Of a stretch of DNA of 64,000 bases, positions 1-64,000 are shown piece after piece (within the stretch, counting starts at the first letter, position 1; the number at the start of each line of letters is the position of its first letter). The translations under genes and the position numbers were made by a program. The DNA is taken from assembly GCA_018333785.1 (NCBI GenBank), contig JAGXSU010000107.1:1-64000 (forward strand), written 5' to 3'. The notes under the pieces are model-generated. The model worked only from the letters and a program-made list of their open reading frames with translations. It was not told the DNA's origin and ran no database searches. This DNA is from Methylomicrobium sp. (GTDB taxonomy: Bacteria; Pseudomonadota; Gammaproteobacteria; Methylococcales; Methylomonadaceae).

Positions 1-85
1 CAAGGATGTGAAAGTCCAGCGCCATCCATGGCTTCTGGACCCCGGCAATCCCTGCCGGGGCGATGCCACTATTAACGCGAACATA
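1..85 (+). repeat. Dispersed GC-rich palindromic repeat, right part
   Basis: This stretch matches 30018-30101 in the same orientation. Shared parts include a start like caaggatgtg, the 18-mer gccatccatggcttctgg (21-38) and the palindromic core ccggcaatccctgccgg (42-58), followed by a weaker match around cattaa/caaaca. The other copy has a second, inverted core on its left side; here that half would lie before the window start. It looks like a REP/MITE-type intergenic repeat and has no coding potential. Confidence 0.75.
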
Positions 86-178
86 GCCAAAAAAAGATGC
101 CCTTTAGCATTCAAACTGCCGGAAAACACTGTTATCCCCAATCCATGACATGAAGACTTACCAGGCTGAGACTTATCA

Positions 179-1933
179 ATGAATAATCAACCGGACGCTA
201 TCTCTGATACGTTGCTGCAATTTTGTCAGGGGCAACTGAACCTGGATCAAGTGGAGGCTTTTTTACAGCAAACACTCATACAGACGCCTGAAAAAAGTGA
301 AAAAATCCGGCATGTCTTACGCAGCAATCTCGAACAAAAACAGTTGAGTCCTGAGCACTATCTACGCTTACTTTCTTCATTAGACAGGTTAAGCCACTCT
401 GTGAACCAGACTGACAATGATGAAACGCGGTTCAATCCCGTGACGCAAACACAGGAAGATGATGAGACGCGGGTGAGTTCATTGACTCATGAGTCACCTG
501 CTTTATCCAGCGAAGAAGAAGCAACCGTTGTAATCAAACCGGCAGGACGAACGGCACCGCCAAAAACTGTGACGTCAGGTTCGCAAACCGGCTCAAACGC
601 AGCCACACTGTCATTTACTCAAACTGACTCATCATTTGAATCGCCTTCAAACGACGGTCCGCTAGGCATCGGCTCGACGCTCAAGGAGCGTTTCGTATTG
701 CAGGATGTTCTGGGCAGCGGCGGCATGGGCGTGGTCTACAAGGCACTGGACCTTCGCAAGCAAGAAGCAAGAGACAAATCACCTTACGTGGCTTTGAAAA
801 TCCTTAACGAAGACATTAAAAACAATGCAACCGCCTATATCGCTTTACAAAGAGAGACCCAAAAAGCCCAAACCCTGGCGCACCCTAACATTATTACGGT
901 TTACGATTTCGACCGGGATAAAAGCCACGTCTTCATGTCCATGGAGATTCTGGATGGACAATCGTTAGGCCGATATATTTTAGAAAAGGCCCCCAATGGC
1001 CTGCCTTTGAAAAAAGCCTGGTACATCATTAAAGGGTTATGCCTGGCGCTGGCTTATGCCCACAAGCACGGGATAGTCCATTCCGATTTCAAACCCGGTA
1101 ACGTCTGCATTTTAGAGAACGGGGAAGTTAAAGTCCTTGATTTCGGCATAGCCTGTGCTGTAAGCCGGCATGATGCCGAGCAGGATCAAACGGTATTTGA
1201 CGCCCGCCGTGATTTGGGCGCCCTCACACCTGCCTATGCAAGCCTTGAAATGTTTTACGAAAATGATCCGGACCCCAGCGATGATGTTTACGCTTTAGCC
1301 TGTGTAACTTACGAAATTTTGACTGGAAAGCATCCCTACGGAAAGCTTTCAGCCCCAAAAGCTATGGAACTCAATCTGCAACCTAAAATGGTCAGTGGAT
1401 TAAGCCGAAAACAATGGAAAACGCTAGCCAAAGGACTTGCCTTTAAACGGCAAGACAGAATCCAATCCGTTCAGCAATTCATGAACGGATTGCAGGCCAA
1501 ATCAGCACTGCCCATTATCCTGGGCAGCCTGGCTGTCATTACTCTTATTGTCGGAATTACCGGTTACATTAAACTCGCTCAGGAGATAGATCCGTTACAA
1601 GACAAAATCATTCAACTTAGCCCTGAGCAACAGTTAAAAATCAAAGATTTATTGGATTTGGCAGAAATACATTTTGATGTGGGTTATTTGACGGCGCCTA
1701 CCGGAAGCAATGCCCTCTGGTCTTATCGCCAGGTGCTTGAGATCGACCCGTATAATAAGGAAGCAAAACAGGGTCTGAAAAAAATTGCCGACATTCTGAG
1801 CGAACAGGCAGAACAACTTTATGCTGAAGGCAAACATGATGAAAGCCTGACCAAGATTGAAGAGGGCTTGGAGGCCATCCCTAAACACCAGACCTTATTG
1901 GATCTCAAAGCTAAAATTTTACGCCAGCCCTGA
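179..1933 (+). CDS. Membrane-anchored Ser/Thr protein kinase with C-terminal TPR-like region
   Basis: Eukaryotic-type (Hanks) protein kinase, 584 residues. The first 165 residues are a Thr/Ser/Glu-rich cytoplasmic region without a known fold. It holds two repeated acidic DETR motifs (NDETRF, DDETRV) and a related EEATVV. The kinase domain spans about 170-435: glycine loop LGSGGMGVVYK from 178, ATP lysine K207 in VALKIL, catalytic loop HSDFKPGN (H301, D303, K305; R of the usual HRD is S) and DFG at 321-323. A hydrophobic segment near 444-464 should cross the membrane, followed by a C-terminal part with two TPR-like helical pairs. The HRD-to-HSD change is typical of kinases without Arg-dependent activation-loop control, so it is probably active. 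Substrates are unknown. No strong ribosome binding site precedes the ATG. The next gene, argA, is 209 bases away and seems independent. Confidence 0.85.
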   Translation: MNNQPDAISDTLLQFCQGQLNLDQVEAFLQQTLIQTPEKSEKIRHVLRSNLEQKQLSPEHYLRLLSSLDRLSHSVNQTDNDETRFNPVTQTQEDDETRVSSLTHESPALSSEEEATVVIKPAGRTAPPKTVTSGSQTGSNAATLSFTQTDSSFESPSNDGPLGIGSTLKERFVLQDVLGSGGMGVVYKALDLRKQEARDKSPYVALKILNEDIKNNATAYIALQRETQKAQTLAHPNIITVYDFDRDKSHVFMSMEILDGQSLGRYILEKAPNGLPLKKAWYIIKGLCLALAYAHKHGIVHSDFKPGNVCILENGEVKVLDFGIACAVSRHDAEQDQTVFDARRDLGALTPAYASLEMFYENDPDPSDDVYALACVTYEILTGKHPYGKLSAPKAMELNLQPKMVSGLSRKQWKTLAKGLAFKRQDRIQSVQQFMNGLQAKSALPIILGSLAVITLIVGITGYIKLAQEIDPLQDKIIQLSPEQQLKIKDLLDLAEIHFDVGYLTAPTGSNALWSYRQVLEIDPYNKEAKQGLKKIADILSEQAEQLYAEGKHDESLTKIEEGLEAIPKHQTLLDLKAKILRQP

Positions 1934-2044
1934 CATTCGATTGCTCCAATTACAGAACAAAATGCGGCATCTATCGTGGAACAAGCATTGAGTGGCCGAC
2001 TCTTCAAGGCGCCTGCAGCCTACCACCTGCCCGGTATATTCAAG

Positions 2045-2067
2045 TAAAATGAGTTAACCTCATTTTA
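2045..2067. terminator. AT-rich hairpin between kinase gene and argA
   Basis: A perfect 9-bp stem taaaatgag / ctcatttta closes a 5-base loop (ttaac). It lies downstream of the kinase stop and 75 bases before argA. It could be a weak terminator or an operator; the stem is AT-rich and has no clean U-run, so the role is uncertain. Confidence 0.35.
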
Positions 2068-2142
2068 TTAACAAGGCTTAACCCACGATTTTTATCCGGC
2101 CCTTGTCGACTCATCAACTCAGTTTGTCTTTAAATCATCTCA

Positions 2143-3459
2143 ATGGAACAACAAAGCACATTCGTCAATTGGTTCAGGAATTCCTCTCCTTACATCCACG
2201 CCCACCGGAACCGTACCTTTGTCATTTTTTTTAGCGGAGTGGCAGTCACTGAACCGAATTTCGATAATTTGATTCATGACTTTGCCTTATTGAAAAGCTT
2301 GGGTGTCAGGCTGGTTCTGGTCCACGGTATTCGCTCCCAAATCGATGAACGCTTGCTGCAGCAAGGTGATACGCCCAGATTTCACCATCATCTTCGCATT
2401 ACCGACCAATCGACACTGCAATATGTTAAGCAGGCGGCCGGATTGGTCCGGGTAGAAATTGAAGCCTTGTTATCGATGGGTTTGGCTAATTCACCCATGG
2501 CCGGCGCAAAAATCAGGGTCGCCTCGGGCAATTTTGTCACCGCAAAACCGCTTGGTGTGCTGGATGGAATTGACTATTGCTATACCGGTAAAGTCCGGCG
2601 AATTGACAGCCAGGGGATACATCAACAACTTGACCAGAATAATGTCGTGCTGATTTCACCGATTGGTTATTCTCCGAGCGGGGAGGTTTTTAATCTTTCG
2701 GCGGAGGAAGTTGCGACCGAAGTCGCCATCGCCTTGCAGGCTGAAAAACTGATTTTGATGACTGAACAAAACTGTATAAATCCTGATAACCAGAAACCGG
2801 TCCAGCAACTGACTACCGGACAAGCCAATGAATTACTGGAAAACAATCCACACCTGCCGGAAGCCATCGCCCGCTCTTTAAGCGCAGCCATTCAAAGCTG
2901 TCAAAACGGCGTAACACGCGCCCACCTGGTAAACCGGCAAGTTGATGGTGCTTTGTTACTGGAATTATTCACGCGTGACGGCATCGGGACATTGGTCAGT
3001 CACGCCGCATTTGAGACGATTCGCACCGCCGAACTGGACGATATTGGCGGCATCATGGAATTGATAAAGCCTTTGGAGCAACAAGGTTTATTGGTTAAAC
3101 GCTCTCGTGAAAAACTGGAAATGGAAATTTCCGACTATATTATTATTGAACGAGATGGTTTGATTATTGGTTGCACCGCGCTTCATGCTCTGACTGATTC
3201 AGGCAATGGTGTAATAGCTTGTCTGGCAATTCATCCGGATTATCAGCGCGCATCCAGAGCCAGTCACCTGTTGGATTACATTTATGATAAAGCAAAACAG
3301 TCTGATATTTCGAAACTTTATGTACTCTCGACTCAAACCGTTCACTGGTTTATTGAAAGAGGGTTCAAGCCTGTATCCATTGAACTTCTGCCCGAACCTT
3401 TGAAATCATCTTATAACCCGCAGAGAAATTCGAAAGTCTTATGCAAAACCATTAGCTAA
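2143..3459 (+). CDS. argA: Amino-acid N-acetyltransferase (N-acetylglutamate synthase)
   Basis: Makes N-acetylglutamate from glutamate and acetyl-CoA, the first step of arginine synthesis, in the cytoplasm. The 438-residue protein has the two-part layout of E. coli ArgA (443 residues): an amino acid kinase-like domain, which in this family binds arginine for feedback inhibition (about 1-285, with the VHGIRSQID stretch), and a GNAT acetyltransferase domain (about 290-435) with the acetyl-CoA loop HPDYQRASRASHLL at 364-377. The stop codon overlaps the start of cpdA by one base (TAATG), so the two genes are probably cotranscribed and translationally coupled, although their functions are unrelated. 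Confidence 0.95.
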   Translation: MEQQSTFVNWFRNSSPYIHAHRNRTFVIFFSGVAVTEPNFDNLIHDFALLKSLGVRLVLVHGIRSQIDERLLQQGDTPRFHHHLRITDQSTLQYVKQAAGLVRVEIEALLSMGLANSPMAGAKIRVASGNFVTAKPLGVLDGIDYCYTGKVRRIDSQGIHQQLDQNNVVLISPIGYSPSGEVFNLSAEEVATEVAIALQAEKLILMTEQNCINPDNQKPVQQLTTGQANELLENNPHLPEAIARSLSAAIQSCQNGVTRAHLVNRQVDGALLLELFTRDGIGTLVSHAAFETIRTAELDDIGGIMELIKPLEQQGLLVKRSREKLEMEISDYIIIERDGLIIGCTALHALTDSGNGVIACLAIHPDYQRASRASHLLDYIYDKAKQSDISKLYVLSTQTVHWFIERGFKPVSIELLPEPLKSSYNPQRNSKVLCKTIS

Positions 3460-4265
3460 TGCCTATGCCTTATTCAAAGACGGTGTCTATCCTTCAAATT
3501 ACCGACCTTCATATATTGCCTGACCCAGGGGAGAAAATGCTGGGCATAGACACCGAATATTATTTCAAGGCTGTTCTTGATCAGGCATTTGCCGCAGGCA
3601 ACACCTTTGATCTTGTTCTGGTATCGGGCGACCTAGCTCAAGACCCGTGTGCGGCGAGTTATAAGCGGATATTAAAAACACTGGAAAAATACCCGGTCAA
3701 TTCGGTGTGTTTGCCCGGCAATCATGACGACTACCCGCTGATGCTCAGTTTGTTTAACAGTCAAAAAATCAGCTGTAACAAACAAACCTTGTTTGATGAC
3801 TGGCAGTTAATCTGCCTTAACAGCCAGATACCCGGCCGACCCGGCGGCAATATCGGCAATGAAGAACTGTTATTTTTACAGAAATGTCTGACTGAACAGC
3901 CGGATTATTTTGCGTTAATCGCAGTCCATCATCATGTCCTGCCGACGCAAAGCCAATGGATGGATACCATGCTGATTGAGAATCAGCAGGAAGTGTTGAA
4001 TATTCTGCGCAATTATCCGCAAGTAAAAGCCGTCACGACCGGCCATATCCATCAAGTGATGGACCGCGATTATCAGTCCATTCGTGTTCTAGGCTCACCA
4101 GCGACCTGTTTTCAATTCAAACCGCTGTGCAGTGATTTTACGCTGGATTTGGAGATGCCCGGTTACCGTATCATTAATTTATTGCCTGACGGATCAATCG
4201 AAACCAGCGTCTACCGCCTTCCGGGCTTGCTAAAGGAGCTAAGTTTGGACTCGTTTGGCTATTGA
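3459..4265 (+). CDS. cpdA: 3',5'-cyclic-AMP phosphodiesterase, metallophosphoesterase family
   Basis: Calcineurin-like phosphoesterase of 268 residues, close to the usual CpdA length. The five metal-binding blocks are visible in order: TDLHIL, SGDLAQD, GNHDD, HHH and TGHIHQ. The family hydrolyses cAMP to AMP using Fe/Mn. The start ATG shares its first base with the argA stop; a second in-frame ATG lies two codons later. The last 27 bases overlap convergently with rppH. A protein with a cyclic-nucleotide-binding domain is encoded at 31987-32475, but nothing links the two directly. Confidence 0.88.
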
Positions 4266-4802
4266 CCTGGTTTTTTTCAGATTCTTATTTTCTTTAGCCA
4301 GATAACCATCTGCTTTTACCGGAACAGAATCAGCCACCAGCAGTGCACCCAATTCCGCCATCGCCTTTCGGTAGACTTTGCGTTTAAAGTACACCACATC
4401 ATTCAGGGGTTCCCAATAATCCACCCAGCGCCAGCCATCAAATTCAGGTTTGGACGTTCGATCAAAACGCACATTCGATTCAGGTGTAACCAAACGCAAA
4501 ATAAACCAGATTTGTTTTTGTCCTATGCAAAGCGGTATCGACTGTTTTCGGATATATCTTTCAGGCAATTGATAACGCAACCAATATCGAGTACGTCCCA
4601 GCAATTGCACATGCTCGGCCCGCAAGCCGGTCTCCTCCCACAGTTCCCGATACATCGCAGCTTCAGGGTCTTCGTCATCATTAATGCCCCCCTGTGGAAA
4701 CTGCCAGGAATTGGCACCGGAACGTTTAGCCCAAAACACGCGACCCTCGTCATTGCAAAGGATTATTCCGACATTAGGCCGGTATCCTTTTGAGTCAATC
4801 AT
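4239..4802 (-). CDS. rppH: RNA pyrophosphohydrolase (Nudix)
   Basis: Removes pyrophosphate from 5'-triphosphorylated mRNA and so starts decay by RNase E. The 187-residue protein begins [14 protein letters not shown], as in RppH of other gammaproteobacteria, and contains the Nudix box [20 protein letters not shown] (consensus GX5EX7REUXEE). It is a little longer than E. coli RppH (176) because of a Lys-rich tail. Its 3' end overlaps that of cpdA on the opposite strand by 27 bases. Confidence 0.93.
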
Positions 4803-5093
4803 GTTAAAACCTTTAAATTATCTGACCGTCACCGACTGCTTCGCATTAGGCGATCAGTTCGCTGGAACCGCGAGAATTATTAATCCGTGAAAGCGCCGGC
4901 TCATTACAGGCTTTAAAATCGCTTGTGCTGCACAGATTCTCAATCAGTTCTTACTTTATGAGTTCAGCGTAAACCCGCTAAGGTGATAAACTCGTCGTAA
5001 CGTTCAGTGAATAAAATTAATGAAGCTATTGTTCCACAAATCAGTTGGGGAGGCTATAGCCTATTTTTAAAGCCAATTTAATCGGGTATTTTA

Positions 5094-5780
5094 ATGAGTC
5101 TAGCCATATTTGATTTAGATAATACACTCATCGCGGACGACAGCGATTATCTCTGGGGACAGTTTCTGGTCGACCAGGGCATAGTCGACAAAAACGCTTA
5201 TGAAGCGGCAAATGCCAAATTTTACGAAGACTACAAACAAGGGAATCTGGATATCAGAGAATTTCTGGCATTTTCTTTACGTCCGCTTGCAGACAATGAA
5301 CCGCAAAAATTGTATCAATGGCGAGAACAATTTGTTCAGGAAAAAATCTTTCCAATCTTGCTGAAACCCGCTCAGGAACTGATAAACAAACATAAAGTGA
5401 AAGGCGACACCTTAATGGTTATTACAGCGACGAACCGGTTTGTCACTGAACCGATCGTGAAACTTTACGGCATCGATATTTTGATAGCGACCACGCCTGA
5501 GTTTTCGGATGGAAAATATACCGGAGGCTTTAATGGCGTCCCTTGTTTTCAGGATGGCAAAGTCACATTATTGACCGAATGGCTGTCATCGCATTCCGAA
5601 ACACTCGATGACAGCTGGTTTTACAGCGACTCCCACAATGATTTACCGCTGTTGAATCGAGTCACACACCCGGTTGCCGTTGATCCGGATGAAAAACTGC
5701 AACTGATTGCAGAGCAGCAGGAATGGCCGATCATCAGCCTTAGAAACGATGTCTGCCCTACGCACCATTTCAAAAAATAA
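5094..5780 (+). CDS. HAD-IB family phosphatase (SerB-like; possible histidinol-phosphatase)
   Basis: HAD hydrolase of subfamily IB, 228 residues. Motif I is FDLDNTLI (nucleophile D7, acid D9), motif II is the Thr of VITATNRF, the Lys lies in DGKVTLL, and motif III is YSDSHNDLPLL. The cap is the helical IB type. From memory, the neighbour of rppH in Pseudomonas (PA0335) is a protein of this type and was shown to act as a histidinol-phosphate phosphatase; the same neighbourhood here makes that role plausible but not proven. The alternative is a phosphoserine phosphatase-like or sugar phosphatase role. Start: ATG preceded by an AT-rich leader without a strong SD. Confidence 0.8.
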   Translation: MSLAIFDLDNTLIADDSDYLWGQFLVDQGIVDKNAYEAANAKFYEDYKQGNLDIREFLAFSLRPLADNEPQKLYQWREQFVQEKIFPILLKPAQELINKHKVKGDTLMVITATNRFVTEPIVKLYGIDILIATTPEFSDGKYTGGFNGVPCFQDGKVTLLTEWLSSHSETLDDSWFYSDSHNDLPLLNRVTHPVAVDPDEKLQLIAEQQEWPIISLRNDVCPTHHFKK

Positions 5781-5807
5781 ACGCGCTGTATTCAACGGCA
5801 AGTAACA

Positions 5808-5864
5808 CCTCGCCCGTTTTGTATTGAGGGCGAGGGCAAAGCATTGTTTGCCTTTTAATTTTTC
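5808..5864 (+). terminator. Tandem hairpins, Rho-independent terminator of the HAD gene
   Basis: Two hairpins in a row: cctcgccc (5808-5815) with gggcgagg (5828-5835), then ggcaaa (5835-5840) with tttgcc (5847-5852), followed directly by ttttaattttt. The second hairpin with its T-rich tail is the likely terminator on the plus strand. The tusA stop lies inside the tail region on the other strand. Confidence 0.75.
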
Positions 5865-6085
5865 TTAATCAGAAAAATTTGTTTATCCCCTTCCCTAACA
5901 AACTCAACAATTTCATGCCCGGTCTGTTCGGTATAGACACCGATATCCAGATGCGCAGCCGGATCGGTAGCGATAATTTTAACCACATGTCCGGCAAGTA
6001 ATTGCTGAAGGGCTTTCTTTAATCTTAACAAGGGTAATGGACACATTAACCCGCTGGCATCAACTTCTAAATCAAATTCAATCAT
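5855..6085 (-). CDS. tusA: TusA/SirA family sulfur carrier
   Basis: Small sulfurtransferase of 76 residues with the family signature LMCPLPLLRLKKAL; the active cysteine is C15, followed by PxP. In E. coli TusA accepts persulfide sulfur from IscS and passes it to the TusBCD complex for 2-thiouridine in tRNA. TusD and TusC are encoded at 46734-47482, so part of the same relay is present. It is divergent from cysG with a short shared promoter region. TusA-like proteins also serve molybdopterin and sulfur metabolism, so the exact role is open. Confidence 0.82.
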   Translation of the reverse strand: MIEFDLEVDASGLMCPLPLLRLKKALQQLLAGHVVKIIATDPAAHLDIGVYTEQTGHEIVEFVREGDKQIFLIKKN

Positions 6086-6168
6086 GGTTCTTGGATATAA
6101 TTTCTATTAACTCCCTAAGTGGTGTTTATAATACCACCGCTACAATAAACAGCGAACTAACCGATCAC

Positions 6169-7563
6169 ATGGACTATTTTCCTTTATTTTTTAAACTGAC
6201 AGGCCAGGCCTGTTTAGTGGTGGGTGCAGGCGAAATTGCCGCTAGAAAAATTGACTTGCTCAGCAAAGCCGGGGCCTGTATTACCGTCATAGCCAAAGAT
6301 ATCCGTTCTTCGATTAAAGAAAGAGAAAGTGACCTTAGCCTGCGAATCATACAAAAAAGCTTTGCCGCAGAGGATGTCGCGGGATTTACCCTGGTCATCT
6401 CGGCCACCGACAACAAAACCACCAATGAAAGTGTTGCCGCCGCTGCGCGTCAGCACAAAATCCCCGTCAATGTCGTTGACAGCCCCGACCTGTGCAGCTT
6501 TATTTTTCCTGCGATTTTAGATCGCTCACCTTTGATAGTCGCAGTTTCATCAGGCGGTGCATCGCCGGTTTTAGCGCGTTTGTTAAGAGCCAAACTGGAA
6601 ACCATCATTCCACCCACTTACGGGCGCCTCGCACACTTGGCAGAAAAATTCAGGCCTCAAGTCAAGCGCTCGATCAAAGAACCTGCACAACGGCGAATTT
6701 TCTGGGAAAAAGTGTTACAAGGCCCGATCGCAGAACTGGTTTTCAAAGGAGATGAACATCAAGCGACTCTTCAACTGGAAAAATGCTTGGCCGAAGAATC
6801 AAATTCAACGGCCCAAGGCGAAGTTTATCTGATAGGGGCAGGTCCGGGCGACCCTGATTTGCTGACTTTTAAAGCATTACGACTGATGCAACAGGCCGAT
6901 GTGATCCTCTATGACCGCCTCGTCGCACCGGCGATTCTGGAACTGGCGCGCAGAGATGCTGAAAAAATCTATGTCGGAAAAAAACGCAGTGACCACAGTC
7001 TGCCGCAAGACGAAATCAATAGTTTACTGGCAACGCTTGCCAAATCAGGCAAGCGTGTAGCCCGTCTTAAAGGCGGCGACCCTTTCATATTCGGCCGGGG
7101 CGGGGAAGAGATTGAAACCCTGATGGAGCAAGGCGTTAACTTTCAGGTTGTGCCCGGCATTACCGCCGCATCGGGCTGCGCTACCTATGCAGGCATCCCT
7201 TTGACACACAGGGATTATGCACAATCATGCACATTTGTTACCGGACATTTAAAAGACGACACTATAAATCTTAATTGGAAGCAGCTCTCTCTGCCAAACC
7301 AGACCCTGGTCATTTACATGGGCTTGATAGGACTGCCCTTTCTGTGCCAGTCATTAATAGATCACGGCGCACCGGATGACTTACCGGCCGCATTGATTCA
7401 ACAGGGAACCACATTGAATCAAAAAGTCTACACCGGCACACTCACGACACTGCCTGCCATCGCCGCCAATGAGGCTATCACACCACCAACCTTGATCATT
7501 ATCGGGAATGTCGTCAAATTGCATACTAAACTTAATTGGTACAGCGCTACTTCAGTGCTGTAA
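6169..7563 (+). CDS. cysG: Siroheme synthase (trifunctional)
   Basis: Converts uroporphyrinogen III to siroheme for sulfite and nitrite reductases. From the ATG at 6169 the protein has 464 residues (E. coli 457) and starts MDYFPLFFKLTGQACLVVGAG. Longer in-frame starts overlap tusA and precede this conserved beginning, so they were not used. Residues 1-200 form the precorrin-2 dehydrogenase/ferrochelatase with NAD loop VVGAGEIAARK; S128 in SSGGASP matches the phosphoserine position of E. coli CysG. Residues 215-460 are the SAM-dependent uroporphyrinogen methyltransferase with YLIGAGPGDPDLLT, GGDPFIFGRG and VPGITAA. The WD40 lipoprotein follows 13 bases downstream. Confidence 0.95.
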   Translation: MDYFPLFFKLTGQACLVVGAGEIAARKIDLLSKAGACITVIAKDIRSSIKERESDLSLRIIQKSFAAEDVAGFTLVISATDNKTTNESVAAAARQHKIPVNVVDSPDLCSFIFPAILDRSPLIVAVSSGGASPVLARLLRAKLETIIPPTYGRLAHLAEKFRPQVKRSIKEPAQRRIFWEKVLQGPIAELVFKGDEHQATLQLEKCLAEESNSTAQGEVYLIGAGPGDPDLLTFKALRLMQQADVILYDRLVAPAILELARRDAEKIYVGKKRSDHSLPQDEINSLLATLAKSGKRVARLKGGDPFIFGRGGEEIETLMEQGVNFQVVPGITAASGCATYAGIPLTHRDYAQSCTFVTGHLKDDTINLNWKQLSLPNQTLVIYMGLIGLPFLCQSLIDHGAPDDLPAALIQQGTTLNQKVYTGTLTTLPAIAANEAITPPTLIIIGNVVKLHTKLNWYSATSVL

Positions 7564-7576
7564 TCCGGGATCAGTC

Positions 7577-8527
7577 ATGCTAAATCGTTTATGTTTTGCC
7601 GCTTTATTTTGTTTATTTCTACTTAACGGCTGTGGTAATTCGTCCAATTCAGAAAAAACCCAGCAGCTAGGCCCCGATAATCTTTTTGCGGCTGATATTT
7701 CCGAGCACTATGCTTTGATCAGCAATATGTCCGGACCTGCGGAGCTGTGGCGATTAAAACCCAAAAGCCTGCTTCATTCATGGAAACACCTGGATGGAAC
7801 CAATGGCATTATCAAAACGGCTATTTCAGGTAATGAAGAATTTGCAATCACCGCAGAGCGTGATTCTTTGGTCTGGTGGCGGATCAGTGATGGAAAGCTT
7901 TTAAAAGTATGGAGTTTCCCCGAGATCAGCGCGGTCAGCTTATCCGGCGATGGACATTTTGCGCTCATTGGGTTGCCCGATAAAGCCATCTATTTTTCAC
8001 TCAAAAAAGGCATCACACTTTACGCTTTCAGGCATGAAGGCTCGGTTTTGGCGACCGATATTTCAAAAAGCGGACAATATGCGTTAACTGGTTCCACCGA
8101 TAAAACCGCTAAATTATGGGATTTGGCCACCGGTGAATTAAAGTACACCTGGACTCATTATAATCAGTTGTCCTCCGTTGCGATAAGTCCGGATGACAGC
8201 TATGCCTTTACCAACGCAGCACTTGGACAGACGCTGTTATGGAAGCTCAGTAACGGCAAAATCTACAAATCCCTGAAACCTGACAGGCAAACGGTTGCGA
8301 CAGCAAAATTCTCCGGCAATGGGCGACAGCTGATCACCGGCTTGACCTCAGGACGCATTGATCTTTGGAATATCAAGACAGGACAACGGATAAAATTCTG
8401 GCGCGCTAAAAAGGATGAAAAGAGACGGCCAACTGTTGCCTCGGTGCTGGGACTTGCGTTTATCGAAAACCATAAAAAAATTTACAGCATCGCCTCAAAT
8501 GGTTATCTGCAACGCTGGAAAAATTAA
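7577..8527 (+). CDS. WD40-repeat outer-membrane-type lipoprotein of unknown function
   Basis: From ATG 7577 the 316-residue protein starts MLNRLCFAALFCLFLLNGC, a lipoprotein signal peptide with lipobox LNG-C. The rest is a beta-propeller of WD-like repeats: units such as ITAERDSLVWWRISDGKLL, ALTGSTDKTAKLWDLATGEL and LITGLTSGRIDLWNIKTGQ are evident. A longer start at 7508 would overlap cysG and spoil the signal peptide. It is likely an envelope lipoprotein for protein-protein contacts; no enzyme motif is seen. Only 13 bases separate it from cysG, so it is probably in the same transcript, but no functional link is known. Confidence 0.8.
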   Translation: MLNRLCFAALFCLFLLNGCGNSSNSEKTQQLGPDNLFAADISEHYALISNMSGPAELWRLKPKSLLHSWKHLDGTNGIIKTAISGNEEFAITAERDSLVWWRISDGKLLKVWSFPEISAVSLSGDGHFALIGLPDKAIYFSLKKGITLYAFRHEGSVLATDISKSGQYALTGSTDKTAKLWDLATGELKYTWTHYNQLSSVAISPDDSYAFTNAALGQTLLWKLSNGKIYKSLKPDRQTVATAKFSGNGRQLITGLTSGRIDLWNIKTGQRIKFWRAKKDEKRRPTVASVLGLAFIENHKKIYSIASNGYLQRWKN

Positions 8528-8703
8528 CTGAAAATTCAGTAATTGTTCAGACACTTTAACGATAATCTTTACGACAAACAGTAAAATCAATTGAATTTTT
8601 CGGTTAAATCCCCTATTCTTTTCGGGTTTAACTTTTTTATTGAGCGCAGTCATTTAATTACAACTAAAGAGTGCGTTCTTCTTCCATCACAAGAGAGGTC
8701 AAA

Positions 8704-9039
8704 ATGAAAAAATTATTAATCGCGTCTGCTGGAATTGCACTGGTTGCTCTAAGCGCGCAAGCTAACGCTGCTGGTGACGCAGAAATCGGTAAAAAAATCT
8801 ACGACCGCGCTTTCGGACGCGGCTGCGGCACTTGCCACGACATTTCTTCAAACCCGCAACTTCGCGTATTGATCAAAGGCGGCAATTTGGATCGCGCTAA
8901 ATTTGGCACCGTTTTAAAAGAAGGTAAAAACGCCATGCCTAAAGCAGTTGAACAAATCATGAGCTTAGGTCCAGTCAAAAAAGAAGGTTTAACTGAAGAA
9001 CAAGCTATTGATGCTCTTTACGAGTATCTGAGCAAATAA
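8704..9039 (+). CDS. Small periplasmic class I cytochrome c
   Basis: Secreted mono-heme cytochrome c of 111 residues. The signal peptide MKKLLIASAGIALVALSAQANA should be cut before AGD. The heme site is C41-G-T-C44-H45 and the distal Met is probably that of NAMPKA. A good SD (agagagg) stands before ATG 8704; an upstream in-frame ATG at 8671 would add an unlikely Ser-rich stretch before the signal. A strong terminator follows at 9073-9108, so the gene is a single unit and probably well expressed. In methanotrophs such proteins carry electrons, but the partner is not evident here. Confidence 0.88.
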   Translation: MKKLLIASAGIALVALSAQANAAGDAEIGKKIYDRAFGRGCGTCHDISSNPQLRVLIKGGNLDRAKFGTVLKEGKNAMPKAVEQIMSLGPVKKEGLTEEQAIDALYEYLSK

Positions 9040-9072
9040 GTTAAGATCACTACCTGATTTTGACTTAAAGAT

Positions 9073-9108
9073 AAAAGCCCCGCTCGATCCAATCGACGGG
9101 GCTTTTTT
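9073..9108. terminator. Rho-independent terminator after the cytochrome c gene
   Basis: Stem gccccg / cggggc extended by tcgat / atcga, flanked by aaaa on the left and tttttt on the right. The symmetrical A and T runs suggest it works in both directions, for the cytochrome gene and for the efp-epmA unit. Confidence 0.9.
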
Positions 9109-9140
9109 GTTGGGACAGACTTCAGATCATCAATCCGTGC

Positions 9141-10121
9141 TTAAGCCTTGGCGACCGGAAAAGCCAAGACCTGATCAATCGATGAGGACTGAGTCATTCG
9201 CATCAACAACCTATCCAAACCGATTGCAATTCCTGCGCAATCCGGCAAACCCGATTCAAGTGCTTGCAATAAACGAACATCCTTAGTCACGTCAGGCAAG
9301 CCCTGTAGGCGTCTGATGGCTATTTCTCTGTCAAATCGTTCATCCTGCTCTCGCGCATCGGTCAATTCGTAATAGCCATTACCCAACTCGACGCCATCAA
9401 TAAATACTTCGACCCTGTCAGTAATCTCAGGATTTTGAGCATTCAAACGAGCCAGGGACGACTGACAGGCAGGATAACCATAAACCAGATACAAAGCGTT
9501 GTCATTTAACTTGGGCTGAACGCAATGACTGAAAATAAAGTCCAACCATAATGCATGAGACGTTCCGCAAATTGTGATTGCTTCAGCTAGGCCCGTTTTT
9601 TCAGCATAGGAGGAATAATCGGTCAAAGAAAACCGTAGCGCATCCAAACCGGTATGCTGCATAAAAACGCTTTGATAACTGACTCTATGGGTACAGGTCA
9701 ACGACCGGTAGGGTAAAAACACAGCATTAACCAGTTCCTCGACCTCGTCCATCAAGTCAAATAGATCAAAGCCCACCCTGTACCATTCCAATAGAGTGAA
9801 TTCGGGATTATGTAAACGTCCCGTCTCTCCGTTTCTGAAGGCCTTGCAGATTTGATAAATTGAACCGGAACCGGCTGCCAATAAACGCTTCATGGCAAAT
9901 TCCGGCGATGTTTGCAGGTACATCGTTTGCCTGCGGGGATAAAGCTGGTAATCCGTCGTGAAAAAAGCCAATTGAGGATCCGTTCCTATGCCCTGACTCA
10001 GCAAGGGCGTTTCAACTTCCAAAACACCCCTTTCCGAGAAGAACTGTCGAATGGCCGCCAGTAATTGCGCCCTGCTCTTCAACAGCGTTAAATCGCCAGA
10101 AGGCAGCCAATCGAAATTCAC
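9141..10121 (-). CDS. epmA: EF-P--(R)-beta-lysine ligase
   Basis: Class II lysyl-tRNA synthetase-like enzyme without an anticodon-binding domain, 326 residues (E. coli EpmA/PoxA/GenX 325). It activates (R)-beta-lysine with ATP and joins it to the conserved Lys of EF-P. Motif 2 is RAFRNGETGRLHNPEFTLLEWYR and motif 3 is GIAIGLDRLLM near the C-terminus. The start is GTG; it shares one base with the efp stop (TAGTG), so efp and epmA are coupled. With epmB diverging from efp, the whole modification set sits together. Confidence 0.95.
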   Translation of the reverse strand: MNFDWLPSGDLTLLKSRAQLLAAIRQFFSERGVLEVETPLLSQGIGTDPQLAFFTTDYQLYPRRQTMYLQTSPEFAMKRLLAAGSGSIYQICKAFRNGETGRLHNPEFTLLEWYRVGFDLFDLMDEVEELVNAVFLPYRSLTCTHRVSYQSVFMQHTGLDALRFSLTDYSSYAEKTGLAEAITICGTSHALWLDFIFSHCVQPKLNDNALYLVYGYPACQSSLARLNAQNPEITDRVEVFIDGVELGNGYYELTDAREQDERFDREIAIRRLQGLPDVTKDVRLLQALESGLPDCAGIAIGLDRLLMRMTQSSSIDQVLAFPVAKA

Positions 10122-10690
10122 TATTCTTTAACGCGAGAAACGTATTCGCCTGTGCGGGTATCCACCTTGATGATTTCGCCCGTTTGAACAAACAACGGCA
10201 CTCTGACTACTGCGCCGGTTTCCAGCGTAGCTGGCTTGCCGCCGCCGCCAGAAGTATCACCTCTCAAACCGGGATCGGTCTCGGTGATTGCCAGTTCAAC
10301 AAAATTGGCAGGTACCACGGATAATGGCGAATCATTCCATAAAGTAACCGTACATTTGTCCTGGTCTTTTAACCAGTTAGAAGCTTCACCGACGGTTTTA
10401 TCATCCGCCTGGTATTGCTCGAATGTGTCCGGCACCATAAAATGCCTGAAAGAACCGTCATTGTAGAGATACTGCATTTCAATATCGACCACATCAGCAC
10501 TCTCCAGAGAATCCCCTGATTTAAAGGTTCTTTCGATCACCCGCCCTGTTTTCAGGTTTCTGATTTTGACTCGATTGAAAGCTTGTCCTTTACCCGGCTT
10601 CACAAATTCATTTTCAATAATTGCACACGGATCATTATCCAACATGACTTTTAATCCGCTTTTAAATTCATTGGTACTGTAAGTCGCCAT
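10121..10690 (-). CDS. efp: Translation elongation factor P
   Basis: EF-P rescues ribosomes stalled at polyproline. From the ATG at 10690 the protein has 189 residues (E. coli 188) and starts [17 protein letters not shown]. An upstream in-frame ATG at 10729 adds a non-conserved stretch. The modification site is K34 in the loop VKPGKGQAF, which fits the beta-lysine system encoded next door. The three-domain layout ends with the conserved [16 protein letters not shown] and RTGEYVSRV. epmA follows with a one-base overlap; epmB starts 82 bases away in the opposite direction. Confidence 0.97.
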
Positions 10691-10772
10691 TTCTTCCTCG
10701 AGACAAAAAACGATATAAAAACGAGGCATTATAATGGACGCTGGATTTGTAAGAAACTAAATCACACATCTC

Positions 10773-11780
10773 ATGACTAAAAACCATCCACCGCTTGGCG
10801 ATATTCGCTGGCAACACGAATTGGCAGACGCTTTTAAATCGATTGAAGACCTGTGTAAGTTTCTGCACCTGGATGCAGCCCAACTGCCTGTTTCTGAAGT
10901 GGCGGCCAAACAATTCGTCTTACGCGTACCTCGCGGTTTTGCCGAATGCATGCAAAAAGGTGACGCCAACGATCCCTTGCTACGCCAGGCCTTGCCGTTA
11001 ACCGATGAATTACTGCCAATGCCGGGCTTTAGCGATGATCCGGTCGGCGATAAAGCGGCCGCCAAAGACAATCTGGTTATTCACAAATACGAAAGCCGGG
11101 CCTTGATGATTAACACGGGCGCCTGCGCCATCAATTGCCGCTATTGCTTTAGGCGAAACTTCCCCTATTCGGATTATCAGGTCAGCAAAGAAAAGCAGGA
11201 CCAGGCACTGACTTATATTAAAAACGATATCCGGATCAAAGAAGTGATATTGAGCGGCGGCGACCCCTTATTACTCAGCGATGAGCGATTAGCCGGCTTG
11301 ATGCAGGAATTGGGCGGCATTGACCATGTCAAGAGGATTCGCATCCACTCCCGTTTGCCTATCGTTTTGCCCAGCCGGATTACCGGCACATTACTGGACA
11401 TTCTAACGAGCACACAAGCCACCCCCGTGATGGTCGTCCATTGCAATCACGCCAATGAAATCAGCCAATCCGTTGCTCAAGCCTGCCGGTTGATCAAAGA
11501 TTACGGTATCACTTTGTTAAATCAGTCCGTCCTTCTAAAAGGCGTTAACGATACGGCAAATGATTTATGCACTTTGAGTGAGCGCTTATTTGAAAACGGC
11601 ATCATTCCCTACTATTTGCATAGCCTGGACAAAGCCAACGGCACGCAGCATTTTGAAGTCAGCGAAGAACACGCACTCAAACTGATTCAGCAAATACAGG
11701 ACCGTTTACCGGGCTATCTGGTGCCCAAATTGGTCAAAGAAATCGCAGGAGCGCCCTCAAAAAAAAGCTTGAGCGGATAG
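10773..11780 (+). CDS. epmB: EF-P lysine 2,3-aminomutase (radical SAM)
   Basis: Converts (S)-lysine to (R)-beta-lysine for EF-P modification. 335 residues, similar to E. coli EpmB/YjeK. The radical-SAM cluster motif is C118-x3-C122-x2-C125 in GACAINCRYCFRR; the SAM-binding stretch SGGDPLLLSD follows. The C-terminal region, with YYLHSLDKANGTQHF, is the PLP-enzyme part; PLP lysine is probably that of LVPKLVKEIAG. It is transcribed away from efp; a short shared promoter region lies between them. Confidence 0.95.
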   Translation: MTKNHPPLGDIRWQHELADAFKSIEDLCKFLHLDAAQLPVSEVAAKQFVLRVPRGFAECMQKGDANDPLLRQALPLTDELLPMPGFSDDPVGDKAAAKDNLVIHKYESRALMINTGACAINCRYCFRRNFPYSDYQVSKEKQDQALTYIKNDIRIKEVILSGGDPLLLSDERLAGLMQELGGIDHVKRIRIHSRLPIVLPSRITGTLLDILTSTQATPVMVVHCNHANEISQSVAQACRLIKDYGITLLNQSVLLKGVNDTANDLCTLSERLFENGIIPYYLHSLDKANGTQHFEVSEEHALKLIQQIQDRLPGYLVPKLVKEIAGAPSKKSLSG

Positions 11781-11900
11781 ACTTCGCTTTTCCTTAGTGC
11801 AAGAGCGTCGGGAGTGGCCTACAATTAACCTCAATTTCCTAAGGAAATTGCCCATAGATTTTGTCAGGCGCCATGATTTTTTCGCCCCGTCTTTAATCAG

Positions 11901-13424
11901 ATGACCTATGAAAAGATGACTCGACACTTGGATCTTCCGTCAATCATAAATGCTGATTCCGTATCGGACTGGCTGTCCCTGGTCAACTTCATTGAGACCA
12001 TCCCGGCCAGTAATGAATTGCTTTCAGCTTTAAATCTACTGTCAAAAGTTCATGGCACTGATCATGATTTATTGGCCGGCTTGAATGTTATCGCGCCTTT
12101 AGTGCATCAAAATTCCGGCAAGCTGATACTTTTATTGGCCCAAAGCGCTCATGATCCAGGCCACCTCAGCACCAAATCAAGAAAGCTTGCCCGGCTGAAC
12201 GGCATGCTGATAAGGGCATTGTGTCTTGCCTATATCAATGCATTGGGGCAAAAATCGATGCCGGAAGAAGAGAAATTAGAAACGCTGGCAAAAATTTTGC
12301 GCTTGGTCACCGAATCTATTCAGGCCAATAGCCTTTATTACAACCGCGGCTCCACGACACTTTGGAAAAAAATGGGCGGCCTTTATGAATTGGCGATTCG
12401 TGAAAATCTTTTAGACAAGACAGTAAACGATCAATCCAGCGATACGTCTAAAAATACAACGCTTATTTCATTGTTTAAGCAAAGCCTCATACTGGATCTC
12501 TTTAACGCCTATCAGGTGCCATTCAATAAAAGGACGGCGCTTTTTGACTTAGCCGGGAAATGCGCCGACAAACTCGACATTTCAGAGCAAGGACCGTCCC
12601 ATCATACCTTTATCTGGGATACGCGGACTGAACTGCCTATTCTGAGCGGTCAAGCGGAAACATCAGATTACAGCCCCGTTTATATCAATACAGACTGCCT
12701 GACCCAACACCTAAAGAAAATCCACCCTGAACTTACCGGCAGAGAATCCTGGTTTTTTCCCTACTGGCAAAAACTAAACGGATACAGAGAGATTCTTGAC
12801 TCGCTTACCCCGAGTATGCCTCGTTATTTTGAAGTTGTAGTGGGTATGGAAGCGTGTTTGGAACTGGTAAAACAGCTCACCAAACTGTCCAATTTGAAAC
12901 GTTTCAGCGCACTACCCGAGCAAAGCAAAAATTTAAACGATATCGAACTGGAACCTCTGAAAGATATTAACACCGGCCACATAGATCTATCGGGAAGCGG
13001 ACTGTCGTCAACTATCGAACGTGCGAATATCCAACCTGCACGCTTTGAAAATTTTTGTTCCGCTCAAATCAGGCATGCATCAATCCGCCCCAACACCCTG
13101 GTTCTGATCCTTAGCAACCAAAAACCACCCGATCTGGGCATCGTCAGAGCCCAGCAGGCTAACCCGAATGATGCTATCGGCTGGGCCCTACTGGAAAAAT
13201 TACCGGGAAACTTACGAACCGTTGTCATCAGATATAACGAAAAAATTAGCCGTGGACTTTTACTGAGAAGAGCAAACGGAGCATTGAGCATCCTATTACC
13301 GGCAGCCCGCTATTCATCCGGAGATAAACTCGAGATAACCGGAGATAACCCCCGCATTCTGACGCTTGAACGGCTGGAAGAGACCAACGATCAATTTATT
13401 TGCTTTCAGGCGAGTGTTGATTGA
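11901..13424 (+). CDS. Unrecognised cytoplasmic protein, 507 residues
   Basis: No signal peptide or membrane segment. The first 330 residues look mostly helical, with Leu-rich segments such as SGKLILLLAQSAH and NGMLIRALCLAYINALG. After a linker with DIELEPLKDI and DLSGSGLSS, the last 100 residues look like a compact beta-barrel (ALLEKLPGNLRTVVIRYNEK, SILLPAARYSSGDKLEITGD). Two domains of this kind are reminiscent of proteins with an atypical PilZ-like C-terminal domain, but no RxxxR or DxSxxG motif is clear, so this is only a guess. The 3' end overlaps the convergent 5'-nucleotidase gene by 29 bases. The ATG at 11901 lacks a good SD; ATG 11916 is an alternative. Confidence 0.6.
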   Translation: MTYEKMTRHLDLPSIINADSVSDWLSLVNFIETIPASNELLSALNLLSKVHGTDHDLLAGLNVIAPLVHQNSGKLILLLAQSAHDPGHLSTKSRKLARLNGMLIRALCLAYINALGQKSMPEEEKLETLAKILRLVTESIQANSLYYNRGSTTLWKKMGGLYELAIRENLLDKTVNDQSSDTSKNTTLISLFKQSLILDLFNAYQVPFNKRTALFDLAGKCADKLDISEQGPSHHTFIWDTRTELPILSGQAETSDYSPVYINTDCLTQHLKKIHPELTGRESWFFPYWQKLNGYREILDSLTPSMPRYFEVVVGMEACLELVKQLTKLSNLKRFSALPEQSKNLNDIELEPLKDINTGHIDLSGSGLSSTIERANIQPARFENFCSAQIRHASIRPNTLVLILSNQKPPDLGIVRAQQANPNDAIGWALLEKLPGNLRTVVIRYNEKISRGLLLRRANGALSILLPAARYSSGDKLEITGDNPRILTLERLEETNDQFICFQASVD

Positions 13425-14322
13425 TTATGCCGTGCGGCACATGCGCCGCGGCAACATGCTTGGCTGCTGACTCACAATGTCCACGCTGATCGTCGAAAAA
13501 AATGTCGGCGCCAAAAGCATCCAAAAACTCGCCTTTGGGCATGCCGCCCAGAAATAACGCTTCATCAATACGAATACCCCAGGCACGAAGCGTTCTTACC
13601 ACTCGCTCATGGGCCGGCGCCGCTCTGGCAGTGACCAGAGCCGTGCGAATCGGAGAAAGGTCCTGTTCAAAATGAGTTTGTATATGCTGCAAAGCACTCA
13701 GAAAATCTTTAAACGGCCCGCCCGGTAACGGCTTTTTCGCCTGGTTCCGTTCATTTTCAGTAAAAGCCTTTAAACCTTGCTCCTGATAAATACGCTCGGA
13801 AGCATCCGAGAACAACACCGAATCACCATCAAAGGCAATCCGTAACTGCTCCGAGCTTTTTTGCAACGATGAGCCCGATAGAATCGTTGCCGCAGCAAAT
13901 CCTGAATGCAAAGCCTTAGCGACATCATCGGCATTGGTCGACAAAAACAAATGCGCGCCAAAAGGCGGTATATAGCCATAAGGCGACACACCACTGGTAA
14001 ATGCCGCTCGGGTAATGTTCAGCTGAAAATGCGCGATCGAGTTAAAGACTCTCAAACCGGTATCAGCGCTGTTCTGTGACAATAAAATGACTTCAACCAG
14101 CGGCCCAATCTTACTCAGATCATTGATGGCCAAAAACTTTTTGACCAGGTCAAAGCCAAATCCCGGCGATAAGAGCTCATCTTCATGATCGATCTGATAA
14201 CGGCAATACGCTTCTTTTCCCTGTTCTTCAAAAACGCGGTGAGATTCGGTCAAGTCAAATAACGCACGGGAAGAAACAGCAACAACCAGCTTATCTATTT
14301 TCATGGGTACTATCAAACTCAC
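13396..14322 (-). CDS. Cytosolic 5'-nucleotidase (5-nucleotidase Pfam family)
   Basis: About 300 residues, with the pattern of the bacterial 5'-nucleotidase family related to vertebrate cN-I: LVVAVSSRALFDL near the N-terminus, VEVILLSQNSADTGLRVFNSI, LRIAFDGDSVLFSD (HAD-like nucleophile motif DGD), LVTARAAPAHERVVRTL and ADIFFDDQ (acidic metal motif). It should dephosphorylate nucleoside monophosphates in the cytoplasm. Two starts are possible: GTG 14322, which forms a GTGA overlap with the upstream lipoprotein gene and suggests coupling, or ATG 14304 (MKIDKLVV), where family similarity begins. I give the longer form. Confidence 0.82.
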   Translation of the reverse strand: MSLIVPMKIDKLVVAVSSRALFDLTESHRVFEEQGKEAYCRYQIDHEDELLSPGFGFDLVKKFLAINDLSKIGPLVEVILLSQNSADTGLRVFNSIAHFQLNITRAAFTSGVSPYGYIPPFGAHLFLSTNADDVAKALHSGFAAATILSGSSLQKSSEQLRIAFDGDSVLFSDASERIYQEQGLKAFTENERNQAKKPLPGGPFKDFLSALQHIQTHFEQDLSPIRTALVTARAAPAHERVVRTLRAWGIRIDEALFLGGMPKGEFLDAFGADIFFDDQRGHCESAAKHVAAAHVPHGIINQHSPESK

Positions 14323-14660
14323 CGACTGGTATTGAACGTATAAGAACGTACAACCCCCTGATTGTCGAAGCGAATCACAAGATCTTTGGTTTCATCGTCT
14401 GCAAACAGCGAATAGCGATATCGCCCGTAAGTCCAGGTATTTCTTCCATCCTCTATACCCATTCGCCAAGGCAGTCCAAACATTTCCCTAACCTGCTGCT
14501 GAGTCGTTTGCCCAATCTTGATGTCGGACACCCGGGAATTGGGAAAATCCTGGCCAATCGTGGCGCACCCGTTGATTTGCAAAACTCCAAAGACCAAAAC
14601 CAAAGCGCTCAAAAACCGCTTGAATGCTGAAAATTGAACTGATAAATGGAATAAACTCAT
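14319..14660 (-). CDS. BamE/SmpA-like lipoprotein
   Basis: 113-residue envelope lipoprotein. The N-terminus is long before the hydrophobic stretch FLSALVLVFGVLQINGC; the lipobox is ING-C. The mature part carries the SmpA/OmlA-type core: SDIKIGQTTQQQVREMFGLPWRMGIEDGRNTWTYG, then two beta strands (LVIRFDNQGVVRSYTF). BamE itself helps the outer-membrane protein assembly machine, but many small paralogs share the fold, so I do not assign bamE. The stop overlaps the start of the nucleotidase gene (GTGA). Confidence 0.78.
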   Translation of the reverse strand: MSLFHLSVQFSAFKRFLSALVLVFGVLQINGCATIGQDFPNSRVSDIKIGQTTQQQVREMFGLPWRMGIEDGRNTWTYGRYRYSLFADDETKDLVIRFDNQGVVRSYTFNTSR

Positions 14661-14857
14661 GATTTAAAAAACCTTTAATTGAAAAAATGGTTACTACTCG
14701 CCTGCTTGGAATAGTGACTATAGGTGCAGGTGCTTGATTGAAAAGGCTTAGGCAACAGGGCTATATTTATGCGTCCTTTGAAATCAAGCGCCTACGCCCA
14801 AATAAACAATGAGCGGGCTTGAAGCAAATACACTATAACAACCTTGCCCCAGCCCGA

Positions 14858-15781
14858 TCAAATGTAACCCTGAAATTTTAAAAGCAAAAGCCCTGCCGTT
14901 ATGCTTAAAGCACTGCCAATGGTTGTCAGTGCAATAATTTCAGCCGCCATGGCGCCATGACTAGTCATTTGTTTAGCCATGACAAAACTGGCTGAGGCAC
15001 AAGGCACCGACATCATCAAAAACAGCAAACCCAGTTCCTGTGCCCTAAACCCCCAGCCGATTGCTATGACCGTCACAATGGCCGGCACAATAACCAGCTT
15101 AAAGATTGACGCCCAGATGACCTCTTTATGATTGGCCTTAAAACTGTCCCAATGCAAACTGCCTCCCGTGCAAAGCAACGCTAAAGGCAGCGTCATCTGG
15201 GAAAAATAGTGTCCCGAATTAGCCACAATTTCAGGAATGTCCACGGCAAGGTAGGAGCCGGTAATACCCAGCAAAACAGCCAAAACCAAGGGATTTTTTA
15301 ACAAACTCAGCCAATAGGAGGCTTTATCCGTTCGTAACACCAGGACCGCCAGAATGTTGTATAAAACGGTCATCAAGGCCAAATAAATACTGGCTTTGGA
15401 CAAGATCTGCTGGCCATAGGCATTGAGTACCAGTGCTATGCCCATGACTCCCATGTTGCCGCGAAATGCACCCTGCACAAAAACGCCCCGTTTTTCGCGG
15501 ATCACAAACAGCGCCGATGCCAGCCATAACAGGCCGACAATAATCACTGTGACGACAGAAGCAAACAAGATGAGCGGGCCATCCAGTGATTCACTCAGCG
15601 GCGTGGACACCGTGCCAAAGAAAAGTAGACAAGGCAAGGTGACGTTGAATACTATTTTATTGCCGACCGCAATAAAATGATCATCAATAAGTTCTATCTT
15701 CCGGAATAGCCAGCCCATACTCAGGATCAGCAGCGTAGGACCGGTCACATTTAAAGCAAAAAATAACTGATCAAAATACAT
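14858..15781 (-). CDS. AEC family transporter (auxin efflux carrier-like permease)
   Basis: 307-residue inner-membrane permease with about ten hydrophobic segments, starting in MYFDQLFFALNVTGPTLLILSMGWLF. The two-half layout of the AEC family is visible, with GNKIVFNVTLPCLLFFG in the first half and SHYFSQMTLPLALLCTGGSL plus SVPCASASFVMAKQM in the second. Family members export organic acids or amino-acid-like anions. No neighbour points to a substrate. The gene appears single: 197 bases separate it from the BamE-like gene downstream, which carries its own start signals. Confidence 0.85.
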   Translation of the reverse strand: MYFDQLFFALNVTGPTLLILSMGWLFRKIELIDDHFIAVGNKIVFNVTLPCLLFFGTVSTPLSESLDGPLILFASVVTVIIVGLLWLASALFVIREKRGVFVQGAFRGNMGVMGIALVLNAYGQQILSKASIYLALMTVLYNILAVLVLRTDKASYWLSLLKNPLVLAVLLGITGSYLAVDIPEIVANSGHYFSQMTLPLALLCTGGSLHWDSFKANHKEVIWASIFKLVIVPAIVTVIAIGWGFRAQELGLLFLMMSVPCASASFVMAKQMTSHGAMAAEIIALTTIGSALSITAGLLLLKFQGYI

Positions 15782-16017
15782 AGAATGGAATTATCAGCGA
15801 CTGCGCCTTAAGAGCGTATTGGTTTGACTGACCGCATCAACATAACGATGACCCGATTCGACGATGACACTCAGTTGATCCCTTTTGAAAAGTAAACTCG
15901 TTTAAAAGTACAACAAAGTAATTTTTCCTATAAGGAATTATTCGATAATGCCGCATGTCAGAGCGTTTATCAACCATGCTGCGGTAAACCCTCACCCCCT
16001 TAACTTAAGGAATCAAC

Positions 16018-16572
16018 TTGATTATGCGCTATTCATGGCTCTTCGTTCTTCTCCTATTGAATCTTCAAGGTTGCTCCAACTTGCCGGTGGCGCTGCAAAA
16101 TCCGCCTGTGCCGGACCTGACTTACCAAGACATCACAATGGAACCGGACAGGCATCTGAACAGACCGGTTCGCTGGGGAGGCAAAATACTGGAAGTTCGC
16201 AATGAAGAACAATACACTCACATCGAAGTGCTTTACTACCCGTTGAGCAGTAGCGGCAGACCGCAAAGCAATACGGCAACAGAGGGCCGCTTCCTGATAC
16301 AAAGCCCGCGATTTCTGGATCCTGCCGTCTATCAAAAAGATCTCGATATAACCGTTGCCGGGTTGTTTACGGGTGGGAGTGAAAAAAAAATTGGCAACAA
16401 AACGTTAAAAATCCCCATCATCCAGGAAAACACGCTTTATTTATGGCCTAAACAACAACCCCAATATTATTACTGGAACGAATTCGGTTACGGACCTTAT
16501 TACAGTCCATTTTATTTCGGTTTCAGACCCTACCGGTACTATGGTTATCCCTATGACCGTTATTATTGGTAA
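16018..16572 (+). CDS. Slp family outer-membrane lipoprotein with Tyr-rich tail
   Basis: Lipoprotein of the Slp (starvation lipoprotein) family: signal RYSWLFVLLLLNLQGC with lipobox LQG-C, then TYQDITMEPDRHLNRPVRWGGKILEVRN, typical of Slp, and a beta-rich core ending IIQENTLYLWP. The last 36 residues are extraordinarily aromatic: 14 Tyr plus several Phe, Trp, Gly and Pro. The SD aagg (16007-16010) is 7 bases before TTG 16018 but 13 before ATG 16024, so the real start may be TTG. A bidirectional terminator follows. Confidence 0.85.
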   Translation: MIMRYSWLFVLLLLNLQGCSNLPVALQNPPVPDLTYQDITMEPDRHLNRPVRWGGKILEVRNEEQYTHIEVLYYPLSSSGRPQSNTATEGRFLIQSPRFLDPAVYQKDLDITVAGLFTGGSEKKIGNKTLKIPIIQENTLYLWPKQQPQYYYWNEFGYGPYYSPFYFGFRPYRYYGYPYDRYYW

Positions 16573-16585
16573 GTGCGGCAGGTGT

Positions 16586-16630
16586 AAAAAGAGCCATCGG
16601 GTTATTTCATGACCTGATGGTGCTCTTTTT
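16586..16630. terminator. Bidirectional terminator between slp and the Rieske gene
   Basis: aaaaa-gagccatcgggt (from 16586) pairs with acctgatggtgctc-ttttt (to 16630), with one bulged base and one G-U or mismatch pair. A and T runs on the two sides fit termination from both directions. It overlaps the 3' end of the Rieske gene. Confidence 0.8.
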
Positions 16631-17014
16631 ATCCGCTAAAATGGGTTGAGTCTCCATTACAGCTCTTTTATCAAGCAAATACACCCAGCTTCCCTCTTCC
16701 CTGACCTTCAATGCCGTCAACTTTTTCCCTGCACATATTTCACTTAACGATTCGCCGCTGACCGGGTCATAGCAAATACTGTGCATGGAACACTGCAAAT
16801 AGCGTCCAGACTCATCAAAAATGTTGCTTTCCTCACAATCCAATGCTCTGGGCATATGCACGCATTGATTCAAATAGCCGTATACCGCACCATTAAAACG
16901 AATCAAAATTGCGCCGAACGCATTCCCCCGATACTTGATATTAAAAGAAAACTTACCTAATTCCGGAATTTGAAATCCCTGACAAATAGGCTCCGGAACT
17001 CTTCTTATAGCCAT
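16607..17014 (-). CDS. Rieske [2Fe-2S] ferredoxin-like protein
   Basis: 135 residues. The cluster motif is C51-x-H53 ... C75-x2-H78 (NQCVHMP and LQCSMHS), with FDESGRYLQC before the second half and YDPVSGE after it. Disulfide cysteines of high-potential Rieske proteins are not in the usual place, so this is ferredoxin type. No signal peptide, so cytoplasmic. It could pass electrons to an oxygenase or be a stand-alone ferredoxin; no oxygenase gene is adjacent. A good SD (gaggtg) precedes the ATG. Confidence 0.85.
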   Translation of the reverse strand: MAIRRVPEPICQGFQIPELGKFSFNIKYRGNAFGAILIRFNGAVYGYLNQCVHMPRALDCEESNIFDESGRYLQCSMHSICYDPVSGESLSEICAGKKLTALKVREEGSWVYLLDKRAVMETQPILADKKSTIRS

Positions 17015-17161
17015 AGTGGTTCACCTCTGTTTTTCCATTAGAGCAAACATCAGGCCAGAGGTGAATAAGAAGTAAGTTTTTCAGTGGTTGTAGGTGGTTG
17101 ATTGAAATCAAGTACCTACAACCATAATTCAAAGCGGGCGAGTAGTTACTCAAGGAATCGA

Positions 17162-18688
17162 TCAACCTTCAGTTAGTACCGGAATCTTGCCTATTTTAGC
17201 CTGCCATGCTTTGGGACCGGTGTTGTGAACAGAAATACCGTTGGCATCGACGGCTACGGTTACGGGCATGTCTTCCACGACGAACTCGTGTATGGCCTCC
17301 ATGCCCAAATCGGCAAAAGCCACGATGCGGGCCTGGCGTATGGCTTTGGAAACCAGATACGCCGCCCCGCCCACAGCCATTAAATACACAGACCGGTGTT
17401 TTTTTATAGCCGCAATGGCTTCCGGGCCCCGTTCGGCTTTGCCTATCATGCCCAGCAAACCGGTATTGTCCAGCAAGGCGCCGGTAAATTTATCCATGCG
17501 TGTCGCCGTAGTCGGTCCCGCAGGACCAACTACTTCATCACGCACCGCATCCACAGGACCGACATAGTAGATAAATTTATTGTTGAAATCGACACCCTCC
17601 GGCAACGGTTCGCCACGGTTAAACATATCGATCAGACGCTTGTGCGCAGCATCCCTGCCGGTCAGTAAGGTGCCGCTCAATAACAGCGTTTCGCCCGGCT
17701 GCCATGACGCGACGTCTTCCCGTGTCACGGTAGCCAGATTTACACGCCTGGCTGTTGTACCGGCATCCCAGGTCACTTCGGGCCAATCGCTTAAACTCGG
17801 CGCTTCAAGCTTGGCCGGCCCAGATCCGTCCAAAATAAAATGCGCGTGCCGTGTTGCGGCACAATTTGGAATCATTGCGATAGGCAGATTCGCGGCATGC
17901 GTCGGAAAGTCACGGATTTTTATATCCAGCACAGTCGTCAGACCACCCAGTCCTTGCGCACCTATGCCCAAAGCATTCACTTTTTCGAACAATTCCAGAC
18001 GCAGTTCTTCGACCCTGTTCTGCGGTCCGCGGGCTATCAATTCTTGAATATCGATAGATTCCATACACGCTTGTTTTGCCAGAATCATTGCTTTTTCAGC
18101 CGTACCACCGATACCTATTCCCAAAATGCCGGGTGGACACCATCCGGCACCCATAGTCGGCACCATTTTAAGCACCCAATCAACGATGCTGTCCGAGGGA
18201 TTAAGCATGGCGAATTTGGATTTGGCTTCCGAGCCTCCGCCTTTGGCCGCGATTTCGACCTCAACGATATCTCCAGGAACGATTTCCATATGCACCACAG
18301 CGGGCGTATTGTCTTTGGTATTAATCCTTTTTCCTGCCGGATCGGACAAAATGGACGCTCTCAAGATATTGTCGGGATGCCGATAAGCGCGCCTAACGCC
18401 TTCATTAACCATATCGGCCACACTCATGTCGGCTTCCCAGCGCACATTCATACCGACTTTTAAAAACACAACGACAATGCCGGTATCCTGGCAAATAGGC
18501 CGATGCCCCTCCGCGCACATCCGAGAGTTTATGAGAATTTGAGCAATAGCATCCTTAGCAGCCTGACTTTGCTCTTTTTGATACGCTTCATGCATCGCCT
18601 GAATAAAATCTTTGGGATGGTAATAGGAAATAAATTGCAACGCATCAAACACGCTTTGAATAACATCGTCCTGGCGGATAAGAGTCAT
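17162..18688 (-). CDS. Fumarate hydratase class I (4Fe-4S)
   Basis: Reversibly hydrates fumarate to malate in the TCA cycle. From ATG 18688 (SD aagga) the protein has 508 residues: the alpha part with RPICQDTGIVVVFLKVG and the cysteine of MIPNCAATRHAHF, and the beta part with LTGRDAAHKRLID, VGPAGPTTATRMDKFTG and GMIGKAERG. Likely cluster cysteines include C66 (in ICQDTG) and the one in PNCAATRH. An upstream in-frame ATG at 18727 adds a non-conserved leader. Class I enzymes are oxygen- and iron-sensitive; no class II fumC is in the window. fumA and fumB cannot be told apart by sequence here. Confidence 0.93.
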   Translation of the reverse strand: MTLIRQDDVIQSVFDALQFISYYHPKDFIQAMHEAYQKEQSQAAKDAIAQILINSRMCAEGHRPICQDTGIVVVFLKVGMNVRWEADMSVADMVNEGVRRAYRHPDNILRASILSDPAGKRINTKDNTPAVVHMEIVPGDIVEVEIAAKGGGSEAKSKFAMLNPSDSIVDWVLKMVPTMGAGWCPPGILGIGIGGTAEKAMILAKQACMESIDIQELIARGPQNRVEELRLELFEKVNALGIGAQGLGGLTTVLDIKIRDFPTHAANLPIAMIPNCAATRHAHFILDGSGPAKLEAPSLSDWPEVTWDAGTTARRVNLATVTREDVASWQPGETLLLSGTLLTGRDAAHKRLIDMFNRGEPLPEGVDFNNKFIYYVGPVDAVRDEVVGPAGPTTATRMDKFTGALLDNTGLLGMIGKAERGPEAIAAIKKHRSVYLMAVGGAAYLVSKAIRQARIVAFADLGMEAIHEFVVEDMPVTVAVDANGISVHNTGPKAWQAKIGKIPVLTEG

Positions 18689-18758
18689 GGTTAATTCCTT
18701 GCTTAGTGAAAATGAGGTTGTTCCCACGCTACTGCGTGAATAGTTGAATTCTTCCGGC

Positions 18759-20552
18759 TCATTTCAGTTTTTGCACAAAATCATTGCTGATACGACAGCC
18801 ACCGACTTCAGGAAAATCAATGAGACTTTGCTCAAAATCGCGAAAAGCCGGATTCTGGAAAGACAGCCGGGCAATCTTGCCGTTAACGATTTCATACTCC
18901 AGTGCGCCGCCTTTAGGCCAGGGTGATCCGTCTTGAGTGGTAAACAGCATCAACCCGATATGACCCAATGGTTTTCCTTGTTCAATTGCAGGCCTTGAAC
19001 AAGTCAGCTCTTTGATAGCAAGCCAGTTGAAAACCTGTTCAACCTGCTGATAAGTCAGCACGACGCCCTCGCCGGAGATCGCAGTCACTCCCAGCAGATT
19101 TTCCAGACCGAAATCACCCAGATTATTTTGCAATAACACCTGGCCGTTGCCCTCTTTGGCAGTTGCAATCAGCGGATAAATTTGCCGCGCCATTTCGGTT
19201 GGATTTTTATTATTGATCACGGCGGTTAATTGACGACCAATGGATTGAACCGGACCTACAACACTTTCCTGTTTGCGACGCCCTGTTAATAGCGTCTCCC
19301 AGGTTTCATCGGTATTGACCGGCAAACCCATTTGCGCCATGGCGTCATAATCCGGTTTGGCCAGACAACCCGAAAAGTTCCTTTCGCGATATTCTTGGAG
19401 CGTACTCATTTTATAATCCCCCGCTAAAAATTTAGCTGCAGGAATCGTATAGTTTTGCCAATCAGTTGAAGAACCCAGAAAATAAAATAAAACCGCATTG
19501 CGATCGTATTTATTGAAACCCAGCTCTCTCAACACTCTTTTTAACTTGCGGCACTGACCTTCAACCTCGGCATATTTTTTCCAATCAGGCTGAAGATTGG
19601 GCTTATCCGCCGAATCCACTTTTTCAATCAGTGCTTTTAAATCGATACTGCCGTTTGCCGTTCGAATGGGCGAGCGCCATAATTCATCAAGACTGAGATC
19701 CTGGGCATTGGGTACATTTAATGAGGGATTTTTCAGCAGCAGTGTTCTACGCAATTCCGGATAAACTTTGAGTTCACCCAATAATTTGGGCTCGGAACTC
19801 AATATTTTGGTTGCACCATCGGCTATTTCGTATACAGGCAAACGGGTTTCATTCAGGACCACATCTTTACCCGACAAACGAACCAGCGATTGAAGGTTGT
19901 GGGTTTCACTGCTTACTTTTGCCGCCGAAGGAACCGTCTGAGCGGGTACGGGCACCTGCGCGCCAAATACCGGGGCGCCTTGAACCCACTCATTAGCCAT
20001 TTTACCCATCACGGCCACGCCAAGCCCAACACCGGTTATGGCCAATAAATTGGTCGTCGTATTGACGTCGCCGAGTAATTTGGTCACATTCGTATCGCTT
20101 TGATTACTGGTGACAAAGCTGTAATCGATGGCCGTTTCCTTACTCAAATCCAGTCTTAACCAGGGCGTTAATGCGGCTTTACGGGTCTCAAGGTTAAAAT
20201 TACACTTGCCTGCCCCCGCTTTATAAACCAACGCAGTTACATCCTGCTGATAGTTAACCGCCTCGTTTTTGACCTTAAAAATAACTGCAGCAGACGTTTC
20301 ATTGGTCTCATAGCTGGGCCCAATATCGGTGCAGCCCGCTTTTAAAGCATTGTCACCTTTTAATTCAAATTCAGAAATCAGCTGAACATAATAATCATCG
20401 CCATTATCTGAAGTGATACCCTCCGAAGGTGCGAGAGAGCTGGCCTTAGGCACCGGATAATCAAGAGCCAGCTGCCTTGACGTGGTACAGCCGCCTAATA
20501 CAACAGCACCCGCAACTAAATAATTTAAAAATCTAAATCTACTACACCACAT
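18759..20552 (-). CDS. Large lipoprotein of unrecognised family
   Basis: 597-residue protein with a lipoprotein signal (FLNYLVAGAVVLGGC, lipobox LGG-C), so it is probably anchored in the envelope. Near residue 170-185 a Gly/Ala-rich hydrophobic stretch (LLAITGVGLGVAVMG) could be a second membrane contact or an amphipathic segment. The rest is soluble with no motif I recognise. AAGG stands 7 bases before the ATG. It lies downstream of rlmG on the same strand, 57 bases apart, and 70 bases before fumarase, so co-transcription is possible. Confidence 0.65.
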   Translation of the reverse strand: MWCSRFRFLNYLVAGAVVLGGCTTSRQLALDYPVPKASSLAPSEGITSDNGDDYYVQLISEFELKGDNALKAGCTDIGPSYETNETSAAVIFKVKNEAVNYQQDVTALVYKAGAGKCNFNLETRKAALTPWLRLDLSKETAIDYSFVTSNQSDTNVTKLLGDVNTTTNLLAITGVGLGVAVMGKMANEWVQGAPVFGAQVPVPAQTVPSAAKVSSETHNLQSLVRLSGKDVVLNETRLPVYEIADGATKILSSEPKLLGELKVYPELRRTLLLKNPSLNVPNAQDLSLDELWRSPIRTANGSIDLKALIEKVDSADKPNLQPDWKKYAEVEGQCRKLKRVLRELGFNKYDRNAVLFYFLGSSTDWQNYTIPAAKFLAGDYKMSTLQEYRERNFSGCLAKPDYDAMAQMGLPVNTDETWETLLTGRRKQESVVGPVQSIGRQLTAVINNKNPTEMARQIYPLIATAKEGNGQVLLQNNLGDFGLENLLGVTAISGEGVVLTYQQVEQVFNWLAIKELTCSRPAIEQGKPLGHIGLMLFTTQDGSPWPKGGALEYEIVNGKIARLSFQNPAFRDFEQSLIDFPEVGGCRISNDFVQKLK

Positions 20553-20609
20553 GCTTTAACCTTGCTTCAAAGAAACATTACCCGGAAAGTGATAAACCTC
20601 ATCACTTCT

Positions 20610-21773
20610 TTAACCGGTTGCTTTAAAAACTACAAACTTGGCATTGCCGGCAACCAGAGACACCTGCCTGAAAAGGGTTTTAAGTGTCTGATGATAGCCC
20701 AGGTGCCGATTGCCAATCACCCACAAAGCGCCTTTTTTATTCAGTACTTGCCTGGCTTGCTTGAACATCCGTACTGCAATCATATCGCCTACCGTATGTT
20801 GTTGATGAAAGGGTGGATTACAAAGAATAACGTCCGCTGAACCGGGTTTAAATTCATTTAAACAATCGCCTGACCTGAATGTTGCGGCGGCAGTGTGACC
20901 GAACGCCGCGAGAAAATTTTCTCTTGCCGATGCAACTGCCATATAGGATTCATCGACAAAATGAATGACCGCTCCTGGATTTTTTGCAGCCGCCATCAGA
21001 CCTATCACGCCGTTACCGCAGCCCAAATCGATAATATCTCGGGCATCCGGCCACTGAGCCAGTTGCTCAAGAAAAAACCGGGCGCCTATGTCAAGACGCT
21101 CTCTTGAAAAGACATTGGCATGATTGACGATATCAAAATCAGTGCCTTCCAGTTTGTAACAACAGGGATAAGGATTTACCGGTACCGGCAAACGGGAATC
21201 AGGCTTCACGTCAATCAGTCGCGCTTTCTTCCTGGCCAGCGAGGTCGTCGTAGGTCCTATCAGCGTTTCCAGCAAGGTCCATATCGAACCGCTTAAAGCC
21301 TTGACCATGCCGGCAACGATCAGCCGGGTGCCCGGTTTAAGCAATGGCCGCAAGCCGATTAATTGATGTTCCAGCAGTGCTAAAGTCTTGGGTGCTTTAA
21401 TCAGAATCAAATCGAACAGGCCGGAAGGTTGATTCAGACTTGTCAAAAAAGTCACCGCGTCCTTAGCCCGGCCATTGGCATCCAGATTGATTCTGCTGGC
21501 CTGATGGCTAAGATAAGAATCGGACCAGACCACTGGCGCATAAGGTTGTAAAGCCACTGTCAAAGCCCCAAAGCCATCATTGATGATCAAAATGCGAGAC
21601 CCGGCTTCAGGCAAGTCGAGTTGATTCAACTCATTCAACAGCAACTCATCTGCCGCATCCCAGGCTCTTAAGAGCTCATTCCTTCTGGCGGGCAAACGTG
21701 ATAACACAAACTGTCCCTGGGGAACACCTATCAGATTATCGGCATTGCTTTCCAACTGCTTTTCAACCACCAT
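20610..21773 (-). CDS. rlmG: 23S rRNA (guanine-N2)-methyltransferase RlmG
   Basis: Methylates G1835 (E. coli numbering) of 23S rRNA at N2. 387 residues from ATG 21773, which has AAGGTG five bases ahead; an in-frame GTG two codons earlier is less likely. The protein has the duplicated methyltransferase fold of RsmC/RlmG: a degenerate N-terminal half and a C-terminal catalytic half with IIDLGCGNGVIGLMAA (SAM motif I) and VILCNPPFHQQHT (motif IV, NPPF). Close to the E. coli length (378). Confidence 0.9.
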   Translation of the reverse strand: MVVEKQLESNADNLIGVPQGQFVLSRLPARRNELLRAWDAADELLLNELNQLDLPEAGSRILIINDGFGALTVALQPYAPVVWSDSYLSHQASRINLDANGRAKDAVTFLTSLNQPSGLFDLILIKAPKTLALLEHQLIGLRPLLKPGTRLIVAGMVKALSGSIWTLLETLIGPTTTSLARKKARLIDVKPDSRLPVPVNPYPCCYKLEGTDFDIVNHANVFSRERLDIGARFFLEQLAQWPDARDIIDLGCGNGVIGLMAAAKNPGAVIHFVDESYMAVASARENFLAAFGHTAAATFRSGDCLNEFKPGSADVILCNPPFHQQHTVGDMIAVRMFKQARQVLNKKGALWVIGNRHLGYHQTLKTLFRQVSLVAGNAKFVVFKATG

Positions 21774-21871
21774 TAACACCTTGAAATTTTCCGGCTATTA
21801 TACCCCAGCGCCGCAAAACGCCGATATCAAGATACGGTTGTCGCGCGCCACTTAACCGGATAATAAACCTG

Positions 21872-22516
21872 ATGACATGTGAAAACGCCCGTATTCAAAC
21901 GCCTGATGACTTACTAATGGATCAACTCTGTCAAAATTTGGCCGAACAAGGCTGGGGTGTCCTTTGTGATTTTTTCTCACCGCTCTTGATTAAAGACCTT
22001 CGAAACGAAGTTATAAACCATGCCGGTTCAACCGGATTGACGCAAGCAGGCGTAGGACGAGGCCTTGACTATATGGTCGATCCATCGATAAGAAGCGATC
22101 AAACCCGCTGGTTATCCGCCGAGACAGCGGCACAAAGCCTTTATCTGGAACAGATGGAACACCTACGCCTGGGCATCAATCGACGGCTTTTTTTAGGTCT
22201 GACTTATTTTGAAAGCCATTTTGCGCTGTATGAGCCCGGAACGTTTTATGCCAAACATAAAGATAGCTTTCGAGGAGCAGCCAACCGGGTCCTGAGCACC
22301 GTCAGCTATTTGAATCCAGACTGGAAGGATGAGGACGGCGGCCAGTTGATTCTCTTTGATCCGGAGTCCGGCGCAGAAACGACCCGCATAAAACCCGAAG
22401 CAGGCACGCTGGCAGTCTTTCTCAGCGAAGAAATCGAACATGAAGTTTTGATGTCTCATGTACAACGTTTCAGCATCGCAGGCTGGTTTAGAGTAGACCA
22501 TCAACTATGCGGCTGA
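21872..22516 (+). CDS. 2OG-Fe(II) oxygenase, SM-20/prolyl hydroxylase type
   Basis: 214 residues. Iron ligands H129 and D131 (KHKD) and H190 (EEIEHEV), with R199 (QRFSIAGWFR) binding 2-oxoglutarate. The YEPGTFYAKHKDSF and DGGQLILFD stretches are typical of the bacterial prolyl-4-hydroxylase-like (PPHD/SM-20) group; a Pseudomonas member hydroxylates EF-Tu. Cytoplasmic. It diverges from rlmG with about 100 bases between starts. The substrate here is inferred only from family. Confidence 0.88.
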   Translation: MTCENARIQTPDDLLMDQLCQNLAEQGWGVLCDFFSPLLIKDLRNEVINHAGSTGLTQAGVGRGLDYMVDPSIRSDQTRWLSAETAAQSLYLEQMEHLRLGINRRLFLGLTYFESHFALYEPGTFYAKHKDSFRGAANRVLSTVSYLNPDWKDEDGGQLILFDPESGAETTRIKPEAGTLAVFLSEEIEHEVLMSHVQRFSIAGWFRVDHQLCG

Positions 22517-22618
22517 TTAAGACACCTTTTGGTCAATTACTACAACTGCCTGATTATTTGGCGAATTTCGTGAACTAACCGCAGTTTTATTTTCATTTAA
22601 GCCGGGCTTGATTATAGA

Positions 22619-23182
22619 ATGTCAGAAAGAAACTCAAAGACACAATTAATGATGGAAACCATGCAACTGACGGTGGGTAAAAAATTTGATCACGACATAC
22701 CTGATGAAGGTATGAGCATCGTTCTGGTTAACGGCGCGCCGTTGCTGACCTTCAATTTTTCAGTTACTAAAAAGCACATTGACTGCTTTTTGAACGGTTC
22801 TGCCTCATTTGGCTTATTTAACGAAAACGATACCTTGTTTTTTTTGTTCAAAATCGATAAGTTTCTGGACTGGTCGGATCTTGCCTTTACCATTCATTTG
22901 GCCGGCGATGAGAAAGTGGAAGACAATGAAGGCTATCTGCCTTTTCATTTGGTGTTAGTGGAGTCGAAAACCAGTATCATCAAAGGCTTAAGGGTGGTTA
23001 CCGTATCACCGGCTTTCAGGGCTATGCTGAGCCGGATTACCCGGCAACAGGCCAATGAAAAATTCGATACGATCACCTATTACAAAAAAATAGGCGCGGC
23101 CTACAAGGCCTACCCGTCTGCCAGCGACATGCTAAAAAAAGCGTTAATCATCGAAAAAGGCGGCGTGACCTTACCCAAATGA
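22619..23182 (+). CDS. Unrecognised protein, 187 residues
   Basis: No signal peptide or clear membrane span. The middle alternates beta strands and loops (GMSIVLVNGAPLLTFNFSV, NDTLFFLFKIDKFLDWSDLAFTIHLAG) and the C-terminus has Lys-rich helices (YYKKIGAAYKAYPSASDMLKKALIIEKGG). It lies between the oxygenase and the restriction locus; its end is 10 bases from the convergent hsdR end. Length, codon phase and composition support a real gene, but I cannot name a family. Confidence 0.6.
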   Translation: MSERNSKTQLMMETMQLTVGKKFDHDIPDEGMSIVLVNGAPLLTFNFSVTKKHIDCFLNGSASFGLFNENDTLFFLFKIDKFLDWSDLAFTIHLAGDEKVEDNEGYLPFHLVLVESKTSIIKGLRVVTVSPAFRAMLSRITRQQANEKFDTITYYKKIGAAYKAYPSASDMLKKALIIEKGGVTLPK

Positions 23183-23192
23183 ACTGAAATAA

Positions 23193-26100
23193 TCAATAAT
23201 GCTCTTCAATATACCCATAAGCCTTATTAAAAAGTTCCTTGTCCTTACCCAATCCAAATTGCGCCAGGGTCAATAACAAGGCTTTCTGAATTTCACGTGG
23301 GCCGCTATTGGATTTTTGCCAACCATCAAAACGGGTCGCTTTAACGATCTTGTCTATCTGCTCCACGATGTCCTGAATCACTTTGGGTGTGCTATCGGGC
23401 CTGGTTTCCAGAAAGAGTTTGGTTAATGCCTGGATGTTATCTTCTTCAGTGACTACTTTTTCATCCAGCTCTCGTTCCAGATGTACCGCTTGCTTTGCAG
23501 CATCCAGCAGGCCTTTCAGCCAGTCTATGGCTTTGATAACCCCCGCTTCATAATCTTGACGTAGTTTTTCCAGACGTTCGCCCAGTGCAACAAACTTGGG
23601 ATTTTCATGACCTCGCAAACGCCCCATCAGGTTAATTTCCAACTGCCTTGCGCGTTTTTCCTGTTCCTTCTCAGTTAACGTAAAAACTGCATGCTCATCC
23701 ATAATCAGTTCGTCAATATCATCACGAATGCGGGTTATATCGGTATTCTCGTGAATCATCTTGATCACTTCAGGCCCTAATGCCGCCCACACCAAAGCAC
23801 CTGTTTGACCAATGGGTCGCACGGATTCATAGATCTGCGCCAGCCACGTAAAGTCTTGTCGATACGGTGCTAAAAACGGATCAGGACTAATCGCGGTCCA
23901 CAGCTTATTCAACACACCAAAAGCAGCAGCAAACGCATCACGCTTTTCATTAGTTGGTAAACATTCCTGCGCGGCCATAATGCCGTCAAAACCGTCTACC
24001 GTGCGATCGATGTTAGGAAAGAATGCCAAACAATTTTCCAGTTGCAGCGGAAACAGTTCTTTAAACGCCTCTATGCCTTCAATCACACCTTCAATTTCTT
24101 CCGGGTTATAAGCCAAAGCAGAGCGTAAATTCTCAAACACACCAAGATAGTCAATGATCAACCCCAACTCTTTACGAATGCCGTCAATCTCAAATAAACG
24201 ATTGGTGCGGCACATCGCTTGAAGCAAGGTATGGTCTCGAAGGGGTTTATCCAGATACATGCAATAACAAATCGGTGGATCAAAACCGGTTAATAATTTC
24301 GCGGTGACGATAATCAGCTGTAACGCATGGCTTGGGTCTTTGTACTCTTCAATCAGGTCTTTTTGTTTTTGCTCGTCGCCATCAAAGTGTTGCCAGCGTT
24401 CAAAATCAGCTTCCTGAATCGGCAGTTCCAATTCTTGTTTCCAGCGCAACCAATCTTTGTTCTGTTTGCCTTTTTTATCGCCCTCAGTGGCTTTTATCGG
24501 CGCTTGGTCAATGTTCATGACCACTTCTACCGCATCAAAACCCAGACGATTGCCCAATAAGTAATACATCTGCACACAGGCTTCGCGGTCGTAGACCACC
24601 ACCATGCCTTTCATCTTTTTGGGTTTAACATGGCTGGCAAAGTGCTCGGCAATATCCGCGCTAATGGCCTCCATGCGCTTGGGTGCTTTCAGTAAAATAG
24701 CCAGCTTGCCAGCCCGTTTTGAAAGCGCCGCTTTTTCATCGTCATCCAGATTGTTTTCTGTAACCAGTCGCTGAAACTCTTCGTCAATCGCTGCTTGATC
24801 AACACGCAACTCAGCCAAGCGCGGTTCAAACTTAACCGGATTGGTCGCGCCATCCCGAATCGACTGCTTATAGCTGTAGCGATTCATGTAACGGCCTTCA
24901 TCTTCCTCCGCACCGAACAGCTTGAAGGTATTGCGTTCCAGGCTAGATATAGGCGTACCGGTTAAGCCGTAAAAGTGAGCATTTGGTAAAGCCCAGCGCA
25001 TTTTGTCGCCTAACGAGCCTTCCTGCGTGCGATGCGCCTCATCCACTAACACGATGATGTTGTCGCGTGGATTCAGGCCGTTATGATCGTTGGCGTCAAT
25101 TTCAACGTCTTTAAACTTAAAGATTGTGGTGATCAAAATGCCGCGACTATCTTGCTCAATCAGTTGCCCCAGCTTTTTACAACTGCGCACTTTGATCAGA
25201 TTCTTTACATCCGCACCGCCAAAGGTTTCATTGATTTGCGTATCCAAATCGCGACGATCAACCACCACTAACACCGTCGGATTTTTTAGTTCGTTATCAG
25301 CACGTAACATACGCGCTGCATACAGCATCAATAGCGATTTACCCGAACCTTGAAAATGCCAAATCAGTCCTTTACGCGGATAACCGGCTTTAACCCGATC
25401 CGCAATCTGTTTGGCCGCTTCAAATTGAGGATAGCGCGGTAATATCTTGCTGCGTTTTGGTGGTGTGTGCTTGCCGGTTTTGATCGTAGAAAACAGCGCA
25501 AAAGAATGCAACAACTGCAACAGAGTTTGCGGATTTAACAAGCCTTCGGCACTGCCCAGCACCGCCGCTAAGGTTAACGGAATCTCATCGCGTTGACTGG
25601 TTGTATGCCACGGCCCCCAGTCATTAACACCCGCATTGATAGCGCCATAAGCAAAGGTTTTACCTTCACTGGCAAAGCACAATAAATTCGGTACAAAGAA
25701 CGGTTCTACATTTTTCCAGTAGTGTTTTTGCCCGCCCATAAAATCCGCAGCGCCATCCTGCCAGCTAATAGAGGGACGGGTAGCCGATTTGACTTCACCC
25801 ACCACTAACGGAATACCATTCACATAAAGCACAATATCAAAATAAACTTCAGTGGTCGCAAGGTAGTGAACCTGCTGCGACACCACAAAATGGTTGTTTT
25901 CAATCTGGTTAAAGTCAATCAGGTTGATGGTGACATGATCGCCATCTTGACCAAACGGCAAAGTCTTTTCCGCCATCAGCCATTCGTTAAAGTTTTCGTT
26001 GGCTTTAACCAGGCCGGTATGTTTGGCTTCTAAAATGACACCGCGCAGCTTATAAATCACTTCATCGGCATAATCGGGATTGGCGGCAATATCGGGATTT

Positions 26101-26264
26101 AACGAACACAACGCCGCTTTTAGCCATTCATCCACAAAGATGTCACTGACCTGTTTCGGCAAATCATCACCGTGACAGTAATTCCACTTTACACCGCTTA
26201 ATTGTTTTAGGCAGTCAATAATTCCATTTTCGGTTACGGTTTGTTCGTTAAACATATTCGCCAT
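23193..26264 (-). CDS. hsdR: Type I restriction endonuclease subunit R
   Basis: ATP-dependent translocase and nuclease of a type I restriction system, 1023 residues. Nuclease motif near the N-terminus: D143 ... E157-V-K159 (FDIVLY and VVGEVKS). Motor: Walker A GSGKS at 306-310, DEAH at 408-411, TGTPIS next, and helicase motif VI near QAMCRTNR. The C-terminus is long and helical, where HsdM contact is expected. The gene is complete. Its start shares one base with the hsdS stop (TAATG). The two hsdM genes, hsdS and hsdR lie on one strand; hsdR is last. Confidence 0.96.
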   Translation of the reverse strand: MANMFNEQTVTENGIIDCLKQLSGVKWNYCHGDDLPKQVSDIFVDEWLKAALCSLNPDIAANPDYADEVIYKLRGVILEAKHTGLVKANENFNEWLMAEKTLPFGQDGDHVTINLIDFNQIENNHFVVSQQVHYLATTEVYFDIVLYVNGIPLVVGEVKSATRPSISWQDGAADFMGGQKHYWKNVEPFFVPNLLCFASEGKTFAYGAINAGVNDWGPWHTTSQRDEIPLTLAAVLGSAEGLLNPQTLLQLLHSFALFSTIKTGKHTPPKRSKILPRYPQFEAAKQIADRVKAGYPRKGLIWHFQGSGKSLLMLYAARMLRADNELKNPTVLVVVDRRDLDTQINETFGGADVKNLIKVRSCKKLGQLIEQDSRGILITTIFKFKDVEIDANDHNGLNPRDNIIVLVDEAHRTQEGSLGDKMRWALPNAHFYGLTGTPISSLERNTFKLFGAEEDEGRYMNRYSYKQSIRDGATNPVKFEPRLAELRVDQAAIDEEFQRLVTENNLDDDEKAALSKRAGKLAILLKAPKRMEAISADIAEHFASHVKPKKMKGMVVVYDREACVQMYYLLGNRLGFDAVEVVMNIDQAPIKATEGDKKGKQNKDWLRWKQELELPIQEADFERWQHFDGDEQKQKDLIEEYKDPSHALQLIIVTAKLLTGFDPPICYCMYLDKPLRDHTLLQAMCRTNRLFEIDGIRKELGLIIDYLGVFENLRSALAYNPEEIEGVIEGIEAFKELFPLQLENCLAFFPNIDRTVDGFDGIMAAQECLPTNEKRDAFAAAFGVLNKLWTAISPDPFLAPYRQDFTWLAQIYESVRPIGQTGALVWAALGPEVIKMIHENTDITRIRDDIDELIMDEHAVFTLTEKEQEKRARQLEINLMGRLRGHENPKFVALGERLEKLRQDYEAGVIKAIDWLKGLLDAAKQAVHLERELDEKVVTEEDNIQALTKLFLETRPDSTPKVIQDIVEQIDKIVKATRFDGWQKSNSGPREIQKALLLTLAQFGLGKDKELFNKAYGYIEEHY

Positions 26265-27433
26265 TACATTACATTCCTGTTAATGATTGCATTAAATATG
26301 TCTCTGTTTTTATGAATTTTTTCCTCAATGACCATATCTGGGAACAAAGCTAATTTATCCATAATATTTTTCTGAACCTTGATAGGAGGTAATGGAATTT
26401 CAAATTCACCTAAACTAGTAAGAGAAACATTTGGCCTTGCATTGTCCACTTTGCTTAGACCAAAATGTCGCTGTCCTCTTGTGCTATAAAACTGAGCTAA
26501 CAACCATCTTGGGTCCAAATCAGAAGAAGGCCTCATTAAAGCTACAGCTTGATTTACATTAGCATTTTTGTAACTTCCATCCCAAATGGCGCAACGCCCA
26601 ATAGATGCACCGACAATATTTACAAGAACATCGTCTTTTTTTAAACGGGATCGTTTAAGATTGACCTCAGAAAATTCATTCGGAATAAACTTAGGCTCAC
26701 TGATGTCAACTATTTCATTCAAAACGTTTTCTGATGTGACAAAAAGTGTTCCATTATCAACGTATTCAAATCCTTGCCATCTTGGTGATGCTCCTTTTGT
26801 TATAAGTTCACAAACATTAAAGGCTTTTACTTTTTTCCATGGATTACCATCAATATCGTAAATTAGGCGATTATCAGATATTCTCCTTCTAGCAAATAAA
26901 GAGGCCTCTTTAACTGTTAACAGACTATTTTCAACATCGAAGATCTTTTGACACACTTCCACAATCTTTTTCTGGTTTGTTTTGTCTGGCATTGGAAACT
27001 CTTGTTGAGCTAATGATTTCCATTTAATTGTTGGAGATAATGAGCCTTCCGATATAGCAACAGCCCGATTCATAAACATATTCGACAGCATAAAAAATGG
27101 CAAAAACTCAGGTATCACCGTTTCAGAATTTGCCTCCAAAACCATTGCGTGTGCCGAACAAATACAATCCCAATCTGCCACACCTAATTTACGTTGATAA
27201 GCTCTGCGTTTACCAAAAATGATTTGGCCCTTTTTGACTAGCAGCTTTTGACCTTCAACATCGCTGGGTACGCCATGTCGTTTGATTCTTAAGCTATCGG
27301 GGTCTAAGTGCTCAAGCCCAACATAGATGTTTAGATTGGTTTCAGTCGGTTCTACACGCTTGGAAATATGTTTAGCCATATCTCCAAACTTCACCATGCG
27401 CCATCCTTCCGGTAGCTGTTTGTCATTACTCAT
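26264..27433 (-). CDS. hsdS: Type I restriction system specificity subunit S
   Basis: 389 residues with the two-half layout of HsdS: a target recognition domain (about 1-150, WRMVKFGDMAKHISK start and QQEFPMPDKTNQKKIVEVCQKI helix) and a second one (about 185-385, with NGTLFVTSENVL and EIPLPPIKVQKNIMDKL helix). Each half ends in a helical spacer as expected. The DNA target cannot be predicted. Base composition is visibly more AT-rich than the neighbours, common for exchanged specificity genes. It follows the toxin gene with no spacer (TGAATG) and overlaps hsdR by one base. Confidence 0.92.
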   Translation of the reverse strand: MSNDKQLPEGWRMVKFGDMAKHISKRVEPTETNLNIYVGLEHLDPDSLRIKRHGVPSDVEGQKLLVKKGQIIFGKRRAYQRKLGVADWDCICSAHAMVLEANSETVIPEFLPFFMLSNMFMNRAVAISEGSLSPTIKWKSLAQQEFPMPDKTNQKKIVEVCQKIFDVENSLLTVKEASLFARRRISDNRLIYDIDGNPWKKVKAFNVCELITKGASPRWQGFEYVDNGTLFVTSENVLNEIVDISEPKFIPNEFSEVNLKRSRLKKDDVLVNIVGASIGRCAIWDGSYKNANVNQAVALMRPSSDLDPRWLLAQFYSTRGQRHFGLSKVDNARPNVSLTSLGEFEIPLPPIKVQKNIMDKLALFPDMVIEEKIHKNRDIFNAIINRNVM

Positions 27434-27706
27434 TCAAGTCCCTTTGTAAATATCGCCTCTATTACCGGCTTTTACTAAAAAAATAAACAATTTATCCGCT
27501 TCTAACTGATAAATTAAGCGATATTGACCTACACGCAAACGATATAAACCTTCATACCCTTGCATGATCTTTATATCCAGCTGCTGATTTGGAAAAGGGT
27601 TGTCTTTTAACAACTCTAATTTATCGGATATATCCTGACGCTGTTTTTCATTAAGCTTTTCAAGAAACTTGGTAACACTTTTATGCAGCAGCAAACGATA
27701 ACTCAT
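27434..27706 (-). CDS. RelE/ParE family toxin
   Basis: 90-residue basic protein with the RelE-type pattern: YRLLLHKSVTKFLEKLNEKQRQDI, then LLKDNPFPNQQ, IMQGYEGLYRLRVGQYRLIYQLEADKLFIFLVKAGNRGDIY. The GLYRLRVGQYRLIY core is the family hallmark. RelE proteins cleave mRNA on the ribosome. The gene overlaps its presumed antitoxin by 4 bases (27703-27706). It sits inside the restriction operon, directly before hsdS. Confidence 0.88.
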   Translation of the reverse strand: MSYRLLLHKSVTKFLEKLNEKQRQDISDKLELLKDNPFPNQQLDIKIMQGYEGLYRLRVGQYRLIYQLEADKLFIFLVKAGNRGDIYKGT

Positions 27707-27903
27707 TTAACCGTTTCCCACTCATCAAACTCGCTGTAATCGCCTTGCGCAATTTGGGTTAAACATTTTTGAACATGGTGATGCTCTTCTTTTGTTAGCT
27801 CATCCTCATCTAAAATATGGCAACGCTGCTCAGGTAATAATTTAATAAAATCCAGAATAGTTTGATAACTCTCATCTTCAACTTCTAACAGAATGGTTTT
27901 CAT
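27703..27903 (-). CDS. Probable antitoxin of the RelE-type pair
   Basis: 66-residue acidic protein placed directly before the toxin with a 4-base overlap, as usual for type II pairs. The N-terminus MKTILLEVEDESYQTILDFIKLLPEQRCHIL resembles antitoxins of the Phd/RelB kind only loosely; the C-terminus is very acidic (GDYSEFDEWE), fitting a toxin-wrapping tail. No clear DNA-binding motif is seen. Assigned from position and charge. Confidence 0.75.
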   Translation of the reverse strand: MKTILLEVEDESYQTILDFIKLLPEQRCHILDEDELTKEEHHHVQKCLTQIAQGDYSEFDEWETVK

Positions 27904-27905
27904 CG

Positions 27906-28205
27906 TTAATCCTCTTTATTGTCTCTGGAGTGAAACGCTTCACGATCAAACAGTTCAGTTTTAATACGGCCTCGATATTTTAGCAGCGCAGCCAGTGCTT
28001 TTGCTTTACGGTTTTGTTGATCTTCATCGTTAATTCTTTCAAAATCGACATCAGAACCCACATTAGGCATCTTGCTCAAAGCTACGGTAAAGTTTTCGTT
28101 ATCCCGTTTATTTAAAATAGCCAATCCAAATGATTGCGACCCTTTAGGCGCCAAATTTTCTTCGGGGCTGTTGATTAAATCCTCTTGAGATAATTCATCA
28201 TTCAT
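27906..28205 (-). CDS. Unrecognised small protein in the restriction operon
   Basis: 99 residues, hydrophilic. The first 25 residues are acidic, the middle has GSQSFGLAILNKRDNENFTVALSKMP, and the end is basic-acidic mixed (KALAALLKYRGRIKTELFDREAF). It overlaps the end of hsdM by 8 bases and precedes the antitoxin by 2 bases, so it is in the same operon. A regulator or an additional antitoxin is possible; nothing in the sequence decides. Confidence 0.6.
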   Translation of the reverse strand: MNDELSQEDLINSPEENLAPKGSQSFGLAILNKRDNENFTVALSKMPNVGSDVDFERINDEDQQNRKAKALAALLKYRGRIKTELFDREAFHSRDNKED

Positions 28206-29667
28206 AGCCTAACTCCGCCAAACTTTTGAATAACGCCTCAGTCTGCTTTTTTAACTTCACCCGGCTGATTTTCCAGGCTTCAATAGCCAGTTCAATGTCT
28301 TGTGCTTCGTGCCCGCTCTCGTTCTGCACATACAGCGGAATAGACAAATTGTGCTGATTGGCACGAATATCTTCTATTGCCACTAATGCCGCGATAGTGG
28401 GTTGTTTGTCGGGTTGAAAGTAAGCTTCAGTCAGTACGCTTAGGTTTTCATCCGATAAGCGGCTATGCGCTCGTTCGCGGGTTACTTGTTCCACACCGTT
28501 GATAAACAGAATTTTATGTTTGCGTTCTGCGGGTTTGTTGCGACGCAGCACCACGACACATGATTCCATCGGCGAGTTGTAAAACAAGTTTGGCCCTAAG
28601 CCGATTACCGCTTCAATCCAATCCGCTTCTATGATTTGTTTGCGAATCGTTAGCTCAGAATCTCTAAACAATACGCCATGCGGCCATAACATGGCAGCAC
28701 GACCGGTTTTGGGATTTAAGCTGTTGATGATGTGGGTGTAAAACGCATAATCCGCGCAGCCTTGCGGCGGCACTCCATACAGATTGCGGCCATAAGGATC
28801 AGCGGCAAACTTATCGCGATTCCATTTTTTGATGGAGTACGGCGGATTGGCAAAAATGACATCAAACTGTTTGAGCTGATCGTTTTCAATAAACTTGGGT
28901 TCACTGAGCGTATCGCCGCGCAGCACTTCAAATTCTTCAATGTCGTGCAAGAACATGTTCATGCGCGCAATTGCCGAGGTGAGTAAATTGACCTCTTGCC
29001 CATACAGCTTAACGCTACGCCATTCCTTATGTTGATGACGTAATTCCATGACGCCGTTCAACAACATGCCGCCGGTGCCGCAAGTCGGATCGTAGGCGGT
29101 TTCACCGGGCTGCAAACCCATGATGCGCGTCATCAAATGCACGACGGTGCGATTAGTGTAAAACTCTGCTGCGGTATGACCGGAATCGTCAGCAAATTTT
29201 TTAATCAAGAACTCATACGCTTCGCCAAGATCATCTTGATTGACGGTGTTGATGCCTAACGGAATTTTGCTGAAATGTTGAATCAGATCAGCTAACAAAT
29301 GATCCGGCAGGCGCTCTTTGTTAGTCCACTGCGCATCACCAAATACACCATGCAAACGTTCGTTGCTGGATTCAATTAAACGCAACGCGGTTTGAATCGC
29401 TTCACCGATATTTATAGTGGTATTACGCACCACCTCCCAACGTGCTTCCGTTGGAATGTTAAAGCGGTGAAACATCGGCATTGCGGCATATTCAGTATCA
29501 CCTTCGTGAATTTGCAGTGCCTCGTTGTATTCTTCCAAATAGACATCCGAGAGGCGTTTATAAAACAGGAGCGGAAAAATGTACTGTTTATAATCAGACG
29601 CATCTATTTGACCGCGCAAATATTCTGCAGCACCCCAAAGGAGGTCTTCTAGCTTTTTATTACTCAT
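28198..29667 (-). CDS. hsdM: Type I restriction system methyltransferase subunit M (copy 1)
   Basis: N6-adenine methyltransferase subunit, 489 residues, intact. N-terminal helical domain (LEDLLWGAAEYLRGQIDASDY), SAM motif I DPTCGTGGM at 193-201, catalytic NPPY at 274-277, and helical tail. EFYTNRTVV replaces the usual EFYTPR. It is coupled to the 99-residue gene downstream and so belongs to the unit ending in hsdS and hsdR. A copy of a cacagag-type repeat (29675-29692) sits right where its ribosome binding site should be. Confidence 0.95.
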   Translation of the reverse strand: MSNKKLEDLLWGAAEYLRGQIDASDYKQYIFPLLFYKRLSDVYLEEYNEALQIHEGDTEYAAMPMFHRFNIPTEARWEVVRNTTINIGEAIQTALRLIESSNERLHGVFGDAQWTNKERLPDHLLADLIQHFSKIPLGINTVNQDDLGEAYEFLIKKFADDSGHTAAEFYTNRTVVHLMTRIMGLQPGETAYDPTCGTGGMLLNGVMELRHQHKEWRSVKLYGQEVNLLTSAIARMNMFLHDIEEFEVLRGDTLSEPKFIENDQLKQFDVIFANPPYSIKKWNRDKFAADPYGRNLYGVPPQGCADYAFYTHIINSLNPKTGRAAMLWPHGVLFRDSELTIRKQIIEADWIEAVIGLGPNLFYNSPMESCVVVLRRNKPAERKHKILFINGVEQVTRERAHSRLSDENLSVLTEAYFQPDKQPTIAALVAIEDIRANQHNLSIPLYVQNESGHEAQDIELAIEAWKISRVKLKKQTEALFKSLAELGYE

Positions 29668-29848
29668 GAAGTTTCACCACAGAGACACGGAGTTTTAATT
29701 TCGTTCATCGTTGATTCGCATTCTTCTGGTTTTTATTATTCATAACAGTTAACCACAGAGGCACAGAGTACACGGAGATTTAAAGGCAAGGTAAACATCA
29801 TTCAATTAAATTAAAATCTGTGATTCTGTAGTTAATTTGATGATTCAA

Positions 29849-30158
29849 TTTTATAAAACTGAAGTTTCCCAATAATTTCAAAAACGGACAGTCATTCTGC
29901 TTGAGTTGCAGGCATTATCAATAGCGTCTTGGTCAACGTTGGCAAACCAAATTTACTAGAGCATTGTCGCGTAATGCTGAGGCATCATCCCGGCAGGGAT
30001 TGCCGGGATCCAGAATACAAGGACGTGCTACCCCCCTGCCATCCATGGCTTCTGGTTTCCGGCAATCCCTGCCGGAACGACGGTAACCATTAATACAAAC
30101 AACGCTCTCTAACAAGCGTGGACAACCCTAAAAAACTGGGAAACTTCAGTTTATAAAA
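29849..30158. mobile_element. MITE-like element with terminal inverted repeats
   Basis: About 310 bp bounded by inverted ends (ttttataaaactgaagtttccca left, its near-complement right, one base shorter). It has no coding gene and carries the GC-rich palindromic repeat inside. Shape and size fit a non-autonomous miniature element. I could not see a convincing target duplication, and the transposase family is unknown. Confidence 0.5.
29984..30101 (+). repeat. Dispersed GC-rich palindromic repeat, complete copy
   Basis: Starts with a ccggcagggattgccgg half (29990-30006), then caaggacgtg, gccatccatggcttctgg (30038-30055) and the inverse half ccggcaatccctgccgg (30059-30075), then cgacggtaaccattaatac. 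From 30018 on it matches the stretch at window positions 1-85. The two 17-base halves are perfect reverse complements, so the whole unit can form a long hairpin. Confidence 0.8.
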
Positions 30159-30195
30159 AACTCTGTGTTCTCTGTGTCTCTGTGGTAGGAATCAA

Positions 30196-31698
30196 TCATA
30201 TTTCAAAGCCCTCTTTGATCAACAAGTCTTCAAGCTCTTGCTCTGCTTGCTCCAAAGCAGCCAGTTTATTTTTAAAATCCAACAAGGCTTGTTCCACGGT
30301 TATAGTTTCTTCTTCTAACGGTTTTTGTACGTAACGAGCGATGTTTAAGTTAAAGTCGTTTTCTGCAATTTCGGATAGATTGACCCAACGCGCGACACCT
30401 TCAATTTCCTTTGCATTCTGCGGTCCAGCTTGTTCCTGGCTTTGGTAGATTTGATAAATCTCGTCCGCTTGCGCAACCGATAAAGTGTTTTGGGCACGAC
30501 CTTTGGTAAAGATTTCTTCAGCGTTAATGATGAGTACATGACTTTGATGGTCAAACGGACGTTGTTTTCTGAGTACCAGAATGCAAGCGGGAATACCTGT
30601 GCCGTAAAACAAATTCGTTGCAACGCCAATAACGGCCTCAATACGATTTTGTTCCAGCAACTGTTTGCGAATACGACCTTCAGCGCCGCCACGGAATAAC
30701 ACACCATGCGGTAGTACGACCGCCATGCGTCCGTTATCGTTTAACGAGGTAAACATGTGTTGTACCCAAGCAAAGTCGCCATTGGTTTGCGGGGGTAAAC
30801 CAAATTGTTTACGTCCATAAGGATCGTTTTGCCAAAGTTCGTAGCCCCATTCGCTTAAGCTAAAGGGCGGATTGGCAATTACATTGTCAAAGGTTTCTAA
30901 ATGATCGCCTTTGATGAATTTGGGATGACGCAGGGTATCGCCTCGCACAATGTCAAAATCTTCCATGCCATGTAGAAACAAGTTCATACGCGCAATGGCT
31001 TCGGTGGTAAGGTTTTTTTCTTGGCCTTTGATTTTTAACAAGCGAGGATCGCCGCCCTGTTCTTTGACGTGATGAATGGTTTCCAGCAACATGCCACCTG
31101 TACCGCAAGCAGGATCGTAAACGCTTTCACCGGCTTTGGGGTCAAGAATATTAACCATTAAACGCACGATGGTGCGCGGGGTATAAAACTCACCGGCTTT
31201 TTTATTGGCTTTATCGGCAAAACGTTTAATCAGGTATTCGTAAGCACGACCCATGTCATCATCGCGAACACTGGAAACACCGAGATTCACTTTGTTGAAA
31301 TGATTCAGCAGCGTGCCCAGCAATTCATCGGACAACCGTTCTTTATTGGTCCAACCCGCGTCGCCAAAAATACCGTGCAAGCGTTCATTAGCGAGTTCTA
31401 TACCGCGAAATGCTTCTTTAAGCGCCTGACCAACGTCTTTGGTTTTATTGAACACCTGTTGCCAATGGCATTGTTCCGGAATTTGAATGCGGTGAAACAT
31501 GTCGCCTTTAGCCAGCTCCGCATCACCGATTTGTGCTAACGCGTCTGCAAATTCTTCATCGTACACGTCGCAAATACGTTTGAAGAACAAGATAGGGAAG
31601 ATGTAGGTTTTATAGTCTGAGGCGTCAATTGGGCCAGTAAGAATATGCGCGGCATGCCAAAGATGGGCTTCTAAGTCCTTTAGGGTAATCAATGTCAT
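30196..31698 (-). CDS. hsdM: Type I restriction system methyltransferase subunit M (copy 2)
   Basis: Second HsdM, 500 residues, intact and clearly different from copy 1. Same layout: DLEAHLWHAAHILTGPIDASDY start, EFYTPRTIV, SAM motif I DPACGTGGM at 195-203, catalytic NPPF at 276-279. It is the first gene of the minus-strand restriction locus but is split from the others by the repeat-rich 528 bases. No own hsdS or hsdR lies nearby. It may be an orphan methylase, the remnant of a second system, or a partner of the one HsdS. Confidence 0.94.
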   Translation of the reverse strand: MTLITLKDLEAHLWHAAHILTGPIDASDYKTYIFPILFFKRICDVYDEEFADALAQIGDAELAKGDMFHRIQIPEQCHWQQVFNKTKDVGQALKEAFRGIELANERLHGIFGDAGWTNKERLSDELLGTLLNHFNKVNLGVSSVRDDDMGRAYEYLIKRFADKANKKAGEFYTPRTIVRLMVNILDPKAGESVYDPACGTGGMLLETIHHVKEQGGDPRLLKIKGQEKNLTTEAIARMNLFLHGMEDFDIVRGDTLRHPKFIKGDHLETFDNVIANPPFSLSEWGYELWQNDPYGRKQFGLPPQTNGDFAWVQHMFTSLNDNGRMAVVLPHGVLFRGGAEGRIRKQLLEQNRIEAVIGVATNLFYGTGIPACILVLRKQRPFDHQSHVLIINAEEIFTKGRAQNTLSVAQADEIYQIYQSQEQAGPQNAKEIEGVARWVNLSEIAENDFNLNIARYVQKPLEEETITVEQALLDFKNKLAALEQAEQELEDLLIKEGFEI

Positions 31699-31797
31699 TG
31701 CTATCCTATTTAATTTTGCAAATACTTACCTGATTATAAAGATGATTCAGTTCTAACTCTTTTTCCCTAGTCGACCGCATCATTTCGGCAGAGCCTG

Positions 31798-31819
31798 CCC
31801 CGGCCAGGGAATGCCGGGG
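31798..31819. repeat. Short GC palindrome
   Basis: ccccggc (31798-31804) pairs with gccgggg (31813-31819) around cagggaat. It resembles the core of the GC-rich repeat family but with changed bases; likely a degenerate relative. It lies upstream of the second hsdM gene. Confidence 0.5.
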
Positions 31820-31986
31820 GAGCTGAAACATCTTGCTAATCAGGAAAAGTTTTGTATAAGAGGAAAGTTTAATCTAACGGCACATCCTCCACCATTAACA
31901 CAATCGAACGAATTTTCAGAATGAACAGATCGACAGGAAAAAAGCGGCGCTTTGCCGTTATTGCTGAAAAAGACAGATATTATCAG

Positions 31987-32475
31987 TTATAGGGAAACAT
32001 CCAGTTGATGGGCTTTTAACCCCCAACTGAACAGACTGGCAAAACGTTTGTTACCTTGGCGAATTCGAGGCAACATCATTGTTATCCAATAATACAAAAG
32101 ATTGAAGCCTATTTCGGGGTGATCCTGCAAAAAAACCTTAAGCTTTGCCGCATCGATCACTGCGAGTTCACAAGGTGTAATTGTTTTAACCGACGCACTG
32201 TGCGGTTCGTCATCAAAAAAACAGGAATGCGCAAATTCTTCCCCGTCAAATAATTCGCAAAGTCCCGAGAGCATATTCCTGGATTCTGAAATCTGGACCT
32301 GCGTACACACTGAAACCTTGCCGCTCAGAATTGTGTATATTTCATGACCGACCTCGCCTTCCAAAATCACTAACTCTTCGGCTTCAAATGTCTTTTTGTA
32401 CCAATTTTCCCCCTCATAAAATCCAGGATGATTCAGTAACGATTTTAGTGAATGGTAATGATGTGCAGCAGTCAT
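31987..32475 (-). CDS. Cyclic-nucleotide-binding domain protein without DNA-binding domain
   Basis: From ATG 32475 the protein has 162 residues and is one cNMP-binding beta-roll: FEAEELVILEGEVGHEIYTILSGKVSVC, GLCELFDGEEFAHSCFFDDEPHSASVKTI, ELAVIDAAKLKVFLQDHPEIGFNLLYYW. The phosphate-binding cassette with its Arg (FGE..L..RxA in CRP) is replaced by FDGEEFAHSCFFDDEPHSASV, so cAMP binding is doubtful. No helix-turn-helix follows. A sensor-type or protein-interacting single domain is likely. A longer start at 32586 would add a non-conserved leader. Confidence 0.75.
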   Translation of the reverse strand: MTAAHHYHSLKSLLNHPGFYEGENWYKKTFEAEELVILEGEVGHEIYTILSGKVSVCTQVQISESRNMLSGLCELFDGEEFAHSCFFDDEPHSASVKTITPCELAVIDAAKLKVFLQDHPEIGFNLLYYWITMMLPRIRQGNKRFASLFSWGLKAHQLDVSL

Positions 32476-32775
32476 AAATTTAGACTCAATCAATAAATGT
32501 GGAATATGTGAGACAGTTAACATTATCAGTATAATTTTTAAATCAACCCGCCGCAAATGCCTGTTAAATTCAAGGGGAAACACCATTACAGGTTTGCCAA
32601 TAGCAAGAAACGGGCGTTACAATGACCCGGCCCTTATAAGGCAGATCCCGATGGGCCGTAACATGCGAGTATTCCGGCTCCGGAGACCCAGTGACTGAAG
32701 TTCATCAAAGACAAAAACAACAGACTTCAGCCGCATCAAAGCAAAATAAAGTTACGCAACTTTTTGGAGAATCCT

Positions 32776-33093
32776 ATGAAAAAATCAGTTTTTCTTGCCA
32801 CCTTGGCCTTATCAGCTTCAGCCGTTGTATTTTCAGGCGCAGCAAGTGCTAATGAAGTTTTTGACAAAAACTGTGCGGCTTGCCATAAAGGCGGGGGCAA
32901 TATTATGAACCCTGCAAAAACCTTGATGAAAGACAGCCTTGATAAAAACGGCGTTGCAACAGTAGATGCAGTAAAAGCGATTGTCACAAACGGCAAAGCA
33001 CCGATGCCAGCTTTTAAAGCCTCACTGGATGAAAAGCAAATTGAAAGCGTATCCGCTTACGTCATTGAGCAAGCTGGAAAAGGCTGGAAATAA
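32776..33093 (+). CDS. Cytochrome c6-like periplasmic electron carrier
   Basis: 105 residues with a signal peptide (MKKSVFLATLALSASAVVFSGAASA, cut before NEV). Heme site C33-A-A-C36-H37 followed by KGGGN; axial Met is M77 in NGKAPMPAF; the C-terminus is YVIEQAGKGWK. This combination is the signature of cyanobacterial and algal cytochrome c6 (PetJ). SD ggaga precedes ATG 32776. It should be a soluble one-electron carrier in the periplasm; the partner oxidase or dehydrogenase is not visible nearby. It differs clearly from the cytochrome at 8704-9039. A strong hairpin follows the gene. Confidence 0.85.
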   Translation: MKKSVFLATLALSASAVVFSGAASANEVFDKNCAACHKGGGNIMNPAKTLMKDSLDKNGVATVDAVKAIVTNGKAPMPAFKASLDEKQIESVSAYVIEQAGKGWK

Positions 33094-33177
33094 TTCCCCC
33101 ATCATCAATGCGTTTCCAGCCTGAAACTCAAGATGATTGAGTTTTCAAGCCAGGGACTATCAAAAGCGTGAATCAGT

Positions 33178-33208
33178 CTATCCACGGCAGAATCCTTGCC
33201 GTGGATAG
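33178..33208. terminator. Strong hairpin downstream of the cytochrome c6 gene
   Basis: A perfect 12-bp stem ctatccacggca / tgccgtggatag with a 7-base loop. There is no T-run after it, so it may act as an mRNA-stabilising 3' hairpin or a weak terminator of the cytochrome transcript. Confidence 0.55.
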
Positions 33209-33247
33209 CAACCCGCACAACAACCTCAGTCATTTACCCTTTCTTAA

Positions 33248-34423
33248 ATGCCGAATCCAAATTCCGAGTATGCCAGATCTGACTCCGAGAGCGTCCTGGA
33301 ACGCTGGGGTGTCAAATATTTTCATCGCCTCTCCGGAAAACTGAATAAAGAACGCGAAAATAAGGCTCTGGATGCCAGCCTTTTTGACGATAGCATCCGT
33401 CACTTTTTATCCGTACTGATTACGGACTATGCCGCAATCATTGCCTTTTGTATTGGTGCGGCAGCTACCATTCCCACAGTACTGGTGGAATGGTTTTATT
33501 TTGATTCGCTGGACTTTTACGCTTACATTTACTTGCAGATTGGCGTCGCCTTGCTTTCGTTGATCATCGAGTTGGCCTTACTGTTCTGGCTGGGCTTGAA
33601 AACCGTTCACAGTATCGCCTGCTTAAGCCATTCCCAACCCTCTGAAAGCGATCCTTTATTACCCGGAAACGATACTGTCGCCAACTTGCTGGCTCGTGCC
33701 GCACTGGAATTGCCGGACCCGGTCATCCGCTATTTGGGCATCGATCCTTTAAAATATGTTTCCAAACCCAAATTACTGATTATTGGTCTTCTTTATAAAG
33801 CCAAAGTGATTCTGACCAGCGTCGCAGTCAAGTTTTTGTTGACGCGTATGGGTGGAAAATTTGGCTTGAGAAGCAGTTTCAGTTGGATAGCAATACCGAT
33901 TACCGGCATTTGGGACGCCGTCGTCATCTACAAAGTCGTCCGCGAAGCCAGGCTTAGGATCTTCGGGCACAGCCTGGTGCAATACATCAGCCGGGAAATA
34001 TTGACCCAGCAGGTTATGGATAAACTTTCATCCCAGGCCCAGGAAGGCGCAATCCGTGCCATTGCGACAATGATGGTGATGACGCAAAATCACCATCCGA
34101 ACATGTTGATGCTGATTTATCGATTTAACAGTTGCTTTAACTTGGATCAGCAAGGTGATTATGATGACTGGCATCTTTTTTTAGCGTTGCTGGGGCAACT
34201 GCCGGATGATGAACGTTTTTTCCTTATGGACCTGCTCTGCCTCGCAGCCGCATTTGATGGCCATCTGTCCAAAATGGAAAAGCAAGAACTACCCAAAGCG
34301 TTTGGCGACTACACCGCCATTTACATGAAACGCATCGAGTATTTAAAAAACCATTTGCTGAATGGCGAGCTGGTTGCCGCTCAATCCCTGTGCCAGTTAA
34401 ATTTCAGGCCCGATATCCAATAA
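33248..34423 (+). CDS. Unrecognised membrane protein, 391 residues
   Basis: Hydrophilic N-terminus with Arg/Glu-rich helices (WGVKYFHRLSGKLNKERENKAL), two clear membrane spans (about 58-82 DYAAIIAFCIGAAATIPTVLVEW and 92-118 YIYLQIGVALLSLIIELALLFWLGL), then a domain with hydrophobic but probably amphipathic helices (LLIIGLLYKAKVILTSVAVKFLL), and a C-terminal helical bundle (FFLMDLLCLAAAFDGHLSKMEKQEL) that resembles TerB-type modules. It may belong to a family sometimes labelled LBF_2804-like; this is from memory and not firm. No partner genes. Confidence 0.65.
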   Translation: MPNPNSEYARSDSESVLERWGVKYFHRLSGKLNKERENKALDASLFDDSIRHFLSVLITDYAAIIAFCIGAAATIPTVLVEWFYFDSLDFYAYIYLQIGVALLSLIIELALLFWLGLKTVHSIACLSHSQPSESDPLLPGNDTVANLLARAALELPDPVIRYLGIDPLKYVSKPKLLIIGLLYKAKVILTSVAVKFLLTRMGGKFGLRSSFSWIAIPITGIWDAVVIYKVVREARLRIFGHSLVQYISREILTQQVMDKLSSQAQEGAIRAIATMMVMTQNHHPNMLMLIYRFNSCFNLDQQGDYDDWHLFLALLGQLPDDERFFLMDLLCLAAAFDGHLSKMEKQELPKAFGDYTAIYMKRIEYLKNHLLNGELVAAQSLCQLNFRPDIQ

Positions 34424-34525
34424 ATCTGCCGTAGCAAAATTGTCCGTCTCAAATAAAAAAAATTAATGTGCGACTGAACTCTTAAAACGAAGCACTGTCT
34501 TTCATTTTGGAGATAGTAAAGGAAT

Positions 34526-34576
34526 GCCCGGTCAATGCTGTACGTTACTTTTTGTGCAGTTGTTGATCGGGCTTTT
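34526..34576 (+). terminator. Long-loop hairpin with T-run after the membrane protein gene
   Basis: gcccggtcaa (34526-34535) pairs with ttgatcgggc (34563-34572), then tttt. The 10-bp stem and T-run fit a terminator on the plus strand, though the loop is long (27 bases). Confidence 0.6.
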
Positions 34577-34601
34577 CTGTATTAGAGGTACTAAGCCATG
34601 C

Positions 34602-35582
34602 TTAACGTGGAATCGTCGCCTTTTTCAAGCGATCATTAATGGCTCGCCAGTCCTCATTCTCGGGAGGCTGCTCAACGACAATGATATCCAGATTCAAATG
34701 ATCCAATTGCCGTAAGGCCGCATAAAACATCTGCGCATAAGGCTCAGGTTTCAACGGCGCCTGAATCACATGCAGATTTTCTGTTTCTGCAAATATTGAC
34801 TGGTATAACAAAACCCCTACTGATTTGCCTTCCGACGTTAATTCGTAAAGCATCTCATCCAAACGCGCTGAATTACAGCGTATTGCCGTGGTTAACGGCG
34901 CATAGTGGACGGCCAAAAGACCGGGCGCTCGCAAGCCGGGTTTATTCAGATCAGGAAACGACACTTCCATCTGAAGAGCCGTCTCCAACTCCTCCAGACT
35001 GATATGGCCGGGCCTGATCAAAACAGGCCGTTTGCCGCTGAGATCGATGATTGTCGATTCAACACCCACCTGACAGTTGCCGCCATCCAGGATCATATCG
35101 ACTTCATCGCCCAACTCTTCTTCGACATGATCGGCGCAGGTAGGGCTGATGCGACAGAAACGATTGGCCGATGGCGCCGCGATACCGCCGCCAAAGAGGC
35201 GCAGCAGATACAATGCAACCGGATGATTAGGAACCCGCAAGCCTATGGTTGACTGCCCTCCGGTAACGACTTCCGGCACATGAGCTTGCTTTTTTAAAAT
35301 TATCGCCAAAGGCCCGGGCCAAAACTCCTGTGCCAATTTAAAAGCGGCATCAGGGATATCGATGGCCCAGTCATTTAATTGATGACTGTAAGCAAGATGA
35401 ACAATCAGAGGATGATCGGCAGGACGTCCTTTGGCGCTAAAAATCCGCTTAACCGCCTCAGCATTGCTAGCATCTGCGCCCAAGCCGTAGACTGTCTCGG
35501 TGGGAAATGCAACCAAGCCGCCCTGCTTTAATAATTCAGCCGCCCGCTCTATGGCGACCGAGCTGGCTCTGATCGGCTTCAT
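34602..35582 (-). CDS. L-threonylcarbamoyladenylate synthase (Sua5 type)
   Basis: Makes threonylcarbamoyl-AMP for the t6A37 modification of tRNA. 326 residues, the longer Sua5 form: an N-terminal YrdC-like domain (QGGLVAFPTETVYGLGADA, SAKGRPADHPLIVHL, STIGLRVPNHPVALYLL, APSANRFCRISPT) and a C-terminal SUA5 domain (about 215-326, with GLLAVHYAPLTTAIRC). E. coli TsaC lacks the second domain, so I leave the symbol empty. The gene sits alone between the membrane protein gene and pycB. Confidence 0.93.
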   Translation of the reverse strand: MKPIRASSVAIERAAELLKQGGLVAFPTETVYGLGADASNAEAVKRIFSAKGRPADHPLIVHLAYSHQLNDWAIDIPDAAFKLAQEFWPGPLAIILKKQAHVPEVVTGGQSTIGLRVPNHPVALYLLRLFGGGIAAPSANRFCRISPTCADHVEEELGDEVDMILDGGNCQVGVESTIIDLSGKRPVLIRPGHISLEELETALQMEVSFPDLNKPGLRAPGLLAVHYAPLTTAIRCNSARLDEMLYELTSEGKSVGVLLYQSIFAETENLHVIQAPLKPEPYAQMFYAALRQLDHLNLDIIVVEQPPENEDWRAINDRLKKATIPR

Positions 35583-35640
35583 TAATTAGCGAGGCCGGAT
35601 TCAGAAGGGTTACCTGGTACACCGCTTATGATCAAGCGCT

Positions 35641-37467
35641 TCATTCAGGCACAATTTCTATCAGCACTTCATTCGGATTGGCCGGCTCACCCTTGACCAC
35701 ATGAACGGCTTTGACGACACCGGCAATCGGTGCAGTAATTTCGGTTTCCATTTTCATCGCTTCGGTAACCAGCAACGCCTGTCCTGCATCCACTTTTTGG
35801 CCGTGTTTAACCAATACCTCAAGAATATTACAAGGCATGCTGACCACGACATCACCCGGTTCACTGGGCCGGCGACGTTTGCTGGAGATACTGCCTTGAA
35901 CCGCGCCTTGTGTACCGCCGTCGAGTACTATTTCATCCAGCGTTTCGACGACAATTTCTTCAGGCACGCCATCGACCATGAAATAAAAGTGACGCAGCGT
36001 TTGATTCTTGGGCCCCGCTCCGGTCACTTTTATATGGTAAGCCTCTCCATGCAATGCCACATTAAATTCGGTAGGCGCGGTTTTTGAACCATTTTCAACA
36101 GGTTCTTCAAGCTCCAAAGGCTCTGCGACCAAATGATCTGTGGAACGTAACTCCAGAAATTGTTTGCCGATTTCAGGGAACATCGCATAACTCAAGACGT
36201 CCTCATCATTTTTGGCCAGATGGGCAATTTCCTGACGCAGATGTTCGAATTCAGGCTTGAGTAAATCGGCCGGGCGGCATTCAATCAAGTCTTCTTTACC
36301 AATCGCCTTATGTTGTAATTCCTTGTTCACAGGGGCTGGGGCCTTACCGTATCCACCTTGCAAATAACGCTTCACTTCGTTGGAAATCGTGTCATAACGC
36401 TTACCCGTCAGGACATTCAATACCGCCTGAGTCCCAACGATTTGCGAAGTCGGTGTTACCAAAGGTGGATAACCCAGGTCTTCACGTACTTTGGGAATTT
36501 CTCTGTACACTTCTTCGATGCGATCCAGCGCATTTCGCTCTTTCAACTGATTGGCCAGATTCGAAATCATGCCGCCCGGCACCTGAAAAACGTGAACTCG
36601 CGTATCCACACCGGTAAATTCACTTTCAAAGCGGCGGTATTTTTTTCTGATATTGGCAAAATAGGCATTTGCCGCTTCGAGTTTATCCAAATCCAGACCG
36701 GTATCATACGGCGTGCCGCGCAGCGCGGTCACCAAACTCTCTGTAGGCGGATGACTGGTGCCGCCGGACCATGAGGACAAAGCCGTATCGACATGATCAC
36801 ATCCTGCTTCAATGGCTTTAAGCTGGCACATTTCTGCCAACCCGGATGTTGAATGTGTATGTAAATGCAACGGTAAATCCAGCGCATCTTTAAGTGCTTT
36901 GACTAAGTCGCTGGCAGCAAAAGGGGTCAGCAATCCGGCCATGTCTTTTATCGCAATCGAATCACAACCCAAATCCGCCAATGCTTTACCCAAAGTCACA
37001 AAACTTTTTACATCGTGTACCGGGCTAGTGGTGTAACAAATGGTTCCCTGCGCGTGTTTGCCGCTCGCCTTAGTTGCTTCAATAGCGGTTTGGAGATTTC
37101 TGACATCATTCAACGCATCAAAAATACGGAATACGTCCATGCCGTTAGCTGCTGCACGCTCAATGAACGCTTTAACGACATCATCGGAGTAATGGCGATA
37201 ACCCAACAAATTTTGTCCACGCAATAACATCTGCAAGCGGGTTTTAGGCAACGCAGCTCTAAACTTGCTAAGCCGTTCCCAGGGATCTTCTTTCAGAAAA
37301 CGCAAACAGGCATCAAAGGTCGCCCCGCCCCAGCATTCCAAGGACCAATAGCCGATATTATCGAGCATCTCGCATGCGGGAAGCATATCCTCAGTGCGCA
37401 GCCGCGTTGCAATCAATGATTGGTGAGCATCGCGAAGTATAACGTCAGTAATGTGTACTTTTTGCAT
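35641..37467 (-). CDS. pycB: Pyruvate carboxylase subunit B / oxaloacetate decarboxylase alpha
   Basis: 608 residues: carboxyltransferase TIM barrel (about 1-290, VILRDAHQSLIATRLRTEDML, with metal and lysine sites such as IAIKDMAGLL and LHLHTHSTSG), a PYC_OADA conserved middle, and a C-terminal biotinyl domain with VTEAMKMETEI (biotin Lys in AMKM). With pycA immediately upstream (25 bases), this is the alpha4-beta4 type pyruvate carboxylase of pseudomonads and methylotrophs, making oxaloacetate. No OadB/OadG sodium pump genes are here, so carboxylase is preferred over decarboxylase. SD AGGA before ATG. Confidence 0.9.
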   Translation of the reverse strand: MQKVHITDVILRDAHQSLIATRLRTEDMLPACEMLDNIGYWSLECWGGATFDACLRFLKEDPWERLSKFRAALPKTRLQMLLRGQNLLGYRHYSDDVVKAFIERAAANGMDVFRIFDALNDVRNLQTAIEATKASGKHAQGTICYTTSPVHDVKSFVTLGKALADLGCDSIAIKDMAGLLTPFAASDLVKALKDALDLPLHLHTHSTSGLAEMCQLKAIEAGCDHVDTALSSWSGGTSHPPTESLVTALRGTPYDTGLDLDKLEAANAYFANIRKKYRRFESEFTGVDTRVHVFQVPGGMISNLANQLKERNALDRIEEVYREIPKVREDLGYPPLVTPTSQIVGTQAVLNVLTGKRYDTISNEVKRYLQGGYGKAPAPVNKELQHKAIGKEDLIECRPADLLKPEFEHLRQEIAHLAKNDEDVLSYAMFPEIGKQFLELRSTDHLVAEPLELEEPVENGSKTAPTEFNVALHGEAYHIKVTGAGPKNQTLRHFYFMVDGVPEEIVVETLDEIVLDGGTQGAVQGSISSKRRRPSEPGDVVVSMPCNILEVLVKHGQKVDAGQALLVTEAMKMETEITAPIAGVVKAVHVVKGEPANPNEVLIEIVPE

Positions 37468-37491
37468 CGGGTATTCCTAGGAAAAACGGAT

Positions 37492-38910
37492 TCAAAGACC
37501 GGTGTGTGCGGCCATGGCTGCAGCAATTACGCTGGCCAATACTTCAGGCCTGGGTTTTAACGAATAATTGACCAGTTCGGGATGACTTTCGACAAAGCTG
37601 GTATTGAAGCGGCCGGATCGAAACTCAGGATGGCTCAAAATATTCAGATAATAAGGAATCGTCGTTTTAATGCCGAACAAACCCATATCTTTGAGTGCTC
37701 TTTCCCCGCGTTTGATGGCATCTTCCCAGGTATGCGCATTAACAATCACTTTAGCCAGCATGGAGTCATAATACGGGGGAACTTCATAGCCGGTATAGAT
37801 AGCCGTATCGGTTCGCACGCCAGGTCCACCCGGCGCGTAATATCGGGAAATATGTCCGAAACTGGGTAAAAAACTGTTTTTCGGGTCTTCGGCATTGACG
37901 CGAAACTGAATGGCGTAGCCCCTGCGTTTGATTTCCTCTTGCTTGAAACGCAAGGGCAAACCGGCAGCAACACGGATTTGTTCTTCGACAATATCAACGC
38001 CCGTAATGGTTTCAGTAATGGTATGCTCGACCTGAACACGGGTATTCATTTCCATAAAGTAAAAACGGTCCTTGTCATCCAGCAAGAACTCGACTGTCCC
38101 CGCATTGGTATAACCCACCGCTTTGGCCGCCAACACGGCAAGACCCCCAATATACTGCCGCTGAGCTTCATCGAGCTGGGGCGAGGGGGCTATTTCGATG
38201 AGCTTTTGATTGCGGCGCTGAATGGAACAATCGCGTTCGTAAAGATGAATGGTATTGCCGTGATGATCGCCCAGCACCTGCACTTCAATATGCCTTGGAT
38301 TGACGACACATTTTTCCAAAAATACATCGGCACTCCCAAAAGCTTTGGTCGCCTCGGAAATGACCCTGTCGTAGTTTTGCAGCAATTCCTGCTGGCTGTC
38401 GCAGCGACGAATGCCCCTGCCGCCCCCGCCGGACGTCGCTTTCAACATAATCGGATAACCGATTTGTTCCGCTATGGACAGTGCTTCTTCGACATTGGCA
38501 ACATTGCCTTCTGAACCGGGCGTCACCGGAATACCGGCTTTAATCATTGCTTTACGGGCTTCGGTTTTATCGCCCATGCGATGAATGACATCGGGCTCCG
38601 GACCTATAAAAACCAACCCACGGTCTTTGCAGATTTTAGCAAAAAGTGCATTTTCAGACAAAAAGCCATAACCCGGATGAATGGCATCGCAGCCGGTTGA
38701 AGCAGCCAGGTTGACCAGGGCGTGAGGGTTAAGATAACCGGCAAGGGGCTCACTCCCTATGCAGTAAGATTCGTCCGCCTTTTTGACATGCAGTGCAAAA
38801 CGGTCAGCCTCTGAATAGATTGCTACCGAGCGAATGCCCATTTCTGCGCAGGCCCTGATAATTCTGACAGCAATTTCGCCGCGATTGGCGATAAGAATTT
38901 TGCGTAACAT
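37492..38910 (-). CDS. pycA: Pyruvate carboxylase subunit A (biotin carboxylase)
   Basis: ATP-grasp biotin carboxylase, 472 residues from ATG 38910 (MLRKILIANRGEIAVRIIRAC). Visible: GYGFLSENALFA, ATP loop ATSGGGGRGIRRC, EKCVVNPRHIEVQVLGD and the catalytic EMNTRVQVEHTITE. It carboxylates biotin on PycB. AccC of fatty acid synthesis is very similar, but the pairing with pycB decides. An upstream in-frame start (38976) adds a non-conserved leader. A large 900-base gene-free region lies upstream before the LysR gene. Confidence 0.9.
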   Translation of the reverse strand: MLRKILIANRGEIAVRIIRACAEMGIRSVAIYSEADRFALHVKKADESYCIGSEPLAGYLNPHALVNLAASTGCDAIHPGYGFLSENALFAKICKDRGLVFIGPEPDVIHRMGDKTEARKAMIKAGIPVTPGSEGNVANVEEALSIAEQIGYPIMLKATSGGGGRGIRRCDSQQELLQNYDRVISEATKAFGSADVFLEKCVVNPRHIEVQVLGDHHGNTIHLYERDCSIQRRNQKLIEIAPSPQLDEAQRQYIGGLAVLAAKAVGYTNAGTVEFLLDDKDRFYFMEMNTRVQVEHTITETITGVDIVEEQIRVAAGLPLRFKQEEIKRRGYAIQFRVNAEDPKNSFLPSFGHISRYYAPGGPGVRTDTAIYTGYEVPPYYDSMLAKVIVNAHTWEDAIKRGERALKDMGLFGIKTTIPYYLNILSHPEFRSGRFNTSFVESHPELVNYSLKPRPEVLASVIAAAMAAHTGL

Positions 38911-39810
38911 AACAGCTGGAGACCCCGTTAAAGATATAAATTTGTAATTCTTCAGAGTAGACTGGGCGTTAGGCAATAGCCAAAACCCAATAGACAGACT
39001 TTTCGGAAGTTGAATACTTTGATTGTTTGATTAGGCTCTCCTAGCTAACCCCCAAACCACCCGATGCATCACTTTCATTTTATTGTATCGCCGAACAGTT
39101 ACTTGATTTTAAGCATAAGCCAGTTAGCAACTTAAATACATTTAATTATTTTAACGGAATAGTTAAATAAAACTAAACGATAAATACCCTGATTACACCG
39201 TTAACCTATCCCTTGAAAAACCATTATCAGTCCTCTCTATGTATTAAAGACAGTGACATATCAAGTTGTTACAGATATCAGCCAGTCGCTTTTGTTGGAA
39301 AAGCTTACTATCACATGATGGTACTGCCTTCTTACTCAATAATCGTTCAAGTTTGTTTGGTGTGGAGTATGCCTAGCGAAGAACGCCGTGAACCCGTCCA
39401 TGGGGCTTGCGGCAGCTCCCTGCTGCCGACATCCTCGCTAGGCATACCCCCACACATCCCCATTCCTAGACGTTTTTTCGGTCAAAAGGGAGTAGTTCCA
39501 AATTAAAACATCGTTATGGTCGATACCGTGAAAGTCTGGGTGGCAGATGGGTAGACTGAATAAGGGACAGCGCATCCACCTTTAACACCTTTGGCGGATG
39601 AGACCGTCGCCTTATCCGCCTTAAAACGGCCTTTCATTCACAGGGAGATGCCAAACCTTCATTGATGGCTTAGGATTAAATTCTCCAACCGGATATCACC
39701 CTGAATAATTTTATGCTTTTAACGTTTTCCTTGGATCAAGGAATTAATATTAATGTACCTTATTATTGATTTCTTGGAACATTTTTCAAATGATTTTTAA
39801 CCGTTAAGCG
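38911..39810. other. Gene-free region upstream of pycA
   Basis: 900 bases. Contains the presumed pycA promoter on the minus strand, a small dyad tttaac (39150-39155) / gttaaa (39162-39167) that could be a regulator site (LysR type, weak), and the large palindrome at 39367-39447. Short open frames are present but none has family character or a ribosome binding site. The part after 39490 shows nothing else I can name. Confidence 0.6.
39367..39447. repeat. 81-bp palindrome with nested hairpin
   Basis: gtatgcctagcga (39367-39379) and tcgctaggcatac (39435-39447) are perfect 13-bp inverted repeats. Inside lies a second hairpin, cggcagc (39410-39416) with gctgccg (39422-39428), and the palindrome ccatgg. 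It looks like a dispersed intergenic repeat or a mobile palindromic unit; no second copy is in the window. Confidence 0.75.
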
Positions 39811-40746
39811 CTATCGATACAGTTGCTCCACTTCATCCAACATTATCTGTCCGTTGGCGACAATAAATTTTATAAATGCCTCGGCTACCGGCGAAAGTTG
39901 CTTACCTTTGCGGTAAACGACATACCAGGACCGCACATCAGGAAAGCCCTGAACATCCAATTGCTTTAAAAAACCCGTTTTCAATTCCAACCACACGCAA
40001 TGGCGGGAAAGAATGGAAACACCCAAGCGCGCCAGCACGCCTTGTTTAATTGCCTCACTACTCCCCAACTCCATTGCCACATTCATGGTCGCATTATGGG
40101 AACTGAAATAACGCTCAACCGCCATCCGGGTTCCTGAACCACTCTCCCTGATCAAAAAAGGCTGATGCTCTAGCTGTTCAAAAGATATATTTTTAACGTC
40201 TACTAATGGGTGATCCGGCGAAGCAATAACAATCAGAGGATTATCCAGAAAATCTACGGCCTTTATATCTAAAGCATCGGGCACATGCGCCATGATCACC
40301 AAATCATCTTCATTGTGTTCCAGGCGCTCCAATATTCGGGTTCGATTGGCAACGATCATGTTAAATTCTACATTAGGATAAACCCTTTGAAAGGCGCCAA
40401 ACAAATGCGGCGTAAAATATTTTGCACTGGTGACGATAGCGATACTCAACTTTCCGGCCATACCGCCGCGCAGTTGCGTGAAACGCATATCCAGATGATT
40501 CAGTTCATCGAAAATGCGGTGACAGACTTGTTGAAGCTCCAAGCCTGGGGACGTCAGGTATTTTTTCTTACCGATCTGCTCAAACAGACTGACACCCAGG
40601 GATTCTTCCAGAATTTTAAGCTGAATGCTCAAGGCTGGCGGACTCAAATTCAATGCCTCGGCAGCCGCCTTAAAACTGGGCATTCTTGCTGCCGCATCGA
40701 AAAGTTGTAGTTGATGTAACGTAATCCGCATCGGCATTTTAGCCAT
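39811..40746 (-). CDS. LysR family transcriptional regulator
   Basis: 311 residues from ATG 40746 (other in-frame ATGs follow within 6 codons). N-terminal helix-turn-helix LHQLQLFDAAARMPSFKAAAEALNLSPPALSIQLKILEESLGVSLF, then a two-lobed effector domain (VIMAHVPDALDIKAV, LIVIASPDHPLV, FLIRESGSGTRMAVERYF). In Pseudomonas a LysR gene (pycR) neighbours pycA, and in other autotrophs and methylotrophs related regulators (CbbR type) control carbon fixation. Here it is on the same strand as pycA, about 900 bases upstream of it, so a role in pyc control is possible but unproven. Confidence 0.9.
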   Translation of the reverse strand: MAKMPMRITLHQLQLFDAAARMPSFKAAAEALNLSPPALSIQLKILEESLGVSLFEQIGKKKYLTSPGLELQQVCHRIFDELNHLDMRFTQLRGGMAGKLSIAIVTSAKYFTPHLFGAFQRVYPNVEFNMIVANRTRILERLEHNEDDLVIMAHVPDALDIKAVDFLDNPLIVIASPDHPLVDVKNISFEQLEHQPFLIRESGSGTRMAVERYFSSHNATMNVAMELGSSEAIKQGVLARLGVSILSRHCVWLELKTGFLKQLDVQGFPDVRSWYVVYRKGKQLSPVAEAFIKFIVANGQIMLDEVEQLYR

Positions 40747-40767
40747 CAAGAGAAAGTGATTTGCTTG

Positions 40768-42096
40768 TCATTCTATGCCATAACGTTTGCGTTTTCGCCA
40801 AAATGTAACGCGGCTCATACCCAGCATGCCAGCCGCAGCCTCAACTGACCCTGATGACCGTTTAAGTGCCTCGCGGATAGCATCCTCTTCATTTTTCGCC
40901 GCAATGACAGGTGTCTGTGCACTGGGTTCCGATTTGGCCGTTTCCCTGAATTCGGGGGGCAACTCACTCAATCTCAAACAAGCTCCCCGACCCACCGCAA
41001 AGGCGTATTCTATAATATTGTGTAATTCCCTGATATTACCCGGCCATTGATAATCCAGCAAAACCCGCATCGCCTGCGGATCAATTTTTTCTATTTTTCT
41101 GAAATTTTGGGCATTGTGCAATCGGATGAAATGCCACAGCAAAAGAGGAATATCTTCTCTTCGTTCACGCAAAGAAGGCAAAAATATGGGCACAACCCGC
41201 AAGCGGTACATTAAATCTTCACGAAATTGCCCGGATTTCACCTCTTCACGGAGAGAGCGATGGGTGGCCGCAACCAGACGCACATCCACATCCAGCAATC
41301 GGTCTCCGCCAACCGGATAGTAATTTCGCTCCTGAATGACCCGTAATAACTTGGCTTGAAGTTCTAATGGCAGTTCAGCAACTTCGTCCAAAAAAAGCGT
41401 GCCACCTTTGGCCCTTTGAAATAACCCAGGATGATCTTTGATGGCACCGGTAAAAGCCCCCCGAACATGCCCGAATAATTCGCTTTCCAGCAAGTTTGCA
41501 GACAAGGCCGCGCAGTTGATGGCCAAAAAAGGTGCCTGCCTGCGCATACTGAGATCATGAATGGCCCGGGCAACCAGTTCCTTGCCGGAACCGCTTTCCC
41601 CTCTGACCAGAACGGTGGCTTCTGTTTGGGCCGCGTTCTGTATGATTTGAAATACCGCTTCCATTGCCGGGGACCGGCTGATAATGCCATGAAAGTTTTG
41701 AGTGGATTCAACCGGCTTGATGGCGGGCTGTTTTTCAGATTCAAAATCGCGATCTACAACGACCCATGCAAGAGCGCCGGCCAATTGGTCATCAGGTCCA
41801 AACAGCCCCCGCTCTCTTACTGTCAGTCGCATGATTTTTCCGGCGTTACATTGAAATTCGACCGACCGGATTAAAACCTCATCCGGATAATCACTCGGAC
41901 AAGCGATCGGCGATGGCTGCCCTAAAAGTTCAGTTTGCATGAACCCGGTGATATCCTCAAGAGCCTGATTCCAGAACAGGACGCTGCCAGCTTCATCTAA
42001 GGCATAAAAAGGTAGATCATTGAATAATTCAAACAATCGCGCCAGAAGTTCGGCATCATTGAATTGCGCCAGCCAGGTTAAAAAGGACTCATTCAT
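40768..42096 (-). CDS. Sigma54-dependent transcriptional activator with PAS domain
   Basis: 442 residues: N-terminal PAS (about 20-115, [24 protein letters not shown]), AAA+ domain (about 135-370) with Walker A GESGSGKE at 166-173, GAFTGA at 213-218 (sigma54 contact) and [13 protein letters not shown], and a C-terminal Fis-type helix-turn-helix ([25 protein letters not shown]). It does not carry a receiver domain, so PAS sensing is likely (redox or small ligand). It is upstream of the LysR gene on the same strand, 21 bases apart, so both may be one unit. Targets are unknown. Confidence 0.93.
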
Positions 42097-42158
42097 TTAC
42101 ATGGAATCATTATGGTTGTCCAACTGGTAAAGTTAAAAGCCCCATTTAACGGGTGACA

Positions 42159-43538
42159 TTAAATCACTTTTGAAAATGCCGCATTCTTTTTAGCCAGATA
42201 CCGGTCAAAAATCATACAGATATTGCGGATCAATAACCGCCCTGCCGGTAACACCTTGATGCCGGAGGATGAAACAACCAGCAAACCGTCTGCCTGCATG
42301 TTTTCCAATTCGCGCAATTCATTTGCAAAATAGTCGTCAAATACAAGGGCAAACTGTTGTTCGATAGCGTAGAAATGTAATTCAAAATGGCAAATTAATT
42401 GGGTGATGACTTCGCGGCGGATCTTATCATCCTGATTCAACACCACACCCTTAAATACCGGCAAATGATCCCGGCTTAAGGCCTGCGCATAGGTTTCCAG
42501 ATCTTTGGCATTCTGGATATAGGCATCCCCCACCCGTCCAATCGAGGTAATCCCCAAACCGATCAAATCACAATCGGAATGGGTGGAATAGCCTTGAAAA
42601 TTCCGATAAAGCTTACCTTCGCGCTGAGCAACCGCCAACTCGTCATCCGGTTTGGCAAAATGATCCATGCCGATATAGACATACCCTGCTTCTGTCAGCC
42701 GATGAATCACCGTTTGTAAAATAGCCAGCTTGACTTCAGCCGAAGGCAAATCGGCATCATTGATCTGCCGCTGGGTTTTAAAACGCTGTGGCAAGTGCGC
42801 ATAATTGAACACCGAGAAACGATCCGGCTCAACTGCCAAAATTTTATCCAGCGTGACCGAAAAACTTTGTACCGTCTGCAAAGGCAGCCCGTAGATCAAG
42901 TCAATACTGGTCGATCTGAAGCCTTCCTTGCGGGCAGCCGCCAAAACAGCAAACGTCTCCTGCTCGGATTGGATCCGGTTGACCGCTTTTTGCACATTAA
43001 CGTCAAAATCCTGCAAACCCAAACTGATGCGGTTAAAGCCTAGCCGCCTGAGCTCAGCAATTGTGGTGTCGTTGGTTTCTCTGGGATCGACTTCTATTGA
43101 ATACTGGCCTTCATCATCGGATCTAAAATGAAAATACTCACGCAGCGCGTTCATTAATGCCTGCATTTGAGCACTGTTTAAAAACGTGGGCGTACCCCCG
43201 CCCCAATGCAACTGATCGACGATACGCTTATGGTCAAAAAGAGCGCCTTGCAAGGCAATTTCCTTTATCACGTTCTGCAGATAAGGCTCGGCATGTTGCC
43301 GGTTGTTAGTAATAATTTTGTTGCAGGCGCAATAAAAGCAGACGGTATCGCAAAATGGGATGTGAACATACACAGACAGCGGTCCGCCCCGGGCATTGGA
43401 CAGTTCAATTTGGCGCAGATAATCCTGCTCGCCAAACCCGTCATGCAACTCCAACGCGGTTGGATAAGAGGTATAACGGGGTCCAGCGGTATCGTAACGA
43501 TTGATTAAATCGATGTCGAAAGTCAGATTTTGATTCAT
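42159..43538 (-). CDS. hemN: Oxygen-independent coproporphyrinogen III oxidase
   Basis: Radical SAM enzyme of heme synthesis, 459 residues (E. coli 457). Cluster motif C63-x3-C67-x2-C70 with a further C72 (PFCDTVCFYCACN), GGGTPTFL following, and N-terminal RYDTAGPRYTSYPTA as in real HemN rather than HemW. It replaces HemF under low oxygen. I looked for an FNR box (TTGAT-N4-ATCAA) before the gene and did not find one in the 82 bases after the upstream gene. Confidence 0.95.
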   Translation of the reverse strand: MNQNLTFDIDLINRYDTAGPRYTSYPTALELHDGFGEQDYLRQIELSNARGGPLSVYVHIPFCDTVCFYCACNKIITNNRQHAEPYLQNVIKEIALQGALFDHKRIVDQLHWGGGTPTFLNSAQMQALMNALREYFHFRSDDEGQYSIEVDPRETNDTTIAELRRLGFNRISLGLQDFDVNVQKAVNRIQSEQETFAVLAAARKEGFRSTSIDLIYGLPLQTVQSFSVTLDKILAVEPDRFSVFNYAHLPQRFKTQRQINDADLPSAEVKLAILQTVIHRLTEAGYVYIGMDHFAKPDDELAVAQREGKLYRNFQGYSTHSDCDLIGLGITSIGRVGDAYIQNAKDLETYAQALSRDHLPVFKGVVLNQDDKIRREVITQLICHFELHFYAIEQQFALVFDDYFANELRELENMQADGLLVVSSSGIKVLPAGRLLIRNICMIFDRYLAKKNAAFSKVI

Positions 43539-43620
43539 TTGCCGATGTTATTTTTTTGGGCTACACGTTGCATGAGGCTATGTTACTTTTTTTATATATC
43601 ACTGAGCGCTAAATTCTCGT

Positions 43621-43854
43621 TCAACCCGAGGTCAAAATGGTATAACAGGCCTGCGCATGCTCAGCCGCCGCCCGTCCCAGATCGGTCAAATAGCCGCCGT
43701 CATGCCGCGTGACCAAGCCTTTATGAAACATACGCTCTACCGCTTCAATCACAGAAGCATCCGCTGACTTATGGATCTTGATACCTTCCAAAGTTGTAGT
43801 CAGGTTATAGTGCAATAAAATGTTCAGCTCATCTACTAGTTCTTGTTTAAGCAT
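43621..43854 (-). CDS. Small conserved protein, TIGR02647-like
   Basis: 77 residues: MLKQELVDELNILLHYNLTTTLEGIKIHKSADASVIEAVERMFHKGLVT..., ending LTDLGRAAAEHAQACYTILTSG. The pattern with LTDLG..AAEHAQ matches, from memory, a small gammaproteobacterial family (TIGR02647) of unknown function, with a winged-helix feel (HDGGYLTDLG resembles a transcriptional regulator wing). SD aagggga precedes the ATG. Upstream of hemN on the same strand, 82 bases apart. Confidence 0.72.
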   Translation of the reverse strand: MLKQELVDELNILLHYNLTTTLEGIKIHKSADASVIEAVERMFHKGLVTRHDGGYLTDLGRAAAEHAQACYTILTSG

Positions 43855-44194
43855 AAAATCCCCTTATCTTGGTTAAAAGTGTTAACCGCACACGCTGCCA
43901 TGAGTGGTAGCGAAACGCTAATAATACTTAGTTTTGCCGGGAAACGCTGAATAAATCTAACGTGAAAAAAGTCTGATCCGACTTAAATCAGACTGAAGAT
44001 GGAAAAAAATTAACAACTGTTCAATTTTTGATTTACCAAAAACCATTGATAAACCATGTGTTTATTAAAATTTATGCTCATTCAGCAATTCGTTAGAAAA
44101 AATTAAATTGCTTTCCTAAAATCAGCGTCTTATCATAGCCTTGTTTATTTCAACGCTGCGTTTGAGCGGCATATTAAAAAAGTAAGAGAGTGTT
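43855..44194. promoter_or_regulatory. Long leader region of cspA
   Basis: 340 bases between the small minus-strand gene and cspA. AT-rich, with several possible -10 elements (for example tattaaaatt near 44060). Cold-shock genes often have long structured 5' leaders; the size fits, but I cannot mark the transcript start. SD taagagag is directly before the cspA ATG. Confidence 0.4.
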
Positions 44195-44404
44195 ATGGCA
44201 AATCAAGTTACAGGTACCGTCAAATGGTTCAATGATGAAAAAGGTTTTGGATTTATTGAACAGGAAGGTGGTAAAGACGTTTTCGTTCACCACAGTGCAA
44301 TCAACGGTTCTGGCCGTAAAACCTTGCATGAAGGCCAAAAAGTTACTATGGAAGTAACTCAAGGTCAAAAAGGCCCTCAAGCGGAAAACGTAACACCCGC
44401 TTAA
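44195..44404 (+). CDS. Cold-shock protein (CspA family)
   Basis: 69-residue single-stranded nucleic-acid-binding beta-barrel. RNP1 is KGFGFIE and RNP2 is DVFVHHSAI, with the typical [15 protein letters not shown] start. It acts as an RNA chaperone. Bounded by an SD (taagagag) and a strong terminator, so a single-gene unit, probably highly expressed. Confidence 0.95.
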
Positions 44405-44418
44405 AAAATAATCCAATT

Positions 44419-44449
44419 AAACTGCCCAATTCATTTTGGGCAGTTTTTT
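44419..44449 (+). terminator. Rho-independent terminator after the cold-shock gene
   Basis: aactgccca / tgggcagtt stem with an 8-base loop, then a run of T. A textbook terminator 15 bases after the stop. Confidence 0.92.
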
Positions 44450-44859
44450 AATTAGAACCTCAAATGAATCGTTCTTGTTTACAGTTGTTTATTGACTTAC
44501 CGTAAATCAAAGATCCACCCCCCGCTTATTACCCCTCAAAAAATCTCACGCTTCAAATATTTCCGTCAGTTTTATCAAACTGCCTATTCGCTTTGATTGC
44601 GTTGACCAGAAAAATCATTACATCCGTGACACCAGCTTTGGCGCTGTTTTTTTTAATCCGCGACGCCTGGATTACCCCCCATGGAATGAATATCTCCAGC
44701 GTACGATCAGGTAGCCTGATTTCTCATTACACGACAGCTCAACCAAATCTGCTCTGATCATCTTATTCGCGTTTATCAACTTAAATTTATTCTGATAAGA
44801 TGGAATATTGGCCTCAAGAAGGTTTAAATCATTAACTCAAGGCGAATTACCTAAAGAAT
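44450..44859. other. Gene-free region before ettA
   Basis: About 410 bases. AT-rich; it should contain the ettA promoter, for instance around ttctgataagatggaat near 44793-44809. Nothing else recognisable. Confidence 0.4.
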
Positions 44860-46527
44860 ATGGCTCAATACATTTATTCCATGAACCGGGTCGGCAAAAT
44901 TGTCCCGCCCAAAAAATATATTCTCAAAGATATCTCCCTGTCATTCTTTCCGGGCGCCAAAATAGGCGTGCTAGGCTTAAACGGCTCCGGAAAATCGACG
45001 CTGCTGCGCATCATGGCCGGCATTGACAAGGAAATTGAAGGTGAGGCAATTCCATTAAAAGGCATCAATATCGGCTACCTGCCGCAGGAACCTCAACTTG
45101 ATCCCACCAAAACCGTCAGGGGCAATGTTGAAGAAGCTGTCGCCGATATCAAAGCGATACTGACCCGTTTTGACGAAGTGAGCAATGCCTTTGCTGATCC
45201 GGATGCTGATTTTGACGCATTACTGACCGAGCAAGCCGCGCTACAAGATAAAATCGAAGCGGCAGGCGCCTGGGAATTGGACAGAAAACTCGAAATTGCC
45301 GCCGATGCATTACGCTTGCCTGACTGGGATGCCGATGTCACCACGCTATCGGGTGGAGAAAAAAGACGCGTAGCCTTGTGCCGCCTGCTGCTGTCTAATC
45401 CGGATATGCTGCTGCTCGATGAACCGACCAACCATCTGGACGCCGAATCAGTCGCATGGCTGGAAAGGTTTTTACACGATTATCCCGGTACTGTCGTCGC
45501 AGTAACCCATGACCGTTATTTCCTGGATAATGTTGCGGGCTGGATTCTGGAGCTCGATAGAGGTTCCGGAATACCGTGGGAAGGTAACTATTCAAGCTGG
45601 CTGGAACAAAAAGGCAAGCGTCTGGAACTCGAAGAAAAACAAGAGTCATCCCGCCAAAAAGCCATGAAAATGGAACTGGAATGGGTACGCTCAAACCCCA
45701 AAGGACGCCATGCAAAAAGTAAAGCGCGTTTAGCCCGTTTCGATGAACTGGCATCCCAAGAAGTCCAAAAACGCAACGAAACACAGGAAATCTACATTCC
45801 ACCTGGACCACGTTTAGGTGATATTGTCATAGACGCCGAAAATGTCAGCAAAGGTTTTGGCGACCGCCTCTTATTCAATAATTTAAGCTTTAAGCTGCCG
45901 CCCGGCGGCATTGTCGGGATCATCGGCCCTAACGGCGCAGGCAAAACCACATTATTTAGAATGATGGCCGGCCTTGAAAAACCAGATGATGGCACACTGA
46001 CGCTGGGACAAACCGTCCAGCTGGCTTACGTTGATCAGTTGCGTGACAACATGGATGCCGGTAAAACAGTCTTTGAAGAAATTACCGACGGACTGGACAT
46101 GATTACCGTGGGTAAATATGAAACACCGTCGCGTGCTTATGTCGGACGTTTTAACTTCAAGGGTGGGGATCAGCAAAAAAGAATCGGCGATCTTTCCGGC
46201 GGCGAACGCAACCGCGTGCATCTCGCGAAACTGCTGAAAAGCGGCGGAAACGTTTTATTACTTGATGAGCCGACGAACGATCTTGATGTTGAAACTCTGC
46301 GCGCACTGGAAGACGCCTTGTTGGCTTTCCCCGGTTGTGCCGTGGTTATTTCGCATGATCGCTGGTTCCTGGATAGAATCGCTACGCATATGCTGGCTTT
46401 TGAAGGCGACAGCCAGGTCGTATGGTTCGAAGGTAATTATCAAGATTACGAAGCAGATCGCCACCGCCGATTAGGCAGTGATGCGGACAACCCCCACCGC
46501 TTGAAATATAAAAAACTGACCCAGTAA
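44860..46527 (+). CDS. ettA: Energy-dependent translational throttle protein EttA (ABC-F)
   Basis: 555 residues (E. coli EttA 555). Two ABC domains without membrane part: Walker [10 protein letters not shown] from residue 39 and GPNGAGKTT from about 356, signatures LSGGEKRR and LSGGERNR, Walker [12 protein letters not shown] and [11 protein letters not shown]. Between them the linker with the Arg/Lys-rich [21 protein letters not shown]. It binds the ribosomal E site and gates the first elongation step according to ATP/ADP. The start [19 protein letters not shown] is the family start. Confidence 0.97.
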
Positions 46528-46555
46528 TGAGTCACCTCTATCTGATCTAAACCTA

Positions 46556-46716
46556 TATTTTCGCACTTCAAATTTGGGCAGCACCAAAGGAGGCAACGGG
46601 GTGTTCGGCAAAGGCTATGCCAGCAGGAATGCTGGCATAGAGCCTATAGGGATGAGTTTTACGGCGCCCTTTGACGGGCACCCCGGTGCCGAATTTCGAT
46701 CTACGATGGGCATAAA
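46556..46716 (+). repeat. Dispersed repeat of about 160 bp, copy 1
   Basis: Direct partner of the stretch at 47622-47781. Shared segments include ttcgcacttcaaattt, caacggg-tgttcggcaaag, a hairpin tgccagca..gaatgctggca, tagagcctatagggatg, cctttgacgggcacccc and gccgaatttcgatctacgat. It ends 18 bases before the tusC stop. Small open frames inside look repeat-derived. Confidence 0.85.
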
Positions 46717-46733
46717 CAACTACCCACGCCTGA

Positions 46734-47096
46734 TCAACCGGGCAAAATGCACTCGTGTTGTTTAATAAAGCCGGCAATTTGGTTTCTGGCAAGCAATTTA
46801 ACGGGTAAACACAAATCCTGAACCGTTAAGCCGCTTTGCTCTAGCGATTCCGTTTCCACATAAAAAGCATTAACATCGTAAACGTCCAGCGCTTCGAAAA
46901 TTGCGGTAGTCGCTTTCAATCCCAGTTCATCAGGCCGCTGATTTTTTTTAATTTGAAATACACCGTCATCAATAAACAGCAAAGACACAGCCTGATCAAA
47001 AGCCGCTGCGCTCATGATCTGATCAAGCGCTTCCTGAACGGACACGCCACTCGCTGATTTGCTGATAATAAATAGAAACTTTTTCATCCGGTTCAC
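46734..47096 (-). CDS. tusC: TusC/DsrF family sulfur relay protein
   Basis: About 120 residues, DsrE-fold. KKFLFIISKSASGVSVQEALDQI and LLFIDDGVFQIKKNQRPDELG match TusC. In E. coli it forms a hexamer with TusB and TusD and hands sulfur to TusE for tRNA 2-thiouridine. Start: GTG 47096 gives a GTGA overlap with the tusD stop (coupling); ATG 47087 (MKKFLF) is the family-like start. The usual third gene, tusB, would follow here, but a repeat copy is found instead. Confidence 0.85.
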   Translation of the reverse strand: MNRMKKFLFIISKSASGVSVQEALDQIMSAAAFDQAVSLLFIDDGVFQIKKNQRPDELGLKATTAIFEALDVYDVNAFYVETESLEQSGLTVQDLCLPVKLLARNQIAGFIKQHECILPG

Positions 47097-47482
47097 GGGA
47101 AAACGATCAGTCGATCCGCTAATAAAGAAGCCTCGATCATTTGTCCCAAACCCGAAATTCGAAAACCGTCTGCAAGATCCTTATCCAGTTTTCCCTGTCT
47201 TTGGGCTTCATCCGGGTGTAATAAGCCCCGGCGTTGAGCCGCCGAAACACAAATAACCAAATCAATAGAGTGCGCCTGCGACAAAGCCGACCATAAACGC
47301 GAGAAATTCAGCTCATCGTCCGGCGGCGTGGCATAACGGTAACCGTGATAGATACCTTCCCGATAAAAAAATATCCTGCTGACCTGATGTCCCGCCGTTA
47401 TAAGCTCACAAACGAAACGATAAGCATAATAACCACTTTGACCGGCAGTAGGACTGCTGTTGATCTGAAGAGTGAATTTCAT
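47093..47482 (-). CDS. tusD: TusD/DsrE family sulfurtransferase
   Basis: 129 residues. Start MKFTLQINSSPTAGQSGYYAYRFVCELI and catalytic cysteine C78 in LVICVSAAQRRGL, the same number as in E. coli TusD. It receives sulfur from TusA (a TusA gene is at 5855-6085) and passes it to TusE. Overlaps tusC by 4 bases. The pair is flanked on both sides by copies of the same repeat. Confidence 0.88.
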   Translation of the reverse strand: MKFTLQINSSPTAGQSGYYAYRFVCELITAGHQVSRIFFYREGIYHGYRYATPPDDELNFSRLWSALSQAHSIDLVICVSAAQRRGLLHPDEAQRQGKLDKDLADGFRISGLGQMIEASLLADRLIVFP

Positions 47483-47900
47483 TTTTTAAGACCTGTTATG
47501 AGAGACAAATTGCTAGACTGTCTTTCAAAAGATTATAATCGGCCATGGTTTAAAACAAAATGCTGACCTGTCCTTTTCTCCTTCTCGCTTGCTCGAATCC
47601 TGAGACTATCGCTGTTGTATACCTTTCGCACTTCAAATTTCGGCGGACCTCTAAGGAAGCAACGGGTTGTTCGGCAAAGTCTTTGCCAGCATGAATGCTG
47701 GCATAGAGCCTATAGGGATGTATTTACGGCGTCCTTTGACGGGCACCCCGTTGCCGAATTTCGATCTACGATAGGTGTATTTAGATTCATCATACCAACT
47801 CACAGACAGAATACCCGATAAAGGGAGCTTTCCGAGTGGCAACTGATCAAGCCAGCCTTAAACAAAGGAACCAAAATTCCGCCCTTATGTCCGAACTTTC
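47483..47900. other. Gene-free region upstream of tusD and bepA
   Basis: 418 bases holding the second repeat copy (47622-47781) and the divergent promoters of tusD (minus) and bepA (plus). No gene seen. Confidence 0.5.
47622..47781 (+). repeat. Dispersed repeat of about 160 bp, copy 2
   Basis: Same orientation as copy 1 at 46556-46716, about 1.07 kb apart. Small insertions and base changes (for example tttgccagcatgaatgctgg against tatgccagcaggaatgctgg) show age or divergence. The hairpin tgccagca/tgctggca is kept. Confidence 0.85.
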
Positions 47901-49361
47901 ATGATAAAAAATCCCGCTAAATTTTTTGCCGTTTATTTAGTCCTTACAACATACAGCGCTGCCGCTCTTGACCTGGAACCCGAAAAATTCAACCTGCCGG
48001 ATATCGGTGATTCTTCAGGTACACTGATTTCTCCGGTACAGGAACAAGAACTGGGTGAAGCTTTTTTCAGAAGCTTGAATTCACAGATCGATGTCAGCCA
48101 GGATGTTGAAATTCAAGAGTACATAGAAACCATAGGCAGCAAACTTGTTGCAAACAGTGATTCGCCCGGAAATCCGTTTCATTTTTTTGTGGTTAATGAT
48201 AATGCCATCAATGCGTTTGCAGGCCCTGGCGGTTTCATAGGCGTTAATTCGGGATTGATTTTAACAACTGAGGCGGAAAGTGAATTAGCCTCGGTCATGG
48301 CTCACGAAATTGCACACGTTACTCAGCGCCATCTTTACCGCGCTTTCGAAGCCGCCAGCCGCTTGTCTATTCCAACCGCTGCAGCTACGCTGGCGGCCAT
48401 TCTGTTAGGCACCCAATCTCCGGAACTGGCTCAGGCCGCTATTGTGGCGGTACAAGCCAGCAGCATACAATTTCAAATCGACTTTACCCGAGATAATGAA
48501 ATGGAAGCGGACCGGGTCGGCATGCAAACATTGGCTAATTCAAAGTTTGATCCGCGCAGTATGCCGATTTTTTTTGAACGACTACAACAATCAAGCCGGT
48601 ATTACGGACGCGGCATTCCTGAATTTTTAAGAACTCACCCGGTTACTTCATCCCGGATCTCAGACACACGCGGACGTGCCGAAAAATATCCTTATCAGCA
48701 ATACCCTGATTCGCTGGGCTACCTAATCGCCCAGGCAAAACTTCGGGTAAGCACCAGTCATGATTTATCTGCAGTACAAGATTATTTTAAAATCCGGCTT
48801 AACCAGGGAACGGTCCAACAACGAGCGATAGCCCGCTACGGCTTGGGCCTGGTTTATTTGAAACAGCAACAATTTAACGATGCTGCCGTACTCTTCAGAC
48901 AATTGATGACCGAATATCCTGAACAAACCCATTATGTAACAGCAATGGCTAAAACGGCTCAAGAATCCCGTGATTACCCCGCCGCACTGAATTTATACAA
49001 AAAAGCGCTGTTTCAGTTTCCGGGCAATACAGCGCTAAAACTGGATTACATCAGCACACTGCTCAAGATAGGCAAACCGGACGAGGCAAGGGAAATCATG
49101 CTGTTGCTGCCCCCTAAAATCAAACAGAGCGCCCTTTATCTGAAGCTCCTGGCTCAAATTTACAGCGATTTACAGCAACCGGCGGAATCTCACCGTCATC
49201 TTGCCGAATATTATTACAAACTGGGGCAAAATGAAGCGGCGATCATACAGATCAAACTCGCTCAAAAGGCAGCCGGATTGAGTCAACACCTTTCTGCAAT
49301 TTTGGATGAGCGCTTGGCATTTTTTATCAACGAGGAACGCGAACGTAAACTTGATCGATAG
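47901..49361 (+). CDS. bepA: BepA-like periplasmic M48 metalloprotease with TPR repeats
   Basis: 486 residues (E. coli BepA/YfgC 487). Signal peptide (MIKNPAKFFAVYLVLTTYSAAA, cut before LDL), zinc motif H135-E-I-A-H139 and third ligand around E202 in DNEMEADRVGM. The C-terminal half (about 270-480) is TPR: AIARYGLGLVYLKQQQFNDAAVLF, YPAALNLYKKALFQFPGNTALKLDYIS and others. It degrades or helps assemble outer-membrane proteins such as LptD. The gene stands alone. Confidence 0.92.
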   Translation: MIKNPAKFFAVYLVLTTYSAAALDLEPEKFNLPDIGDSSGTLISPVQEQELGEAFFRSLNSQIDVSQDVEIQEYIETIGSKLVANSDSPGNPFHFFVVNDNAINAFAGPGGFIGVNSGLILTTEAESELASVMAHEIAHVTQRHLYRAFEAASRLSIPTAAATLAAILLGTQSPELAQAAIVAVQASSIQFQIDFTRDNEMEADRVGMQTLANSKFDPRSMPIFFERLQQSSRYYGRGIPEFLRTHPVTSSRISDTRGRAEKYPYQQYPDSLGYLIAQAKLRVSTSHDLSAVQDYFKIRLNQGTVQQRAIARYGLGLVYLKQQQFNDAAVLFRQLMTEYPEQTHYVTAMAKTAQESRDYPAALNLYKKALFQFPGNTALKLDYISTLLKIGKPDEAREIMLLLPPKIKQSALYLKLLAQIYSDLQQPAESHRHLAEYYYKLGQNEAAIIQIKLAQKAAGLSQHLSAILDERLAFFINEERERKLDR

Positions 49362-49542
49362 CCTGAACGACTCATTCAAAAACAATAGACGGACAATGAA
49401 CCGAAACTTAATAACGAAAAAATGCAGGGCAGCCACTGCCGATCAAAAAGACTGATTCAGGCTTAATATGGATTGTAAGCTTATGATGAATAACTATGTT
49501 TTCGACACGAAACTATTAATTAATTTAATTTGACTTTTTTGA

Positions 49543-49570
49543 TAGACAACACGTTTTTTGATGGTATAGA
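49543..49570 (+). promoter_or_regulatory. Extended -10 promoter of the candidate small RNA
   Basis: -35-like tagaca (49543-49548), 16-base spacer, and tgg-tataga (TG at 49562-49563, hexamer 49565-49570), an extended -10. No protein gene follows on this strand before the terminator at 49731. Confidence 0.5.
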
Positions 49571-49576
49571 ATGCTC

Positions 49577-49751
49577 GGCAGCTAAACGGAGTGAGCCCGA
49601 TTCTAAATCGGTAATGAGGAGGATAGACCAAATCGGTCTCGTAACAATAACAATAACAAACGAGTTAAAGCTTAGTTGTCCTTGAGTCAACAACGTTCAT
49701 TCAATAATAATAATAATAACACCTGAACATGCCCGCGTAAGCGGGCTTTTT
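49577..49751 (+). ncRNA. Candidate intergenic small RNA
   Basis: About 175 bases from the predicted start to the terminator. The 5' half can fold into two small hairpins (ccgatt/aatcgg at 49597-49611 and gacc/ggtc at 49626-49638), each next to a direct repeat aaatcggt (49605 and 49630). The middle is single-stranded with aacaataacaataacaa (A-R-N pattern) and later an AAT run near 49704, both Hfq-binding-like. A reading frame of 23 codons from 49614 lacks a ribosome binding site. The class is unknown; it is supported by promoter, shape and terminator only. Confidence 0.5.
49731..49751 (+). terminator. Rho-independent terminator
   Basis: gcccgc / gcgggc stem with a gtaa tetraloop followed by ttttt. 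It is 370 bases after bepA, so it more likely ends the candidate small RNA. Confidence 0.9.
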
Positions 49752-49841
49752 ATTGCCTGAAATAAACCCAAACCTGTTTTTTTTCCGGACAAAAAAATGG
49801 CGGCCTATTAACCGCCATTTCATAGAAAATCAAAATCCCGA

Positions 49842-52172
49842 TCAGATACTCAAGCGCACGCCAATCCAACCGGCTCTGGGCGCGCCCGGTGCGACAAACC
49901 GGCCATCGTCATAAGCATCGCCCAATACTTCATCCGCTTCTCCGTAAACACCGAACGAGTTGTAGCGCTTATCGAATATATTGTCGACCCTGCCAAACAC
50001 AGCAAAGTTTTGAGTCACTTTGTATTCAGCCTTTCCGTTAAACAACCAGTAACCGCTTAATTTGCCGTGATTGTTGGCTTCGTCACCTCTGAAGAAGCGC
50101 GCCCCGCTGTAAGTACCATCCATACCCAATGAGACCTTTTGCCACAAATCAACGCTGACGGCCGCTTTAAACATATGCTCAGGTATCCCGGGAATCCGGT
50201 CACCTTTTTCAACCATCACACCCTCTTCATTATCTTCATCAACCGGATCCTGCGTTTTAAATTTGCTTAAAAAACGGGCGTTCAGATAGGTATAATTCGC
50301 CATGAAATGCCAGTCATCTATCCCGCTAAATAACTGAGGATAATAGATTGAAGTGCCTGTTTCCAAGCCATAACGACGGGTTTTACCGACATTGTCAAAA
50401 TAGCCTTCACTGATACTGTCACCGCCTCTCTGGAAAATAATATCGTTAGAATTGGTGGTATGAAAATAACCCAGATTCCATTTCAACTCGCCACGCCCCA
50501 ATAATTGATCCAAATCACCTCTGAATCCCCCTTCATACGTTTTGGCCACGACTTGCTCGAGCGGCGGGTCGGCAACGAAGGAGTTCGGCAATTTACAAGG
50601 CGCTTCCGGATCGGCGCAACTCAATTCCATCGGCGAAGGAATCCGGGAAGACTCACTGTAGCCCCCATAAACCGTCAAGTTGTCTAAAATCTTGTAGGTC
50701 AAGCCACCCGATGGATTCAGACGCTCAAAGGTATGAGATCCGTCTAATGTTTTGTCGGGATCATTGACGTACTGATCAATCATATTGATATGAGAATAGT
50801 TGTAGCGCCCGGCAATAGTTGCACTCAATTTCTCGGTAATATCAAACGTATCGGTCAGAAAGACGCCCACCGTCGATGTATTGGTATCCAGACGCACTCT
50901 GGATTCATCGATGAGCACACCGCTTTGCGTCGTTCCTCTTGACCGCGTTAATGAGCCCAATTCGGTATCGGATGAAAAATTGACTTTGGCATAATCATAA
51001 CTGACGCCAGTCGTTAAACTGTTTTTGTGTTTGAACAAGTCCTGGCCAAAAGTTGTCTGCAAGGTTCCGCCCCGGCTGCGCATATTGGTTTGGCTGGTAT
51101 TGTTGGTTGCGCCCTCAACATCATCGGAAGCAAGAATATCATTACCGAAAATATCGGCGACACGCTCCTCCTCACCATCGTCTTCTTCACAAAGAAAGCC
51201 GTCATTTCCGACATCCTCACACGCTTCAAAATCACTGTCATCGCCATTAAAGGTCTTGATACGATTCTGGCGAAAATATGCGTTACCGCTGAGCTCTATA
51301 TCATCGGTCACTGAATAACTGCCTTCCAGCTCGGAAAAAAACATGCGGGTAATCGTTTGATCAGGATGGGTAAAAACGGCTTTTTCATGCTCATCCAACA
51401 ACTGAACCGGCACCGCACCGTTGCCTCTCAGATCGTTGTCGTTGCCGCCTAAAGTCAAATCCAGAGAGGCTTTATCGCCCCGCCAGCTTAAGGTGCCGAA
51501 AGCCTGATCGGCCTTGGTCGGGGAAAAATCCCGCCAGCCCTCTTCTTCAAAATGATGCAGGTCTAAAAAATAACCCCAGGTACCGTTATTCCAGCCGCTG
51601 GTTAATTCCTCCGAATGCCTGTCCCAGGAGCCTCCATAAGCCTCGATTTGATGGCCTGGCGCAGAAAAACCGGTTTTGGTTCTGACCGAAATAGCCCCAC
51701 CCAGACTGTTTAATCCATAGACAGGATTTGAGCCGGGATACAAAGCCATAGACTCAATTGCCCCTTCGGGTATCAAATCCCAATTAACCGTATCGCCGAA
51801 TGGCTCATTAAATCGGACGCCATTAACATAGGTAGACAGACCTTGCGGCAAGCCCAGCAAAGGTGAGGCAACAAAACCACGGTAGTAAATATCAGGCTGT
51901 AGCGGATTATTTTGCGCTTCGTTGACGTGCACACTTCCGAGATAACGATTCAAATACTCGGCCAATGAAATAGCCTGAGCATTTTGCAGTTCTTCGGATG
52001 TTACGGTTTGAATGTTCGCGGGGATTTTATCGACAGGCACATCCGATCCGGGCAACGGCGTTACACCGATCACTTCCATAGCTTCAAGCTCCATCGTATC
52101 GTCATCAGCAAGGGTTGTTCCGCCGCTTCCCAGGGAGGCGACACCCAATACTGTGCAAAAAAATCGTTTCAT
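49842..52172 (-). CDS. TonB-dependent outer-membrane receptor
   Basis: From ATG 52172 the protein has 776 residues. Signal peptide (MKRFFCTVLGVASLGSGGTTLA), a TonB-box-like MEVIGV, plug domain (KIPANIQTVTSEELQNAQAISLAEYLNRYLGSVHVNE to about residue 150) and a beta-barrel ending FVAPGAPRAGWIGVRLSI with terminal aromatic-type strand. A very acidic stretch with two Cys lies around 311-351, probably an outer loop. Ligand unknown: siderophore, cobalamin, copper chelator or sugar are all possible. No Fur-like site is obvious before it. Confidence 0.9.
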   Translation of the reverse strand: MKRFFCTVLGVASLGSGGTTLADDDTMELEAMEVIGVTPLPGSDVPVDKIPANIQTVTSEELQNAQAISLAEYLNRYLGSVHVNEAQNNPLQPDIYYRGFVASPLLGLPQGLSTYVNGVRFNEPFGDTVNWDLIPEGAIESMALYPGSNPVYGLNSLGGAISVRTKTGFSAPGHQIEAYGGSWDRHSEELTSGWNNGTWGYFLDLHHFEEEGWRDFSPTKADQAFGTLSWRGDKASLDLTLGGNDNDLRGNGAVPVQLLDEHEKAVFTHPDQTITRMFFSELEGSYSVTDDIELSGNAYFRQNRIKTFNGDDSDFEACEDVGNDGFLCEEDDGEEERVADIFGNDILASDDVEGATNNTSQTNMRSRGGTLQTTFGQDLFKHKNSLTTGVSYDYAKVNFSSDTELGSLTRSRGTTQSGVLIDESRVRLDTNTSTVGVFLTDTFDITEKLSATIAGRYNYSHINMIDQYVNDPDKTLDGSHTFERLNPSGGLTYKILDNLTVYGGYSESSRIPSPMELSCADPEAPCKLPNSFVADPPLEQVVAKTYEGGFRGDLDQLLGRGELKWNLGYFHTTNSNDIIFQRGGDSISEGYFDNVGKTRRYGLETGTSIYYPQLFSGIDDWHFMANYTYLNARFLSKFKTQDPVDEDNEEGVMVEKGDRIPGIPEHMFKAAVSVDLWQKVSLGMDGTYSGARFFRGDEANNHGKLSGYWLFNGKAEYKVTQNFAVFGRVDNIFDKRYNSFGVYGEADEVLGDAYDDGRFVAPGAPRAGWIGVRLSI

Positions 52173-52475
52173 TCCTTTTATCTCGTAAAAATTTGGTTCG
52201 GTATGATATTCGGATGGCCCAAACATAACTATCTGCTTTGAAAAAAAGGAATTATTCCTATCGCCTTAGCGAATGCCCCCACGAAATTGAAGTGATTCAA
52301 CCTTAATTGATTATAATAAGTACGACCAACGATACTCTGATAGGCGATTATCTGTTTGCATGCAACAGACCCGGCTAGAGTTCGGCGTGTTAATCAACCA
52401 AGCTCAAGGCTCACATTGTGTTTTTCTGACTTCTTGAGCAGCTTTTACATTCATTCACCAGCTCAGGGTACTTTC

Positions 52476-53423
52476 ATGTCTAACCCACCCATTGCCACAA
52501 AAATTCAGCAATTTTACGGCGCTCAAGTACAAAAAGCTCAACAAAGCGAATACTACAAAAAACTCATGGACATGCCACCTCCCAAAAGATGGATGACCTT
52601 AGCCGGAGTTTTTGCCGCATCACAAGTCATCGTATTCGGTGGCCTTTATCTGATTTTCGGCAAAATTGTAGTGATCGGTTTCTTCGCCAGTATTTTGGCC
52701 GGCCTCGCCACTGGCGTCGGCGCCTTACCTGCTTTATTTTTTACCAATATCTCCAAAAACCTCTTCAACAGCATGCTGGGCGCAGCCGCCGGTGTGATGC
52801 TCGCAGCAACGGCGTTTTCGTTACTGGTTCCCGGCATAGCCTATGGCAATGAGATTTGGCCTGGTAATGGCCTCTGGGTGGTCTCGCTAGGCATGGTGAT
52901 AGGCGCTTTGTTTCTTGACATTGCAGACCGTCAGCTGCCGCACATTCATTTTGATGCGGCGCTGGATAGCCAGCTGACTTCGTTAAAAAAGATCTGGCTG
53001 TTTATTATTGCCATCACGATACATAACTTTCCTGAGGGCATGTCGGTAGGCGTAAGCTTTGGCTCCGGCGAGATGAAAAACGGAATCGTCTTAGCGACAG
53101 CAATTGCCTTACAAAATCTTCCTGAAGGACTGGCAGTAGCGCTGCCTTTGGTAGGCATGGGATACAACAAATGGCGAGCCGTTGGGATAGCCACAGCAAC
53201 CGGATTGGTTGAGCCTGTCGGGGGGTTGCTGGGGATTACCATGGTCACCGTGTTTTCTCCTATACTTCCCATTGCCATGGGTTTTGCTGCCGGCGCCATG
53301 CTGTTTGTCATCAGCGAAGAAATCATCCCGGAAACCCATTCCAATGGCCGCTCGCGTCTGGCGACCTTTGCCTTGATGATTGGCTTTATCATCATGATGG
53401 CTCTGGATAATATGCTGGGTTAA
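52476..53423 (+). CDS. ZIP family divalent metal transporter
   Basis: 315 residues from ATG 52476 (SD aggg). About eight membrane spans; metal-binding motifs HNFPEGMSVGVSFG in span 4 and QNLPEGLAVALPL in span 5, as in ZIP (ZupT-like) proteins, and EPVGGLLG after it. It should take up zinc or another divalent metal. An N-terminal extra helix with Gln/Lys/Tyr (IQQFYGAQVQKAQQSEYYKKL) precedes the membrane part. In-frame upstream starts lack a ribosome binding site. The next gene is also a metal-ion transporter type (GDT1). Confidence 0.9.
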   Translation: MSNPPIATKIQQFYGAQVQKAQQSEYYKKLMDMPPPKRWMTLAGVFAASQVIVFGGLYLIFGKIVVIGFFASILAGLATGVGALPALFFTNISKNLFNSMLGAAAGVMLAATAFSLLVPGIAYGNEIWPGNGLWVVSLGMVIGALFLDIADRQLPHIHFDAALDSQLTSLKKIWLFIIAITIHNFPEGMSVGVSFGSGEMKNGIVLATAIALQNLPEGLAVALPLVGMGYNKWRAVGIATATGLVEPVGGLLGITMVTVFSPILPIAMGFAAGAMLFVISEEIIPETHSNGRSRLATFALMIGFIIMMALDNMLG

Positions 53424-53460
53424 TTCAGAACGTTTAAACACGACCCTCCCATTCCGAAAA

Positions 53461-53490
53461 AACGCGTCGCTTCCCATCAATCGACGCGTT
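53461..53490. terminator. Hairpin between the ZIP and UPF0016 genes
   Basis: Perfect 9-bp stem aacgcgtcg / cgacgcgtt with a 12-base loop. There are six A residues on the left, which would give a T-run only on the minus strand; on the plus strand it may be a weak terminator or an mRNA processing hairpin. Confidence 0.5.
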
Positions 53491-53529
53491 AAACGACCTC
53501 AATCATTCAACTGCCAACTATCAACCTTT

Positions 53530-54177
53530 ATGGAAACCGCTCAAATTGCATTGCAAAGTCTGGCAAATTCTTTTATGACTATCAACTTTGCCGAACTGTC
53601 CTTAACCGGACTGACCAGTTTTACACTGATTGCCGCCGCTGAAATCGGTGATAAAAGTCAATTGGTTTGCATGACTCTGGCAGCAAGACACAGGTCATTC
53701 CCGATTATTTTTGGTGCCATTGCGGCTTTTGCCTTACTGAATACACTAGCGGTAATTTTTGGCGCAGCAATCGCCAGCTGGCTGCCTGATTATATCGTTG
53801 CTTCGACCGTTGCATTACTGTTTGCCGTCTTCGGTATCCATGCCTTGTTATCCAAGGAAGAAGAGGACGATGAGGATATCAAGGAAAAAAGCGGGCACGG
53901 CATTTTTTTCACCACGTTTTTACTGATCACTTTGGCTGAATTTGGGGATAAAACCCAGCTAGCCGTTGTCGCATTAAGCAGCACATCACAACCCATTGCC
54001 GTATGGCTGGGAGCCACCTGCGCACTGACTTTTACGTCAGCCTTAGGGGTTATTGCCGGTAGAACGATCATGAAAAAAATTCCTTTGGTGTTACTGCACC
54101 GTATCAGCGGAAGTATCTTTCTGATTTTGGCCGCTGCCGCAGGCTATCAAGCTTATTTAAGCTTCGCCGACTTATAA
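53530..54177 (+). CDS. GDT1/TMEM165 family (UPF0016) membrane transporter
   Basis: 215 residues, six membrane spans in two homologous halves, each with the family motif E-x-G-D-K-[ST]: E38-I-G-D41-K-S and E137-F-G-D140-K-T. Bacterial members export manganese; eukaryotic ones move Mn/Ca. The central loop is acidic (KEEEDDEDIKEK). The start may be ATG 53530 or ATG 53575 (MTINFAEL). Next to the ZIP gene, so the two may balance uptake and export of a metal; this is an inference. Confidence 0.88.
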   Translation: METAQIALQSLANSFMTINFAELSLTGLTSFTLIAAAEIGDKSQLVCMTLAARHRSFPIIFGAIAAFALLNTLAVIFGAAIASWLPDYIVASTVALLFAVFGIHALLSKEEEDDEDIKEKSGHGIFFTTFLLITLAEFGDKTQLAVVALSSTSQPIAVWLGATCALTFTSALGVIAGRTIMKKIPLVLLHRISGSIFLILAAAAGYQAYLSFADL

Positions 54178-54505
54178 AATAATCAGTAAAGAAGGTGCTT
54201 TTGATCAAAGGATTGTCTGAGTACTCTAAAATTTTGAGACAACCCCGACACCCTACTTTTTTGGCGGCGCGATAAAAACAAATAACCATGTGTTTCAATG
54301 TCTTGAATTAGCCTTAAACACCAAGCCCCCTAAAATTTTACTTAAATTTCTACAATAGTTTTGACACAACACAGTCGACCATGATAAAAAGTGCCCTGTC
54401 GTAGATATTCACATCGACAGCGTCCTTGTAGACAACACTATAAGGATTCCCCTTTGAGGAGAGGGGGCTTTAAATCATTATTAAAATAACAAAGAGGATA
54501 TTAAA
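54178..54505. other. Leader region of the 63-residue protein gene
   Basis: 328 bases. The second half holds a good sigma70 promoter (54361-54388), a 5' hairpin (ctgtcg 54396-54401 / cgacag 54415-54420) and a G-rich stretch (gaggagaggggg). The first half shows nothing. Confidence 0.6.
54361..54388 (+). promoter_or_regulatory. Sigma70-type promoter
   Basis: Perfect -35 TTGACA (54361-54366), 16-base spacer, -10 gataaa (54383-54388). It would give a leader of about 110 bases with a hairpin at 54396-54420 before the small membrane protein gene. Confidence 0.6.
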
Positions 54506-54697
54506 ATGGCAGAAGCACAAGAAAAAGATAACTTTTGGTTATGGATCGGTGGAATTATTGTTGTGACTATAGTTCTTGTTTTCGTGTTGAAAAGCAGAGA
54601 AACAGAGCATTTAGCAAGCGACGCTATACAAATCCAAAAAGCTGAAGTTGAAAAAACTTTTGCTAAAAGAAAAACTTCTAATACAGCTGTAGAATAA
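54506..54697 (+). CDS. Single-span small membrane protein, 63 residues
   Basis: MAEAQEKDNFWLWIGGIIVVTIVLVFVLKSRETEH...: short acidic N-terminus, one membrane span (about 10-28), then a 35-residue Lys/Glu-rich cytoplasmic or periplasmic helix. No family recognised. It has its own near-consensus promoter, SD agagga and a strong terminator, so it is an independent, probably abundant product. Confidence 0.8.
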   Translation: MAEAQEKDNFWLWIGGIIVVTIVLVFVLKSRETEHLASDAIQIQKAEVEKTFAKRKTSNTAVE

Positions 54698-54704
54698 GTT
54701 ATTC

Positions 54705-54735
54705 AACCCCCGTTGACCTTCGACGGGGGTTTTTA
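54705..54735 (+). terminator. Rho-independent terminator after the small membrane protein gene
   Basis: aacccccgt / acgggggtt stem around tgaccttcg, followed by tttt. Strong. Confidence 0.93.
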
Positions 54736-55171
54736 AGTACCCCCCCAAAAACTAAGCCACGATTTACCACTTCTCTGTACCCCGCTTGATTATCTTTGAT
54801 TGATCGCTATCCAGTTGCTCCGCTTATAAACCATTCAGATTCTCTGAGAACAAAGAATAAAGCCGCAGACAATCCTCTGCACCACTTTATACATACCACA
54901 CTCGATAACGCACCAAAATAACGCATCAAAACACACCAAGCAGTACTTGACTTTCCAAGAGGGGTTCTAATTAAATATTAACCATTCCTAACCTTTTTAA
55001 GTACGCTCAGTAAAATCATCAAGATCCTTTCAAACAAAAAAAATTACCACATCCAAAACGTAATCTTTTCTTCAGTTAAGGATATTCGACTACCCTGCAT
55101 AACAAAACCTCTTATTGGCATTTTTTATGCTTAAATCAGAGGAAAGTAACCTCATAATAAAAAGTGACACT
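54736..55171. other. Gene-free region before the ATP-grasp gene
   Basis: About 435 bases, AT-rich. It should hold the promoter of the ATP-grasp/alpha-E pair. No repeat or RNA structure stands out. Confidence 0.4.
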
Positions 55172-56623
55172 ATGTCTAGTATCTGGGAAAACTATAAAAC
55201 CGATAACGCCTACGATGAACTGATGTTTGCCGAATATCAACCGCGTGCCGTCAGCCATACGCTTTGTCAGTATCTAAACACTCTCAACAGGGAAGATATA
55301 GATAAACGAAAAACAGCAGCCGAACTTGCCATCCTGGAAATGGGCATTACCTTCACGGTATACAGCGATGAAGGTAATATAGATAGAGCTTGGCCGTTCG
55401 ATATCATTCCCAGAATCATTGACGCGCGTGAATGGAAAATCATAGACAAAGGCCTTAAGCAAAGACTGACGGCATTAAACTGCTTTATCAGCGATGTTTA
55501 CGACCAGCAAACCTTCATCAAGGAAAACCTGATACCCCGGGAAATCATAAGCAGCTCAAAAAACTTCAGGAAAGAATGCGTCGGTATCAAGCCAAAACAT
55601 AATGTCTGGGCAAACATCTGCGGCACTGATTTAGTGCGTGATAAAGATGGCATAATGTATGTACTTGAAGACAACCTACGCGTACCCTCCGGCGTATCCT
55701 ACATGCTTGAAAACAGAGTGATTACCAAACGTGTGTTCCCTGAATTGCTTCAAGACATAGAGATCCTTCCTATCGATGATTACCCGACGCAATTGCATGA
55801 AATGCTTTGCTCGATCGCACCTAATCCGAACGGTAAGCCTCAAATTGCGGTTCTGACACCCGGCATTTATAACTCGGCCTATTTTGAACATGCCTACCTC
55901 GCTCAACAAATGGGCGCTCAATTGGTTGAAGGTGGCGATTTGGTAGTCGATGATGACGATTGCGTCTACATGCGCACCATTGAAGGTCACGAAAAGGTGG
56001 ATGTTATTTACCGGCGTATCGATGATGACTTTTTAGACCCCGAAGTTTTCCGCAAAGACTCCATTCTTGGCGTACCGGGCCTGATGCGGGCCTGGAAAGC
56101 GGGCAATGTAGCCCTGGCCAATGCTCCGGGGGCCGGAGTGGCTGACGATAAGGTTGTCTATGCTTACGTTCCTGAAATGATTCGCTATTATCTTAATGAG
56201 GAACCCATACTGCCTAATGTAGAAACCTATTTATGCAGCAATCCGGAACACCTGGATTATGTTCTTAAACATCTGGCCGAGCTTGTGGTCAAACCCGCCA
56301 ATGAATCCGGTGGATATGGCATGCTGGTGGGACCTCATGCAACAGCCAAAGAAGTTGAAGCGTTTAGAAAAGTAGTGATGGGCAACCCCAGAAACTATAT
56401 TGCCCAGCCCACATTAGCCATATCGACATCTCCGACTTTGTGCAAAAATAAACTTGAGCCACGACATATTGACCTGCGGCCTTTTATTCTCCAGGGAGAA
56501 AACACGTTCGTTACGGCCGGAGGATTGACTCGTGTCGCCTTGAAGAAAGGCTCATTGGTCGTCAATTCATCTCAGGGTGGCGGCAGTAAAGATACCTGGA
56601 TAATCAACATGGAGACAAACTGA
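55172..56623 (+). CDS. Circularly permuted ATP-grasp protein (DUF404/DUF407 type)
   Basis: 483 residues from ATG 55172 (an earlier in-frame ATG at 55127 would add 15 residues). Conserved blocks: FISDVYDQQTFIKENLIP, VYVLEDNLRVPSGVSYMLENR-type stretch at about 160-180, PGIYNSAYFEHAYLAQQMGAQLVEGGDLVV, VKPANESGGYGMLVGP and SQGGGSKDTWI. These are ligase-type ATP-grasp proteins found with alpha-E proteins and Anbu peptidases; they may join an amino acid or a peptide tag. Stop and next start overlap (TGATG). Confidence 0.88.
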   Translation: MSSIWENYKTDNAYDELMFAEYQPRAVSHTLCQYLNTLNREDIDKRKTAAELAILEMGITFTVYSDEGNIDRAWPFDIIPRIIDAREWKIIDKGLKQRLTALNCFISDVYDQQTFIKENLIPREIISSSKNFRKECVGIKPKHNVWANICGTDLVRDKDGIMYVLEDNLRVPSGVSYMLENRVITKRVFPELLQDIEILPIDDYPTQLHEMLCSIAPNPNGKPQIAVLTPGIYNSAYFEHAYLAQQMGAQLVEGGDLVVDDDDCVYMRTIEGHEKVDVIYRRIDDDFLDPEVFRKDSILGVPGLMRAWKAGNVALANAPGAGVADDKVVYAYVPEMIRYYLNEEPILPNVETYLCSNPEHLDYVLKHLAELVVKPANESGGYGMLVGPHATAKEVEAFRKVVMGNPRNYIAQPTLAISTSPTLCKNKLEPRHIDLRPFILQGENTFVTAGGLTRVALKKGSLVVNSSQGGGSKDTWIINMETN

Positions 56624-57603
56624 TGCTTTCTCGTTCTGCAGAGCGCTTATATTGGCTGGCTCGTTATTTGGAGAGGACTGAGAATATAGCTCGCCAAGTC
56701 AACGTGCACATGAATTTACTGATGGACTTACCCAAAGACGTAGAAATGGGCTGGCAGCATTTAATTCAAATCAATGGCTGCAAAGATGCATTCTATTCTC
56801 GATACAGTTCAACCCAGGAAAGAAACGTAACGCGTTTCTTATTAACAGACACGACACACCCAGGCTCCCTGTTATCCTCTTTGAGTTTTGCTCGAGAAAA
56901 TATCCGCACGTCTCGCGAATTGATGCCGGATGAAGCCTGGAGACAGGTTAACGAGCTTTACCTCTACAGCAATAAACAAATCGACGCGATAATCAACCGC
57001 AGAAGCCGGGTGCTTTTTTTAAATGAGATTTTAGAGGGCTGCCAACGCTTTAACGGGCTTTTATCGGGTTATATGAGCCATGACAACGCTTACCGGTTCA
57101 TCAGGCTCGGCAGAAATATTGAGCGGGCCGACATGACCACACGTATATTGGAACTAGGCTCCATACTGCTATCAGAAGCCAGAAGCCCAAGCGCACGTCA
57201 GTATGAGAACATACTTTGGATGAATATTCTGCAATCTCTAAACGCCCTGCTGATGTATCGCCGACACGTCAGAAGCAGAATCAAGGATGATGACGTGCTT
57301 AATTATCTGCTTTTGGACGAAGCCTTACCCCGTTCCGTCAATTGCTGTCTTTTTGAAATGGCCGACGCTATAAAATCGTTACCGAATCATAACCAGCTGC
57401 CTGAAAAATTGGCTGAGCTACAGGACTATGTCAAATCGATTGATACCCGGCAAACCACTCAGACACAACTTCGCGTAATACTGGATCATTTACAGTCCCG
57501 GCTGGGTGTTTTACACGCGCAGATAGCAAAACACTGGTTTCTAAACAGCACGCAGGATCAAATCCAATCTTCCCCCAAGACGGAAGAGCAAAACTCAGCT
57601 TAG
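56623..57603 (+). CDS. Alpha-E domain protein (DUF403)
   Basis: 326 residues, all-helical. The family start MLSRSAERLYWLARYLERTENIAR and the repeated pattern NIERADMTTRILELG are typical. Function is unknown; it almost always follows the ATP-grasp protein and the pair is thought to work together on small peptide modification. The C-terminal 20 residues are polar and not conserved. Coupled to the previous gene by a one-base overlap. Confidence 0.9.
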   Translation: MLSRSAERLYWLARYLERTENIARQVNVHMNLLMDLPKDVEMGWQHLIQINGCKDAFYSRYSSTQERNVTRFLLTDTTHPGSLLSSLSFARENIRTSRELMPDEAWRQVNELYLYSNKQIDAIINRRSRVLFLNEILEGCQRFNGLLSGYMSHDNAYRFIRLGRNIERADMTTRILELGSILLSEARSPSARQYENILWMNILQSLNALLMYRRHVRSRIKDDDVLNYLLLDEALPRSVNCCLFEMADAIKSLPNHNQLPEKLAELQDYVKSIDTRQTTQTQLRVILDHLQSRLGVLHAQIAKHWFLNSTQDQIQSSPKTEEQNSA

Positions 57604-57757
57604 GAATGTGTCGGATAAAAATCAAACACCGTGGAATCGAGCCTGACAGTGTAAGGGCGGTTTTATCCGCCCTGGACCAATGACCGCACGCCATAGAGAC
57701 TCACGTTAATCACCCACACTTCATGGAATGACGGGTGATAAGGCCGTTAATAACCGC

Positions 57758-58513
57758 TTACAAATCAGCCAATAATGACTTGGATTTTGTTTTATCCAGT
57801 GAGGGCAAACGTGAAAAGGCTTCCCGCAAAGTGGCTTCCCAGCTTTTTCGAAGATTCAACATATAAGCGTTTTCTGATTCAAAGCAATAGTATTCGTCTA
57901 GCTTGTAACTGTCCTTTCGATAAATAACCATTTCGATAGGCGGTCCCACACTCACGTTACTACGAATTGTTGAATCCATAGATACCAGACAACACAGTGC
58001 CGCTTCGTCCAGATCACTGTCAGGCTTCAAAAAACGGTCCAAGACCGGCTTGCCGTATTTTGTTTCGCCTATCTGCAGAAAAGGGGTATGAGCCGAAGTG
58101 GTAATGTTATTACCTTCTGCATAAATCATATAAGCGGCGGGCGGCTCATCGCCTATTTGCCCCGCAAGAATAAATGTCGCCGAAGGATTGAAAGCGGACT
58201 GCCCTTCTGCATCCATGTGCTGTTTTTGTTTTTCAAGACTGACCTGCCCGAGATACTGGGCCGCTTCCGACAGATAGTCCACTGTATTGATATTTATTTT
58301 TGCATCCTTGATTTTATCCCTTTTGAGCTGCTCCAAAACAGCTTGGGTCGTCGCTAAATTACCCGCGCTCAACAAGACGATCGTCCTGTCCTTGGCCGTT
58401 TCAAATGCGTGCATTTTTCCATAGGTACTGACGTTATCGATTCCAGCGTTGGTTCTTGAGTCAGAGACAAGAACAAGCCCTTCATTTAATGAGGCGGCGA
58501 TACAATAAGTCAT
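57758..58513 (-). CDS. Anbu-type proteasome-related peptidase
   Basis: 251 residues from ATG 58513 (MTYCIAASLNEGLVLVSDSRTNAGIDN). The Ntn-hydrolase fold of the proteasome beta/HslV superfamily is visible; Thr2 after Met removal would be the nucleophile, and SDSRTNAG, LLSAGNLATTQAV and TILVGQIG-like (TFILAGQIGDEP) blocks fit the Anbu (ancestral beta-subunit) group. It converges with the ATP-grasp/alpha-E pair, the usual Anbu partners. An upstream in-frame start at 58528 would mask the Thr, so ATG 58513 is preferred. Confidence 0.87.
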   Translation of the reverse strand: MTYCIAASLNEGLVLVSDSRTNAGIDNVSTYGKMHAFETAKDRTIVLLSAGNLATTQAVLEQLKRDKIKDAKININTVDYLSEAAQYLGQVSLEKQKQHMDAEGQSAFNPSATFILAGQIGDEPPAAYMIYAEGNNITTSAHTPFLQIGETKYGKPVLDRFLKPDSDLDEAALCCLVSMDSTIRSNVSVGPPIEMVIYRKDSYKLDEYYCFESENAYMLNLRKSWEATLREAFSRLPSLDKTKSKSLLADL

Positions 58514-58683
58514 AATTAAATCTTTCAAAAAGTTAAAACAGTCATGCGGACCCTTATTACCGGGTCTTTCTGATTAATTGAAGCAGTCCATGCCTACAAA
58601 GCAAAATAAATATAAATCGGGTAAACCTCGCCAATTCCTAAAATTCTGTATCTAAAAATGCGGTTATCCAACATCCTTATTCA

Positions 58684-59778
58684 TCAGGAATCATCCGTAA
58701 GGCTGGCTAATTTTGCCAAATGCGCCATTCGCCCTGATAATTGCTCCGGACTGTGCGCACGCACCGTGGCATGCGCCACTTTCCGGCCTTTTCTCGGCGC
58801 CTTGTTATAAAAGTGCGGATGAACATCGGATAAGCTCAGCAATTCTTTTAGCGATGGCAATCCGCCAATAAAATTCTGCATGGCTGAATAACCCAGAGGG
58901 GATGTTCTGCCCAGAGGCATACCTAAAATCGCTCTGAGATGATTTTCAAACTGGCTGGTTTCAGCGCCTTCAATAGTCCAATGACCTGAATTATGAACGC
59001 GCGGCGCAAATTCGTTGGCAACAAGATGACTATCAACATCAAACAATTCGACCGCAATGACACCCACATAATCCAGGCCTCTCAGTAATCGGGTCGCAAT
59101 TGATTCTGCCTGCTGTTGCAATGGATCATTTTCAGAGCATTTGGCAACTCTCAAGATTCCGCCTTTATGATGATTTTCAGATAACGGATAGTAGGCTATT
59201 TCACCTGAAACACTTCGAACAGCGATGATGGAGACTTCCCGCCGGAACGGAACAAAGCCTTCCAATATACATGACGCCCCCATAAGCGCGTCCCAACCCG
59301 CAACCAGATCTGAAGATGAACGCAAAAGGACCTGACCTTTGCCGTCATAACCTAGGCGGCGGGTTTTCAGTATTGCAGGGTATCCAATTGTTGCTGCGGC
59401 ATTTTCCAGATCATTCAAACTGTCGACAGGGGCAAATGGCGCCGTCGGAATGTCCAGATCACGCAAAAAATTCTTTTCAATTAACCGGTCCTGGCCGATA
59501 GCCAGCGCTTTGGGAGCCGGATAAACCGTCGCATGCGCCGAAATAAAATCAATCGTCTCTGCGGGTACGTTCTCAAATTCATACGTGATCACGTCGCATT
59601 GCTCCGCCATCTGCATCAATAAGGCATGATCCGTATAGGCGCCCTGCAAGTGAGTACCTACTTCTGACGCGCAGGCTTCGGAAGCGGGATCCAGAAACAA
59701 AAACTCCAAGCCTAAAGGCTTGCCCGCCAAGGCCAGCATTCTGGCCAACTGGCCGGCACCAAAAATACCTACCTTCAT
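58684..59778 (-). CDS. purK: 5-(carboxyamino)imidazole ribonucleotide synthase
   Basis: ATP-grasp enzyme of purine synthesis, 364 residues. It makes N5-CAIR from AIR and bicarbonate. Start [35 protein letters not shown] (ATP loop) and [16 protein letters not shown] are typical. Start overlaps the purE stop by 4 bases. Together they replace the single PurE class II route. Confidence 0.96.
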
Positions 59779-60275
59779 AAATCGAGTTCCCTTGGATCTG
59801 GATTAGCAAGCACCGAATCAGTCTGCTGTAACCTGAACTGACGCAATGCCTCTTTATGTTCATGGCATTTATTGCCGACTATGGCGGCCGCCAGCAAAGC
59901 CGCATTAACCGCACCGGCTTTCCCGATCGCGAGGGTGCCAACAGGAATACCTGCCGGCATTTGGACAATAGATAACAAAGAATCCATACCGCTAAGGGCT
60001 TTTGATTGCACAGGAACGCCTAATACCGGAACCAGTGTCTTGGCGGCCACCATCCCAGGCAAATGAGCCGCCCCGCCTGCGCCGGCTATAATGACTTCAA
60101 GCCCTCTTGCTTCGGCCGATTCGGCATAATTGAATAGCTTGTCAGGAGTCCGATGAGCGGAAACCACTTCAACTTCGTGAGAAATACCTAACTGTTCGAG
60201 CTTTTCCGCCGCATGACGCATTGTTTCCCAGTCAGACGTTGACCCCATAATTATCCCGACCAAAACACCGGCCAT
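59775..60275 (-). CDS. purE: 5-(carboxyamino)imidazole ribonucleotide mutase
   Basis: 166 residues from ATG 60275, eight bases after the SD agagga; TTG 60281 is a weaker start. Turns N5-CAIR to CAIR. Motifs [37 protein letters not shown] and [27 protein letters not shown]. Overlaps purK by 4 bases. Confidence 0.96.
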
Positions 60276-60886
60276 CAGCAAATTCCTCTCGACACCATCA
60301 TCAATTGCACATGCAACAAATTAAAAAAAGTTGTTAATTATACCTGAATTGGTCAGGTTTAAAAATTTCTACGGCCTTAAGGTAGAAAAATAAATCCACT
60401 TAAAGCCCGGAATCCAACCCCCGCAACTTGGAAACGGTTTGAACCTGAACCGCCGGACAGAACGTCCCGGCAAATTGAATCAACATCATTGAAAAAACTT
60501 GAATGGACTGGAAACATTCGAACAACAATAGCCCGCATGCAGCCGTACAGCAAGTACGGCATGGATGCACCAAAATGAAGCATCAACGAACTTATGGTGC
60601 ATTATTTTTAATAAAATGTATTATTTGCTGCTTGTTGAAGAGCGCTCAACTCCAACTATTGCTTATCGGATGTAAAAACTGGTTTTTTTACATGGAGTTA
60701 AAATAGCAATTAACAAATGGTTTACATTTTGCTTATAAAAAACAAATAATTCTTACTTTCGTAACAGACTCTAAAAAATGAAACCGCTAAAGTTTGGCGT
60801 ACGTGATGTCGATGGCTTTAAAACGTTTCAACCTTTTAACTTGTTAGTACGTTAAAAACTCAAAAATTTTCTCCATTATCAAAACA
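60276..60886. other. Gene-free region between purE and zwf
   Basis: About 610 bases with the purEK promoter on the minus strand and the zwf promoter on the plus strand (tttaca 60721-60726, 18-base spacer, aataat 60745-60750 is a weak possibility). Two hairpins: gccgtac/gtacggc (60542-60560) and atgcacca/tggtgcat (60565-60602) followed by tattttta. The second resembles a terminator, though no gene on the plus strand precedes it, so a small unannotated transcript is possible. Confidence 0.45.
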
Positions 60887-62353
60887 ATGTCATCAAAAAC
60901 TTACAATCCTTGCGACTTGGTCATTTACGGTGCACTAGGCGACTTATCCAGACGTAAATTACTGACTTGTCTCTACCGTCTTGAGCTATCCAACTTTATC
61001 GAGCCTGAAACCTGCATCATCGGTATCGATAGAATGGAATTGGATTCACCCGGATTCATAGAGATAGCTCATAAAAGCCTGCAAGAGTTTTTAAATACGG
61101 AACTGGATGAGGCCGTCTGGAAAAGATTTTCGTCACGGCTGTCTTATCTGCAGATTGATCTGACTCAAATGGAGCAATATGCCCAGCTTCAAGATTTCGT
61201 TGATCATTCGAAGCGCGTCATGGTCAATTATTTTGCAGTATCGCCTGTGCTTTTCAAAAACATCTGCCAAGGGCTTGATCAATCGGGCGTTTTGAGCAAT
61301 ACCTCCAGGATGGTAATGGAGAAACCGATTGGTCATGACCTTAAGTCTTCCCGTGAGATCAATGATGAAGTGGCCAAGGTATTCCAGGAAGATCAGGTTT
61401 TTAGAATCGATCACTATCTGGGTAAAGAAACAGTGCTCAATTTGCTGGCACTTCGCTTTGCAAATTCGATTTTTACAACCAACTGGGACCACAACACCAT
61501 CGACCATGTTCAGATTACCGTGGCCGAGGAAGTAGGAATTGAAGGCCGCTGGGAATATTTCGATCACACCGGACAGCTCAGAGACATGTTGCAAAATCAT
61601 TTACTGCAAATATTGACTTTTGTCGCCATGGAACCTCCCGCCACTCTCGAAGCACAAAGTATTCATAGCGAAAAAATTAAAGTACTTAAAGCACTGAGGC
61701 CTATCACCGCCAAGAATGTCAAAGAGAAAACGGTACGCGGTCAATACACGGCGGGCTACATGAAAGGTAAACCGGTACCGGGATATCTCGAGGAAGAAGG
61801 TGCCAATACAAAAAGCATCACCGAGAGCTTTGTGGCTTTGAGAGTTGATATCGATAACTGGCGCTGGGCCGGAGTCCCTTTTTACTTGCGGACCGGTAAA
61901 CGAATGAGCGGCAAAAGAACTGAAATTGTCATCAACTTCAAACGCCTGCCACATAATATTTTTAGAGACAGTTATCGGGAATTGCCTCCCAACAAACTCA
62001 TCATTCATTTGCAACCGAACGAGGGCGTTGAAATCCAGGTGTTAAACAAGATTCCAGGGATTGACGAAAACATCAAACTGCAAAAAACCAAGCTGGATCT
62101 CAGCTTTTCAGAAACTTTTAAAAATAGCCGTATTTTTGGTGGATATGAGAAATTAGTGCTGGAGGCCATGCGGGGTAACCCCACGCTGTTTCTCAGCCGT
62201 GAAGAAATCGAACAGGCCTGGACCTGGATTGATTCAATACAGAATGCATGGACCCACCTGCTTGAATCGCCCATATCCTACCCAGCAGGAACGTGGGGAC
62301 CCATCGCCTCGGATTCGCTTCTGGCCCAGGATGGAAGAGCGTGGGAAGGCTAA
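60887..62353 (+). CDS. zwf: Glucose-6-phosphate 1-dehydrogenase
   Basis: 488 residues. Oxidises glucose-6-phosphate to 6-phosphogluconolactone with NADP or NAD. NAD(P) loop IYGALGDLSRRKL, catalytic RIDHYLGKE (His and Lys), MEKPIG and NWRWAGVPFYLRTGKRM. It starts the oxidative branch leading to Entner-Doudoroff; edd follows 198 bases downstream. In methanotrophs with the RuMP cycle it also runs a dissimilatory formaldehyde cycle. A pgl gene is not seen. Confidence 0.96.
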   Translation: MSSKTYNPCDLVIYGALGDLSRRKLLTCLYRLELSNFIEPETCIIGIDRMELDSPGFIEIAHKSLQEFLNTELDEAVWKRFSSRLSYLQIDLTQMEQYAQLQDFVDHSKRVMVNYFAVSPVLFKNICQGLDQSGVLSNTSRMVMEKPIGHDLKSSREINDEVAKVFQEDQVFRIDHYLGKETVLNLLALRFANSIFTTNWDHNTIDHVQITVAEEVGIEGRWEYFDHTGQLRDMLQNHLLQILTFVAMEPPATLEAQSIHSEKIKVLKALRPITAKNVKEKTVRGQYTAGYMKGKPVPGYLEEEGANTKSITESFVALRVDIDNWRWAGVPFYLRTGKRMSGKRTEIVINFKRLPHNIFRDSYRELPPNKLIIHLQPNEGVEIQVLNKIPGIDENIKLQKTKLDLSFSETFKNSRIFGGYEKLVLEAMRGNPTLFLSREEIEQAWTWIDSIQNAWTHLLESPISYPAGTWGPIASDSLLAQDGRAWEG

Positions 62354-62551
62354 GCAGAATAATGAGTCAAACCGGCCCTTTGTCAAAATCAATCCTTAAG
62401 GGACAGGAAGACAAAAAACCATGAATCCTAAAAGTTTACATAAGGTAAGAAAGAACTGATTAAATAAAATCCTGTAAGATAAAATTGAATCGTTCATATA
62501 ACAACGCTTGTTTATAAAGCCGCAAAAGCGGCCAATCGAAGGAAGTAAGCT

Positions 62552-64000
62552 ATGCACTCGGTATTAGAAAAAGTTACTCAGGAAGTGATAAAACGCAGTC
62601 GCGAAACGCGCGCAATCTATCTTGCCCGAATTGATTCTGCAGTATCGGACGGCCCAGCAAGGGGCGCCCTCGGTTGCGGAAACTTAGCTCATGGCTTTGC
62701 TGCCTGTTCTGCCAGTGAAAAAATTGATTTGGCCGCGACTCAAAAAGCCAATGTCGCTATTATTTCCTCTTACAACGACATGTTGTCTGCGCATGAACCC
62801 TACAAAGACGCCCCCGCACTGATCAAAGCAGCCATCAGTGAGGCAGGCGGCATAGCTCAGTTTGCAGCAGGCGTGCCGGCGATGTGCGACGGAGTGACCC
62901 AAGGCCAACCCGGAATGGAATTATCCTTGTTCAGCCGCGATGTGATCGCGATGGCAACCGCAGTTGGCCTGAGTCACAATATGTTCGATGCTGCGCTGTA
63001 TTTGGGCGTTTGCGACAAAATTGTTCCGGGGCTGTTAATCGGCGCGCTTACTTTTGGTCATCTTCCCGCTGTTTTTGTTCCCGCAGGCCCAATGACCAGC
63101 GGCATAACCAACAAGGAAAAAGCCCGGGCAAGGCAAAAGTTTGCAGAAGGAAAAATCAGCCGCCAGGAATTGCTGGAATCGGAATCCAAGTCTTACCACG
63201 GCCCCGGCACCTGTACTTTTTACGGCACGGCCAACAGCAATCAAATGATGGTCGAAATCATGGGCTTGCATTTACCTGGCAGCTCATTCGTCAACCCTTA
63301 TACACCGATAAGAGATGAACTCACCAAGGCTGCTGCCAGACAGGTACTGAAATTTACCGCTCAAGGTAATGACTTCAGACCTATAGGGCATTTGATCAAC
63401 GAAAAAGCGATACTCAACGCTGTTATCGGTCTTCTGGCAACTGGCGGCTCAACCAACCACACCATGCATTTGGTCGCTATTGCTCGCGCCGCAGGCATTA
63501 TTTTGAACTGGGATGATTTTGATCAGCTTTCGCGTGCTGTGCCGTTGCTCGCTAAAATCTATCCCAACGGTCCGGCCGATGTTAACCACTTCCAGGCAGC
63601 AGGCGGCATGGGCGTCTTGATTGGCGAATTACTGGCTAACGGATTGCTCCATGAAGACATCATCACCATTGCTGATAAACCCGGCTTGAGTAACTATACG
63701 CAAGAGCCAAAAGTGATTGATGGCAAACTCACTTGGGAACCCTCCCCTAAAGCATCTTTAGACCCCGAAGTGATCAGCTCTGTTGCCAGTCCTTTTGCCG
63801 AAGGCGGCGGCTTGCATGTCATGCACGGCAATTTGGGCCGAGGCATTTCAAAGATTTCCGCAGTTGCCAAAGAGCATCAAATCGTTGAGGCGCCAGCCAT
63901 GGTATTTGATGACCAGGATGATCTGATGGCAGCTTTCAAACGCGGCGAATTGGAAAAAGACTTTATCGCGGTCATCCGGTTTCAAGGTCCTAAATCAAAC
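62552..64000 (+). CDS. edd: Phosphogluconate dehydratase, cut by the window end
   Basis: Dehydrates 6-phosphogluconate to KDPG with a [4Fe-4S] cluster. From ATG 62552 (SD ggaag upstream) 483 codons are present of about 600; the frame is open to the last base. Motifs [31 protein letters not shown] (one cluster cysteine), [15 protein letters not shown] (second cysteine) and [11 protein letters not shown]. The eda gene may follow outside the window. With zwf this gives the Entner-Doudoroff route. Confidence 0.95.

Follow-up and report, generated by a model that had tools for sequence, protein, structure and literature searches.

Organization of the locus

The window (the whole 64-kb stretch of DNA that was analysed) carries a small RNA gene between two convergent genes, a peptidase gene on the + strand and a TonB-receptor gene on the - strand. 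An earlier note on this DNA had described, at 49543-49751, a promoter with an extended -10 reading, two hairpins, A-R-N repeats, an AAT run and a terminator in this setting, and all of them are present. The length of about 175 transcribed bases given there agrees with the match to the covariance model R1 (described below), which covers 173 nt. The features of the locus are as follows.

47901-49361, + strand: BepA-like M48 peptidase gene, the upstream flank
49455-49470, + strand: place of a degenerate TNAG-N6-CTNA box (UvrY/GacA-like); best nearby match, 4/6 core bases
49499-49517, + strand: conserved upstream palindrome TTTTCG-ACA-CGAAACTATT (= TTTTCGACACGAAACTATT), at about -80 to -62
49543-49548, + strand: -35 element TAGACA, read from the sequence; T[AGT]GACA is conserved at -33 to -36
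49562-49572, + strand: -10 element TGG-TATAGAAT (TAGAAT at 49567-49572), conserved at -10 to -12
49579-49751, + strand: predicted small RNA, 173 nt; extent taken from the R1 match (123.9 bits)
49586-49590, + strand: 5' GGA (ACGGA), in a 5' hairpin loop in many relatives; the window allows a short stem only
49597-49611, + strand: hairpin H1; double changes at 5/5 modelled pairs in relatives
49605-49612 and 49630-49637, + strand: two copies of aaatcggt, read from the sequence
49616-49623, + strand: purine linker GAGGAGGA between H1 and H2; GAGG[AG]GG in 84/107 members
49625-49639, + strand: hairpin H2; double changes at 4/5 pairs in alignment A1 and 5/5 in alignment A2
49643-49660, + strand: A-R-N block 1, aacaataacaataacaaa, six triplets; candidate dock for the Hfq distal face
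49675-49694, + strand: hairpin GUUGU-N10-ACAAC, read from the sequence
49695-49728, + strand: possible GUUCA/UGAAC helix (49695-49699 with 49724-49728), which would close a loop containing block 2
49703-49720, + strand: A-R-N block 2 (the AAT run), six triplets; candidate dock for the Hfq distal face
49731-49751, + strand: intrinsic terminator GCCCGC-GUAA-GCGGGC (stem 49731-49746) followed by U5
49842-52226, - strand: TonB-receptor gene, the downstream flank, convergent

Judged from the alignment, the RNA would start with CAGCU at 49579. The hexamers TAGACA and TAGAAT are separated by 18 nt, and an alternative reading of the -10 region, TGG-TATAGA at 49562-49570, gives an extended -10 element. 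By single-sequence statistics, the promoter-like sites (7, with 5.3 expected) and the terminator-like sites (3, with 3.8 expected) between 48000 and 51500 were not beyond chance. The fold of the RNA was more stable than that of its shuffles (z -2.79), only one of 200 being equally stable. The locus is nevertheless more than a chance arrangement because it is conserved across genomes, its helices covary and its promoter hexamers stand at fixed places: in 106 loci, T[AGT]GACA gave 79 matches at -33 to -36 and TA[AG]A[ACT]T gave 80 matches at -10 to -12.

Elsewhere in the window, two intergenic-looking segments at about 46570-46790 and 47615-47840 have similar ORF translations (FDGHP.AEFRST), which suggests a repeated element.

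Distribution of the RNA in Methylococcales

A blastn search with a 231-base stretch gave matches in 45 of 101 genomes and 25 of 42 genera, many of them aligning with the 3' part only (block 2 and terminator). Model R1 was built from alignment A1 (mafft, 20 rows), for which 20 of 30 loci were used. With a threshold of E 0.01, R1 matched 230 of the 311 genomes of the order Methylococcales and 43 of its 50 genera, with about 3 matches expected by chance; 81 genomes of the order gave no match, including some good assemblies from genus g20. A covariance search in other methanotrophs, which the earlier note had proposed as a check, thus finds the RNA widely, and the conservation of promoter, hairpins and terminator in related genomes, on which that note had made its claim depend, is borne out. 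Across the class (369 genomes), R1 matched seven genomes, three of which belong to the order. The four others had E values of 0.0027-0.009 and are about the number expected by chance. Among the genomes listed in this class-wide search, G066, a further member of the order, had no match. With laxer filters and E 0.05, 38 of 40 genomes matched, a rate that provides no independent evidence because these genomes had mostly been picked for an earlier R1 match.

A scan with a terminator pattern yielded 118 loci, of which the 80 listed were used. R1 matched 65 of them at E 2.3e-4 or better. All 65 came from methanotroph or unclassified proteobacterial records, including Methylobacter, Methylomonas, Methylovulum, Methyloglobulus, Crenothrix and Methylicorpusculum. 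The other 15 (from Pseudomonas, Citrobacter, Thalassotalea and others) were rejected as terminator look-alikes, none of them matching R1 at E < 0.02.

From these searches 119 RNAs were extracted, 30 of which were blastn matches and hence biased towards the window. They gave 107 unique members, 81 from Methylomonadaceae and 26 from other families. Truncated loci (L058, L061, L071, L073) and loci at contig edges (L201, L215) are outside this set; L236-L243, together with the paralogues L225-L235, were inspected and left uncounted.

We considered whether the RNA might be a fragment processed from the 3' UTR of a neighbouring gene, or an attenuator. In 70 of the 107 members, the end of a bepA-like gene on the same strand does immediately precede the RNA. 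All 70, however, fall within the 81 Methylomonadaceae, the arrangement being absent from the 26 members of other families; the promoter hexamers are conserved at a fixed distance, and in the window the gene on the downstream side is transcribed towards the RNA. This origin is therefore very improbable. The conserved promoter hexamers, the terminator pairs and the model matches agree with the earlier reading of a small RNA gene that has a promoter and a terminator of its own. Judged from the genomes compared, this is a free-standing gene for a regulatory small RNA of Methylococcales, with its own sigma70-like promoter and a product of 145-200 nt.

Covariation and secondary structure

In A1, the named structure formed standard pairs in 87.9% of the cells, and 26 cells carried double changes, as compared to 9.4 in shuffles. 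Alignment A2 contains 63 rows that were fitted to the model and so leans to it; it gave 145 double-change cells, compared with 43.5 in shuffles and at most 36 with slid partners. H1 covaries in both alignments. The cells of H2 were paired in 64% of cases in A1 and 81% in A2, and the long-range helix before the terminator had double changes at one of six pairs in A1 and at six of six in A2. The counterpart of the GUUCA/UGAAC helix in relatives, UUGAGU/ACUCAA, was 92-94% paired; in the window alone, GUUCA/UGAAC was not better than shuffles (p 0.31). By duplex energy, the closing helix reached p <=0.05 in 26 of 79 RNAs of Methylomonadaceae and 5 of 20 others, eight RNAs being skipped.

The terminator stem hardly varies and its pairs are kept in 63/63 aligned members; it is followed by T5 in 80 of the 81 Methylomonadaceae. 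The 5' hairpin is weakly supported, and better by stem lengths (at least five pairs in 56/107 members, compared with 16% of shuffles and 38% of crossed arms) than by the fold test (p <=0.1 in 7/79 Methylomonadaceae and 2/20 others).

The bases that follow the terminator stem (TTTTTATTGCC, 49747-49757 in the window) recur in most of the 30 loci compared, beyond the needs of a plain terminator, and TTTTTATTG is largely complementary to A-R-N block 1.

The repeated aaatcggt had been put forward in the earlier note as a possible seed for target pairing. This idea was abandoned: among the 107 unique members, the doubled repeat is confined to 3, which all belong to the window's genus, and the 104 others have no copy at all. 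Both copies overlap the 3' arms of hairpins, whose sequence changes elsewhere and whose pairs are mostly kept.

A-R-N blocks and the predicted binding of Hfq

The longest A-R-N run reached at least six triplets in 78 of 107 members, compared with 0.6% of shuffles. At least two blocks of at least four triplets lie behind the linker in 83 members (71/81 Methylomonadaceae, 12/26 others), compared with 1/107 after shuffling; the purine linker itself reads as A-R-N in some members, and the count is 90 when it is included. Block 2, before the terminator, is usually the longer of the two. It has at least five triplets in 75/81 Methylomonadaceae and 25/26 others (100/107) and at least six in 52/81 and 14/26. 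The upstream block 1 has at least four triplets in 73/81 and 12/26, respectively (85/107), and at least six in 17/81 and 2/26. Both blocks reach at least six triplets in only 7/107 members, the window included. The predicted unpaired probability of the A-R-N runs (linker runs included) was 0.82, compared with 0.50 for the whole RNA. The A-R-N stretches are thus conserved and predicted to be mostly unpaired, as expected of the Hfq ligand that had been proposed. On either strand of the window, there is no other pair of five-triplet sites within 25-100 nt.

Since the A-R-N blocks are the strongest signal, docking on Hfq is the most likely biochemical property of this RNA, and we infer that Hfq binds it. 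A point against this reading is the U5 tail, which is short for the proximal face of Hfq. The distal face offers six A-R-N pockets per hexamer, corresponding to 18 nt (PMC6422490, in part), and the window's genome encodes Hfq (G000:C152:17847-18035, over the cut-off). Hfq was found in 56 of 58 genomes and CsrA in 55 of 58; the two are so nearly universal that their presence cannot choose between the readings considered here.

Such blocks could also serve titration. Once induced, the RNA would draw Hfq away from mRNAs with A-R-N leaders, in the manner of CrcZ, which titrates Hfq (PMC4063720, in part); members with intact GGA sites would perhaps draw CsrA as well. No feature of the family is more strongly enriched than the A-R-N blocks, and the window RNA, short as it is, has two full six-triplet blocks; both points favour this reading. 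However, the other members seldom have two blocks of this size, and 14 of the 26 from other families lack a second block of even four triplets. A pure sponge would moreover leave the conserved hairpins and linker unexplained. Crc is not clearly present: the genome has six Exo_endo_phos matches, and the one compared scored 325 bits as an exodeoxyribonuclease (2jc5) and 246 bits as Crc. We consider titration less likely than our preferred reading, of which it is the main rival.

The purine linker and GGA motifs

The linker, which is absent from the earlier note, has the consensus GAGGRGGA and lies between the two covarying hairpins. The alternation of A and G within it preserves pairing with U. 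It would suit contacts with C/U-rich mRNA, or with CsrA by way of its GGA. Its G count differs between genera and 23/107 members lack the strict motif, which is unlike a strict seed and speaks against linker pairing of that kind. The linker also contains AGGAGG, which as a Shine-Dalgarno sequence would make the RNA a translated small ORF or a dual-function RNA. A start codon follows GGRGG after 4-15 nt in just 17 of 107 members, so that we rejected translation as hardly credible.

The window was scanned for UCCUCCUC as a lead to target mRNAs; beyond the copy in the RNA gene there is a single one, antisense within the TonB gene, and no target emerged.

The GGA motifs, together with the control region described below, raise the question of a Csr/Rsm RNA, which would sequester CsrA and be switched on by UvrY/GacA. 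A GGA lies within nt 6-20 of the RNA in 52/81 Methylomonadaceae and in 25/26 members of other families, and the linker adds further GGAs. Members of the other families have more A(N)GGA than their shuffles (3.15 per RNA, compared with 1.29), with both the 5' and the linker site in 23/26, and the window RNA has three copies. In Methylomonadaceae the enrichment is slight (1.72 compared with 1.38), and 16/81 have no A(N)GGA. Over all 107 members, GGA itself is not enriched (2.88 per RNA, 2.69 in shuffles). The unpaired probability of GGA barely exceeds that of shuffles (0.51 compared with 0.47 in Methylomonadaceae, 0.49 compared with 0.45 in the others). Since a single GGA does not sequester RsmA, as described for RgsA (PMC2375449, in part), those Methylomonadaceae members that have no A(N)GGA are probably not Rsm RNAs of the plain type.

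The control region and its possible regulators

The upstream palindromes and the possible link to UvrY/GacA were likewise missing from the earlier note. In 38 of the 80 loci from Methylomonadaceae, a TNAG-N6-CTNA palindrome begins at -122 to -124; the remainder of the 400-base upstream region gave 2 matches over 356 positions, from which 0.07 would be expected. The motif alone is weak, with 13 occurrences in the window, and its position is the evidence. In other families it was found at -121 in 2/26 loci. In the window's genus the intact box is absent, and only the degenerate one is present. A UvrY palindrome lies far upstream of csrB/csrC (PMC4682653, in part). The agreement of the box with the UvrY site TGTAAG-N6-CTTACA is confined to the core and does not extend to the outer bases. 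The LetA consensus of Legionella is presumably closer to it. No such closer LetA consensus was found in the literature searched, which included part of PMC5338858.

The window's genome encodes CsrA, over the cut-off. It also contains a regulator gene of the UvrY/SirA/GacA family in two pieces, at the ends of contigs C15 (1-210, - strand) and C196 (50708-51136, - strand) of G000. The pieces scored 159 and 74 bits, the best of all families (the next family gave 79 and 57), and each falls under the whole-protein cut-off of 280. A contig break apparently splits the gene, so that annotation of the assembly may miss it. A regulator of this family was found in 36 of 48 genomes. At E 1e-25 it was not found in nine RNA-carrying genomes, some of them incomplete (G018, G006, G025, G064, G081, G061, G068, G063, G078). 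In a count by hand of 43 among the 48 genomes, the regulator was present in 18 of 20 that have the box and in 16 of 23 that lack it (p 0.10). Because the regulator was not found in some RNA-carrying genomes and its link to the box is loose, a Gac-type input, if there is one, looks like a lineage-specific layer and not like the core of the function.

These results bear directly on the Csr/Rsm reading. The box at its constant place in many Methylomonadaceae, the GGA motifs and the presence of genes for both CsrA and a UvrY/GacA-family regulator speak for such an RNA. The box is nevertheless scarce outside Methylomonadaceae, the regulator escapes detection in the nine genomes, and A(N)GGA is little enriched in Methylomonadaceae. 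Furthermore, the Rfam models of CsrB, CsrC, RsmY and RsmZ gave no match either at the gathering score or up to E 5. We therefore regard a CsrA-sequestering RNA of this type as improbable.

The window's genus has a second palindrome, TTTCGNNNCGAWAC (TTTCG-N3-CGAWAC). Over 106 loci it gave 22 matches, every one at -76 to -79, and none elsewhere in the 200 bases upstream of these loci. The + strand of the 64-kb window has no other such site. In L212 and L220, two loci from another family, the -35 box of this RNA is preceded by a different palindrome, TGGCAWATGCCA. The operator seems to have been exchanged between lineages.

Relation to known small RNAs

In Rfam 15, no family reached its gathering cut-off over the whole window. 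Nor did any family reach it in searches with 321 bases of the window and five distant members under permissive settings, and with eight paralogue loci at the gathering score. The leads in the window (Trp_leader at E 0.019, AaHKsRNA82, STnc280) lie on the 3' part with the terminator and are below gathering, as are those in relatives (asX2, AgvB); all were rejected. No natural small RNA of gammaproteobacterial methanotrophs was described in the literature searched, which included parts of PMC10355033 and PMC5568370, most subscription papers lying outside it.

Four groups of RNAs resemble the present one in part. ChiX and MgrR are Hfq-dependent RNAs of the A-R-N carrying kind (class II). Like them, our RNA has an A-R-N block upstream of an intrinsic terminator and an exposed segment that could contact mRNAs; it differs in having a second A-R-N block, of full length in the window, and a U5 tail. 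The sequence relation to this class was compared through Rfam, with no match. With CrcZ of Pseudomonas it shares repeated A-R-N stretches of the type that the distal face of Hfq binds (PMC4063720 and PMC6422490, both in part). CrcZ is longer (407 nt, with six A-rich stretches; PMC4063720, in part) than the 145-200 nt found here, where one long block is accompanied by a usually shorter one. CrcZ has a CbrB/RpoN promoter, whereas a -35/-10 promoter, judged from the conserved hexamers alone, precedes our RNA, which carries the conserved purine linker in addition.

CsrB/CsrC and RsmX/RsmY/RsmZ are free-standing as well, and the likeness extends to the UvrY/GacA-like palindrome far upstream in many relatives and to the GGA in the 5' loop and in the linker between hairpins. 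The differences are the small number of GGA motifs, the long A-R-N blocks, the failure to match Rfam and the missing box in the window's genus. RgsA of Pseudomonas, likened here by description, is a Gac-linked small RNA that is not an RsmA sponge; it has 120 nt, depends on RpoS, lacks the palindrome and is affected by GacA probably indirectly (PMC2375449, in part). We conclude that the RNA forms a new family of a known kind, the Hfq-type small RNAs, and that it combines traits seen in CrcZ and in Csr/Rsm RNAs without being a proven member of either group.

Proposed mode of action

The gene family and its conserved parts are read directly from the genomes, and each binding and regulatory step proposed here is what we infer from them. 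Our preferred reading, to which we give a probability of about 0.45, is that of a small RNA docking on Hfq and acting on mRNAs, probably through the linker. With moderate confidence, we suppose that upstream regulators switch the RNA on. In about half of the Methylomonadaceae the activator is perhaps a response regulator of the UvrY/GacA family, and in the window's genus another factor might act at TTTCG-N3-CGAAAC. The RNA would then be held on Hfq through its A-R-N blocks. As a guess to which we commit ourselves, the exposed linker would contact C/U-rich stretches of mRNAs, and this contact would alter their translation or stability, as in trans-acting Hfq-dependent small RNAs. We prefer the contact between linker and mRNA to titration because two blocks of at least six triplets occur in so few members.

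Gammaproteobacterial methanotrophs matter for methane emission and for methane-based biotechnology. The presence of the RNA in 43 of 50 genera suggests that it should control something basic. Its promoter, docking sites and linker are mapped well enough to be mutated one by one, and the RNA would offer a way into the global regulation of these hosts.

A broader proposal is that of a methanotroph-specific class of RNAs that would bind both Hfq, through the A-R-N blocks, and CsrA, through the GGA loop and the linker. It would be under Gac-type control in many species and would include, in Methylomonas-type genomes, a set of paralogues, many of them under a common palindromic operator. We hold this combination to be rather unlikely.

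Paralogous copies

Two genomes of genus g11, probably Methylomonas (G213 and G223), contain the main copy and dispersed copies of similar architecture, with 8 and 5 R1 matches in all, respectively (E 0.05). In several of the paralogues L225-L235, the -35 box is immediately preceded by a palindrome that resembles TGCGACAAATTGTCGCA. With a strict pattern, it was found at 6 of the 11 paralogue loci and upstream of 0/107 main RNAs; the paralogue set of this genus may share one operator.
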